Assembly: GCA_947172415.1 (NCBI GenBank)
Contig: OX359197.1
Coordinates: 5,581,673 to 5,645,672, forward strand
DNA: 64,000 bases
Source: Chondrosia reniformis
Lineage: Eukaryota; Porifera; Demospongiae; Chondrillida; Chondrillidae
Direction: 5' to 3'
Positions 1 to 64,000 of the stretch are shown here, in pieces. The notes beneath the pieces are model-generated. The model was not told where the DNA came from and ran no database searches. It worked only from the letters and a program-made list of their open reading frames with translations. Numbering within the stretch: position 1 is the first letter of the stretch; each line of letters starts with the position of its first letter. Position numbers and translations under genes: made by a program.

Positions 1-390
1 ACATCATAGTACAACTTTCAATGCTATATAACTCATAGAAAAACTATTTACTATTTACTATTTATAAACTAAGTTTAATCATTAAATTTTGCAATAGTTT
101 AATCTCTGCACTATAAAGTATATCTACATAAGCTTACAGATCATAATATTAATTAAATTTTTGCATCTAATAGACTCTATAGCTTCCACGTGTTACATTA
201 ATTCCAATATAAACCAGGTCTCAGTACACAAGTAGATTTGAAGTACTTTAAGAGGGAGATAAGGCCATAAAGTGTGTCTGCATTCACATGCACGCACTAA
301 TATGGAGACCATTTTGTAACTTGCACACAAGGGCATGAAAGGTTAAAGCTGTAATGGAAAGTACAGCTATATATATTATATTATTTGTAG

Positions 391-3300
391 GACGGTAAGA
401 CTCCCCTTCATTGGGCTTGTGCTACTGGTTACCATGACAACTTTAGAATTATCGCAAAGCTTTATGGACGATCTGGTTGTCAATTTCTCCAAATGAAAGA
501 TAATGTAAGAGCTAGTGCATATATATGCATATGTGTTATTCTGTATATAAGTGTACACTAATAATCTAAAGTATGCATTTTTGAACCTGTTAGTACTGTA
601 TTGTACATGCCTATGACATTACGTACAGGTGTGTGATACAAGTTGTTTCTTACCTCCAGTGTATACATTTTCATGCTAACTAGCTATACCACTCAATATG
701 TACAAAGTCTTTCAATTGGTCTCAGTTTGGTCGTACTCCATTACACGAAGCAGCCTACTGGGGAAGACTTGAAGTAATTAAAAATTGTGCGGAAAAGCTG
801 ATCACCTTGGAGAATATTGAAGATTGGAAAGATAAGAGGGTATAAGGATGAGAAATGGAGTATATATAGTACAAAATTATTTTGTTCTTTTTCTATCTTA
901 GGGTTGTATACCACTATACGACTTTTTCTGCAATGGCATCAAGAAATGTACCAGCTGGGAGGTACTGTTAGCTTGTATTGAGAAGTTAGGCGGAAAGGAC
1001 ATGCTGATGAGTCAGAACATTGTAGGTCTAAATAGAAAATATGGATATTCAAATGATAAAGGATGTATCATGTATGCACACAGGTGTAGAAGTTCATACA
1101 GTACAATAGTCGGAAAAAGCTAGTACACTCGAGTTATTAAATTCTTGTGGGGTTGCCACAAGCACTAAAATTACTAGGCACCTTTGTTAGGCTTGAAGCA
1201 TATTTACAATTAGAAATAACAGGGACAAAGCTAAGTAAAATTTAAGCTTCCCAAATGCCGCCATTTGCAAATTACATAATGAACACACGAGTAATCCTCT
1301 ACTTTCTTCATGATTGTATATTCTCATACTCCCCTCTTGAGGTCAATGCTCAAGCTCCCCCCCTTACAAAACTGCCAAGCTCAGACCACATACCACCACT
1401 CTAAAAATATATGATATTCCTCACATTTTCTGTTACTGAGATGGAAATGGCATATATCTAGAGAGATTGCTCACAACACACACTATCATCCATGAAATTA
1501 TCCATATGTACAGTTTTACTATGATAATGGTCTATATTTACATTGATAAATATATAACAAATACATATACGTACATAATTTGTCATAATTAGTTACGTAT
1601 ACACTTCATTCATATATTTTACTGATTTTTATTATGTAATTGTATAGGAAGCTACTAGTCTCATAAAACTTGCTAAAGAGAATGTTAGACCATATTTGAC
1701 CAAGGAACTTGAAACATATTTCTCTCAGAAGGACCAGGTTTGTGTTAGTATATATAGTCTTATATATATACGTATATACAGTATGGAATTGCTTGATTAG
1801 ATTAGTTAAGTCTATGTTTAAAACCTGATCTTTTTAGGTTTATATAAAACTTGAAGCTTGCACACAGGAGGAATTGGTTCAGACAGAAGCAGAGGATGTA
1901 CCAGACAGTGTCAATTTTCAACTGGAGTCTTCTTCACAAAGAGAGGTTGTTCTTTTGCAATAGAATAAACTGTATGTACTGTGACAAACGTACATGTAAC
2001 AGTGCAAGACCATATTATCGGTATATATATGGTTCTAATATATTTATATTAGCTTGTCCCAAAAAGGCCACTGCCAAGACAGAGTGAATCTATTCAGGAT
2101 CAGTCCAGTCCTGCTACCAATGAGACATGCTTTCCAGTTGGCCATGAAGAGATAGCAAGTAAAGTAAAGGAGCTCCAGGAAGATCAACAGGTTCTACAAC
2201 TTGTAAGTTTACCTCATATGTCTACAACTGTATTTAAGGTTATAACCTATAGCCAGTATATAGTATTAGTACATTATACTGTACATACCTACAAATTATT
2301 CTTGCATGTTTTTATGGATTAGTAACAACCAGTCAGCATCAAACCATAATAACAAAGAGATTATATTTGTTTATTTTTGGCTACATACGTATCTATAGCT
2401 CGAGGATTCTCTACACAATGTCTCACTTGTGAAAGTCCCCAATCTCCCAAAGGATAGGGTGAACAAGGAGGATATTTTGGGCATTTTAGGCAGTGATATT
2501 CATAAAGCTCTGGGAAGATTTTGCATCACATGTGAAAAAATGTCTGTAGTGAACCCATATTTAGTAAGCATGTTGTAAAGATTTTTGTAAATGCAGTTAC
2601 AAATGTTTCATTTTAGTTTTTATGGATGTAATAGTAACAGTTTATTCTTTCATTCTAGGTAGAATATGTGATTGCACTGTTGCTTGATGAAGGAGCAGAC
2701 CCCAACAGGGAGCATATCCAAAGAGTTCGTCATGGTAAAATATCAATTATTCACTGGGCAGCAAAGTTTGGAGATGAGGTGGTTGGAGCTAGACTTGTAC
2801 AGCGATTGATATTCAAGGGAGCCTACATCAATGGATATGGTTTCAGGAGAGGAGAGAAGTGTGATCCAGCAGTTTTGCATACTCTGCGTTTACATGGACT
2901 TATTGCAAAAGATTTACATGAAAAATTGAAACATTTCCAAGACAGGTTTGGCATTGTATTGAGCAATGGCTTATATTGTGAGGCTGAGTGGACAAGGAGA
3001 ATGAAGTTTTTGAAGGTATCACAAATTACAATTTCTCCATTTTCCATCTCATTGTGATGTGCATTTTACTTTACATTTTTGCTAATTACAGGCAAGCAAC
3101 CAACATGCGCAGTTAGATTTATCATTTCATTGCACCATAATGTTTACTCTTATTAAGATGTTGAATACTGCAAGTCAGATACATTGTTGTTTGTTTAATT
3201 TGAACAGATAGTCATATATATAGTACTCACTTACCTATAGTGAAAAACTGTACATATTACATACATACGTATATAATGCAATCTCTTAGATGCAAATTAC

Positions 3301-6300
3301 CACCAAAATAAATTCATGATGTAATACCAGAAACCCTATTAAAAAGGTTACAGATATTGGTATATACTTTAATACAATCATATAATTTCTATATGTATAT
3401 AGTATACCAATGTGTGAATAGGGGCAATATTTGTATATTCACCACATTTGCCTTACAGTCACACTTTCAATGAGAACTTCACACTTCATTTTTAACATTA
3501 AAATAATCTTTGTTATTCAGGTGAATGTAGAAATGGCTGATAAGTGCGTTAAGTTTCAAAGGCATCTAAATCGCAAAGATAGACAACACATGAGTGATGT
3601 GCATTCCATTCCCCTGTTAAAACGCGAGTCTTCCTTGCAATTGTCTTCTTCAATTCCACGTTTGACTTTTGAGAATGCATATGGCAAAAATGTGTGCCAG
3701 GAACTGCCTCATTGTGAGGTGCCAAATGTATCAGAGTTAGTGGATCACTTTTTGGGAATTACAGGATGGGACTTGGAGACTGCCTTATCTCATTTTGCTA
3801 CTCCAGCAACAAACAGATATGCTGTAAGTATAAACATAACTAATGTAGTGTATAGTATCAAATATATCAGTGTAACTACTTTATAAAGGAAGCCCGCTGA
3901 ATTACTAAAAATCAGACACTAGCAATTGACACAAAAATAAAGTTGAACATATACGTATATATATAGACTGACTGTAAACACAGATATTGTATTCAAATTC
4001 TCTAGTGGCCTGCCAATGTCCTTAAACCTGATGTCTGCTGATTCAGATGGTATCCTTAAAATGCAAAAATAACAGCCTTTTGCTGCCATTATGGTATATA
4101 TAAACTACAGTATATACAATTTCTGTATATAAAGTACTTATACACATTTTAAACTCTATGAATGTCTACATATTGTGTTTTATTTTTTCCAGATGACACA
4201 TATAATGGAAGAGTTAGTTATTCGAGGAGTGGACCCAACCAGATTTGTAATCGTGGCAGCCAAAAAGATAAAATATTTGCCAAGGATTCATGGTGAAATA
4301 TGTGAAGGCATGAAGAAATTTATGATTGCAATTCAAGACCTGTTGAATCAGCATCCACAGATGAATGAGTCAACTTTATTTAGATTAATCGAATGCCTTT
4401 ATAGAAATGGCAGCTACTCACATCCTTTGCTGCCCAAAGACCATCTGAAAAAGCTTAATGAGGTAGCTAGGCCTATTTAATGTTATTATAGCACAAGTAT
4501 TTAATATAACATTAATATTCACGTACACCTGTTTAAATGAGTGTGATTCATATATAAAATTAATATACGTAATTCTTTGTTATAATTTTGTTTATCTTTT
4601 GTCATTTTCGTAGTTTAAACAAACCCTTCTTCACATTGCTGCCATCAAAGGAGATTTAGTTTCCTTTAATAGAATTATAATCCGAGAGCCAGGCAATGCT
4701 TCTCAAACCGATATGGTATGTTTGGTTGTATATAAGTACGTATGTAAGTATTTATATTGTTATATATATGTGTATATGCGTGTGTGTGTGTGTAGATTAT
4801 TTGAATGGAGGTATATACATTTTACTGCTATTTCTAGTATGGGAGAACACCTTTGCACTGGGCTGTTATTAACAGTAACTGGAAGATTGTAAAAACGCTC
4901 TTGAAAAAGGACAAAGAGCTTTGCCAAATCAAAGATAGGCTCGGAAACACTGCACTTCATTATTTAATGTATGCAGCTGCAGCTGCAACAGAAGAAATGA
5001 CGAAAGATGAAGAGGATATCATCTTTAATCTTTTGGATTCCTCTGATGTCGGAGCTGAGAACAAGGTGGGATGAATGTATTTTATCATACACAGCTAGCT
5101 GTCTGTTGCTTATTTTTTGTTTTTACATGATAAAATTCCATTATTATTTTACAACAAAAGTATAGATACTGAATGAGTTTATTATATAATATATATATGT
5201 ACTGTCTGTTACTTAGTGAAACTTCAATGTAACTTATATAATATATAGACTTACGTACCTTCAATTTTAGCTTGGAAGAACTCCATTGCACGTTTTATGT
5301 TCCATGCCACCTGGTGCTTTTGGAGACACATGTAAAGACATATTGACATGCCTTGGGGCCAAAGGGGGATCACTGTCATCAAAGGACAAGGTACGTAGGA
5401 CAACCACCTATCAGAGAGGAAGGTAATATTCTCTGAATGGGATGGCCTGAAAAAATGGCCTCCATATCCAATGTATGTATTATTACGTCATTGTAGATGA
5501 TAGGGATTTCTTCTAACTGAGCCAAACTTATCTTTGAGATTAGTCTTTTGAGAGTCTAGAGACATACGTAGTTTGTTTAGTCCAAGGCTTCAGGTTCAAA
5601 ATGTCTCCAATTCTAAAGAAATAAACTGCATCTCTAGAAGCTCAAAAGACTAAAGACGAACCATCTAAAAGATATCACTTCATAAATTAACATCAAAATT
5701 TCTTGGTTTCATATGATTAATTTTGAAGTCCTTTAAATCTGTGTTTAAACATATAATCTCAACTGTTTTTTGGAAGGTGAGCTTATAATTATATAACTTC
5801 ATTTATGTTAGTTTAAAAGAACTCCACTGCATGAAGCTGCTTACTGGGGTCTGGAAGATGTTATTTCTGACTGTGAGCCACTTGAAGAAGGTGACTGGGA
5901 GGATTGGCTTGATTGCGTAAGCTAATATGTATATACACCCTAGTGAGTTACATACGTATTATATGTTTCTCTATGACACTTTGGTTTTAGAATGGGCGTA
6001 CTCCACTGCATGAATTCTGCACTCCCAAACCTAAACAGTTTTCCCAGCAGTTAGAAAAAACTTATAAGAATAAGTTAGGATGGAAGTTTTGGCATGATAA
6101 ACTTGATGAAGTGAGTGCATCTACGTACATAACGTGGTAAATTATTAAATAATTAATAATGCTTGACAATGTATGATCTTAGATGATAGGGATTTCTTCC
6201 AAATGTACCAGATATACATATCTTTGAGAAGGTTCATCTTTAGTCTTTTGGGCATCTTAAGATGCAGTTAGTTTCCTAGAAAAATCAGAGACTGAAGACA

Positions 6301-9300
6301 CTAAAGTCAAAGCAGTTAACTACTCTAAAAATTATGTCTTTAGATGAGCAAAAGACTAAAGATAGACCATCTCAATGATTTAGTATGATCTTTATATTAC
6401 TCTTGCAATTAGAATCAGAAGTCAAAATTAAAATCAAGTCAAATTTCTTTGGTAAGCTTAGTAGCTAGTGTGTCCTATATATTCCAGACAGTGCTACTTA
6501 AATATAAGAGAGGTCCTATAGCTCATTGGCAGGGCACTTATAGCTAAAACTAGTGGTACTGGCTTTGATTTCCAGTGACTGCTTCATATTCTTCCTCATG
6601 ATACGTACATAGGTGAAGTCTTTTGAGCTAATCCCTGTTAGATTATATAAATACAAATACGTATATATATACGTACATACGTATGCACATTACGTACATT
6701 ATATTATATGATATTTTATTCAGCCAATTTTAGAAGACGTTGAATTACTCAATGAGACGGCCTTCTTACCAATTATCTCTGAACCTCTTGATCGTTCCTT
6801 TGAAACATGGAGATCCAATTTATCTAATCACAAAGATGTTGTGAGTTACTATTGCATGTTTGTGCACGTGGCTTTTATTTAGTCTTCAATTAAAATATTT
6901 TAGGTTGCCCAGAAGCTGAATTATTCTAAACAAGATGCTGCTTCTACAGATAATCTAGCATGGTTTTACGATTGTCCACTCCCACAGAAAGAGTATGCTA
7001 CCTTATCAGCGATAGTTGACTGCTTAGTGCAACAGCTTTATCAGTCAACTAATCGAAAAACAATCCATCATGCTCTCTACTGTTTTATTTGTCTGGTACA
7101 AGCTTCAGCGGTAACTATGAATATGCATTTTGTAAGTTTTGTCTGTAGAAGTAAGGTATATCAAATTATCCATTGTATCACTAATATAAAATGTGTATTT
7201 TGGGGGAAAACTACCTTATGTATAATGTTTATCACACCCTAAAGGTAATTATACGTATGTAACAACATTTACAATTATATGTATCAACACTTACGTACAT
7301 AGGTAAACTGTGTAGTGTCTGAATTACTGGAAAGAGGAGCAGACCCCAACAAGGATCAAGGAAAGTCAATTCTTTTGTATGCAATTGACATCAAGAGAAC
7401 GGAGGTTCAACTAGTTGCCCTCCGCAAGCTACTTATGGCCGGTGGTTGTGTTCAATTGTTTGACACTAAGGAATGTATTCATCCACTGATTTATGCCATT
7501 GAAAAAAATAAAAATGAAGCAGTTTGTGTTCTACTTGAGCATGGAATTTCAATCAACCAAGAACAGGTATTTCTCAAATCTGAAAATTAATTTATAATCA
7601 TGATTATGTATTTCCTGGTTATAACAAGTGCATTGCTATGAAACAGGATATTTTTAACGTTGATGTCATTTAACTTTCCTACACAGTCTATAGATGTTGT
7701 GCTGCATGCTTGCCAGTGGGGGAATGTTGAGGCCATTGATATGCTCATGGACTTTTGTTCTCAAGTATACACTATTCCAGAGGTATTTTGTGGGTAATAT
7801 CAAAGTCCTTCAAGCAGATGTAATATATATGCATACAGTTTTTGAATATTTATTTTGCTACACAACATATATATATTTATATACGTATATTTTGTCATTT
7901 TCTTTGTCACCACAATTTACATACGTATATAGTTTGCATTAATCTATTGGAAGGTTTATTGTTGAAATTATTAGGGGATGGTCATGAAGATATTGACTGG
8001 TTTGAAAAAGAACTTTCCTGACTCACATATAATCACAACAATGGCTAATGTTCTGGATATCTTGTTAGAACATGGAGTTAATATTCTTGGGCAAGCTCCT
8101 GTAAGTGTAGGTATATAAGGAAAGTACTTTTATAGTGCAACTTGAAAGCATATATGTACGTATGCTTCACTTTACAGCCTTGCAGAATTTCCTCTGGTCC
8201 AGTAGTCCGAATAGTAGAATGGAATTATTCTGTAGCAATAATTCTATTTCAATTATTGATTCTTATTTGGTAAATACTTGACTGATCATGATGTGTCTTC
8301 TCTCTAGACTACTGGAAGGAATCCTCTTCATGAAATCATAAGTGATGCAAAGAAGTCAACTGAATCAGACCATGAATATCATCGGAAGTGCTTAAAGGTG
8401 CTCCTAGACAGAGGTGCAGATCCCTTTCAAATAGACAAGGTATGTATGTAAGTGTACTGTAACCCCTAAATGTATACAGCATGGATAGGCCAGTGTATGT
8501 CTATGCATGTATTGCCATGACAATGAGCTGATAATAGGGGCCATATACAGTGTAAATTGCTGATTAATAGGATATATGGTATGAACAAGTAATACAGGAA
8601 TGTAAGTAAATTTTACACATTTGTTTTCTTAGTTGTCGACAATTCTTTAGTCCCTGAAATGAATTTCACAAATTCCTTTACCTTTTTGGCCATTTTGATC
8701 CTGGGCTGCTCGAATGTCATAGCAATGGGTATATCCCAGCTATATAGCTTATCACCTAAAACTTTGGCCGAAATATAATCACTTGGCCTCGGCTCCACCT
8801 CAGCCTTGTATAATATATTTTGTATGTACGTACGTGTTATATTAATCATAAGTTGCACTGTTCTATATATGTAACCTTAATCAATAGCCAATAGACATTT
8901 CTTGTTTTCTTGCAGCTCTCACAGACACCTCTTCATTTGGCAGCAGAAGCTGGACATTTGGAGATTTTCAAACTAATACTTCATTACGAATATATTCCAG
9001 CAATGCATACCTCCTGTAAGCCGTAAATATTATTAGGGAAATATTTATTGAGAATTTCATAGCTAAATAAATATATAATATATTTATGTATGCGATATCA
9101 TATATCAGGCATTTTGTCTTAAACATACATATATATACTGTATGAATATACGTATAAATGTACATATAGGCACCGCATGTACAGAAGTTATGTGTATTGT
9201 ACAGGCCCCATCCATCATTATTGTAATTTTAAAGCAAAAGAACTTAAAAGTTTGGTGAATAAACAAAACAGCCAAGGTAAAACAGTGCTCCACATAGCTG

Positions 9301-12300
9301 CTGAAATGGAGAGCCTGGCCATTATGGAGTACCTACTCAGGGAGACAAATGTTGACATTAATGTCAAAGACAACCACCAAAACACAGCTCTGGAGTTATA
9401 TACTTTGCAGTCTGAGGACCTATTTCAGAGTATCCAGTTGACAGATCGGCTGCGTACTGCTGCAGGAATTGTTTCTCAACCTTTCAGTGACATGAAGGGA
9501 ATGATTGACCATGCAGACCGAAGTAAATGAAATAATGTAGTACAGAATATCTTCAAAATGGTTCATCTCTAGTCTAAAAGTTAAACATTTTGACACTGGG
9601 GATTCATCAGTACCAGAAGAATATCCCAGGGTCAAAGCCTTTGACTTTTCAAGAAACCAAACCACATCTTTAGATGCTTAAAAGACTAAACATGAGCCAT
9701 CTCAAAGATGGGTTTGGCACAGTAACATAGAAATCACTATCAGCTATACGTATATTTATCATTTACAGTGAAACACAGTCTTGTTTATTTACTTCATCTC
9801 ATAGAATCTTGGGTCATTTATGACTTGTTCTTGGAGAAAGGAAGGTTGGATAAACAGGAAGAAACAGATGGAACAGAAAAAATTACTCACAGTTCAGCTA
9901 AACCTAAGAAAAACTTACACAAGCCTCCTTGCAGATGGTGCAGGAAATGGCCATTGGCACAAGTATGTTAATTTATACACATGTACACATACTACGTATA
10001 CATATTAGGTTAGTTCCCCTATAGGCTCTTTTACAGAATAGGCATAGCCTGTAGGAAAATGGTATCTTCGATTTTTCATATACATTGTATGTGTGTATGT
10101 ATACGTACGTGCAGTTGTAATTTCCTGAACTGTGCATGTGACCTTGTGTATTATATAATTATCAATGGGTCCATATGTAGGAAACTATCACAAATGATTC
10201 CCTAAATGGTTATATTAGCGGTAAAGTATTGTGCTGTGATGATTTTGACAGTGATGGTTTCCATGGTGCCACATCAGACCACCCAATAGCCCCACCAACA
10301 AAAAGGAGTAACTGCAAACGCTTCATCAGGCATGTTCTCAACAATATTTCTCCTAAGCCACTGAATACTTCTAAGATATCTGATAACAGCATCTACCAGA
10401 AGGTTGCAAAGGATGAGGTACAATAAGTTTTATATTTGTTTAAATAAGTAAAATTGAAATACTGAAGTTTTAAATATATACAGCTTTGCTATGAGATATC
10501 TTTAAAAGTGCAGATACGTAATAGGAAACTTAGTATACTGAACTAATTTTGAATTTGTGTTAATCTACATATAGATGTAGAGATATATAGATTCATTAAT
10601 TTAGTATTATTGTACTTTAGATTGATTTATCCTTCTATATGTAGTCACGTAGGCTGGCAGGTCATGTTGCAATACAGTCCCTGTTACAATGGAAATGGCA
10701 GTTTGTACGATACTATCACTGGTAAGAACAGACTACATGCAGTATATGACTATTACATAAATAACTTTTATATGAACTAAGAGAGTTAATTGTACTTAGA
10801 TGTGCAAAAACTAAAATAAACACTGGATAGGGGTAGTATATGCCAAGCCATCCAAGTGACCACAGTTATTCAATTTCCATCATACCATCTTGGATGACTG
10901 GGAGGCAATCATTGATTGCCAATTAAGGACTTTGGTTCCCCAGCCAAGATTAGACTGGGGTCACTTGGCTGGTTTGATGTAATACGTTCCCAGGATTATT
11001 TGCTTATCAATGTTATAAACGTTTACAATAAATCTCTTTTCTTTTTAGGTTTTTTTGCTTTTTTTATATCATACAAATGATTGTTTTCACATTTGCCTTG
11101 TTAATGGCTGCAAGACCTACACTGGACAACCCTGGCTGTTACCCTGAGCCTTACGACTGGTACAGGGCAATTCTGGAGGTTTTGTTTCTGATATTCTGGT
11201 TCATATCAGTAATGAATGAAATTCAGACTATTGTCAGGTATATAAACACAAGTCAATATAGTTACATTGTTTAAGTTAATAGAACTGGAGTACACAACAT
11301 ATACAGTCCTGGGGAGAATAAGGGATATAATCAATTTGTGAAGGAAGTTAATTGCACTTGGTGTCTGTACAAAGGCTATGGTGATAAATGAATAATTGCA
11401 GGAATATATGGCATACTCCTATATATAGGATATATAGGAGTATGCCAGACCAGACAAGAGACCACAATCTATTCCTCATTCCAGTGATTATTCTCTTATA
11501 CATATCATAATATGCTCTCTATCATCCAACACCCTATATGTATATATAACATTTTCTGTTATCATGTCACCAGAGTATATATATATAGCTGTTTTATATG
11601 CTCAACTTTTTTAAATTATATACATGAATTAGCCAACTCTAATCAGATCATGTAGGGCACATTTTAATAATGTTAAATTTTATTTGGAGCCCTAAATCCA
11701 GGAATAGGAAATGTTTGATGTAGATGTGAGATATATATGTGCCCCATCTCCATAGCGACAGTGACAATAAATCAGGTGAAATCTAAAAATTGTAATAATA
11801 TATTAGAAATTGTCAACAAATGTTTAATTTCTTCATTCCTGCCGTAAGTGCCTCTGTAGCAATGAGTTGTGTTGAGTGCTGGTATTTTGTCATTTGTATA
11901 GATTAGGCAGAGACTACTGTTGGAAGCTTTTCTCCTGGATACGTGTCTTTTCATTGGTGTTTCCTTTTTTAATAATACCCTTCCGTTTTGCAACCTTGTG
12001 GTGTGGCTCCACTGGTGTTGGTCTTTGTGGAACTCCTCTAACATTACCAAACTCTGATCAAGTTAACCATACTACAGTTGACATCAACCTGCCCTGCATT
12101 ATAGCTTCCTCAGTGCAATGGTGGATGGCCTCGTTTGCTTTTCTATTTAATGCCCTGAGGATCTTCCAGTATATCACCGTATGGAAGTGAGTATGTGGGT
12201 TTCTATAGATAGTAATTAGTATCCTCCAAATAATGTATCCCTATATAGTATTATAAGGTTCATACATACACATTGCTCGGATCCTATATAACTGAGTAAT

Positions 12301-13871
12301 TATAAATATCTTTGTTGGTCATCTTTCGACTTTGGGAGTGTCTAGAGACATCTGTCAGAAAGAAGAATCAGAAAAACTGCATCTCTAGACGCTCCCAAAG
12401 TCGAAAGATGACCCTTTCCAAAGATAAGTTCGACGCAGTTAGAAGAAATCCTTATTCAATTATAAATATCTACATCAAATTAGCAAGTTCTTGTACTCGT
12501 TATATGCGACTTGTGAGTTTATAAAAGACACTTGTGTATATACTTGTAACTACGTATTTGAGGAAAATGAAAGTAGAAACATTTAGGATGTACATTATTA
12601 ACATTTATGTTTTGGAGAGTTTCATAGAATAGATAAAATTAGTACATGTGTATGTATTTATATAAGCTACTTACTTCCATACAGGCCAGTAGGAATATAC
12701 TTTTGGTCTGTGATCAAAATATTCAAGAGAGATATTAGCCGTTTTCTTTTCTTTTTTGCAATTGTGTTGTTTACTTTTACGGGATCCTTCTACTTGGCTT
12801 TGAGAGCTGGTGTGGTGGTTACGTCTGATGGAGAAATTATCAAGGATATGTCTAGAAATCCTTTGAGTACACTGTAAGTAAAACAACCGTTTGGACTGCT
12901 AATGTGTGTATTGGTTCAAAAATGATTCACTGCATGAATACATATACATTCTCTGTCTAATCAGCTATCCTTGGGATGTGTTATTCCTTGGTATTCGAGT
13001 GCTTGTGGATGGTAACCAGATTCAGTATTTTGCAAATGATGAAGTGGGACATTACATCGGTTTGCATTTGTAAGTTACCTAACCTCACAATTCCACTGGA
13101 ATTGTATGAATTATATTTACTAGCTATTTCTGGCCTTATGTAATCAATTAGGACAATCTAGTAACTTGGATGCAAGAGGAAAATTACATTAGAATATTGA
13201 TTGCACATGTATACAGCAGTAGTCAGGCATAATGGCTTGTATATTTTGTACATTTGTGAATTTTTTTCATATTCCTATACGTATGTATTAAGCTTATTAA
13301 TAGCAGTTAACTACGACTATAGTACGTACTAAATCGATGATTCCCAGTGACTACTATTTCTGTTTGTAATTTCTAACGTGACTGCATGAAGAATAATGTG
13401 ACATTGTGGTCTACTGACAACGAATGTTTACAGTATATAGTATACGTAATTATCCACTTAATGTGTATTATAATATATAACTATTATTTTGTTTCAGCTT
13501 TGGATACTCTGTGTACATCGTGTTCCTGTTCTTTCTGGTGATCGTATTGATCAATCTCCTGATAGCACAGATGACACTGACATATGAACAAATAGCTACT
13601 GAAGTTGAGATAGAGTATTACATTGCACTAGCTAACACTTTGGAAAGTTACAGATATGCTTTAGGACGTTTCCCATTTAGAAGATTTTTACCATTGCTGG
13701 GTTAGTGTTTGGCTTATATATATAGATGCTAGTAAATTATTTGCTCTTGAATCTAGTATATAACCTGAATCACAACATATTTTAAATTTTTGTCACTAGA
13801 TGGTCATCTTTTTATTTTACTACTGTTATCATTCAGGAAGCCAAAAGAAATGGCCCAAAACCAGGCACTGA
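391..13871 (+). CDS. Ankyrin-repeat TRP-like cation channel (5'-partial)
   Basis: The predicted product is a membrane cation channel with a long cytoplasmic ankyrin stack; about 1,780 aa lie in the window and the 5' end is outside it. Ankyrin signatures (G-R-T-P-L-H-x-A or similar) occur in exons 391-504, 726-839, 4614-4715, 4838-5065, 5272-5390, 5812-5916, 5991-6110, 7303-7566, 8308-8439, 8916-9015 and 9205-9522. Other exons include 902-1021, 1648-1737, 1838-1945, 2053-2202, 2399-2563, 2659-3015, 3521-3823, 4193-4462, 6724-6840, 6904-7110, 7687-7782, 7975-8100, 9769-9962 and 10181-10417. Hydrophobic helices of an ion-transport domain lie in 10645-10721, 11049-11237, 11902-12186, 12685-12873, 12965-13069 and 13499-13701, ending with an S6-like segment containing NLLIAQM, as in TRP channels. 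The last exon (13837-13871) adds ten residues and a TGA. The architecture recalls TRPA/ankyrin channels, but the subfamily cannot be assigned by eye. The exon at 9769-9962 is the least certain. Confidence 0.85.
5499..5690. repeat. MITE family A, copy 1 (intronic)
   Basis: The ends are imperfect inverted repeats containing TAGTCTTTTGAG and CTCAAAAGACTA, with an outer GGGATTTCTTCTAACTG motif shared by other copies in the window. The inner part carries AACTGCATCTCTAGA. There is no coding capacity, and it sits in a channel-gene intron. Confidence 0.75.
6180..6395. repeat. MITE family A, copy 2 (intronic)
   Basis: It has the same terminal inverted-repeat pattern as copy 1 (GGTTCATCTTTAGTCTTTTG against AAAGACTAAAGATAGACC) and the outer GGGATTTCTTCC motif. 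The centre has diverged. Confidence 0.7.
6511..6590 (+). repeat. Possible tRNA-derived SINE head
   Basis: A Pol III box A-like stretch (TAGCTCATTGGCAGG) is followed about 40 bp later by a degenerate box B (GGCTTTGATTTCC). It does not fold into a convincing intact tRNA by inspection, so a tRNA pseudogene or SINE head is the better reading. Confidence 0.35.
9537..9745. repeat. MITE family A, copy 3 (intronic)
   Basis: The inverted ends ATGGTTCATCTCTAGTCT and AGACTAAACATGAGCCATCT are followed by GGGTTTGGCACAGTAACATA, a diverged reverse form of the outer motif of copy 1. It lies between channel exons 9205-9522 and 9769-9962. Confidence 0.7.
10843..10976. repeat. Small inverted-repeat element (MITE-like)
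   Basis: Left end CAAGCCATCCAAGTGACC pairs with right end GGTCACTTGGCTGGTTTG over about 18 bp with few mismatches. The 134-bp element is non-coding and lies in a channel-gene intron. It differs from family A. Confidence 0.6.
12299..12460. repeat. MITE family A, copy 4 (intronic)
   Basis: A nearly perfect inverted repeat: GGTCATCTTTCGACTTTGGG and CCCAAAGTCGAAAGATGACC, followed by GACGCAGTTAGAAGAAATCC, the reverse of the outer motif of copy 1. This is one of the best-preserved family copies. Confidence 0.8.
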
Positions 13872-14159
13872 CTGCAGACTCAATGAGAAGATTAGAATCT
13901 AATAACCTTATTGTATTAGTGTACTTTATACATACATATATATCTATTATCTATATATCTATGTGTATAACCTTTATATGCATATATAATTAGTAAGGAT
14001 TCAACTTTTCATTACCTTAAATATGTTAATTTACATATTATAAACAATTTGCAATATGTTATGATAAATATACACAATTTGACCAGTTATGGTTTTAAAT
14101 CGAAGCTCTAGCTATAATATACGTATATATAGCAGGTCTCAATTTTTACCTTTTAACAT

Positions 14160-14301
14160 ACTTATTGTCAGCAATTCCAAGGGTAAAGTGTTCTGCCTGA
14201 ATGCATGTGGTGGCAGTGGCAAAACCTACACCATTAACCTTCTCCTGACAGCAGAGCGAGCCCAAGGTGGCATTGCGATGGGGACAGCCTTATCAGGTTA
14301 T
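14160..14301 (+). pseudogene. Helitron/PIF1-type helicase fragment
   Basis: A short open frame encodes KVFCLNACGGSGKTYTINLL followed by AERAQGGIAMGTALSG. The Walker A motif GGSGKT in this context is typical of PIF1-like helicases, including those of Helitrons. Only about 45 residues remain, with no Rep domain and no further helicase motifs nearby, so this is a dead remnant. Confidence 0.7.
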
Positions 14302-14689
14302 TATGTACGTATATATTGTGTAAAGTGGCCACAGAGTACTGTATACACTGCATATGCTGTATTATGGTAAACTAGCAGTAGCAAGCAAATTTAGTGTTTT
14401 AGTTTAGACGTTCCAAATGAAGACAAAGACCTACGTATTTAGCTAGGTCTTAGTTTTTAGCCTTGCATGCCAATATGTATAATAGACTATGTAGTCTATA
14501 CTATATTATATATAATATATAGTCCCAAAATTTATCTCATATATATACGTATATACCATATACATGCACCTTATATATAATGTATAATATTATATTATAT
14601 AACTGTATAAACATAATTATTAAATGGCCTCAAGGGTCGGTGTGGGGTGTATTTGGTTTGGAAAGGTATGTACATATATACCTATATAT

Positions 14690-14803
14690 ATAAGAGATGA
14701 AGGGTTATTGAGCTTCAGCAACATGAATTGATGAATTCTGAACGTTTCAACCCTGAGGTCTTCATCAACAATATATGTATATCAATAAACCTTCATCTCT
14801 TAT
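14690..14803 (-). repeat. Inverted-repeat element with hammerhead-like core
   Basis: The arms ATAAGAGATGAAGG and CTTCATCTCTTAT enclose about 70 bp. On the - strand the centre reads TTGATGA, a short GACC/GGTT stem, then GAAACGTTC. This resembles a hammerhead catalytic core with U in place of the invariant C3. The strand is that of the core. Confidence 0.5.
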
Positions 14804-15054
14804 AATGATCGCAACAAGCACTCCCAATTCCTTCACCTATATATATATACATAGAGAGAAATACCGCAATTCTCAAACCATAAAGACTATTACATGTGGT
14901 ACATAAGTAGTATAATACTACGTACTGTACATGGCTATGAAAATGATGGAGGTGAGATTATACGAATGTGAGAATTATCCTCAAAGTATTAATTGTGTAA
15001 TAAGAAATGTGTTCACAGTTGTTCTCAATGTACCATTCACACAATTGCAAATGA

Positions 15055-16868
15055 TCAAAAGTTAAATTTCAATGTCTTGGGAGGACCTATTCCAGTGGAA
15101 ACAATGATTCCCAATTTTAGTTGATACCTTTTTCCTTTCCTCAAATGTGTTAGATAGAAAGCTCGAACATTTTTCTTGAGCCTGAGAGAGCTGACTAGTT
15201 TCATCTCTATATCATCAGGTCCAAGTTCAGTCACAGTCAATATGAAACCATTAATGTGTACAGCATATTTCTGTTTAACTGTCCACAACAAAATTACCCC
15301 TTGGGATCTCCTTGCTATTATCCGAAATCTCAGTGGAACAACTATGAAATAAATTGGAAACATGACAGGTACCGGCACTGCCAGACTCTTGAAGTGTATA
15401 TACGTACGTATATAAAACAATACTTACATTGACATATGTATTATATGTATACGTAATTCCACAAATTTTATAGTGATATGCACAAGTCAAATAGACTTTA
15501 AGTCGGAGTAAAACAAACCTGGTCCATCTTCACATAGGATTCCTAAATATCCTGGTTCACACTGGCATGCATATGAACTGTTAGTCATTACACAACTTCC
15601 ACCATGTTCACAGGGAGGACATCCAGCTATATAATATGAGAGGGGAGACTTTATACGTATTAAAGTTATAACGTATATACACCAGTATAATGACTATCTT
15701 TTGTTGTCATTATACAATGCCTTGCAATTGCTATAAACATAATTAAATAGAAAATAAGACTATATATAACTCCTATCTGTAAGTATGTGTAGTCAGTACC
15801 AAATAATATATACGTTAACTCACTGCAATAGTCAATTGTGATGGACTGATTTATGCTAGCAGAATGGGCCATTCCATCTACTGTTACAAAGCTTGTAGCT
15901 ACTACATCAAATGTGGTTTGGTTGAAGGTTCCGTTAAAGGAAATCAAAACATCAGAAAATTGGTCAAGTTGTATAGATCCATTGTGAGCTCTTGAACTAT
16001 TCTTAAGAAAATAGTTTTCAGGGAGGCCAGTAATAAAGACAACCAGCTTTTCACTTCTATCAAGTGGATAACTCTCAATATGAAGAGTAAAAATGTTGCC
16101 ATCTCCTGGATCATAGCAGGTATCAAGGACGTTAAGATAGGGTTGATCTGCTGCTGGAAGCACTGATAAAATTGAGATGCCTGACCTAGATATATTATTT
16201 GCAGGGTCAATAGCCAGAGCTTTTAGCATGTAATTTCCTGAAAAATGCTTTGGTAGGGTGAGGATTACATCACCAAAGTCTTCAGGCATAAATATCCAAA
16301 TATCATTATATAGCATTCCTTTGTTGAATGTAGCGCCTTTAGGGAAATCAGTTATGTGCACTTCCAGATTATCAACCTCGTTTGTAGATCTGGCAGAAAT
16401 CCTAATTAAAATTGGTTCATCTTCTCTTCCTTTAAGGGCTGTGATTTCCAGAATAGGTGGCTCTTTTGAGTTCTCTAATTGAGAGTGCAGATCTTACAGT
16501 ACTTAAGTATATATATAACAGAGTGCATGCAGTATTATAGTGTATGGAGAGACATACATATATACTAAATATTGCAATTATTGCAAGTAATATCAAATAC
16601 TGACCTTCCCCGCAGTCATTTCCATAATATCCCATATCACATTTACAAGTACCAAGCTCAGTACAAATGCCTCTTCCTGAACAATTAGAAGGGCATGTCA
16701 CGTCTATTTTGGGGAAATCTATAACAAAAATGTTATCTGCATCTTGTTGTGTATTTCCAACATTATCAGTGGCAATGAGAAAGATCTCATATATTGACCC
16801 AGGAAGCAAAGGAAGGGGGACAATTGTTTCTGTTATGTCCAGCAACAATGGTTCTATTTCCATGCTCT
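15055..16868 (-). other. RHS gene 3' part: EGF, adhesin-like, EGF, FN3 exons
   Basis: Exon 16868-16605 ends in an EGF-like domain (CPSNCSGRGICTELGTCKC). Exon 16474-15824 resembles repeats of bacterial RTX/VCBS-type adhesins (EDEPILIRISA, then ITDFPKGATF, then LTLPKHFSGNYML). Exon 15626-15519 encodes a second EGF-like domain (CPPCEHGGSC, CQCEPGYLGILC). The last exon, 15341-15055, encodes an FN3-like fold (VILLWTVKQ ... YQLKLGIIVSTGIGPP). A hydrophobic stretch just upstream of this last exon is intronic: the acceptor TTTCATAG follows it and phase 1 joins correctly to the preceding exon. Confidence 0.7.
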
Positions 16869-19800
16869 CTAAAAATCATAAAAAGATCAATTTAAAGTTT
16901 GCTCTATCCATGCTCCACTGTTATACATCAGAAGCAAATCATTGCAGTTATACGTGTAATATACATGTCCTTTGTAGATTTTTTGTACATATAATAGTCA
17001 TGTATCCTATAGTACATGTATTCAGTACCAAATTTGGGTTATTATAGTTCAAAGAAATTTTGGAATTGGGTCTACTTCATCCCTCCCACGCAAGCACATA
17101 TACAAGCAAGACAACACCTTCTCTGTGGGCACAATTGGGATTGAGGATTGGGTCTAGCTATACATTGTAAAACATCAAAACACATTTTGGCATTTAGAGC
17201 TGCATACATAAACGACTGCAAATAGTTGCATACACCAAAAATCGAAACATTGCTCATTGATTAGGTGTGATAATAGGGTGGCCACTTTTTCCTGGCCGTA
17301 TATATATATACTCTCTGATAGATGCCTATTCCACTTGAGTAGTCATATATATTACAAACCTTTTTTGATAAATAAATCTACATTTCTAACACCAGAACCC
17401 AAGTCAAACATGCCCAATTGGACAGCCAAAGTTCCTGTCTCCAGAAGTTCATCAACTACTGTCAAACTGACGTTTGGTGGACTGACATCTACCTACATAT
17501 ATATATATTATATATACGTATATGTACACAGAGTAAACTTTACACTGTAATATGATACATATATATAATATGCATTCTTAGATTTGTATGACCTTCTAGT
17601 CAGGCCATAGCAATACATATAATAATTGGCATTGCTAAGTTTTCAGTGAAATTTAGCTAAATTTAAGACTTCCTACTGTATTGAATATTGGCGGTGTCTT
17701 TATTTCTTCATTTTGATCAAAAATTATAGTAGCTTCAGCATCTATTCTGTCAAGTGTCCCAACATCCTCTTTTAAATTGACAAAAAAAGTGACAAATCCC
17801 TGGCCACTAGTTCCATTATTGGGAGGAAGAATGCCAATATTTGGATCAATTGGTGGTTCACCTAAAACATAACATATGATAAAATATACTTTATGGCTAA
17901 TATTTTTATTTATGTCATGGCTATATATGCACATGTTATACATATATACATATAAAATATATAATGTCAGACATTCTGTATGAATATGTATACAATACTT
18001 AATATAATATGATGTACTTACCTGTTTCAGCAATTAGGCTTTGCAGTTCCCAAGTTGCTTCTCTAGTAACAAAATCTATACCTGCTCTCACATAAACAAA
18101 TATACCATGAGTTTTTGTTACGTTCAGTGTGAGCTACATACACATATAAATAGGAACTTTCCTTGTTTGTCTACCAGTTAATGAAATTACATACATGTAT
18201 AATATGTATATTAATAAATGGTTTGACAGCATGCACACATTCATATATATATATGATTTTTACATATCATTTATTATATTAATGCTAACCTGAAGGAAAG
18301 ATCTGCTTCCATTCACTGTGTGTACAAAATCCCCAAATCCAAATGATCCTATCCGGAAAGTTCTGATGTCTATTTCAGTATCAAGTTTGTGTCTTATAAG
18401 GATTCTTTGTGCTGGAGCTGTAGCATTTGGATCATTTTCGAAACGTATTTTGTATTCTAGTACATGATCATCTGAAATGAAATTGCCAGATCCATATCCA
18501 GAGGGACCAATAATGTCATTCTAAAAGTGAATGTATTGTTATATTAAAAAAGGTTTCTTTTCTAAATTGATATTTAAATTCTCATGCATGCATGCAATCC
18601 TATATATTTACCAGATGTAATGTCTCTATGCATATAGTATATACGTATATACGTATTTGAATGAATGAATGAATTTCATGATGGCTTTTTATATCTCCAA
18701 TACTGGAGGTAGAATATAACATGTGTTTCGTATGCGCATTTGTGTGTGCATGATAAACAACATAGCAACAAGCTAATTATGCAAACTTACTGGATCTTTG
18801 GAGCCTACCCATATGACAATTACAACTGCTACATTTTTCAATTCATCTAATTGCTCTTCTATCATATCAATCTGATCTCTGACTTGCATTTTGAAGATGC
18901 ATTCAATAATGTCTATATCATCTTTGGAAATACCTTTAAAGATATAATTTAAGAACATAAACTCTCATATAAAATTAAGAAAGCAATATAAGAAAATGTA
19001 ATAAATTATAGTACCAGTTGCTTTGATGTTCCTGATATACGTACCGAGTAAATCTTTTGTATATTGTAATGCAATTTCATCCTTGATTATATTTTGTAAT
19101 GTTTCTTTAATATTGAAATTTTTCTTTTTATCTAATGCACTTTCAATAAAGTCCTTTGTCACTGAAGTTATTACATCCTTTGTAATCCTTTTTAGTTCAG
19201 ATTTCCCTTATGACATTTAAAGTTAATAATATATATATATATATAAAGTCATTACATATATTGCACATTAACTTCTTAAAAATACCTTTACCAAGAATTT
19301 TATCAATTACTTCTCCTAAAAATCCTGATGCTGCATTACCAACTAGTCCTATTTAAGAAATGGATTGAATGAAGAATCTTTTTTTCAACATGAACTACAT
19401 ATTAAATGATGACAAGACCGTAACTTACAAAGTATACGTACCTGGAAATGTTATATCCTGATTTTTCCTAAATGATGAATATATATACTTTCCTACACTT
19501 ATGACTGCACCTTTCAAGGGTGCATAGAGAAAGTTTCGAGCAAATCGAAATGCACCTTTGGCAAGGGATACAGCCTTTCTCAGAGCAGATGCACCAACAT
19601 TTGCTGCCTTTCTTAAGGCAGCCCTCCCAAGAGGTACTGCCTTTCTAATTGCAGCTCTACCTACTTGTACGGAAAGTCTAATTGCTATTGGAGCAACAAG
19701 ACGTGCAGCTACAATAATGATTGGAAGAAATTTTCCTGTTGGATCTTTCACTGCTAGTGGTGTATTATATGCATACACATATAAATTATTCAGTCCACCT

Positions 19801-22800
19801 GAAAAACCTAGCACAAAAGTAAATATATGCAAATATAAATATTATATATATACTGTAATATACATACACATTGACAATTTTAAGTGATGCGTGAAAATAT
19901 GCATATACCAATTGGATCAGGGCTTATGAAACGCCCATTTTCTGGATCATATAGCCGTGCTTTCATGTGGTACAGATTCCTCATTTCATTATGCTTGTAA
20001 ACACCAAATCTTCCAACATACAAAAAGTTATTGTGGATTTCTTCAGAAAGTATTTTAACATTCCCAAAAGGATCATATTCATAAGAGTTCTTCACATTTC
20101 CAATAGGGTCTAGAATATTCACTACTGACCTATTTGGTGAAGGATTAAAACCTATTTATATATATATAGTCACACACTAATCTCATATATATACCCTTGG
20201 ACTATAAGAGCATGTTACGTATATGATTGATGAAAAATTCAAATTAGTGAATGTATATATACGTATATAAATATACCCCTACATATACGTATATACGTAT
20301 ATAAATATACCCCTACATATACGTATATACGTATATAAATATACCCCTACATATACGTTTATACGTATATATATGCCCTTACATATTAACATGACAAATA
20401 TACGTATTATATGTCTCAAAATTGAAAATTATATACACCTGCATATGTACATATTGATTACTTGAGTGATTGATATGGCTTATAGATTGACTTCCTGTTA
20501 GTAAAATGTCCACTTTAATCCACAGTTAACATTTTGTGACCTTTCTTTGATTTAGTATAATACCACTATAGTTTATTATACATGTATATATGTAGTATGT
20601 AGTAATAGCTATATATAATATACAGAAGATAAAAAAGCATACCCATCACCATTGAATTCAAAGTAATGCACAAAATCAGACTTCAAACCAGCAACAAGTC
20701 CTTGACCAAAGGCAGTTACAAAGTAAGTGGATTCACCATTTATTTCCTATACACATACAAAGTTAAAAATGTGACAGTTAAAATGATGACCTATATACAT
20801 ATAGCAAAGTAATGTACAATACTAGTTTATGCATGTATAAAACCTCTGCTATGATATCTGTTTCAAAGAGTCCAAATGGATCCACCAGGTAGGTATGCAA
20901 GGTAGAATCTGAGCAATTTTTCATGAAAAGATTTCCCAGGGGTTCATAGTGGTAGGTACATCTAGACAATATAATGCATTATATTGTATATAAAGGTTAG
21001 TCAATGTGATCACCTATGAAACATGAAGTTTTCATGCCTACCGAATACTAGGGGAGACATATTCGAAAAGTTTCCCTTCTTCATTGAAAGTAAATGACTC
21101 TGTTCCATCTGAGGACACTCTTCTTTTCATATTGCCATCCTCATCATAGCTAAATTGATCTCCTCCAAAAGATAACATCTCGTTTAAACTATTATGTTCA
21201 TAAGCTTTTGTCACACCATCCTTAGTCAGACTAACTCGATTGCCTCGGTGGTCATAGGCTATATTAACACTTTCTCCATTAGGATTAACCCAATGAATTA
21301 ACTGACCAAGGGCATCATATTCAAAAGTCCATCTTCCATCTTTCTCCAAAATTGACATTATTTGCCCCTTCCTGTCATATTCATATGTGTATGTTGAAGA
21401 CAGGCTTCCATTAGGGAGATAATTCTTTACTTCCAAGAGAAGATCACTACCATCCTGATATTTTAACAAAGTATATGCTCCATTTCCAAGGGTCTTGTTA
21501 ACAGGGAAGCCAGTACTTTCATATCCCCACCTTGCAATTGTTATATTTGTTGCTTCATTTTTTATTTCAACTAAATTACCATTTGTATTGTAATGGTAAG
21601 TTATATTATACCCCTTATTATCAGCTAAGTACACTCTTTGTAGTTGACTGTTGTAACCATAATAGACAGTGTGACCATTGGGATATGTAATTTGGACCGG
21701 AATACCATTTGAATCATAGACAAGGGATGTAGTACCCAGGTCATTACTAGCACTTGTAAGTAGCCCATTGGCACTGTATTTCCTGGTTGTTATTGAATTT
21801 TCTAGCTTTTTTTCAATCTATTTAAAATACAGTACACGGAATTAAAAAATATCAGTGCTATTTTTATATGTATATGTAATATATATGCAATAATTTATAT
21901 ACGTACTTCACTTACCAAATTATTATCGTCATCATAAGAATATGAAATTTTTTGCCCACTCCTTTTAGTTAAAGCAATGCGATTTCCTTTGTCATCATAG
22001 CTAGATTTTTCATTTCTGCCGTCAGGAAATTTAGTTTCTACCCTCCTTCCCATATCATCAAACAATAGCTCATAAATATGGCCTGCAGCATCTGTATACC
22101 TTAAAACTTCCCCATTTATTCCATAATTTATTGAGGTAGTGATTCCAAGGGCATCAATTTGGTACAGAGTATTGAGGTCAGCATCAAAATGAGATTCAGA
22201 TATTAGCTATTGACCAATAAATATTGTATACACATATAAACATAAATAAGTTTCATGTGATATATACCTATAATATATATTGGAAGCGTAAGAAAAAATA
22301 AATAATTAAATAATTTGCAAAATATTAAATGGAACTCACTTCATCTCCCAGATATATAGCATGTCCGTCTTGGCCAATGTCCAACTCTCTTATTGGTAGC
22401 CCTTCGTTTGGTCTGAAATACAAGATATTTCCAGAGGGATCATAAACAATTTCAGTCTTTTGAGTTTGGGATTGGGTTTGCAGCCTTGAAACAACCTTTC
22501 CACTCCAAGTAAATGAAATGTGATTAGTAGCCAAAGGTTGGTGATTTTCATCATAAAATTCATTAAATGTCAAAAAGTTCTGACTGTCGTAGACAAATTT
22601 CCGCATTCTACCAGAAGCATATATAATCGTAACAAGGTCTCCCATATCATTGTATTCATAGAGTGTGGACTCCCCATCACGTGTTACAGCTGTTAGTAGT
22701 TGACCCGAAGGATCATATGAATAAGTACTAAATGCAAAAAAGTGACTTCATTTAAAATTGGGCTTATATTTTATGTAGCATATAAGCCCACGTCTATATA

Positions 22801-25800
22801 TGTCACATACGTATATATGGTAAATTTAACTTGTTCTTAAAATCATGTTGGGCTAGATGATTATAAATGACATGCAATGCAAGTTCAATGATTCCAGCCA
22901 TATGACCACCTGAACATATATTACAATAATATTGGTCCCACTGATTTTATGTAAGTGCCTTACAAAATGTGTATATATAGCCAATATACATACATACCAT
23001 GTCTGTTCTATGTTGTCTGCAGCATCTAGAATGTCTAGAGTGGATATTGCACCATTAAGGTTATAAGTGACTTTAAGCTTCTTTCCATTTGAGTGAAGTA
23101 ACATGCTTGGTTTGTCTTTTCTGGTAGAACTATATAGAAGTGTTATGTTACTCCTATCACCTATGCTTTGCATGTGTAATAACAATCCAGTTTTGGGGTC
23201 AAAAGCATATTTCATTTTATCCGCTGGATTACTGTATTCTAATACACCTAAGTATATGAGCAAAAAACACTTAAAAATATAGATTAATGAGATAATAATT
23301 AATGACATACAAGTGAGGGCTTCATTACCTTCCTCTACAAGTGATATCAATGAACCACCAACTGATAGGTATTCTCCCATAACTTCAGTAGTCAAAAACA
23401 CCTCTTGAACTCTCTTATTGTAGAGTATCAATCTTTCTTCAGAAATTTCAATGTATATTTCCCTGAATTATGTAATATTAGAAATAACACGAAAGTTTAC
23501 AACTACCATAATTACATCAAAGATACGTACATACGTATGTACACACATGTATAATATACGTATATGTACATGATCCAATAAGGATTCTTATGTTTATTTA
23601 TATGCATAATAATATATATACATGTCTACATTGTTATATTACTAATGAAAATATGAAATGCATGCATCTCTCAGTAGAATTTAGAAGAGTGCTATTTATA
23701 ACCTCTAAAAAAACAATTAACAACAGTACAAGGAGCCATAGTTTATACTTCAGATGAATATTCATTTAAAATGAACATGGAGGAATAAACTAGAGTGTAT
23801 GCACCATATATGCAAGCTGGTATATAAAGGGTATATGTATGGATATAGCAACCTTACCACCAAGGTATCAGCCAACCCTTTCCAAATGGTCCTGTTGTTC
23901 TACGTTTTGAAATGTAAGAGGAGTACCTTCTTTCCAAATTAGAAAATGAGCTTAGACTACTGGATGATTCTGGTATAAAGTCATTGATAGCCAGTATATC
24001 TTCGCCTGCAAGATTTGAAAGGTATATATACGTATATATATATCTAATATAGTAAGCAGTATTTGTTGCAATTATTGTAGAAAACTGATTAACTTTGAAC
24101 ATCTTCAACACTACATACTTTGATACATATCATAGTCTGTAGTGTTGCTGATGCTCTATATATAATACATTCTTTACCTCCATTTACATATAGGGTCTGT
24201 GTATTCACATATAGGGTGTGTATATATGTACCTGTAAGGAATCCATCTGCAATTTTGAGTTGGAAGTCCAGTAACTCATCTAAAGAATGAATAGTCTTTC
24301 CTGAATGTACAAGCTCATTTGAGATGTCTGAGATCCGATACCTTAAGGAAGACCAAGTGCTACCAATTGAACTGATGAAATTACTCCATATTAAGTCCCA
24401 AATATCCTTAGGTATATTACTTGGTTTTAAGGTATTCTTTTTGTTAACATATGAATGAGGCTCTTGGGAATCTGGTACTGCTGACAAGTGAATGAGTTCT
24501 GTTAATGGAACATTCCCAAGTGATTGTAACTCAAGGGATATTGAAGATATTGCCTTAGGAGGAAGAATACCACCTGGTCCTTTGGAAGGCAATGCTATAA
24601 AGTTGGTTTGTGGTGCAGCATTGAAGTCTTCATTGTCAAAATGTACTACAGATTTACCAGAAGTTCTTAGGCTCATTATTGGAATAGGTACATCTGTATT
24701 CCCAGTATTTTTGAGCAATATAGAGATTCTTCCATTGCCTCCGACCCTAATTGTTCTGGGGGCAGACATACTAACTGCAGCTTTTCCTCGTATGCCTGTC
24801 ACAATTTCAAATACATCCATGAGATGAGTTGATTCATTTGTTGCTAAATCTGTAAGTCTAACGGAGTAAGTTCCTAATGGAGCACCGGTTATGTTAAATG
24901 TGGCATAAGCCTCAATAGAACTGAAGCGAAAAACAGCTAGAGCCTTCATAGAAAGGGGTGTCATTTGTTCAAACAAGTATGCTTCCAAATCATACCCAAA
25001 AAGACTGCCTGTAAAGTGAACTGTGACATTTCCTAGAGGAGATGCTGAGGTGGGCTGAATGGATAAAATTTCAAATTTGGCTATTTTGACTATGACATCA
25101 ACCTCAAACTCTTTATCTTGTTGTTCCTCAAAATCCAAACTGACAATTCTCAAATAGTATGTACCACCTTGTGTGTTTGGAAGTATGGCAGTTTGGTTTG
25201 CAGAGAATGGGTATTGTGAAAAAGCATCAAAACGATATCCTGTTGGTGGTACATTAAAATTAAAGAAGAGGTCAATTAAAGAGAAACTATTTAATTGAGT
25301 TACCCTAGCTACCAATGTTTTAGCAGCTGGTACATTTGAGATTTGAAATACCTTTTCTTGACCTGGGCGTAGTTTAATTTTAATTACAGTGTCCAATTGC
25401 ATCATGATTGAAGTAATGTTTAAAATTGAACCAGCTATAGCAATATTGTTATTCAAATTAGTATCTCTTATATTAGTTCTGGTGCGGACTATTCCCCTAT
25501 AAATTCTTGATGGAATAGTGATTGGAACTTCTGTATCCAATCTGAAACTTTTGGCATTAATGTTTTCAGGCGCTATTGTTATTGTTCCACATAGAGAATC
25601 ACCAACCTGTGAGTCCATTATGTCCCATAAGTCATCCTCAGAGAAATACAGTGTATCACACTTGTAGCCAACTGCTGTTAAGGTTCCATTATTGACTAGC
25701 TCCCAAGTAGCAGTTATCTCTATAAATCCAAGGATAAATGGACTATGCATGAATATAATTAATTTGCTTTCTTATAATAAAATGTTATTTCTGATGAATA

Positions 25801-28800
25801 AATTAGTTATAAACACAATTTTATTATAGATAATTGCAATGTGCATAAACGTATATGCATTAATTACATATTTGTATACTAAAATATGTATCATATATAT
25901 GATTTCTAACCTTGGTCAGCCATGAGATCTGTTGGAGTAATAGTCACACTTTTAAGAACAATATCAGTACTAACAGTCTCTTGAATGTTAAGAATCTGTA
26001 TGAAAATGTTATCTTCATCTATTTCAGGAATGTGATTCTTGATATCAATATCAAAGAAGAGGTAGTAGTTTGAAGTTGGCAAGTCAAAAGGCATAAAGAC
26101 CTCTATGTTTTGATAGTAACTGTCATTGATACCAAGATTTCTTTTCCGCAGTACAGTTTTCAACTTAATGTCAAAGGGATCTAGTATAGCATCTTGGCTT
26201 AATACAATGGTTTCATACCATTCACCAATGGTAGCACCTTCTCCCACATTTATTACTTCATAAGAGAGATTAGCAGGTTGACCACCTGTCAATGAGAGTA
26301 CTTCGGCTGGCAGAATGGCTTTAAGATCAGGAAGTGGACCATCTTCAACTAAGATTGACCTATCTGTCTGAATTATACCTTTAATAGCAGTAGTAATATC
26401 ACCATTTATGTCTGGAAGAATGGTTAAATACATATGCTGGTTGATACCATATGGAAAGGAGATGTTTTCCATAACAAGGGAGGTTTCATCGGCGGACAAA
26501 GTCATTGTATGTAACACCTGACTGAGAAATATCCCATTTTGTCTAATATCTGATTCTTTAGATGTAACAAATGGATACAAATAGAGAGCATCAATCCAAG
26601 AAGATAATGGGAGGCTTACTTTTCCAATGTTGGAAATATCATATTTGAATGTTAAAACCTGTCCAGCAGTTATTACTACTGGTAAATCTTCCTTGTCAAT
26701 ATCTATTTTTAGGGTTGCTATAAAAGGTGGATCTACTGCAACAGCTTCTTGGCTGACACCTATATTGTTATTTTCACCGTTGATTTCTATTATATCATTT
26801 GATGCATCAGAAGTAATTACAACCCAATAATTTCCTGACTCAACAGAGAGTGGAAGTAGGAATGACTTTGTAAAGCTATATATCTGAAATGATTCCAATT
26901 GTCCCTCATTTACGATATGACCTAGTCTAATGGCATCATTAAGATTAAATGGCAGCCTTGTTGCAATGTGAATTTGATCATTCCAGACCTCTAGAACACT
27001 CATACCATTTCCTTGATTGATTATGGAAGCTGAAACTTGCAAAATTCTTTCTTTGGTAGATGTGAATGTTGGTTTAGCATATAGGTCTATTACAGTCAGA
27101 TCTGGTGATGGTGGAAATACCAGAGTTAGTGAAACACTACCTATATTGTTGCCATGGTTCCTTTCAGATTGAATTACCCTGTAGTTGTCTGATCTAACAT
27201 GGACAAAATACATACCAAATAATCCTTCCGGAATTTTAACAGTTTTAGTTAGATTGTAACCATTTGAAGGTTCCAAATTCAGAGATATTGGAATATCTGC
27301 AAGTTTGTCAGCTTCATTTGAAATATTCATGGATGGAGACAGAAGAATTGAATCAACCCAAGTAATTTGATCAAGTGTAAGATTTCCTCTATTAGCTACC
27401 TCCCAATAAATTGTTATCTCATCACCAGAGATTAATTCCCTTCTATTAGTCAAAATGCGAATGTCATTCACAGTTAAATCAATATATAATGGAAGGATAT
27501 GAAGTGGTCCAAATGTTTTCACATTATTTAGCTCATTGTTCTCCTTGATACGATTTGTTGCATCTACTAATATATGGAAAAATACATCCCCTGATATAGG
27601 AATCTTGGTTTCAACTTTAAAATGTTCAAAAAAACTGCCACTTTCAAGGTTTTGGGACATAACTATAGATTCTAAATTTATGGCCTTGTCCACCTCAAAA
27701 TCAAAACTAGATGATAAATAGATTTCTTCAATCCAAGGTGCATCAATAGTTTTTCCAGCCCCAACATTAGAAATAGTGTAATTAACAATAAGGAAGGTCC
27801 CTGCAGTTGTTACAATTACCTGCCTACTTGAGTTAGAAACAATAAGATCTGATAGCTTTTTGGCAATCTGCAGGACTCTAGAAATATTATTGTTATCCTC
27901 AAAAGTATATTCAAATACCCGATTGGAGTAGTCAGTTTGAAGAGATAAAATATGTGGCCCACTATTGAAATTAGTAGGAATTACAAATGCATGGTCTTTA
28001 GTGTATGATTCTCCAGGTTGAAGCTGCTGGTAAATATTAAACTGACCAATCACCGTTGTGCCTAATTTCTAAGAAAACATACAAAGATACGTACGTATGT
28101 AGAGGAAACCAAGTGAACAGTTAATATAGTGTAGTCCACACACACACATATATATACGTATATATATAAAATATCAATGTCTGAAAATTAATGCAATGTA
28201 TATATCTGCAAACCATGGCTTTTTTAATCAATGACTGATGAATACAGTATGCACTATTACTTAAAACTCACAATCCTGTCTATCCAGTACCTCTCAAATG
28301 GAGCACCACCTCCTTTGTTTGTGACGATATAATTGACTTTTAGTGTGTCCCCTGTGCAGTATTCTGTACTATCTACTTGCAAGTCAGTGACCAATAGATC
28401 TGGTGGTGGTGATAATATCACTTTAGTTGAAAGCTGGCAGTATAAATTGATAAATACATAAACAGATTTACAAATATAATACAATTATATGTAAATAAGG
28501 TTTTATTAACCTCCAGATTGTTGTCATTCTCACTGATATGTTCATAAACTGTATTATACACATCAGCAATCACAATTACTGTATAATTTCCAAATATGGC
28601 TTCTGGTACAGTAATGGTAATAACTTCAGAATATTCAGCATCAACAGGTAATAATCCTTTATGCATTTTGACCTGGAGCAAAGTGTCACTGGAATCTGCA
28701 TAGGGGAAATATATATTTAGATATCTGTATCTTTGAGATGGTTTATTTTTAGTCTTTTGAGTGTCTAGAAACACAGATCAACCAACAGTAGCTGAAGAAG

Positions 28801-31800
28801 ACTCCCATGGTCAAAATGTCCAGTTCTCAAGAAACAAACAGTAACTGTGTCTCAAGATGCTCAAAGATTATATAGATGAACCATCTCATGATAAATATAT
28901 ATTATTTGTCAATGAATGCTTGACAATACATGCCAAGTTAGTATTTCTTTTTTTAATGAGAACATATGTTCAAGCTTAAATCTTACCAAATTCATTATCC
29001 TCTGACCAATAGATGCCATCATACCATGTAGTAGTAGGCATTATTCCAAAGCCTATATTTGTCACTGTCCATCTAACAGAAAATCTTTCTCCTAAATTGA
29101 GCAATAAAAGAACTATAAATAGCAGGAAAACGCTAAGTATGCTTTTGGACTTACCTGAAAAGGTAGAAGCTGGTACACTACCATCACTTACAACTAAGTT
29201 AGGTGGTGGGGTTAGTTTTACCTCTAGGACTTTGGAGGCAACCCTTACGTTATTGCTGCGATCAATATCTGATAACTATATACACATATGAAATAGATGA
29301 CCAGAACTGATAAAGGCTTACATATCTATATATACGTATATAGATTTAGAGGATTATACTTTGTAGCAGTATTAAAACGAATATATATAGCCCTTACCCT
29401 TTGGGTAGCATCTGTTTGTACAAACACATTATAAAATCCAATGTCTTCATCCTTCAACTGCACAAAAGCTGTAGAAACATATCCATCTTGAGGATCAACA
29501 AATCTATTTTGTCTTATAAAGTTAAGAAATCTGCTTCTTGAAAAGTCAGGTTCCCTGCCTATGTAAACAGCATCATACCAAATTGCTGATCCAGTGCTCA
29601 AGTTACCTATGTTAGTCACAGTCCAAGCAAGTTCAAAGGTTCGTCCAGAAAATACAAAATCAGGAATTGATACACTATTCACCAAAAAATCTAAATAAGG
29701 TCTGGTGGTGAATCCCCATATGGGACTAGGTATCTTTTCACCATCTTCCAAAATGTACTGAATTTGCCAAAGGATGTTAGTTCCAGGTGGAAAGTTAACT
29801 GGTGGGTAAAATACACGATTGGATACTATGGCCATTGGCACAGATGACTGATTTTCTTTGTATGACCATATATACACTTCATATTGAATAGCACCTGGGT
29901 ATTGAGGCCAACTGAGAGAGGAACGCAAGGGTACATTTATTTGCCCATTTTTGGGACTATCAGGTAGTTGTTGATCTAGCACTCTGATTGTTTGCTGAAA
30001 TGTTGCTTGGTTTCCACAATCGTCTGAAGCAAACCATGTGCGGGTAAATGTAAAGCCACATCTGTTGACATCAGTTGAGTCCATAAATGTGAGTTCTGTA
30101 GGTCTACCACAAGGATGCAAAACTATAATGCTTTTTGCTAAATCTGAAGCACTCTCAATGGCATCTTCAATACTTCCGCAAGGGATGGAAATGTGTTTTG
30201 GTGCACTAATGGCTGGAGGTATTGGACTAAAAAATGTTATTGATTGTGTCAAAGTAGCTGTGTTGCCAGCTTTATCAGATGCTATCCATACACGATTCAA
30301 TGTGCAACCATGTGTAGGTTGATCCATGTAGCTAATCAATGGATCTGGATCACTGTTGTCTACAACTTCAGGAATACCAGTTCTATTTGGACTAAAGTCT
30401 TCTCCACAGGCAATACTTGCATTGTTCAATGGCATTATTGAAGGTGAAATAGTATCTGTATATATAATAAGTTATTAGAGAATTGAATAAATGCTTGGAG
30501 GTCTGTAAAATATTTTATCAGGAAAGGTCACTAATAAAATGTAGAATTCCCAGAAACACCTGTCTTGCCCAGTATAGCAAGGATGAAAATTGGTATATAT
30601 GAACACTGCATCAATATCCTTGCATGTGCATCCAAAACTCAGTAGGTATGATCTATATGATATAAAAAGTCTACGAAACTCATGTTTGCCCATTCAGTAT
30701 TAGTTATCTTGACATTCATGTATTGGAAAGAGGCTTATACATACATGTACGTACACAGTTACTTACGTATATACGTATAACAATCAATTGTAATAATATC
30801 ACATATTATATATAATATATATTATATTGTTACGTATGTAAACCTACCAATTATCCAATCATATTCAAGAGGAGTTCCAACATTACCCACCAAATCAGTG
30901 GCTATTACTGATATTGAATATTGCAAACCATTACACTGCAAGAAAAAGGGCAATTTGCTATAGTTTGCAAGTTTTTCAAACTACTGATTTACAGAACGTT
31001 TGCTAACATTTACACACAAGCTGGTTTGCATAAGGTTTGCAGAGCGTTTGTGTACTGTGGTTTTGTCACCAATTAATTCAGAAAGTCCTATATAAACTAT
31101 ACACAGAGGTGAAGCTTAGTGGAAGTGATAATGATATTCATTAACCAATTAAACGATTAAAATGGATTCTCAGGCTAGAGCAACGTTGTTAATGATTCCA
31201 GCACCAGCGCCTTTCAGTGGAACAGATATAGGCTAAATAAATCCAAAAGGTAAGATAAATAACTATACATCACTGTTAAAAGGCAAAAGTTGCCGTATTT
31301 TTATCATTTAGCAGCCTTAATTCCGTTTCACTTATGCTTAGTTAGTAATTTCAATATTTACCCCCTTTGAGTTGAAAGGCATAGAAAGGTTCATCTTAGT
31401 TGTTGCTTGGCAGCCATTACAGTGAATGTTAAACGCAAAAGTTTTACCAAACTATTGTATGTTCGTATGTATGTTTATAGATGTGATTGATCTTATATCT
31501 TTCATGGGTATTCCCGTTTTTATATAGATAGTTTAAAGTCGCATATGATAATATCTTAGAAGGAATCGCCTGACTCCTCAGTGGTCTTTGCTAAGGTAAG
31601 AAGCAGATTAAGTACCTTAAGTATACGTAGTACTTACATGGAACGGAATGTCCTAGGCCTGTATACAATTAAGATTTTAGCTACTCTGATAGAGAGAACA
31701 GCAGAAGTATAGTCATTAGAAAATATAAACAGTCGATTATGCAGTGTTTATAATTAACTTATGTACAAACTGTACAATCATCAACATATAAAAAAGTGCG

Positions 31801-34800
31801 TATATTCAATTAATGTTAGTCCTATATCCTGATAGCTATACGTAATTAATTATTAGTGTACAGGATTATGGGTGTATTGACTTGTTTATTTTTATGTTCT
31901 TACCTATACAACATACATGTTTATAACTTAGAGAATTAACTATTTTAATTATACCAACATGGGGAATTCGAAAGGATGTCATTATGCTTACTTCTTATTG
32001 TGTATAAATGTAGCATAAAAGTCACTGGATTGAAAGGTTTATGTATAATAAGGATGATAATTAACAACTGTACACATGCAGTTATATAGTGTTAAGAGAA
32101 ATTTACAAACTATTCAGTTCTATTGTCTTTACTTTGAGCACCTAAGAGGACCATCCTCCCTGCCCTGCATCCTCCCTCCAAAATCTTATTCCTGTAAAAC
32201 TCCCTAATTGCTAACTTAGATGTATTATATTGTTTTCTTTTTGTGTCTAATTCTATTCCTAATTCCTCTACCTTATCCCTATATTGCCTAATTTCATGTA
32301 CTGCCCTATCTTCTAGATTTTTCAATTCACTTACATGCCTATTAACTATGTACTGCTCTGGTAAGCTAAGCCTATCATTAATTACATTTTCTGCAGCTAA
32401 TGCATGCTTATGAAACTCGGTATCTATTTTACTAGACTTTGGCTGTATGTCAGTGTGTCCTATCTCTTCTCTACCTTTCCCTACTGTATCGTATACTTTA
32501 CATTTCTTAATCCAATCTGAAGTACGCTGAAGATTTGTTTCTCTAAAGTAGGCATCCCATTTCTCATGGTCATAGGGTAGGTCATCTGGGTCCTCTTCAG
32601 GTCTCACTAATGTCAATTTCGGTCTTTCTCCGTTGTCTTCCAATTCATGGTTCTCGGTAAAACCTTGTTGCTGAGCATCCTGTGGTTTCTTCTTTTCAGA
32701 ATTTGGGGGTGTAAGCAGATCAGCCGGCACAAGCATGCTAGGGTTAGGATCATATTCAAAAACTCTTCTGGTTCTTTCAAGATTCAGCTTCCTTCTAACA
32801 CGTTGTTTTCTCCTTTGTCTTATTTTCTTCTTCCAGAGGTCTTCTGATGTTTTTGGATAATGGTAATTTGCCATGCTGTAAAATTTTGTATGGAGTAATT
32901 AGTAATACCAGTACCAGTACACATGCATTCATGACACATGGACACCAATGTATGCAGATAGGGTTGTTGTAGGACTAGTACTATAGGCTATACAACTCCA
33001 AACATGTAAGCTTGCCAGTCCAATGGTTTATTTTCAATTAAGCTATATATTAAGTTTGTTTTTAGGTGATTAGATTGGTACAGCCCGAAGCAGGCTCCCC
33101 ATGTTCTAAGCTTGATTATTAGATTGGTACAGCCCGAAGCAGGCTCCCCATGTTCTAAGATTGATTATTAGATTGGTACAGCCCGAAGCAGGCTCCCCAT
33201 GTTCTAAGATTGATTTTTAGATTGGTACAGCCCGAAGCAGGCTCCCCATGTTCTAAGCTTGATTATTAGATTGGTACAGCCCGAAGCAGGCTCCCCATGT
33301 TCTAAGATTGATTTTTAGATTGGTACAGCCCGAAGCAGGCTCCCCATGTTCTAAGCTTGATTATTAGATTGGTACAGCCCGAAGCAGGCTCCCCATGTTC
33401 TAAGATTGATTATTAGATTGATACAGCCCGAAGCAGGTTCCCCATGTTCTAAGATTGATTTTTAGATTGGTACAGCCCGAAGCAGGCTCCCCATGTTCTA
33501 AGCTTGATTATTAGATTGGTACAGCCTAGTCCAAAGTTATTTTTTGGTTAGTAGATTGGTACAGCCCGAAACAGGCTCCCCATGTTCTAAGTTTGATTAT
33601 TAGATTGGTACAGCCCGAAGCAGGCTCCCCATGTTCTAAGCTTGATTATTAGATTGGTACAGCCCGAAGCAGGCTCCCCATGTTCTAAGCTTGATTATTA
33701 GATTGGTACAGCCCGAAGCAGGCTCCCCATGTTCTAAGATTGATTATTAGATTGGTACAGCCCGAAGCAGGCTCCCCATGTTCTAAGATTGATTTTTAGA
33801 TTGGTACAGCCCGAAGCAGGCTCCCCATGTTCTAAGCTTGATTATTAGATTGGTACAGCCTGAAGTAGGCTCCCCATGTCCAAAGTTATTTTTTGGTTAG
33901 TAGATTGGTACAGCCCGAAACAGGCTCCCCATGTTCTAAGTTTGATTATTAGATTGGTACAGCCCGAAGCAGGCTCCCCATGTTCTAAGTTGGATTATTA
34001 GATTGGTACAGCCCGAAGCAGGCTCCCCATGTTCTAAGATTGATTTTTAGATTGGTACAGCCCGAAGCAGGCTCCCCATGTTCTAAGCTTGATCATTAGA
34101 TTGGTACAGCCTGAAGCAGGCTCCCCATGGCCATGTTCTAAGATTGATTATTAGATTGGTACAGCCCGAAGCAGGCTCTCCACATTCTTATAGTCATTGT
34201 TTTATTATTTTAATGGCAAACAGGTACAATGTACATAATTGACAGGTCCAACCTGAAACATTATTATAATTGCCAACTAATGTTTCATGTGTGCATTTAT
34301 ATATCTTTAAGAGTCAAACTGTTAACTTACTTCTTGATATACAGGTAAACATCAAGTTAATACAGGAACAGAACAACAGAACATTAACTTTAACCTTTCC
34401 TCTATATATAACTCATTAAAAATGATATCCCTCCAAAATGTCATGCCCTTGTCATGTGATTTACTATTTATAATTTATCATTGACAAAAATGTACAAATA
34501 TGTTTATATTTAGAGCTTGAGACTCTATATATATACTACTACTTTTTATGGAACATCTAAAATAGGAAATACATTCTGAGCATGCTCAAAGGCACATGGT
34601 ATATAGCTTCTTGCATAACTGTGCACTTTCGTGCATACTTTTAATCCATGCATACAATCCATTGTTATATATATATATATATATACACATACTAGGTGAT
34701 CATGATCACCATGGCCAATTGCAAATAACATTAATAAATTAAAATTATTACATGTCGTACATATATATTATAATACTACATAATACCATAAATATTATAT

Positions 34801-37800
34801 ACGATTTAAATTATGTATGTACATGTACATCTGGATCTACATTATAGAACCACAGACAGCTGTATAAGCTGTTTCGAGCTTCTTGGCTCTCATCAGTGTG
34901 GTGTACTGTGAGCTCAGTAAAGCAATAGCCACACTGCTATTGTGTGCTGCTTGCATATGTGCAAGCAGCACACATGTACAGTATTGCATGGCTTATATAC
35001 CTTTTCATCACAGCTCAGTAAAAAAAATATACAAGTACAGTGGCCATTGAATATTCATGACCAATCCAACTATAGATTCTTTCAAAATTGAGGCAATAGT
35101 AAAATTTAGCATTCATAAAATACCTAGAATGTGACTGGGCTTATGACTAATACATTATCAAGACCCCTTCTGCTTCCAAAGTCAATGTCAGTTTGAAGCC
35201 ACACAACCCTTGAGGAAATCTCCTGAATAGGAACAAAGGAAGAGTAAATTTCTAAAGAGGTACTCCAAATTTCTGAAGGCTTTCCCAGCCACCACTTAAA
35301 TTCATCAGCAATATAGAAATTTACATTAGCAAACCATAAGTGTTGTACTGGCGTTTCATGCAATGATACTTTAACTGTTACCTTTACAAAATAATTTATT
35401 CTACATAGTTTAACAGTGGTACCTATATTTGCAAGCACATGGCTATTTGCATGGTACCTGCCTTCAAAAGAGCCAACAACACAACCATTGATTTTTAATG
35501 CCTTACATTTTGAGCACAAAATTCCTACATCAACTTGATCCTGATGCAAAACCTCAATTATACTGGCTTTCATCCTGTCATCAAGTGAAGATTCAAGTAC
35601 TGGAGGCAAAGGCATAACTAACCTTCCTTCTATGTCGTCAGTGCCAACAGGTTTGTAGCAAGCAGAAAGAGAACCTCTTAAACTTCCAGGTTTTAATAGA
35701 ACACTGAATTCTTGTGACAAAGAAGAATTAACAGATATATCTAGCATGCAAAATTTTCTCATCAATTGGACTTCTATGCTTCTATTATTTGTTGGATAAC
35801 CACCAAGTAAGCCATTTAATCGTTCAAATGCAAACAGCCAAAAGCTATAGATAGGCCCAAAATCATTTATACATTCCAGTAGATGGAGATGCAAATGCAT
35901 ATTTGGTGTCAAAAAGGCAGTTGAGTACAAGGACTCGGCTTCTTTACAAAATTTGGTCAACCAGTCATGAGCCTCAGCAGCTTTGCTAAGGTTAATTTTC
36001 CTAGAGCAAAGGATATGACATGCTTTAACAAAATTTAACCAGCATCTAAAATCTCGTAAAGGTAAGATTGGTTTTAAACATGCAAGAGAATACAACAAAG
36101 TCCAATTTTTCCATTGATCTGCTGTAAAGGAAGAGAAACCAGATGCCATTTTTAGGGGTATTCTTCCAACATCAGAGGGACCTACAAAACTATCAACCTT
36201 TTCCTGCATTAATTCCATATCATTCGGTTTTATTTTCCCTGTTTCCTTCCAAACATTTAGCATATGCTTAGCAGTACCCAAGAGCAAATTATGCATTGGG
36301 TCTATAATGACCATTCTATTAGGGTCAAAATAAGGCAATTCAAATAGTACTGAGTACTTCACACCATATTGGTGTTCAAGCTTTTTTTGTTCAGCCCTAT
36401 TACAGCAATTTTTCCATTTATCAGCATAGGACAAAAGGAGTTTACGATCCCTTTTTAGCCAATTATCAGAATCAAATCCCCCATAATTTGGCTTATGTAT
36501 GTCAGCTATATATGGAAAGGTTTTTAAGCACTTTAGACACCCCCTGTAGGCATTAAAATTCACAAAACCTGAAACTTTTCTAGCAGCTGGTGAATCACAG
36601 GCTACGCACAAGAGAGCAGCTCTAGCAAAAATTTGCCCTGAATAGGTTTTCAATTCAATACCATCCTTCCAAAATACCAGCAATTCTTCAATTAATGGTT
36701 GTAAGATAAAATTAAGTGTAGCAGGTTCCTTAGGCCCAGGTATAATACCCACCAGTAAAATATTTTCTGGTTTGAATCTTTCCTCCCTAGGCAGGTTTTG
36801 AAGGGAAAGGTATATGGCACCAACTGAATAAGGGGTATGTCCAAATGGTTGGAAAAAGTCTATGTTCAACATGAAAGCAAAATTTTGACTATTGCTCAAA
36901 AAGGGAAGTGATTTGACCTCTTGAAATTTCTTCCATATGTTACCATCATAAAAATCATTAAGGTCATCACAATGGGTAATGTTAATGTTAGAACGCCATT
37001 TCTGACATTTTTCAAAATTACCCTGTCTCATAAGAATTGTTTCTAAAGACGATTTAATCTTTTTATAACAAAATATATTCTTGGGATAAAAGATAGTTTG
37101 ACCAGCAGATGTCCTATAGGGCTTAAACAGTGGATAATTACATGGTCTACGTTTTCCAGAGTGGGGATGGTTAGGAAAGGCAACATACTTGCAAAATATT
37201 TGGTGCTTAGCAAAAGATTTATCTACTCCAGATATGAGTTCCTGAAATTTATAGATTGATGCACACCTTTTACAATATATATACTTTTCAAAGTCATCTT
37301 TAAGGGCAACTAATTTCTTTGTCTGGTAGTATGTTTTAGGAAGCTTCCTAATTAAAGCAGACATGGCTTGGTTTGGGAACAATTTTAAGACAGCTTCAAA
37401 AAACGTAACAATGAACAGCAGAATAAGCACTAAAGTGGCATTAGATAGCTTTGCAATAGTTTGAAAGCCCAATAAAAAATAAGCATAAAGAAAAAGTAAC
37501 TTCCCTTCATCATCTTTGATTTCTATATTTTCCATTCTTTCAGAAAAGTCTTCAATCATATTCTGTTCTTCTTCACCTTCAGACACAACATTAACTTCGT
37601 CTTCATCCTCAGATTCACTAGGGAATTCTTCCTCTGAGTCACACTGAAAAAGCAATGAAAATTTTAATCATAAGAATAGAAGACAAGACAGAATTCAAAT
37701 TATATAAATTATTTACTTCGTGTAGTTCCTGGATATTTGCTTTTTCTCTAGTCTGTTCTGATATTTCAGTTGCACAATCCTGCAATTAAATATTAAAACT

Positions 37801-40800
37801 GTGGATAATAGTCGCACATTTAGATACATGCAGACACTATATTATCATGTAGTCACCTCTAAATCACAGTTAAATGAGTCAAACAAATTGGATTGCTCAA
37901 ATCCTGACAATGCTTGTGCATCAAGGACAGCTGTGGCTGGTGTAAACTATAAATGTAAAAAGCAGTAATAGTTAATCCATGACGGAACCTGCAATCCTAC
38001 ATACATAGCCTTTGCACAGGCAGAACCCAATACAACATGCATGCAAGGATATGCAATTAACATATATCATGCAAGTATATACTATGTATGCACATACATG
38101 CATCTGAATATCATTATTTGGCTGGTCAACATTAGTTTCAGCTTGGAAGGATTGCTGATCCTCTCGAGCCAATGTGGCTGATGTATCCTATATACAAGTA
38201 GACAAATATGCAAATTGCAAAGTCACAAAAAACAGAAGTATTCTGAAGCCATTGACATTCACATACCATTGACTGGCCTGTATCACTTGGTTCATTTGCA
38301 GATACAATATCAAAATCACAAGAAGGACCATCAGTACCTTCAACTACAACAAAGAAATTGAAAGAGTGAATGTTAACATATATAAAATAGCCATGATATT
38401 ACCTTGTGGTGCAGGTAATTCTTCCTTCCTGACTTTACCTAAAAAATAAGTCAATGTCTAGAAATATTATACTATTTAAAAAGAAAAATCAGTACAACAT
38501 TTAGTATATACCTATTTCCTTAGACCATGTCTTCTCTTTTAGGTCATAGAAGATCTTTTTATGCCTAAAGTAAGTACCTCTAGCCAAAGAGGTGTTACAG
38601 TGAGGGCAGAAAACATAAGACTGACGTTCAACATCCATGTTCACATTGAGGGTTGAAGGGTTCTGAAAATGCCAGCTCTTATATATAGATTCACCATGTG
38701 CTTGCTACCAAATATCATGTGACACTCTGACTAGTCAGGATTTCATTGGCTCTTCAAATAAGGTGACAGAGAACTCTCTTATTGATTGGCCCTTTATATA
38801 TGGTCATGAAATGAGTTCATGCCTAATGACGTAAACTATCACTAAGATACCAATGAATACTATTAATTTTGGAGGGAATTTGATAAATCCATGAAAGCTC
38901 TCTAGCACTATAGCTGTCAAGAAGAACTATAGCAGAAGTCTAGAATGGTAGAATTCAATGATGATCCAAGATATGTTTTTGAGGATCCAGAGAGGAGTAC
39001 GTATCATGTATATGCAACTTACCAATTGAACTTATATGAAATATATTCTACACCTGAATAGTCTTGGAGTCATTTTCTGATGATGACAGCACTGTCCAAC
39101 AGCAAATGAATGAAATAACAACTGGTAAGTACTGTAGATCACATAAGGCTAGAAAATATAGTAAGTATATACAACATAATTACCTATACAGTTCTGAAAC
39201 AGTTAAGTTCAAGTATGATAAGGATGGAGGGTAGGATGGAAAAATTTGAAAAGTCAGTAAATGAGTGTTTAAGTAAACTGGAGGAACAGCCTATGAACAC
39301 ATCTACTGATTCCTCTACCAATAATATCAATCCAGCCCCCGTTACAAGTACTCCGAAACGCCCTAAAAGAGTAACAGGAAAACTTACTGTTAGTGCATGA
39401 AGCCCATATCTATGGGTATATATTCAAGTGTGAATGCTACATTACTAACCTTTAATATGCCTTTACATAATAATAGAAAGCAGTTCGGAGAGTGCATGAT
39501 GACTTAGCAGATGAAAAGAAGTTTATAACTGAAAAAAGGTAAAAGTAGAATAATGGTTATGCATACAGGTATAAATCTTAAGCGCAGACATGTATATTCC
39601 TTCAACAATCTTTTCCTATACATTATTTGTCAATAGTTTCTTATATCCTGAAAATGTACAAACAAAAAAGAAAATCATAGATGAAGTCAAATGTTATATG
39701 CCAGAGGAAACAATGGATCTAGTCAATCGTAAGTACTCCCTCACCTGCAATCATTATATGTAAAATAATTAACTTCCTATATCCTGTCTTATTTAATTAA
39801 GTTGCAGTAAAAAGGTTATTTGAGAATCTTAAGAGACTTGAAAAAAGGAGTGGGGAAACAATGGAAGAACAAAATCTTCGTCTCAGGATTGCTAAAAGAA
39901 GACAGAGAAGACAAAGGGTAACTATTTCTAAAAAAGGATATATGCTATTATGTTTACCTAAACCTATATATACCTATAGAAACTGGAAAGTAGAGCATCA
40001 GAGGTGAAAGATGATGAGCGAGAGAAGTTTCTGGACTTCAAGGCAGAACACATGACTGAAGAATCTGACCTTGAAGATCCAGAAACAGGTGAAATTTCAA
40101 TAGTGTTACACAAGCACCATTGGAGATCAGAAGGTAACTCATACAGAACTGCAATAACAGCTATATTCACATTCAACATAAATCTTACCTACATAATAGA
40201 GGCCAATACATTCCTGTCAGAACTTGATAAAAGGTATGAAGACAGTCTAAAGAAGAAGGCATATAGGGCACCAAAGATATCCAGAGTTTTAGGGGAAAAT
40301 TCAACATCAACTCCTCCAGTGGGAACGGCAGAGTGGATTATAAGAAACTTGTAAATTAGAGGTATATAGCTAAGTAGCTAGCTGAATATTGGTAGGTAAG
40401 TCTAAATTACCATTTAACATCCATTTTCTTTCACAATGTAGATCCCTGCAAGAACACTAATCACTAACTTTGGTTTATATTTAGACTGTTTTTTTACTGA
40501 AACTGTAACTGAGAATATCATTGTAACTCCATTTTAATTCAGTTGCGCAATAAAAGTGAAGTGTAACATCACTATAAAGAGGTCAATTACCTGCCAGCTG
40601 CATAGAGGTGTAGAATGTATATTATGTAATTCATTAGGAAAGGGGCGTTATTTGAGACCTATCTTTAATTATATTCATAATCCAGCTAACCTTGTGGTTG
40701 AAACTATTGTAAATAATGCAAACTACAGAAAACCTTTGCAAATTCAGTAACTTTTCCAAAGTGTGCATTTCATCAAACATGTAGTTTTCAAAATTGCAAA

Positions 40801-43800
40801 TGTTTGGCTTTGCTTGTAAAGCATAGCAGTTTCCATGCTTGCAAACTAGTTCTTTTCTTGCAGTGTTAATAAGATTTGAAGCATAATAATTATCTGAACA
40901 TGCTACATAAGATGGTTCGCTCCCCTGAGTGTAGACGCTGCAAACATATGAACACCTTATTTCATTTAAACATCGATATCTAAAATGCCATTCATTTATT
41001 CTTGAATCTTTTGGAGGAACAGAAGTAAACAACACACGCGGAGGTTCCAGATCTATTAAAAATGAGAAAGATAATGTTAAATATATATATTGCTTGGCCA
41101 ATATACGTATATTCTATAGATCATCACAAGCCTATTAAGATAATAACGTATATATAAGCCATGCACACTGACATTTGGTATGGGAAGATCTGAGACTTTA
41201 GACTTATTATAGAAGGAATGTCATATAAGGACTAACCAACAATCCAGCTATGGCTAACTGATGGTGCTACATTGCCTGCAGTGTCTGACCCTTGGATGAA
41301 AAGTATATGTAGCCCATGGCTCATGTTAACTAGAGTAATATTGTTGCCATTACAATCAATTTTGCTCAGACCAACTGGGGACTGAAGTGAACAGACTGAA
41401 GATGACTCTTCATTGTACTTCCATACTATTCTGGTGTTGTTGTTTGAAATAGTTGGAGCATTTACAAAAGTAAGTACAGGTGGTGTGATATCCACTATAT
41501 GGGAAGTATGAAATTAAAAATGAAACCAATAAAATTAATGTACATGATATTAATTAAGAGGCTAATCCAATTGCAACTTCTTAACACAACAAAGGAATTT
41601 AAGGTAATAAGAAACTAACATATAGTCACAGTCCAAATTGATGGATTTCTCATTGCTTCTGATTCAACACCACAAAAAGCAAAACCTTCAACAACCCCTA
41701 CACAAAATTGAACAAAGAAAAACCTAATATCCTATTTAGACAAGATTTAGCTCCTTAAAACAAGATAATAGCCTATTTAGCTCCTTAAAACAAGATAATA
41801 GCCTATTTATATAACTCATTAAAACAAGATAATAGCCTATTTAGCTCCTTAAAACAAGATAATAGCCTATTTAGCTCCTTAAAACAAGATAATAGCCTAT
41901 TTAGCTCCTTAAAACAAGATAATAGCCTCCTTAAAACAAGATAATAGCCTATTTAGCTCCTTAAAACAAGATAATAGCCTCCTTAAAACAAGATAATAGC
42001 CTATTTAGCTCCTTAAAACAAGATAATAGCCTATTTTAGCTCCTTAAAACAAGATAATAGCCTCCTTAAAACAAGATAATAGCCTATTTAGCTCCTTAAA
42101 ACAAGATAATAGCCTCCTTAAAACAAGATAATAGCCTATTTAGCTCCTTAAAACAAGATAATAGCCTATTTTAGCTCCTTAGATAATAAGTGCATGCTCA
42201 TGCCTGGATCTAATATGATATAATAGGACTCCTTCTCGACAAAAGGAAAAATCCTATTCAGTTGAAGAGTGTGTCCCTTTGTTTCTGGAGAATTAATCAC
42301 AGAGGTTGCTGATTCTGAAGCATCAACTTTTAGCACTTCAGTGCCATTCTTCAAAAGTGCTCGAATGAAGCGGTTTCTTGTCGATTTTCGAAACTAATCA
42401 GTATAAGAACATACATATTCTTGCATACATCTAAAATATGCATATATTTAGTACATTTATACAGACCTCTTGGTCAAAGGCAATGGTCCATATACTATGG
42501 TTTGATAGAATTTCACCAACAGGAAAGGGAGAACTCTGTATCACACGAGGAGCCTTTACTATATAAAATAATTAAATCCATGTACAGTACATTAATATTA
42601 TATATATTATAAGGAATTGAATGAAACTCTATAACAGACACATAGCCAACTAGATGTATATATATGTATATAATTCAGGGATGGTATGAAGATAATGTTC
42701 CTCAAGAGCATTTAAAAACAACTGCAGACTATATACGTACGTATCTGCAAAATCTATATATATTCGTACGTATGTAATCTACATATGCACACACATCAAG
42801 ATATATACCTAATATATCTGAGTGACCTAGTCAAATGTTTTGAGTGAATCTATAGGTTTATAATATAATAGTAGTGTATGGATACATACCTACCTCCAAC
42901 ACCAAAAGTTAAGCACCTTTCTTCTGTTAATAAACTACATATAGTAAATTTAAGCATTTAAACACACACAGAAATATACATACATACATATATACATGCA
43001 CAAACACACCACTACATATAGTGGTGTGTGTGCATGTGTACATTATAAATTTATATTTTGGTGTTGAGGTTCAAGAAGAATGCATTATATATATATGTTC
43101 ATGTATTAATTCAAAAAAATACAAACACAATTATAATAATATTATTTAAAAAGAAAATGTTATCAAAAGTAGAGATATTTAGATAGTCTTTGTAGTAAAC
43201 ATTTAAAATAATGTCATTATGTAAAAGGATATTGATCATTGATCAAAACATACAGTACATAATTGAACATACAATTATTAAAAGATCTACAGAGATTCAA
43301 TGTACATAATTATACATAGTATCGTACCCAGTACTTTCAATAGCTTGGAAGCAAAAAAGATGAATGCCAAACTGGTTAATATCAGGAGTCCAGGTTATGT
43401 TTATTTGCCATTCTTTATTATTCAGCTGTTGAATGTCAGATTTCCTCAATCCAGATGGTGATACAGTTTTAATTTCCACAATGCTATATAATATTTCAAG
43501 TGAAATATATATGTACATATACGTATGTATAACAGCAAATTTGAGACATTGAGATAATTTATAAGGGATGCTAGACTATATATATGGCATAACAATCATA
43601 TTTACACACCTACTAGTACACACATCTCTTACAATCCAATGTGTTTAATGCAGTGCTATTCACTTGGTTCACTTAATTCTATATGAATCTATTAAAAATC
43701 ACCTTATTCCAGTTATATCTCCTTCAACTCTAGCAATTATTGGCTCATGAAATGTGGAATTGGAAGGAATTGCCACACAGGATCCATCCTGCCTTGTGAT

Positions 43801-45989
43801 ACCAATAAATTCTGGATTTCTATAGCAAGGTGATTCAGCCACAAAAACATTAATTAAGAATTGTAATGGAACACTACTTAGTGGATTGTTATCAGCTGGT
43901 GTGGCAAAATCTTCTATTTGCAAAGCAACTGCATACCAACCAGTCCGATAGCTTGCACTTTCATAATAGATTTCACATTTTTTCTAACGTAAAATAAAAC
44001 TTCTATATATTCTCATAAACTATATTAATATATAATTCCATATATACGTACATATACGTACATTCATAGGGTTAGTTACAAGACACAACGTATATATAGT
44101 ATATATACCTCATCTAAAATAGCACCTGGAAATGTTTGACAAACTCCTGCACATTCTCCCAATTCATTTCGAGCCCATCTACACTTCACCACATCATTGT
44201 CAATGTCTTCCACTGTAGCACACATATAATAACATGCTTAAATTTTAGCAAAACTGCATAAATTACATATACATGTATACATAATATACACTTACTACTA
44301 CAACTACAATGAAGTACTATATATACGTATATACAGTTAATAAATTACGTAGGTTGTGAAGTATACAACCAATTTAAATAGAAAAGCGGTACCACAAAAA
44401 GAGTTACAATGTATTATAATAATAGAGGATAGAAACTAAATCCGTATATGGAAAATAGTGTCAAATATGGATAAACTGAGGTCGGATATACAATTCATGC
44501 AGTATGTACTAGGTACATATATATATATAATGATCCCCATAAGCAGCCTGTTTGCATATATATATAATTATATAACCCACCAGGTATTTTGATGGTGTGA
44601 TTGCATCCATGTTGCAGCCTAATGATGGGTGTAATGGCAGAAATTGGAGATGTATTAATTTCCCCTGTATCCATTCTTCTAGTCAAATTAACTTTCACTC
44701 GTACTTCCCAACCGCCACCCCCTATGACTAAAGAGATCCAGGCGGCTCCTGTAAAACTATAATTGTACATGTAATATATAATTTTGGTACTTATGTACAT
44801 ATGTATGCACTGTGTATAAGAGTGTATCTCAACGTTTCAATGTTACATTTTCTGGTAGCAGGGTACATTTTACATAATATACATTACGTTACATACAGTG
44901 CAGTGACTGAATTTGCACTATTTAAAACGTTTGATTGTTATATGTATATAGGATTCAGAGCTTTTTGAAACTTGCACAGTGTAGTGCTTGATAGTAGCTA
45001 TCATCAAAATTAAAATGGATTTTACCCTGCCCACTCATGTCTCCTGAAGAGCACAATGAGCTAAGAGGTGGAAACAAAGTCTCCCTTTAGCTTCTCAAAG
45101 GGTTAGTCGAGCCATAGAGAGCTATTTCACCTTATGGGACTCATTGGTATATGGCATACAGTGGAAGACTGAGTGGATACTCTGTTCATATATATAAGTA
45201 CACCCAAATACTGGTGGAGCAGATAAGAGGTCCAGCCAAAAGTGGGTAGTTATAATTACAAAAAAATTAGGGGAATTTAAGCTTCAAAGCCGTGATCATA
45301 AAGTTTCTATTGATATCATCATTTGACACTGGGGGTAAAAATGCTTTATGGTTTATAAGTTTGGACAAATTCTTTACTATATACAGTTGATTCATGATCA
45401 CATAAATTATAGGCTCAATGAATTATTGTAGCCAGAATATGGACTGCATGATAATGTATTGAGTGTATATTTATATAGCATGCTGTATCGCATATGTACG
45501 TAGGTCTATATAGATGATTTGTCAGTCCATGGAGGGGCTCACGATGCTTCAAATTCTAGTGCTGAAGTGTTGAAACGATAGGATCTTCCTCCAGCAGTCC
45601 AATCTTCAATTTGACTAAAATCAATACAGTGGAACTGCATGCTTCCCACATTACCTATACAGCCTATTCGACAATCTAATGAACCACTTCCAATTAGTCT
45701 CTCAGAGTCATCGATAATTTCCTGATCACAGAAAAGTCCTCCAAAGCTTCTCCTCCAAGCAATCCGAAAATTAATTTCAATCTGTAAAACAGATATACGT
45801 ATATATATATACAAGTTGCAGTACATGAAAATAGGTTTTTTTTAAATATCTATTGTAAACCATACATACAGTATAGAGATCATCAAATTCCTCTATAGGC
45901 TTCCATGCTATGCTGGCACCACGAAAGTGACTGGAAGAAGTCAAAGAAATTAGGGTAAGGACCATACAGTAGAAAATACTGTAATGCAT
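15055..45989 (-). CDS. Giant secreted CARDB / YD-RHS / EGF / FN3 protein
   Basis: About 40 exons encode roughly 4,100 aa. The chosen start at 45989 gives a signal peptide (MHYSIFYCMVLTLISLTSS). Domain order: Cys/Trp-rich N-terminal module, Ig-like/HYR-like repeats, at least eight CARDB-type repeats, PPC/IPT-like domains, about 20 YD repeats, an RHS core, bacterial surface-protein domains, two EGF-like domains and a final FN3 ending at TGA 15055-15057. No transmembrane helix was found in the spliced reading, so an extracellular or matrix protein is likely. YD/RHS proteins include bacterial polymorphic-toxin carriers and animal teneurins; this one lacks the type II membrane N-terminus of teneurins and looks closer to bacterial surface proteins with added animal domains. 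One coding exon is split by a DNA transposon at 30934-40865, so this haplotype may give only a truncated product unless the element is spliced out or excised. The binding partner is unknown. Confidence 0.8.
17360..18933 (-). other. RHS gene: bacterial surface-protein domain after RHS core
   Basis: Exons 18933-18791, 18520-18290, 18133-18022, 17861-17669 and 17488-17360. Residues YKIRFENDPNATAPAQRI, then RTFRIGSFGFGDF, PPNNGTSGQGFVTF, IIFDQNEEIKTPPIFNT are the hallmarks of a domain common in very large bacterial surface proteins, with the same order and spacing. It spans several introns here, so it is a settled part of an animal gene and not contamination. The exon border near 17669 is approximate. 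Confidence 0.65.
19045..19348 (-). other. RHS gene: helical linker exons
   Basis: Exons 19348-19286 and 19206-19045 encode a Lys-rich, amphipathic helical stretch (LGEVIDKILGK; TKDFIESALDKKKNFNIKET). No family is recognised. It connects the RHS core tail with the next bacterial-type domain. Confidence 0.55.
19442..20129 (-). other. RHS-repeat-associated core domain
   Basis: Exons 20129-19909 and 19807-19442. The sequence matches the bacterial RHS core closely: YEYDPFGNV, then YHMKARLYDPENGRFISPDP, then NNLYVYAYNTPLAVKDPTG. In bacteria this core closes the YD shell and is followed by a variable C-terminal effector. Here it is followed by a basic, Ala-rich segment with repeated RKAV/GRAAL units (RAAIRKAVPLGRAALRKA and on), of unknown function. 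No nuclease or deaminase motif was seen in it. Confidence 0.85.
20258..20375. repeat. 34-bp tandem repeat in an RHS-gene intron
   Basis: About three copies of a unit containing ATAAATATACCCCTACATAT, period 34 bp (ATACCCCT at 20273, 20307 and 20341). It is non-coding. Confidence 0.8.
20643..24005 (-). other. RHS gene: YD-repeat shell exons
   Basis: Exons 24005-23858, 23462-23329, 23247-22998, 22727-22340, 22206-21916, 21817-21042, 20961-20844 and 20746-20643. The block opens with a typical RHS entry (RRTTGPFGKGWLIPW) and contains about 20 YD-type units such as YSYDPSGQL, FEYDALGQL, IAYDHRGNR, FSYDEDGNM and YHYEPLGNL. YD repeats build the beta-spiral shell known from RHS toxins and teneurins. 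All exon phases join in frame. Confidence 0.85.
24232..30455 (-). other. RHS gene: HYR-like, CARDB and IPT-like block
   Basis: Exons 30455-29398, 29275-29155, 29091-28987, 28695-28511, 28433-28272, 28068-25911 (2.2 kb) and 25719-24232 (1.5 kb). The first exon starts with two HYR/Ig-like repeats (CGEDFSPNRTGIPEVVDNSD; TRTWFASDDCGNQATF), then an FN3-like unit. At least eight CARDB-type repeats follow, recognised by PDLxVxDL ... W.V.N.G ... W.D.I.LS (for example DLTVNDIRI ... WEVANRGNLT). The 3' exon holds PPC-like and IPT/TIG-like segments (LSIQPTSASPLGNVTVHF). The exceptional exon lengths contrast with the short exons elsewhere in the gene. Confidence 0.8.
28720..28893. repeat. MITE family A, copy 5 (intronic)
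   Basis: It has the ends TTTTTAGTCTTTTGAG and GATGCTCAAAGATT plus the internal GCTGAAGAAGACTCCCATGG found in other copies. It lies in an intron of the RHS gene. Confidence 0.7.
32110..32874 (-). CDS. Transposon-borne 254-aa protein, unknown
   Basis: A single open frame starts MANYHYPKTSEDLWKKKIRQ. The N-terminus is highly basic (RRKQRVRRKLN), the middle acidic, and residues about 170-235 are predicted helical/coiled-coil (VSELKNLEDRAVHEIRQYRD). No family is recognised. Inside a CACTA element it could be an accessory DNA-binding protein analogous to TnpA, but that is only positional inference. Upstream exons may exist. Confidence 0.6.
   Translation of the reverse strand: MANYHYPKTSEDLWKKKIRQRRKQRVRRKLNLERTRRVFEYDPNPSMLVPADLLTPPNSEKKKPQDAQQQGFTENHELEDNGERPKLTLVRPEEDPDDLPYDHEKWDAYFRETNLQRTSDWIKKCKVYDTVGKGREEIGHTDIQPKSSKIDTEFHKHALAAENVINDRLSLPEQYIVNRHVSELKNLEDRAVHEIRQYRDKVEELGIELDTKRKQYNTSKLAIREFYRNKILEGGCRAGRMVLLGAQSKDNRTE
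33072..34190. repeat. 49-bp satellite array within the transposon
   Basis: About 22-23 copies of a 49-bp unit containing GATTGGTACAGCCCGAAGCA and GGCTCCCCATGTTCTAAG. Higher-order patterning is visible: units alternate between AAGCTTGATTATTA and AAGATTGATTTTTA ends, and two units carry the same AAAGTTATTTTTTGGTTAGT variant (near 33540 and 33890), so multi-unit blocks were duplicated. It lies between the 254-aa frame and the ribozyme. Confidence 0.95.
34850..34901 (-). ncRNA. Type I hammerhead ribozyme
   Basis: On the - strand, 5' to 3': stem I CCACA (34901-34897), CUGAUGA (34896-34890), stem II GAGC, loop CAAGAA, GCUC (34889-34876), GAAA (34875-34872), stem III CAGCU, loop UAUAC, AGCUG (34871-34857), UC cleavage site (34856-34855), stem I UGUGG (34854-34850). 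All three stems are perfect and every invariant core base is present, including A15.1-U16.1 and C17; the first pair of stem II is G-C. Both ends of the RNA lie in stem I, making it type I. It starts about 220 bp downstream of the transposase stop on the same strand, so it should lie in that transcript's 3' region. Small stem III hammerheads are known from Penelope-like and other retroelements; here no retroelement was recognised. Confidence 0.9.
34941..34974. repeat. 15-bp perfect hairpin next to ribozyme
   Basis: The arms TGTGTGCTGCTTGCA and TGCAAGCAGCACACA are separated by TATG. It lies 40 bp 5' of the ribozyme in the ribozyme strand. Its role is unknown; it may be structural in the same RNA or a terminator-like palindrome. 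Confidence 0.8.
35124..38638 (-). CDS. Tnp2-like EnSpm/CACTA transposase
   Basis: A DDE-type transposase that would cut and move the surrounding element. Exon 1 (38638-38512) encodes a CxxC zinc-finger-like start (MDVERQSYVFCPHCNTSLAR). Several small acidic exons follow, then one large exon of about 840 codons. Tnp2 hallmarks: MLNIDFFQPFGHTPYSVGAI, LPREERFKPENILLVGIIPG, CDSPAARKVSGF with CxxC, IIDPMHNLLLGTAKHML, and HLHLLECINDFGP ... FERLNG. Likely catalytic residues are the D of NIDFF, the D of IIDPMHN and the E of FAFERLNG. The large exon has no stop or frameshift, so it may be functional. Small upstream exons were read from splice sites and are approximate. Confidence 0.85.
38945..40354 (+). 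CDS. Transposon-borne multi-exon protein, opposite strand
   Basis: Starting at MVEFNDDPRYVFEDPE, short exons at about 38945, 39062-39124, 39190-39340, 39481-39539, 39641-39729, 39804-39918, 39981-40135 and 40202-40354 join largely in frame. The product is acidic then coiled-coil (NLRLRIAKRRQRRQR), with a C-terminal VLHKHHWRSE ... LSELDKRYEDSLKKKAYRAP segment. It is divergent from the transposase gene, 307 bp away, in the arrangement typical of two-gene transposons. No family is assigned with certainty; the WRS/LD-R segment may be comparable to transposon-associated proteins in other invertebrates. Confidence 0.6.
41238..45989 (-). other. RHS gene: signal peptide and N-terminal Cys/Trp module
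   Basis: Exons 45989-45870, 45781-45543, 44756-44581, 44212-44109, 43983-43703, 43483-43328, 42934-42894, 42558-42467, 42393-42204, 41697-41620 and 41494-41237. The mature start is SHFRGASIAWKP; then GLFCDQEIID, GSLDCRIGCIGN, DWTAGGRSYRFN, VVKCRWARNELGECAGVC, GWYAVALQIEDFATP, LTEERCLTFGVG and NHSIWTIAFDQE. The spacing of W, C and GWYAVA suggests a defined N-terminal module; I believe related N-termini occur on other large marine-invertebrate proteins but cannot name a database family. The last exon is an Ig-like repeat (TPPVLTFVNAP ... GSDTAGNVAP). Confidence 0.65.
41741..42180. repeat. 30-bp minisatellite filling an intron
   Basis: About 14 units of CTCCTTAAAACAAGATAATA followed by GCCTATTTAG, mixed with a shorter 22-bp version lacking the last 8 bp. 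The array takes up most of the RHS-gene intron 42203-41698, whose donor appears to be GC instead of GT. Confidence 0.95.
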
Positions 45990-47149
45990 CCTCTCTCTAC
46001 CCTCCACAGAATAAGGTAACCGAGTAGTTGCAAATCATTTTATACCATTCAAAGTCACATACATATGCATGGTCACGTGCTAGTGTGCACTCCACCTCCT
46101 AATATGGATAATTAGGGATTAGTATAGACACATGTTGTGTACTAATAATATTATAGTGCTATATATACTTACATATATGTATGTATAACCCTAAAAGTGA
46201 GGCTTGCTTGCAAAATGATCTAATACTGACCTAAGACACAAAATTTTAATGGCCGGAGTTTTTTTACACCACGCCACAGTGGTTGTCTCAGAGTTCCTTG
46301 GAACTTTAATATTCCTTATCCCCATATATATGTTTTATTTTGTATGTTTCTTTGATAACCTTGCCTATCTTTATCTTTTAAACAACCAATTAAGAGCATC
46401 CATATTACATTAAACCATTGCCATGACAATTGTGCAGAAATATATATATTACTGTATATCTATCTGTTGTATTATTTCCATACATAAGATATGCTAATTA
46501 ATATAAATTTCAGACTGTAATTGAGGCCATATGAATTCAGGTGGCATACAGAACTTTTTGAAGTTAATATATTTTACTCACTGGCGCCCAGGAAAGCTGT
46601 AAAGTTCAATTAATAGGCCCAGGGGCAAAGTATAACTTAGCTACAGGACTTCATAATTCAATAACCTTAATGAATTTAAGATCATTACTATGTTTGATTT
46701 AGACTAGTCCTGTTGCAAGGTGGTTAGTTACTTCTGTAAAGATTGAATTTGAGGTTACACTTTGCTCTTGTATATACTCATAAATAACAAAACATGTTGT
46801 TTGGGCAGGATAGAGTGCATCACTTTGTCTTCTTCTAATCTGTCCCGAGACCATAATATTGGCTTCACATTGCATTATGCTGGCAGTGTTTATTGTAAGC
46901 ACTGTAATAGTCATATATATATGTATTTAATCAGTGCATGTTATTGAATAATGCATATACTTTTAATCTATTCGTTAATTCATTTTAACAGTGACGTACT
47001 GTGTACCCCACAATTATTCATTCAATTATACAAATACTTAAGACACCTCTATTCCATCGTTCATTTGCAAGGAATCTTTAATTCATATATTGAATTTTTT
47101 ATCAACTGTGCATGTACATGTATTAATTCAGATGATTATGAATCATCAA

Positions 47150-47250
47150 TCCCTGGGTATAGAAGACCGGCCCCCAGGGTTGAAACATCCGATTCTAAGA
47201 AAACAAGTGCATCTCTAGACTCTCAAAAGACCATCTCAAGATTTATATGT
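47150..47250. repeat. MITE family A, partial copy 6
   Basis: The right half only: AGTGCATCTCTAGACTCTCAA followed by AAGACCATCTCAAGAT, preceded by a CCCAGGGTTGAAACATCC version of the family centre. Confidence 0.6.
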
Positions 47251-47552
47251 AGATATGAAACTCTCCATCTTGTCAATAATTGGGGATATTTTTACAACTG
47301 CTATAATAGTTTAAATAGAAAAGATTAGATAGGAATTGATGGTTAATGAAAGGGGGAAATGTAGCCAATAAAATTGAAATGCATCAGACAGAAGTGTCAA
47401 TTGAAGGTATTATATGCTTCCAGATTGGATCAATTGTCCTGCCTGGTCCATATTTATTCATGGATTGTTTTGGATCAATATAGCCTCTTTTAACTTCCTT
47501 CTGCTTTTATGTTGTTCCCTCATGTAGATAAGTTATACAACATAACTCAAGA

Positions 47553-47662
47553 TCCAGTACTGATTGGTATGTAGTTTAATGTAAATAATTAACTCAACAA
47601 GAAACATCCAGTACTGATTGGTATGCAGTTTAACGTAAATAATTAACTCAACAAGAAACATC
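47553..47662. repeat. 54-bp direct duplication
   Basis: Two near-identical copies of a unit starting TCCAGTACTGATTGGTATG and ending AACTCAACAAGAAACA, at 47553 and 47607. It is non-coding. Confidence 0.85.
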
Positions 47663-48479
47663 CATATTTTCACTGAACATCAGATCAAAAGACAAAATGC
47701 AAAAATATAGTAACAAAAATACGTTTTGGATGAGTTGGGATAGTTCTTTGAAACAAAAAGTCATTTCTTGGTACACTCAACAAAAGCAAATGAACAAAAG
47801 GGTCTATATAGGTCTCATACACAGAAGAGAGACAGATTGAAAAATATGTAAAGCAAATGTATACACACTAATACAATAGAGATAAGGATAAGAATATGAA
47901 ATATAGAGCATTGTGATCAGTACCAGAATACAGCAAAACAGAACATGATGACAATGAACTAGCAAACACGGGACCTACAGTAAAAAGGGAAATAAAACAT
48001 TTTAGAAATACAATAATACAGTGGGACCATATTAATTTGTCTTCTGTATACTTACATACTACATACGCCGTTTGCTAAAGGTATAATACATATTTATGGT
48101 ATGTATGCTACATGAAAATTACTATATATTAATTTACAGTCTTACTACAGATTGAGATGCATACCATACATGCACTAGAGCTATGTACGTATTACATAGC
48201 TTACATATGTATGTATCAGTATGTCGCAATCTATGTGATACGATACCTACATACGTATAGACACAAGTACACATGCAGGTGCACAAACACAAATGATCAG
48301 AAGCTCCATGCTCTAAACCCTGTGACTACATTATACACTAAGATAACAGTACTCAGAGGAGGACACCATTTCTTCTTGTTCACTTTCAATAGCATAATAG
48401 TTACATGCGTACGTACGTAAGTGGTGTTTACCTGGTAAAATGGAAGTTGTTTGTCAAACACATTACTATGATTACTACA

Positions 48480-51400
48480 TCACAGGGGGTGCTCCTTCGG
48501 TTTCTTTAGTTCAACTTTCAACCGCTTGGGTCCTATTCGGTGACCATGCATTTGCTGTATTGCCATATGTGCTGACATTGGGTTATCATAACTAACAAAT
48601 CCTGCAAGTACACACAATGAGAATTATTTAATATTTTATTTTAGAGAGCTTGTTTACACCATGTATGGGCTATATATATATGAATCATGGTAATATACAT
48701 ATATATACATTGTTCAATTTGTCAGTAGCACTTTCTATAATTTATTGTATTCAGATCTTGTATATACAAGCCATTCTTGATTTGAACAATTATTGGCAGG
48801 TTATAAGAAATTAGATGTATGTATGTATATTTAGGATTTACTAGATTGCTTCCAATCATATTGGGGCTCTAAGTTTATGGGCTACGGGGAAATAAACATC
48901 ATTTCCTTCATAGAGGTTATCCTGATAATACAAAGTACGTATGTATATCAGTTGGGCTTTAAGAGTACTAAAGTATTAATAGCAACAAAATTTTAAGAGT
49001 TTTTTTTACAATTTTAACTGGGGTAAGTAGGCTATTATGTACATATTATGAAGTGTGTATGAAGTAGGCTATTATGTACATATTATGAAGTGTATATGAA
49101 GTAGGCTATAAGTGAATAATTGCACTGCCTGTGCAAAGTTACGATGAAGAAATGATAATCACTGAAGATATTACACTGACCAGACAACGTCTTATCTTGG
49201 TTAGGGAACTAAAGTCCTATTAAAATGGTAATCGATGATAAGACAAGATACGTAACACTACCATCCAGTGTAGGTCCAGTGATTCCCATTCTTCATGTAC
49301 GTACATATAAGGCCACATACAAATGTATATATACGTATGTAGGTACATGTAGCACAGTAGCCATGAGTGAACATGCATGTTCCAAACTTACCAAAACACT
49401 TGCTGGTATGTGTCACCTTGTCAATAAACACTTTAGAACTAATTACATTACCAAAGCGTACAAACAGCTGATACAAATCCATATCACCCAGCCCAGGAGG
49501 TAGGTGGTAGATGAATAAATTGCAACCATCCGGACCTGAAGGTGGATATAGATGCGTTGCATAATTAAATACTTTACCCAGGGGCTCTCAACTAGCTGAA
49601 TACTATCCTACTCAGGATCACCATATATGTAAATGCATGCATGTATCAAGTAAACTTAATCTGTTGCTGAGGTTCAACTAATGCCTATTACTAATATGAA
49701 CGCAACAAATACAGTAGAACCTGCATGAACAGTCGGTCACCTCTCTAAGACAGTCACCTCTCTAAGACAGTCACCTCTCTAGGACAGTCACCTCTCTAGG
49801 ATGGTCACTTGCTTAAACTGGTCACCTGAATCAAATCCTGAAAATTTACGCTATATACTTCATATACATTTAAACCCTGATAATGAGGCCACCTGTCTAA
49901 TGCAGCCAGATAAATTAGGTCCCAAAGGTCACCGGATTAGACAGGTTCCACTGTACTCCCTATCATACAGGCAACATTAGTAAGAAGACAAAGGCATACC
50001 TTCCTTCTGTCCTGCTGGGGGTAGAGTAGTCCCTGTTGATGCCCCATATCCTGCATAAAGGTAGCCACAATACTAAATAGTATATACGTATACATATACA
50101 TATAAACACAATGGTATATAATATTAAGCTGTATATTAACTTCCCAAAGGTTTATGGGGTGTTGAATGCCCCCTCCCTGCCCTTCTATGCAACCCTGTAC
50201 ATACATATGTACGTATGTATAGTGTTTACATGAAGAACGAGAGCCACATGCATACGTACACATGTACGTACATATGAGAGATGCATTAATAGTCAATTAG
50301 GTAATGGGTTTCATTAAACTTTAAGAACAACTAATCTGTTAGTAGACAACAAGTACATAAATCAATGTACGTAGGTACGTACATTGGGATTCACATACAT
50401 AGGCAACTTTGCATTAATTTAATATTGATTCATTTACAACTTATATTAACTTCTGAAACTATTAAGTCAAACTTACACAAGTCAAATTGCATTATTGTAC
50501 GTACGTATTTTCCACATGTAGGTACGTATGTAGTAAAAACACTCAAAATGCAAATATGTACACAGACACACGTATGTATACAGAGGTAATTGGAAATGTC
50601 AACATACGTACCAGTAGGATCTGCCAATAATCCATAGCTGTTGGCATTGCCTAGTGTATTATTGATGCTGCTATTGAAGGACCCCAGGGGACTGAGGGGA
50701 CCGGAATTTCCAAGGGGAATATTACCTACAAATGTTAATACATAAAGGTTGACAACATGCTGCTACATACACATACGTTATACATATAAACATACATACT
50801 GTATAGACATTAATTCTGTAACATTAACCTCTAATTTATATATTAGCCTACACATAGGTACAGTATCAACAAGTAACTATAATCACTTGTGCACGTAACT
50901 CCATACCTAATGAGGTCAACCCTGGTAATCCTGGGGAGGCCAGACCAGTGCCTGTGCTGTTGGTGCTGAGAGGGCTGGATGCGTGGGTGGGGGACGTTGG
51001 GCTCATCAGTGTAGTACCTCCAGGTGGTAGAACATTCTGAAGTGAACGTTGATTTATCAACTATGGAAACACAGATAAGATACGTACTGTGTAATAACAT
51101 ATTAGTATATGAGATGTGTGTAGATGTATGTATAAATATGAATATACACTCTGCAGGGACATAAATACTATGCTGGCTGATAATTATTTTGAGTATCAGC
51201 AATACTTATTGAACAGGTTTGAACGTCTTGACCTTTAGGTCTTTATCAGCAATACATTTATATTTTTGCTAATGTAAGGATTGAAACGTTCAAACCTGTT
51301 CAATAAAGAAATTTTCTTTCGCCTTTGCTATCAAGCAGCAGTTGGTCACACGGTTGATACTCACTTGTGTGTTATATAAAATGGACATCAGTGAAGGGTT

Positions 51401-54400
51401 CAATGGGTTATATGGAAAGCCAAAGGGAAAGCTAAGCTGTTGTAAGCTTTTGTGCAACTTCCGTGCTTTTCGCTCTCTCTCTGTGTCTGCATATTTGACC
51501 ACCAGTGGGGAGGAGGCTCCTGGCATCACACGAGAGCCGTGCAAGTGTGTGATAGCATCCTGTGCTTTCTGTCTGTCTGGCATCTTCACAAAGGCACATC
51601 CTAAAGGGACAGCAGTAACAACAAGTTAACTACTAGACACTATACTGTACTGTACATACGTACCACATATGTACCTGCACACATGTACGTATGCATGCAC
51701 ATACATAGGTGGGTAAACAGGTAGGTATGTACATATGTATGTAGATATATTGGTAAGTACATATAAGAGGACGGGCAGAGAGGTAGTTCGGCAGGCAGGG
51801 AGGGAGGTAGTTGAGCAGGCAGGGAGGGAGGTAGTCCGGCAGGCAGGGAGGTAGTCCGGCAGGCAGGGAGTTAGTTGAGCAGGCAGGGAGGTAGTTGAGC
51901 AGGGAGGGAGGTAGTTGAGCAGGCAGGGAGGTAATTGAGCAGGGAGGGAGTTAGTTGAGCAGGCAAGGAGGTAGTTGAGCCCTCAAACAGAGTAGAAGAA
52001 TTCACACTGGGGTAACTGACCTTTGCTAGTTCCATCTTGATTCCTTAAGATGGACACATCTTCAACTGGTCCATACTCCTGAAACATTTCTCTTACATCC
52101 TCTTCTTTATATGTCTTTGATAGCATTCCAACAAACAGCTTACGTAGCTCCTCTAAAAAAGTAGAAAGATCACCAGATTACCGAGTAAAATGACATAGGA
52201 TGTAGAGAACTTTGGCCATGAATCATTGATGTCTAGTCAATGTGTGTACACATGCGGGTCCTCTAGAGGTCTGGTGTGACATGCAAGCATTTGAAGTTAA
52301 CATATAAAATTAGAGTTAATTGCGCAATGCCTGTGTAAAGCTATGACACAATATGAATAAACCATATATCACTTTACGTCTCAATACCATATATGTAAGG
52401 TAGCTATTCAACAGATACACTTACATACGTACAAGTTACCATATCTTGACAGTTAACTAAGTACATACATAAGTATACAGTTCAACAATCCCATTAAAAC
52501 CTATTAAATAGGTCAGCCATCTTGTGGGAGATCTATATTGTGAGGATAGCATATTCCCTGATAGTATACAATAACACTTCATGGATTACTTCTAATTTCA
52601 GGTGAGCTGTGTATTTCTCTTCATCCGCATTTGGATACATACTTATCTGCCAGTTATATTGGACACCTACACCTTCAGGGTAATCCCCTAATCTATCCCC
52701 CAAATAATGTTGTTATTATTATAGGTATGTAGGCCAAACTGTTAATCAACCTTCATATCTGAAATTATTGACTAGATATACCTTAGATAGTTTCACTGTA
52801 CATACATACTTACATACATACTACTTAAAGGAAACATTAATTCCTAAAGATTGGCAGTATTAAGGTGTCAATTTCAAAAATGTGCAGGCTTAACAAATCT
52901 AATCCTTATAAGGATTCTTCAAATGGTCCAGATAGTAACACATTTCCTTGAAGTGAGCTAACTACATAGTATAATGGACCCACATTCAACACCCAGGCCC
53001 AAACAAATAAACACATAAATTAGCAACAACTCTCTGATCATCTCTGATGGTCCAAAGAAAACATGGCCACCTTATTTCATGTTTGTTGGGAACAACATAG
53101 GATAATTGGTTTTGCAGAGGACTAGTAACTCTTACATGTCACTATCTTGTCTCCCTTAGTAGAGGAATCAAGTATCACATGCTAGTAACTCTTACATGTC
53201 ACTATCTTGTCTCCCTTAGTAGAGGAATCAAGTATCACATGCTAGTAACTCTTACATGTAACTATCTTGTCTCCCTTAGTAGAGGAATCAAGTACCACAT
53301 GCTAGTATCTCATAAAGCATTGGACACTAGAAAGATGCTTTACATTAAGTAATTGTGATAGTCAATGTACGTACAAAAAATCCAAAAGATGTATTTTCAT
53401 ATAAAGATTTGGTTTGTGAGTATAAGTTAGTATAATGTGTATTTCATTCTTACCTGATCTTGCATCAGTTCCTGCTGGTTTAACTTGAATGGGTCGAGTC
53501 ATCTACACAATAAAGAGACAAGCAGTTGGAGTGATCAGCAAACACATATAACATTAGCACACTCATTCATGGGTATTCTAAAACTATATTTTCCTATGAA
53601 TGTGGCGACATGCTTAAGAGACCAAGAATAAAATAGACTCCTTTCCTGGACCTGCTACTACTCATGTCATTATTGATGTACGTATGGTACCTGTCAATAT
53701 AAATTTGACAGGTACCGCATGTATATATTTATCTATGCATAAACACAATATACACAGTATTTGAGAATGCCCTGGTCCCATGTATAACATAAAGATGAAT
53801 GTCTTAGGCAAGAACCACACTTCCTAGTGTATATCCTATGTAAATGTATGTTAGTCCAGCTAAAGCTAGACTGGGAGAATCACTAAATAGTAAACCTAAA
53901 AAGGACTTTTGGAATTGCATTCCAATAGTGTTAAGTTGAGATCGCTGGCCAACACATTGATGGCATAACAAGGTCAAAGTGCACCGGCTATAAAGGTAAG
54001 GATGGCTACAGGAAAGTTGGTCTACAATGGACCACACACAGGAGATCAACCAGTGACCTCACATCATCACATCATCCATCGCAACTCCAGCAGCATGATA
54101 CATTGAGCACACAAAACCACTTCTTACAAATGTATTCCATAATATGCCATATAAAGATAATGCTAAAAAGTGATTGACTTATACATCAAAACTATGACAT
54201 ATATAGATACATAATATTATATTGTTTAAATTACAGAGTATCCTTGGTGCATTGAAGCATACAAGATGTAATATTTATAGTGTATAGCCACAATTAGAAG
54301 GTATACAGGATATTTGGTACAAACTATTTCACATAACTTACCCCAGGTAAAGTGGTCTTATCATGTAAATCCTTCATTGCTAATTCTGCACTTTCCTTCT

Positions 54401-54957
54401 TATAAAATGTAACAAATGCACAACCTGAAGCAATACATGGCAAACCAAATAAGAAAGACATCACAACTAATTGTCTAAAACATCAGACTATTTAATTGAA
54501 GCCATCAGACAATATATTAACATTATCTGTGCTTTTCTTTGAACAGGCATATACATACTTCTGATACAATAAAAATGTCCAAGGAAATTACCAATATACT
54601 TATAAGAAAGTAGAATATTTATTGGAGATACGTGTATTTATGACGGAAAACAGCGAAGAAATGCTACGCAAAAGCCAAGTACTATAAGACGGGTACCATT
54701 ATCGTTAAATCTACTTTGAAGGATGACAATACTTGCAGTTTACCTTTATGAGCGCCGGTTATTCGGTCTTTTAACACTGTCAAATCGTAAATAGCTCCAA
54801 ACTCTTCAAAATACGGGCGCAAGTCTTCCTCCTTCATCCTTTTAGGAACCTGTCCCACAAAAAGCTTTATACTATCATCCTCTTTCTGATACTCTATCAA
54901 TCCGTTCTCCTGGGGAAACGATAATGACGAAAAAGCTTCCTCTAGGCCAACGGCCAT
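48480..54957 (-). CDS. CELF: CELF/Bruno-like RNA-binding protein
   Basis: A regulator of alternative splicing, translation and mRNA decay that binds GU-rich RNA through three RRMs. Exons: 54957-54744, 54424-54342, 53502-53454, 52152-52021, 51600-51365, 51060-50907, 50725-50612, 50050-50000, 49535-49392 and 48601-48480. RRM1 has [17 protein letters not shown] and [20 protein letters not shown]2 has [20 protein letters not shown] and [14 protein letters not shown]; the linker is Ser/Pro/Gly-rich; RRM3 has [20 protein letters not shown] and [15 protein letters not shown], ending KKPKEHPL. The RNP motifs are intact. Length (about 430 aa) and order match animal CELF1/2-type proteins. The start codon lies 160 bp from the FAH stop on the same strand, so its promoter must overlap the FAH 3' end. 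Confidence 0.95.
49712..49953. repeat. Mariner/pogo-like MITE with 17-bp tandem repeat
   Basis: Ends CAGTAGAACCTG and CAGGTTCCACTG form an inverted repeat flanked by TA on both sides (49710-49711, 49954-49955). Inside lie four copies of the 17-bp unit AGTCACCTCTCTAAGAC. It sits in a CELF intron and has no transposase remnant. Confidence 0.75.
51208..51304 (-). repeat. 18-bp inverted repeat with degenerate hammerhead-like core
   Basis: Perfect arms ATTGAACAGGTTTGAACG and CGTTCAAACCTGTTCAAT enclose about 60 bp in a CELF intron. The - strand reads CTGATAA, then AGACC/GGTC around TAAA, then AAGACGTTC, a decayed version of the hammerhead layout also seen at 14690-14803. Confidence 0.55.
51775..51985. 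repeat. GGCAGGGAGGTAGT minisatellite in a CELF intron
   Basis: About a dozen copies of a 15-17-bp G-rich unit, AGGCAGGGAGGTAGTTG and variants. The purine-rich strand could form G-quadruplex-like structures; this is inference. Confidence 0.85.
53123..53306. repeat. 60-bp tandem triplication in a CELF intron
   Basis: Three copies of a 60-bp unit starting CTAGTAACTCTTACATGT, with only two or three differences between copies, so it is recent. Confidence 0.9.
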
Positions 54958-55117
54958 CTTTTTTAGTATACGGACCTTATCGTAATTTACGGATGACTAT
55001 ACAACTCACACAAGCTTATCGGTAACACCTTTCGATTCAATAATACATTGATTATCGCAAAAACTATCGATAATGTCTCTACTGTCAATTTGCTTGAGAT
55101 ATAACCTAATTTAGACC

Positions 55118-58100
55118 TTAAGCTGGCAAAATCTTTCCGGTACAGGTTCCAAAGCCAATTCTGTATCCGTTTCCTTGGCAATGACCTCTCATTATGACAT
55201 CATCGCCATCTTGGATGAACTTTCTGGTCTCTCCATTGTCAAGTGAGATTGGCTTTGTACCTTTCCATGACAGCTCCAACATTGATCCAAAGGATTCAGG
55301 AGTCTACAGGAATGTAGAAGGTAAATGGATATCTTTCAAATTAAAATCTCAAGCTTGAAAAGAGAGAGCCATGATTACATGGTTGCCGTGGTTACATAGG
55401 AAGTTTGTATAAAAGAGTTTAATCTTTCAAAACGGAAGACCTGCACTCATTTGTAACAACAACTTGCAATGTCTTTATTACAAGCATGAGAAAATCACAC
55501 TTTTAATAATTTTAATGAATCTCTGAAATAATTAAGGAAGTTTATTTGATATTGGCTCTGTAGCTATATAATCAATACAATATCTTTAGATAAATATTTT
55601 TGTCACATTAGCCTCACCTTTCCGCTGATGGTTCCGGAGGCTAAGAGGTCACCTGGGTTCATATTGCAACCAGTAACGGAGTGGTGGGCAAGCTGCTGTT
55701 TCATTGTCCAATACATGTACTAGCCGAGAAGAGGGATCCATAAGCAGTACACCGACCCTTTTACACAAACTAAATCCCTTACACCAAAAATCCTTTCAAA
55801 ATTTATACATTTCTATTTCCTCTCTAATCTCCAATTAACAGAATCTCAAAAGGAGTAATCTACTTTAAAGAGACCATTCAATTGGGATCCCATGTGTGGA
55901 GATTATAGAGGCTCTCTCTAATGAAATATCCCTTTCAAACAAGGCTATAAAACTGTACACATGGCTAGGGACAGGTCAGCAGAGGTGAATCATGAGCTTG
56001 ACATGTCAGAATTATAGTAAAGATTGCATTCATTTTGATTTTTTGTATTTCTCTTTATCAGAACAAATAAATGTTGTTTTCCATTGTATCTTTCATTAAT
56101 TGGACAAATATAAATAAGCAGATTCTACTGTCTGTGGAAGAAGATCTGGAGGTAGCAATGTCATGGTTACTTACTTTGAAGTTGGAACGGCAAACAATAC
56201 TCTCACTGTCACTCTTATCAGCTGAAAAATAATTTTGTGAATATAAGGATCATACAATCATCATACTGTACTAGCTATCATATAGCCTACCATGAGTATC
56301 ATTTCCTTCCAAAACTAATTACTTGAGATTTCCATGATATTTATCTATCACACACTGCACATATATACTTACGTTTTATTCCTACTGAGAGATTAATATC
56401 AAAGGAATACGGATCATCATGAACCAAATAAGGCAACGGTTTGGGGTCCTAAATGATAAGATTCCATATAATGGTAGAACTGTGCACACTCTTGTATCAT
56501 CTCTCACTCATCACTCATCCAAAGCTCTCATTAGGTTTAGTTCCCTATAGGTCTTTACTCTAAAGTAAATGTAGCATGTAAGAATAAATGGTATGTTATA
56601 TGGTGTTAGATTATTTATTCACTTTTGTCCCAAGAATTACTTATTATGTGTATTATGTGTTTAGGTACCTTGGAATATTATATAGCCTCCATATCATGAC
56701 AATGTCAATGATAAGTGGTAGTTCAATGTAATGACTAACCTGTACTGGGTTTGCCTGCACAAATGGCTGCAGTGCGTCCATGGTAACCACCCAAGGAGAG
56801 ACGGTAGTGGAGAAACTCTTACCAAGAAAAGGTCCCAAAGGTACATATTCCCATTTCTGAATGTCACGAGCTGGAATGGAAACACATTTCAGTGTTACAT
56901 GGCTGGCTCAAGTAGCTACCACATATGTACAGTCATACCACTCCAATCATTCATCAGCACCATTCCAAAGATATGCTCATGGGCCTAGGTGGGATGACAC
57001 AAGATGACATCATATGACATCACTACAGATTTAGATATCAAAATGCTTTGCTCCCCATTTAAGAAAATCAAATTGTCAATTTTTAAGAGCTGACAAAACA
57101 TATCTAAATAATTTAATCTTTGGAATGTCTAGATACTGAATCATCTCAAAGATGATAGAGATTTCTTCGCAGTCACCGAAGAAGACCCCAAGGTTAAAAC
57201 GTCTGAATTCTAACAAACCAACTGCATCTCTAGACACTCAAAAAGACTAAAAGATAAACAATCTCAAAAACAAGACATATTAGGTGCAGTAAGAAGGAAT
57301 CCCTATAATCTAATATTTAACTATGTAGATTGCTCCTTCAAATTTGCAATAATGCATTTTGCTTTCCCATCCGATATTTTTATAAAGAAACCTTTGACAA
57401 TAATAGAATAAGGATTCCTTCTAACTGCATCAAACTTATCTAAAGATTCAGTCAGATAAACCTTGACATTACTACAGAAATAGTTCCTAAGCAGAGTCCA
57501 CTTCTGAAGCCATGATATTACAGTTTTATTTCAGAAGAAATATTACATTTTCACTTAAATGTCCATCTCCCCTGTGTCTACAAAGCTTACCTTGGCAACA
57601 GGAATTGGTTCCCCTAAAGGGTTCCCAGGACCAACAAAGAAGGCCTGCACACATACAACAGTCATGACAGACGCATATATCAATAAACAAAATAGTGCAG
57701 AATACCATTTCAAGTTCAAAATCCAGTAACCTGCAAGGTCCAAACACTGGAGGCTTGTCTGCAGCAAGGAGAGAGGCTGGATAAATAACATGCTACAGCA
57801 CTTGATCTAATAACACCATCCAGATTAAGAGAATATTCTGGATGAATTAATATTTCTGAAAGTCCCCAATCATTTGTATACCATCCAACATAAATAGATT
57901 GCTTAAAGGAATAACATTTAATATAATATTGGAATAAAACATTTTGGGAACATTCATAATAATAATTAAGTAATAGTATAATAGAATAAGGATTTCTTCT
58001 AACTGCGTTGAACTAATCTTTTGAAAGGATCATCTTTCGAGCTACTGAAGAAGACCCTTGGGGTCGAAATGTCTGACAATTAAGAAGAGACAACAAAACT

Positions 58101-59825
58101 GCATCTTTAGACGCTCTGCAAGTCGAAAGATGATCCTTTCAAAAGATACATTATTCTTTTCATATTTATATACACAGTTGGAGATGATTATTACTCTCTA
58201 AAACTATATGCGGTGGAACACTAGTGTGAAGATCATACCTTCCGGCTTGGTCTGCCCCTGGGGGCGGAGGACAGGAGTACCAGACACCACAACAGAAGAG
58301 GCTCTACCATGGTAACCAACGGGGAGGTGGAGCCTGTGGGCGGGGCAGCGTCACATTAAAATAGAGTACACGACCACCATGTCCATTATGACAATAATAC
58401 TCACCAGTTTGGCATGAGAGCATTTTCAGGACCTCTGAACATTGTGCCCACGTTAGTTGCATGTTCTCGGGAGGAGTAGAAATCAGTATAGTCACCTAAC
58501 ACATGGCAATGTAGTAAACAATGACACTATTACCATTAAGTTAATGTACTCAGTAATAGCAGACTGTAAAGCATACCAATTTTAGCAGGAAGATGCATGA
58601 TGACATCTCTCTGTGGAACCAGTGCACTAGAGGAGGATAAGAACTCTTCAGTAGAGCACAAGAGGAACTGTAATATTACAAAGTACTCAGAGTGTGACAT
58701 ACGACCCTGACCCCTCCCACTAGCCACTCCCACTATGTAGATAGCAGAACAGCTTGAGGGGAGCTACTAGATAATAGTTACCTCGCTTTTAGTGCAGCAT
58801 TGTCCCTCAATACAGCCTACAGTGAGAGATTACACATAATACATTAGTACCCATATCTGCTGAGGGAGGACACACAATACATTAGTACCCATATCTGCTG
58901 AGGGAGGACACCAACAGTGCAGGAATAGATAATAAAAATCTTTAAGCATTTTGATGGGCCAATGCATGCAGAGATGAGGTTATTATAATTTTGAAAAAGT
59001 ACAGTGATCCAATAAATTACACAACATTTTTAAACAAATATGGAGTTATTTATAGTATGCGACAATTCCAAATAATATCTCAAAAGGAAGACAAAGAGCT
59101 TAGTGAGAAGTGAAACACATTTGGAAAACATGAATTTTTCCAAATGTATTGTGGTAATTGTGGCATACTATTAAAAACTCTTATTCATATTTGTCACCAT
59201 ATAGTTACATTGTTACACTTTGCACTAGTAATTTAATTGGGAATGCATTTCATTGCACTGGTAAAAGTCCCACCAATCTACAACCACGGCAAGCAAGCAT
59301 ACCTCATCTTTGGAGAGGATCCTCTGCAGGCTAGCCCTCGCCTCACTCCATGCTGGTCTGCCTAGCGACATGAAGCAATTTAGAGTCTCCTGCAAAAAGA
59401 GGCAATCTGAGAGACATGCACACAAACCAGTCTGACCATCCTGACCTGAAGGAATACTTCTCTCTGGGAGCTCAACACTGGTCCACTGAATAGCTCGGCC
59501 ACCTGGCTCAGGTCCAGTACATAGTCTCCAATGGCAACACCAATGCGATGTCTTGGCTACAAGTGTAGGTCACAAACATGATGAACTACAGTCACATTCA
59601 ACCAAACAGATCTTAGTGAGTTTGAGCAATGCTAAATTAGTGGTGAGCAGGTTATACGTATCACGTGACAGTACAGGACAGTCAAAAAGACTGCATATGA
59701 ATTCCCCTATAATATAACACGTTAACTTTGTCAAGCAAGTTTACATTGTTTGCGGTGGAGAAAATGCCATACGGCAAGTTTTGGATAGGAAAATCTGAGT
59801 CAGGATCCACAGGAACAAAAGACAT
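55118..59825 (-). CDS. FAH: Fumarylacetoacetase
   Basis: The last enzyme of tyrosine breakdown, hydrolysing 4-fumarylacetoacetate to fumarate and acetoacetate in the cytosol. Fifteen exons: 59825-59745, 59556-59446, 59389-59303, 58816-58782, 58667-58577, 58495-58405, 58333-58239, 57758-57706, 57644-57591, 56984-56939, 56870-56740, 56448-56373, 56221-56175, 55719-55618 and 55303-55118. It starts [20 protein letters not shown]. Family motifs: [32 protein letters not shown] (metal and substrate site), [51 protein letters not shown] and the terminal [14 protein letters not shown]. The catalytic His of the REHATN stretch and the acidic metal ligands are present. Length, about 420 aa, matches the family. 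The start is divergent from SEC11. Confidence 0.97.
57150..57312. repeat. MITE family A, copy 7 (FAH intron)
   Basis: Contains GAAGAAGACCCCAAGGTTAA, AACTGCATCTCTAGACACTC and the outer motif AGTAAGAAGGAATCCCTATA. The left end is rearranged. Confidence 0.65.
57405..57450. repeat. MITE family A, half copy 8 (FAH intron)
   Basis: Only the outer end remains: ATAAGGATTCCTTCTAACTG followed by CATCAAACTTATCT. Confidence 0.55.
57975..58155. repeat. MITE family A, copy 9 (FAH intron)
   Basis: A well-preserved copy: GGATTTCTTCTAACTGCG, then GGATCATCTTTCGA ... TCGAAAGATGATCC as inverted ends. The centre reads CTGAAGA, AGACCC TT GGGGTC, GAAATGTCT, close to a hammerhead core with a TGTCT/AGACA stem following, but without the UH cleavage step after it. 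Confidence 0.75.
58834..58912. repeat. Short direct duplication in FAH intron
   Basis: Two copies of a roughly 40-bp unit containing ACATTAGTACCCATATCTGC, next to each other. Confidence 0.8.
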
Positions 59826-59959
59826 GCTGTCTCCGAAGCTTGATCGTCTGAGGGATTTACCCTATTTTTCGTTTTAACTGCGTTTACTAGTTCTCTCTCA
59901 CCGCGTTATTTGGGCAATTTGGCCAGAAGCTTATAATTCTAGGAAAGCTGCCGTGAATC
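59826..59959. promoter_or_regulatory. Bidirectional FAH/SEC11 promoter region
   Basis: Only 134 bp separate the two divergent start codons, so both 5' UTRs and core promoters must fit here. No TATA box was seen; the stretch has more CpG (GCGTTT, CCGCG) than flanking introns. Exact transcription starts cannot be read. Confidence 0.6.
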
Positions 59960-61586
59960 ATGCTTGAAGATATATATCGGATGAATAAAAGACAAGTAAA
60001 CGATTTTAACATTCATTGAAACGGTTATTCTAATCTTCTTGTGCCATTGTGTATGAAGCATTATATTATCCAGCCATACTAGTATCGTAGTATCTGTATG
60101 GTAGAATTATTCTATACAAATATGTTTTGCGTTCTCGTATAGTTATTTGTACTGTATCATATTCCTATCAATGCGCGGTCCTATAGACTTTCTATCAGTT
60201 CCTGAGCTTTGGAATGATAGTGTCCTCTGCACTGATGATTTGGAAGGGGCTCATGGTACTTACAGGCAGCCAAAGTCCAATAGTTGTGGTGCTGAGGTGA
60301 GTGTCCCCATCACTTCAAACTCTCTGTGTTGCCCTTGCTAAATGAGGGACTATAAAATCTTCCAATCTCCCCTTCATGTTGCCGCAGTGGGAGCATGGAA
60401 CCGGCTTTCTTTAGAGGAGACTTACTGGTGTTGACAAACAAAATGGATGACCCCATCACGGCTGGAGAAGTTGTAGTGTTTAATGTGAAAGGGAGAGACA
60501 TACCTATTGTGCACCGAGTGATCAAAGTACACCAAAAGTGAGTAACCATGGAGATCCACTAGGCTGCCTGGAGTGTAATTATAAGGCTAAGTGAGTAACC
60601 ATGGAGATCCACTAGGCTGCCTGTAGTGTAATTATAAGGCTAAGTGAGTAACCATGGAGATCCACTAGGCTGCCTGTAGTGTAATTATAAGGCTAAGTGA
60701 GTAACCATGGAGATCCACTAGGCTGTCTGGAGTGTAATTATAAGGCTAAGTGAGTAACCATGGAGATCCACTAGGCTACCTGGAGTGTAATTATAAGGAT
60801 ACATAGCAGAGTTTCAGAGCAGAGAGAGGTGGGAAGGGACAGTCAAATTGTCAATTTTTAATAACAAGCAAAAATATTGAACTATGTTAATATTTTCCTA
60901 TATTGGAGATCTGCTAGACCACCTGAAGTATAGCTAAAGATTAAGTGCTTTCTTTGCATTTCATTCTAAGTGATTGCATTTGTGAATATCCTATGTACTC
61001 TGTTGTCCTTTGTCCACAGTCACTCTACGGAGGTCAGGCTTCTCACCAAAGGTGACAATAATCAGGTGGATGACAGAGGATTGTACGCTCAGAACCAGCT
61101 GTGGGTGGAGCGAGATGACATAGTCGGACGAGCCAGAGGGTAAGTGAGCAAAGTTTCCTAGCAACACCTTGCTGCTGTACCCTCCCCCACCCCCACCCCT
61201 GCTTGTAGATTTGTCCCTTACATCGGAATGGTAACAATTCTCATGAATGATTATCCTGCTTTAAAGGTAAGGCTTTTGGGCACTTACGTATTTATGTCTG
61301 TGTGTTCCATATACTGTCAGCCGATCTGACTTACTCCTTGACTTACTCCTTGACTTACTCCTTGAAACATGTGTAAGGTCACTGAAATAAGGTCTGGGAA
61401 ATGGTAAGGCCATTTACTTGTTATGGTGAAAATGACTTAAATTTTAGTCTTGTCAATCAGAACTTTTATATTTTGTTTACAATATTGACATATAGCTATT
61501 TAATGCTTTCATCTTTTCTCTATTTTCTTTTGCAGTATTGTTTACTTGGAGGACTAGGCTTGTTTGTACTGGTGCATCGTGAATGA
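59960..61586 (+). CDS. SEC11: Signal peptidase complex catalytic subunit SEC11
   Basis: An ER membrane serine protease that removes signal peptides during translocation. Six exons: 59960-59995, 60187-60296, 60388-60537, 61020-61139, 61209-61266 and 61536-61586. It starts [20 protein letters not shown]. One N-terminal membrane segment ([17 protein letters not shown]) precedes the active-site region [20 protein letters not shown], where the Ser of SGSMEP is the nucleophile; [10 protein letters not shown] carries the conserved His, and [12 protein letters not shown] the conserved acidic residues. The end [13 protein letters not shown] is the second hydrophobic segment and matches animal SEC11 proteins. 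Length, about 175 aa, is normal. The acceptor at 60187 restores the conserved YYQ/FYQ residues; a later AG would lose them. Confidence 0.97.
60538..60799 (+). repeat. 53-bp tandem repeat starting exactly at a splice donor
   Basis: Five units begin at 60538, 60591, 60644, 60697 and 60750. Each starts GTGAGTAACCATGGAGATCC, so the first unit begins with the genuine donor of SEC11 intron 3 and each later unit repeats the donor sequence after GGCTAA. Units differ by only a few bases. Confidence 0.95.
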
Positions 61587-61810
61587 CACTTTTTAGTATT
61601 TCTTTCTATTTCTATAATAATAACTTGTCTAAAAAATATATAATAGATAAAATTGGCGACCAGTATTGGTACAGTATAACTGAAACTGTCTCTGTTTTGT
61701 TTTTCTAAAATCCAGAGTATAGCCTCATAGCTTTAAGAGCTTCAGATCTTGATGTCCCCTTATATTTCCCAATGGGTTAAAAGGGGTGTGTCTCGATCTG
61801 CCGCACCAAC

Positions 61811-62461
61811 ATGGATCACGTGCATAAGCTTGCCGTTATCTTTGTACTTGCTCAAGCACTCTCCCATGCCTTCTACTTCCAGAGACCGCTCGCCGAACAA
61901 GGTCGGTCCCAAGGTAGCTTGCCTAGGAAGTATCCGAAGTTTCCACTTTTCCGTCAATGCGATCCGAAATGGGCCAAAGATTTGATGGGATTGAAGAATT
62001 GTTCCGTAGAAACATGTTCGGGGTCTAGTCGGGGACGGGACACCATCTGTGATCAAGGCTGCGCTATGTCGAGCCTAAGTATGGCTCTAAACGGTTTTGG
62101 CTACAAGATTGACTCCAAGGAAATCATTGACCCAGCGACATTGAACGACTGGCTGGTCAATAATGTTGGCTACGACTGCTCTGCTGGAGATTGTAACAAC
62201 CTAAACCTGGCTCAGATGCACACTTTAAATAGCAGTGTTAATTTTATAGGTGATTTTCCGACAAGCAAAATCGGTATTGATGGCATGCTCAAGTATATCT
62301 CTGAAGAGTTGATTATACTGGCTCATGTTCACGATAGGACTCATTGGGTTTTGGTTGATGCCTACGATCAGAAAGGGGAATTCCAGGTGCTTGACCCATA
62401 CTACAACACCACACGCTACAACTTTACTTCTATCAGTGACATTCTTGTGTATAAAATGTAG
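61811..62461 (+). CDS. Secreted C39-like cysteine peptidase domain protein
   Basis: A 216-aa intronless gene. The N-terminus is a signal peptide (HKLAVIFVLAQALSHAF), so the protein should be exported. The body resembles the peptidase C39-like family: QCDPKWAKDLMG near residue 50, ICDQGCAMSSLSMALNGFG with the likely nucleophile Cys84, DRTHWVLVDAY with His178, and VLDPYY with Asp195. Extra Cys residues (64, 69, 80, 123, 128) could form disulfides. The family is mainly bacterial, with copies in some eukaryotes; a single exon in an intron-rich neighbourhood is compatible with old lateral transfer or retroposition. It starts 224 bp after the SEC11 stop. Substrate unknown. Confidence 0.85.
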   Translation: MDHVHKLAVIFVLAQALSHAFYFQRPLAEQGRSQGSLPRKYPKFPLFRQCDPKWAKDLMGLKNCSVETCSGSSRGRDTICDQGCAMSSLSMALNGFGYKIDSKEIIDPATLNDWLVNNVGYDCSAGDCNNLNLAQMHTLNSSVNFIGDFPTSKIGIDGMLKYISEELIILAHVHDRTHWVLVDAYDQKGEFQVLDPYYNTTRYNFTSISDILVYKM

Positions 62462-64000
62462 TGGTTTCACGTAGATGACAATTCTTCATGATACCCGTTA
62501 GTTTTAAAACAATCTTATGGCTTATGGCTTAAGGCTACATTGCTCTACTATAAATGTACCATACACACGTCTAAGATCAAAACAGAGTAAGTATCTATAT
62601 AATTCTTAATTTACTGCATGTACAAAAGGATTACATGTAAAGATACCAACTGATCATGAAAGCACCAACTACAATGTGCACAATAAGTGTATACAGTATA
62701 TGTGATTATTATCTGAGGATGCAATCAATTAACTTGATAGCTGTATGGTGGTTCAACATTACAAAGTTATGTTTAGAGCTTTGAAACATCCTTTACTTTG
62801 GGCTATAAGACACTGAACACAGGATCAGGATCAGGAGGTTTCAGTGCTGGCCTGGCTCATAGCCGCGTATCACAACGGATTAATTTTGCAGTGCTTTAAT
62901 AAGCCCCTTCCTTTTTTTACCTCCTGATCATGACTAGTTCGAGAAAGTGCAGTCTGACACGTGAGACGCCTACGCAATCTTTGGAAATACAGTGGACCCC
63001 CGCTTATCCATAATTGGTTAGTCTATGGCTTATCCGGCAGTTCGGATTATCCGGCCTTAGATTCCGTTTCTAATTAACGTCCATCGTTTAATAGCGTGTA
63101 CGAGTTTACGACAATGGCTAGCTGTAGCGATGTCTCCTCGAAAAGGAAGCGTAGTTGTGATACAAAGACTAAACTAACTTATTTGAACTAATCACTCGAC
63201 GAAATCAACCGAAATACTACTCGTTCCTCGCTTGAAAATCTCGGTCGAGGCAGCGTTTCTTTTGCTTCACACATCCGTTGGGTCCGGATAAGCGAGGGTT
63301 CACTGTACAGAATTCTCCATTCGGAAACGTGGTTGTCGCTGCGGCACTTGAACTTTTCCACTTAAGAGGCGGTGAACTACAGAAACTATGGGAAACGGGC
63401 AAACGGTAAGACTAGTGTGAGCACTGAGGCTGAAGGTGGTAATTTACGATAAGAGAGGCGCGGAATTTAGGGCTTGTCTTCAATGCTCTGCTTAACTTTT
63501 AAACCATATTTTAGAGGAAATTATAGGCTACCACAAGTCAATGGATGAACAAACCATAATCCAGGGGGAAGGGGGGTTGCAACCACTGTTTTCTAGATTA
63601 TTCAGCTGATGCTAATGTATAATATATAATCTATTATTATTATTATATCTGTGGTTTTAGTGTTTATATACTGGGTTGATCATTATGATAAGGTTAGGTT
63701 TGCATAAACAATTATAGTATCAGGGAGTACGGTAGTACTCCTTATGTAGGGATGACACGGTTTTTTTCGTTTTCGCCATACATTGGTATAGGAGCGAAAT
63801 CCCGAAATAGGCCGAAAATCGACAAAACAAGGCTATGTATAGCTAAATATACAATATACATACTCTAAATAGACCTTAAAAGCAAGCGGATATGTCCCGC
63901 TGGCGAAATAATAAACCTTAAAAATTCCCATTTTCGTCTTCTTCATATTCTTCTTCGTCAGCCATAACTAAAAAAACTATATAAGCTTTTGGACTAATTG
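62462..64000. other. Spacer with transposon remnant
   Basis: Apart from the pogo-like element no gene was recognised. The last 250 bp are richer in CpG than elsewhere. A 15-codon acidic frame on the - strand (63965-63918, MADEEEYEEDENGNF) ends in a stop and is not supported as a gene. Confidence 0.55.
62990..63305 (+). mobile_element. Pogo/Tigger-like MITE with transposase start remnant
   Basis: The ends CAGTGGACCCCCGCTTATCC and GGATAAGCGAGGGTTCACTG form a 20-bp inverted repeat with three mismatches, flanked by TA on both sides. At 63114 a frame starts MASCSDVSSKRKRSCDTKTK and stops after about 25 codons, like the beginning of a pogo-type transposase. It is an internally deleted derivative. 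Confidence 0.8.

Follow-up and report, generated by a model that had tools for sequence, protein, structure and literature searches.

A candidate hammerhead ribozyme between the two genes of a CACTA transposon clade in the sponge Chondrosia reniformis

In a 64,000-nucleotide stretch of the Chondrosia reniformis genome (hereafter the window), we found a complete hammerhead ribozyme motif inside a CACTA DNA transposon, on the strand of the transposase gene. We put at a little over one half (about 0.56) the probability that a CACTA (En/Spm) clade has here a real type I hammerhead maintained by selection, which, judging from sequence, would cut the element's transcript between its genes. Most explanations offered so far for genomic hammerheads in animals treat them as tools of mobile elements that are RNA-based. 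Given that a cut-and-paste element has no RNA replication intermediate, a selected hammerhead needs another use here, either transcript control or processing. In the literature searched, which lay mostly outside subscription journals and included PMC2576457, PMC8490949, PMC7761336, PMC6431247, PMC6155905, PMC7229834, and PMC12477314, we found no report of a cut-and-paste transposon, CACTA or other, that carries a hammerhead; pattern and protein scans of viral contigs likewise found nothing.

The ribozyme occupies 34850–34901 on the minus strand and is of type I, with an open stem I. Read directly on that strand, it consists of CCACA (34901–34897), CTGATGA (34896–34890), GAGCCAAGAAGCTC (GAGC and GCTC around a CAAGAA loop, 34889–34876), GAAA (34875–34872), CAGCTTATACAGCTG (CAGCT and AGCTG around TATAC, 34871–34857), TC (34856–34855), and TGTGG (34854–34850). 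All bases of the hammerhead core (CUGAUGA ... GAAA ... UH) are present and pairing is full, with 5 bp in stem I, 4 bp in stem II, and 5 bp plus A15.1-U16.1 in stem III. From its place in the hammerhead consensus, cleavage is predicted after C17 (GUC/UGUGG, an NUH site), between 34855 and 34854. The original prediction of a complete minus-strand hammerhead, with whole core and three paired stems, was therefore borne out, and the distance from the transposase stop codon (35126–35124) on the same strand, predicted at about 220 bp, measured 222 nt. Alignment and pair counts extend the conserved unit to 34838–34915 (minus strand), adding a weak outer stem I and a periphery (5′ GTRCA, 3′ TTC) that, together with the CAAGAA loop, appears compatible with a loop 1–loop 2 tertiary contact. 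A covariance model, R1, gave the window ribozyme 97.2 bits; R1 was built from 18 family copies including this one, and their high scores are by construction. By the same model the window holds one hammerhead, on which ground we rejected the production of circular RNA from two ribozymes.

Scores against public models were lower. HH9 and HH10 are names of domesticated vertebrate hammerheads, the rodent case being located in a 3′-UTR. HH9 was the best Rfam match by E-value (26.7 bits, E 0.0033, below the cut-off of 52), and RAGATH-1 reached 27.3 bits (E 0.36, below 56.3). The window copy was not among the RF00163 matches listed for the genome, which are the best-scored candidates, and no RF00163 match was reported at 30–40 kb of the window. 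In the Rfam covariance check proposed for it, the window copy stayed below the gathering score, a threshold of the database and not a criterion of mechanism.

The host element spans 40865 to 30934 (9932 bp) on the minus strand and has CACTG terminal inverted repeats (TIRs), CACTGCAAGAAAA at 40853–40865 (5′) and TTTTCTTGCAGTG at 30934–30946 (3′), so that TIR comparison places CACTGCAAGAAAA at both element ends. It is flanked by a TAA target site duplication (40866–40868 on the 5′ side, 30931–30933 on the 3′ side). A second copy, L035, is flanked by ATA/ATA, which is ambiguous there because the flank is ATA-repetitive. Subterminal TTTGCA-type words cluster at both ends, with counts of 6 and 7 in the outermost 300 bp and of 0–4 per 300 bp elsewhere. 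The transposase ORF is intact (35124–37667, minus strand; 847 aa from stop to stop, stop codon included) and belongs to Transposase_21/tnp2 (Pfam PF02992, 3.9e-18); a 3′-splice-site-like CTTTTTCAG lies near the start of this ORF or exon (AG at 37645–37644). A comparison with public protein data, in which 7997 candidates were scored, gave 704 relatives of this transposase, some of them from lancelet, acorn worm, sponge, oyster, and loach records. CACTA/En-Spm elements are recognized by a tnp2-type transposase, CACTR ends (TIRs starting CACTA or CACTG), a 3-bp target site duplication, subterminal repeats, and a second gene, and the window element resembles them in each of these. The CACTA assignment stands on independent rechecking, and with it the earlier claim that the hammerhead lies within such an element, on the strand of its transposase. 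The six ORFs of at least 120 aa in 28–44 kb carried Transposase_21, DUF1258, CARDB, DUF7507, and HYR-like domains. No reverse transcriptase was detected in these six (Pfam, E up to 0.01), nor did they include the reverse transcriptase or GIY-YIG domain that would adjoin the ribozyme of a Penelope-like element. As a separate observation, the ORFs bearing the CARDB and HYR-like domains lie at 25906–30471 (minus strand), and the CARDB protein has a 98% relative in public data.

Downstream of the ribozyme are a 49-bp tandem repeat of 22.7 units (33069–34182, minus strand) and then ORF2 (32113–32898, minus strand), which is open for 262 codons and probably starts at the ATG at 32874 (MANYHYPKT...). 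Because ORF2 follows on the same strand, the ribozyme sits between two genes. ORF2 received no name in the Pfam search; its sole relative found in public data is a predicted 254-aa protein, 97% identical, whose length fits a start at this ATG. It is preceded by TACTAAT...TTTTACAG, which resembles a 3′ splice site (AG at 32877–32876). The presumptive 3′-UTR placement was incomplete, since an ORF2 with a 3′-splice-site-like leader follows. For an ORF2 transcript, the ribozyme may be intronic, and the splice-like sequences lead us to infer a one-promoter, alternatively spliced layout.

Copies across the genome place the ribozyme in the transposon. Our survey covers one genome, from which more diverged copies may escape. 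A DNA search with the 3′ region of the element retrieved close copies and isolated ribozyme matches, and a pattern of core and stem II had 22 genome matches, the reversed pattern none. Eighteen of the 22 constitute the CACTA ribozyme family; the four left out include L062, which scored 28.6 bits with R1 and by eye lacks stem I. PF02992 lay 1.6–2.1 kb upstream on the same strand in 11 of the 18 copies, where random placement would give about 0.1% per copy, and three copies (L040, L044, L047) have transposase remnants upstream of the ribozyme. Ribozyme and transposase strands agreed in all 11 copies with an upstream domain within 5 kb, L037 having an inverted second fragment as well. Within 5 kb downstream, ORF2 was present on the same strand in 12 of 18 copies and a 3′ TIR match in 10 of 18. 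In two of the copies, L049 and L051, the similarity to L041 takes in the ribozyme and its surroundings (174 nt at 76% and 104 nt at 76%, respectively), and neither transposase nor ORF2 was found there in the 10 kb fetched. The original prediction was open to refutation by copies lacking the motif, with the ribozyme in a separate nested repeat. The outcome favored membership in the element, since the ribozyme stands at the same place in other copies and also in diverged subfamilies with unalignable flanks. The exception is L048, a decayed element with its ribozyme opposite in strand to the transposase and ORF2 remnants. The ribozyme belongs to the transposon and is not a nested insert.

Sequence comparison between subfamilies suggests that the ribozyme is maintained. 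Between the window element (A) and L041, the transposases share 62% amino acid identity and fourfold sites are randomized (34% over 173 sites), and the 3′ regions near the ribozyme can be aligned at the ribozyme only. Identity of the window ribozyme to those of L041, L046, L047, and L040 was 92, 89, 85, and 88%, respectively, while the corresponding values were 32, 33, 35, and 57% just upstream and 47, 41, 44, and 35% just downstream. Such near-constancy of the ribozyme amid unrecognizable flanks suggests a use in the cutting of the transposon's own transcript. Counting a ribozyme as complete if it has the core, stems I and II, and no fewer than four of five stem III pairs, all five copies with an intact ORF (A, L035, L041–L043) had one, as did 4 of the 13 others (L040, L044, L047, L049); the Fisher p value of 0.029 overstates independence, because the five intact copies form only two near-identical groups. 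The ribozymes of L046 and L050 are damaged. L047 is nearer to L041 (84% at the DNA level) than its protein match to A suggests, and we therefore count about four to five independent ribozyme lineages: A, L041 with L047, L046, L040, and L050. The 3′ part of the element, from 34623 to at least 32286 in the window, is 90–95% identical between A and the L041–L043 type, which shows that modular exchange between subfamilies has taken place. Local conversion could accordingly have homogenized the ribozyme, despite the unalignable flanks on both sides; a separate tiny conversion of the ribozyme would, on these alignments, need to recur in several lineages.

The same figures bear on a rival view of the ribozyme as a passenger, an unused remnant of a retrozyme or Penelope-like retroelement once inserted in a CACTA ancestor. 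At least 65 RF00163 matches were listed (the best-scored candidates), 51 of them over the cut-off, and the matches listed include four same-strand pairs 352–355 nt apart (e.g., C3:1599837/1600191 and C6:3921765/3922119), a spacing as expected of retrozyme-like repeats and as in animal retrozymes. One of the other hammerheads, L002, shares GTACCACA-CTGATGA...GAAACAGCTGTCTGTGGTTC with the CACTA copies and departs from them by a 2-nt gap and in stem II and the loop of stem III; common ancestry is likely given the shared stem I and periphery. Nevertheless, a passenger would not be expected to stay 85–92% identical while its flanks and synonymous sites were randomized. Every copy with an intact ORF keeps the ribozyme complete, and no reverse transcriptase turned up in the six ORFs scanned around it. 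Stem III also differs from the retroelement-like type and can close in one copy, whereas a loop-less stem III, CAGCTG, was present in all eight other genome hammerheads inspected (L001–L008). We therefore regard the passenger explanation as quite improbable. The suggestion that the motif marks a nested, unrecognized retroelement fails as a description of the present state, with the motif at the same place in other copies, and is likely right as to descent from a retroelement-type hammerhead. From these eight examples, the CACTA type looks like a ribozyme of the L002 kind with stem III opened into a hairpin, and because that stem closes as a hairpin, a single copy could cut.

Comparison with known systems sharpens this contrast. 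Animal hammerheads are placed in retrozymes, satellites, Penelope-like elements, Terminons, and SINE-like repeats, and domesticated ones in introns and an mRNA, according to PMC6155905, PMC7761336, PMC7229834, PMC6431247, and PMC8490949. In class and type, the CACTA ribozyme agrees with the hammerheads that animal non-LTR retrozymes and satellites carry, which are of type I (PMC7229834 and PMC7761336), and the retrozyme-like L002 of the same genome is near-identical to it in stem I, core, and 3′ periphery. Unlike these, the CACTA ribozyme is single rather than tandem in the window, sits in a DNA transposon beside a transposase gene, and has a stem III closed as a hairpin; tandem hammerheads a few hundred bp apart, as in a retrozyme, were not found in the 64-kb window, which has one hammerhead. 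Penelope-like elements and Terminons (PMC6155905, PMC7761336, and PMC6431247) offer the parallel of an autonomous mobile element that carries a ribozyme kept across families. They are retroelements, however, and their ribozymes are minimal, often lack helix III, and may act as dimers, whereas the CACTA element is cut-and-paste and its ribozyme is complete as a single copy. The domesticated intronic and mRNA hammerheads of vertebrates, for which roles in polyadenylation or mRNA biogenesis have been proposed (PMC6155905), are likewise single, conserved, and within a gene transcript, but they reside in host genes rather than in a transposon, and the CACTA score is half the HH9 cut-off. Domesticated ribozymes, in mRNAs and in introns, might also derive from elements such as the one described here.

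Conservation could also act at the DNA level, on a binding site for transposase or a host factor or on an exchange hotspot, with the hammerhead shape arising by chance. Pairing was assessed on a structure hand-drawn from the same sequences (16 distinct rows): 84.6% of cells pair, and both partners had changed in seven pairs, where shuffles gave 3.3 and 3 of 500 were as high; the covariation score was reached by 0 of 500. Five of these seven pairs belong to the weak outer stem I, and stems II and III have one each. The core stems hardly vary across the family, so RNA-level covariation is thin there, as selection on DNA would allow; an 11-nt motif upstream is conserved too, and predicted folds of longer window stretches often lack stem I. 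Against this, the conserved bases are those needed for hammerhead catalysis, the outer stem shows compensatory changes, and changes of stem III loop and length in L041, L047, and L049 preserve pairing. In addition, the ribozyme lies on the transposase strand in all 11 copies with the domain within 5 kb. On balance, we judge DNA-level selection distinctly unlikely and retain the reading of an RNA that cuts.

Whether the RNA would always fold for cutting is less straightforward. For the isolated motif (52 and 54 nt), the predicted minimum free energy (MFE) structure is the exact hammerhead, with mean stem I pair probabilities of 0.93 and 0.96. Stems II and III were retained in all seven window stretches folded, while stem I was absent from the MFE structure in four of the five longer ones (78, 151, 300, and 474 nt; P 0.00–0.17) and present in that of a 189-nt stretch (P about 0.7). 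In longer context, L035, L040, and L049 prefer a non-hammerhead structure by 3.4–5.5 kcal/mol, and L041 and L044 an alternative fold by 0.2–0.6 kcal/mol; these predictions take no account of tertiary contacts. Longer folds of the window copy often lose stem I because the upstream motif just mentioned, CTGAGCTCACA (34907–34917, minus strand), can pair with the ribozyme strands in competing folds. Of the 18 copies, 16 have this motif at a distance of 5–136 nt upstream of their ribozyme, 14 of them exactly and 2 with a single change. In the 189-nt window fold, it pairs instead with an upstream GAGCTGTGA motif, which L041 and L047 have as well and L040 and L046 have in a form that differs by about one base. 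Given these alternative pairings, the cut may be switchable or conditional, and covariation gave no backing for the CTGAGCTCACA switch pairing. A broader scenario, in which a DNA transposon acquired a retroelement-type hammerhead, turned it from dimer-dependent to single-copy, and uses it as a conditional cutter between two genes, is tentative, and we think it unlikely as a whole. Also a short way upstream of the ribozyme is a long hairpin (34928–34987; 28-nt arms 79% complementary, inner 15 bp perfect), which is present in the subfamily of the window element and absent from L040 and L041.

If the ribozyme cuts the element's transcript, as we favor, transcription from the 5′ end of the element would pass the transposase gene, the ribozyme, the 49-bp repeat, and ORF2 in that order, and self-cleavage past the transposase stop codon would detach the repeat, the splice-acceptor-like site, and ORF2 downstream. 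The transposase RNA released on the 5′ side would end in a 2′,3′-cyclic phosphate and lack a poly(A) tail, so that poor translation or a short life is to be expected of it, and the RNA on the 3′ side would start with a 5′-OH. By cutting gene-to-gene read-through transcripts, the ribozyme would most likely serve to hold transposase output down or in balance with ORF2. Ribozyme activity, its probably co-transcriptional timing, and its effect on expression are what we infer from the arrangement. Alternatively, the ribozyme might mainly serve ORF2, by freeing the ORF2 part of a long transcript or by acting inside an intron that ends at the ORF2 acceptor, a role of the kind proposed for intronic hammerheads in amniotes. 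The acceptor-like TTTTACAG/TTTTCAG ahead of ORF2 and the same-strand ORF2 downstream in 12 of 18 copies (with only about 70 nt between the ribozyme and the beginning of the ORF2 match in L050) are in line with this, while a downstream RNA with a 5′-OH would have no cap.

Transposase loci without the ribozyme bear on the same alternative. None of ten other PF02992 loci (L052–L061, about seven near-copy groups, 2.2 kb fetched each) had a hammerhead; their transposases share 36–45% amino acid identity with that of the window. Likewise, a search of the 5 kb downstream on the transposase strand, by pattern with at most 2 mismatches, gave no family hammerhead for 44 of 55 PF02992 matches, and we rejected the hammerhead as a general CACTA feature in this genome. 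At three loci without the family ribozyme (C14:2501819, C7:3114848, and C8:2001647), a relative of ORF2 lies on the opposite strand, where no splitting of a transcript would be needed; in the two of these read as L052 and L061, it is tail-to-tail with the transposase. L059 has an opposite-strand ORF and L053 and L056 a small same-strand ORF, each without detectable similarity to ORF2, and five of the ten loci have no ORF of 110 aa besides the transposase in the 2.2 kb fetched. Since most other ribozyme-less loci have no recognizable ORF2 in the 2.2 kb fetched, and the few cases include two near copies, the association of the ribozyme with a same-strand ORF2 is a lead rather than a result, and a role in the service of ORF2 seems to us unlikely.

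The G12A change occurs in five copies (L036–L039 and L050), and natural copies with and without the G12 base offer a comparison for testing the biological role of a genomic hammerhead. Two of these copies, L038 and L039, are arranged as a large inverted pair pointing outward in opposite directions (G000:C7:4176286-4191442), and both of their ribozymes carry G12A.
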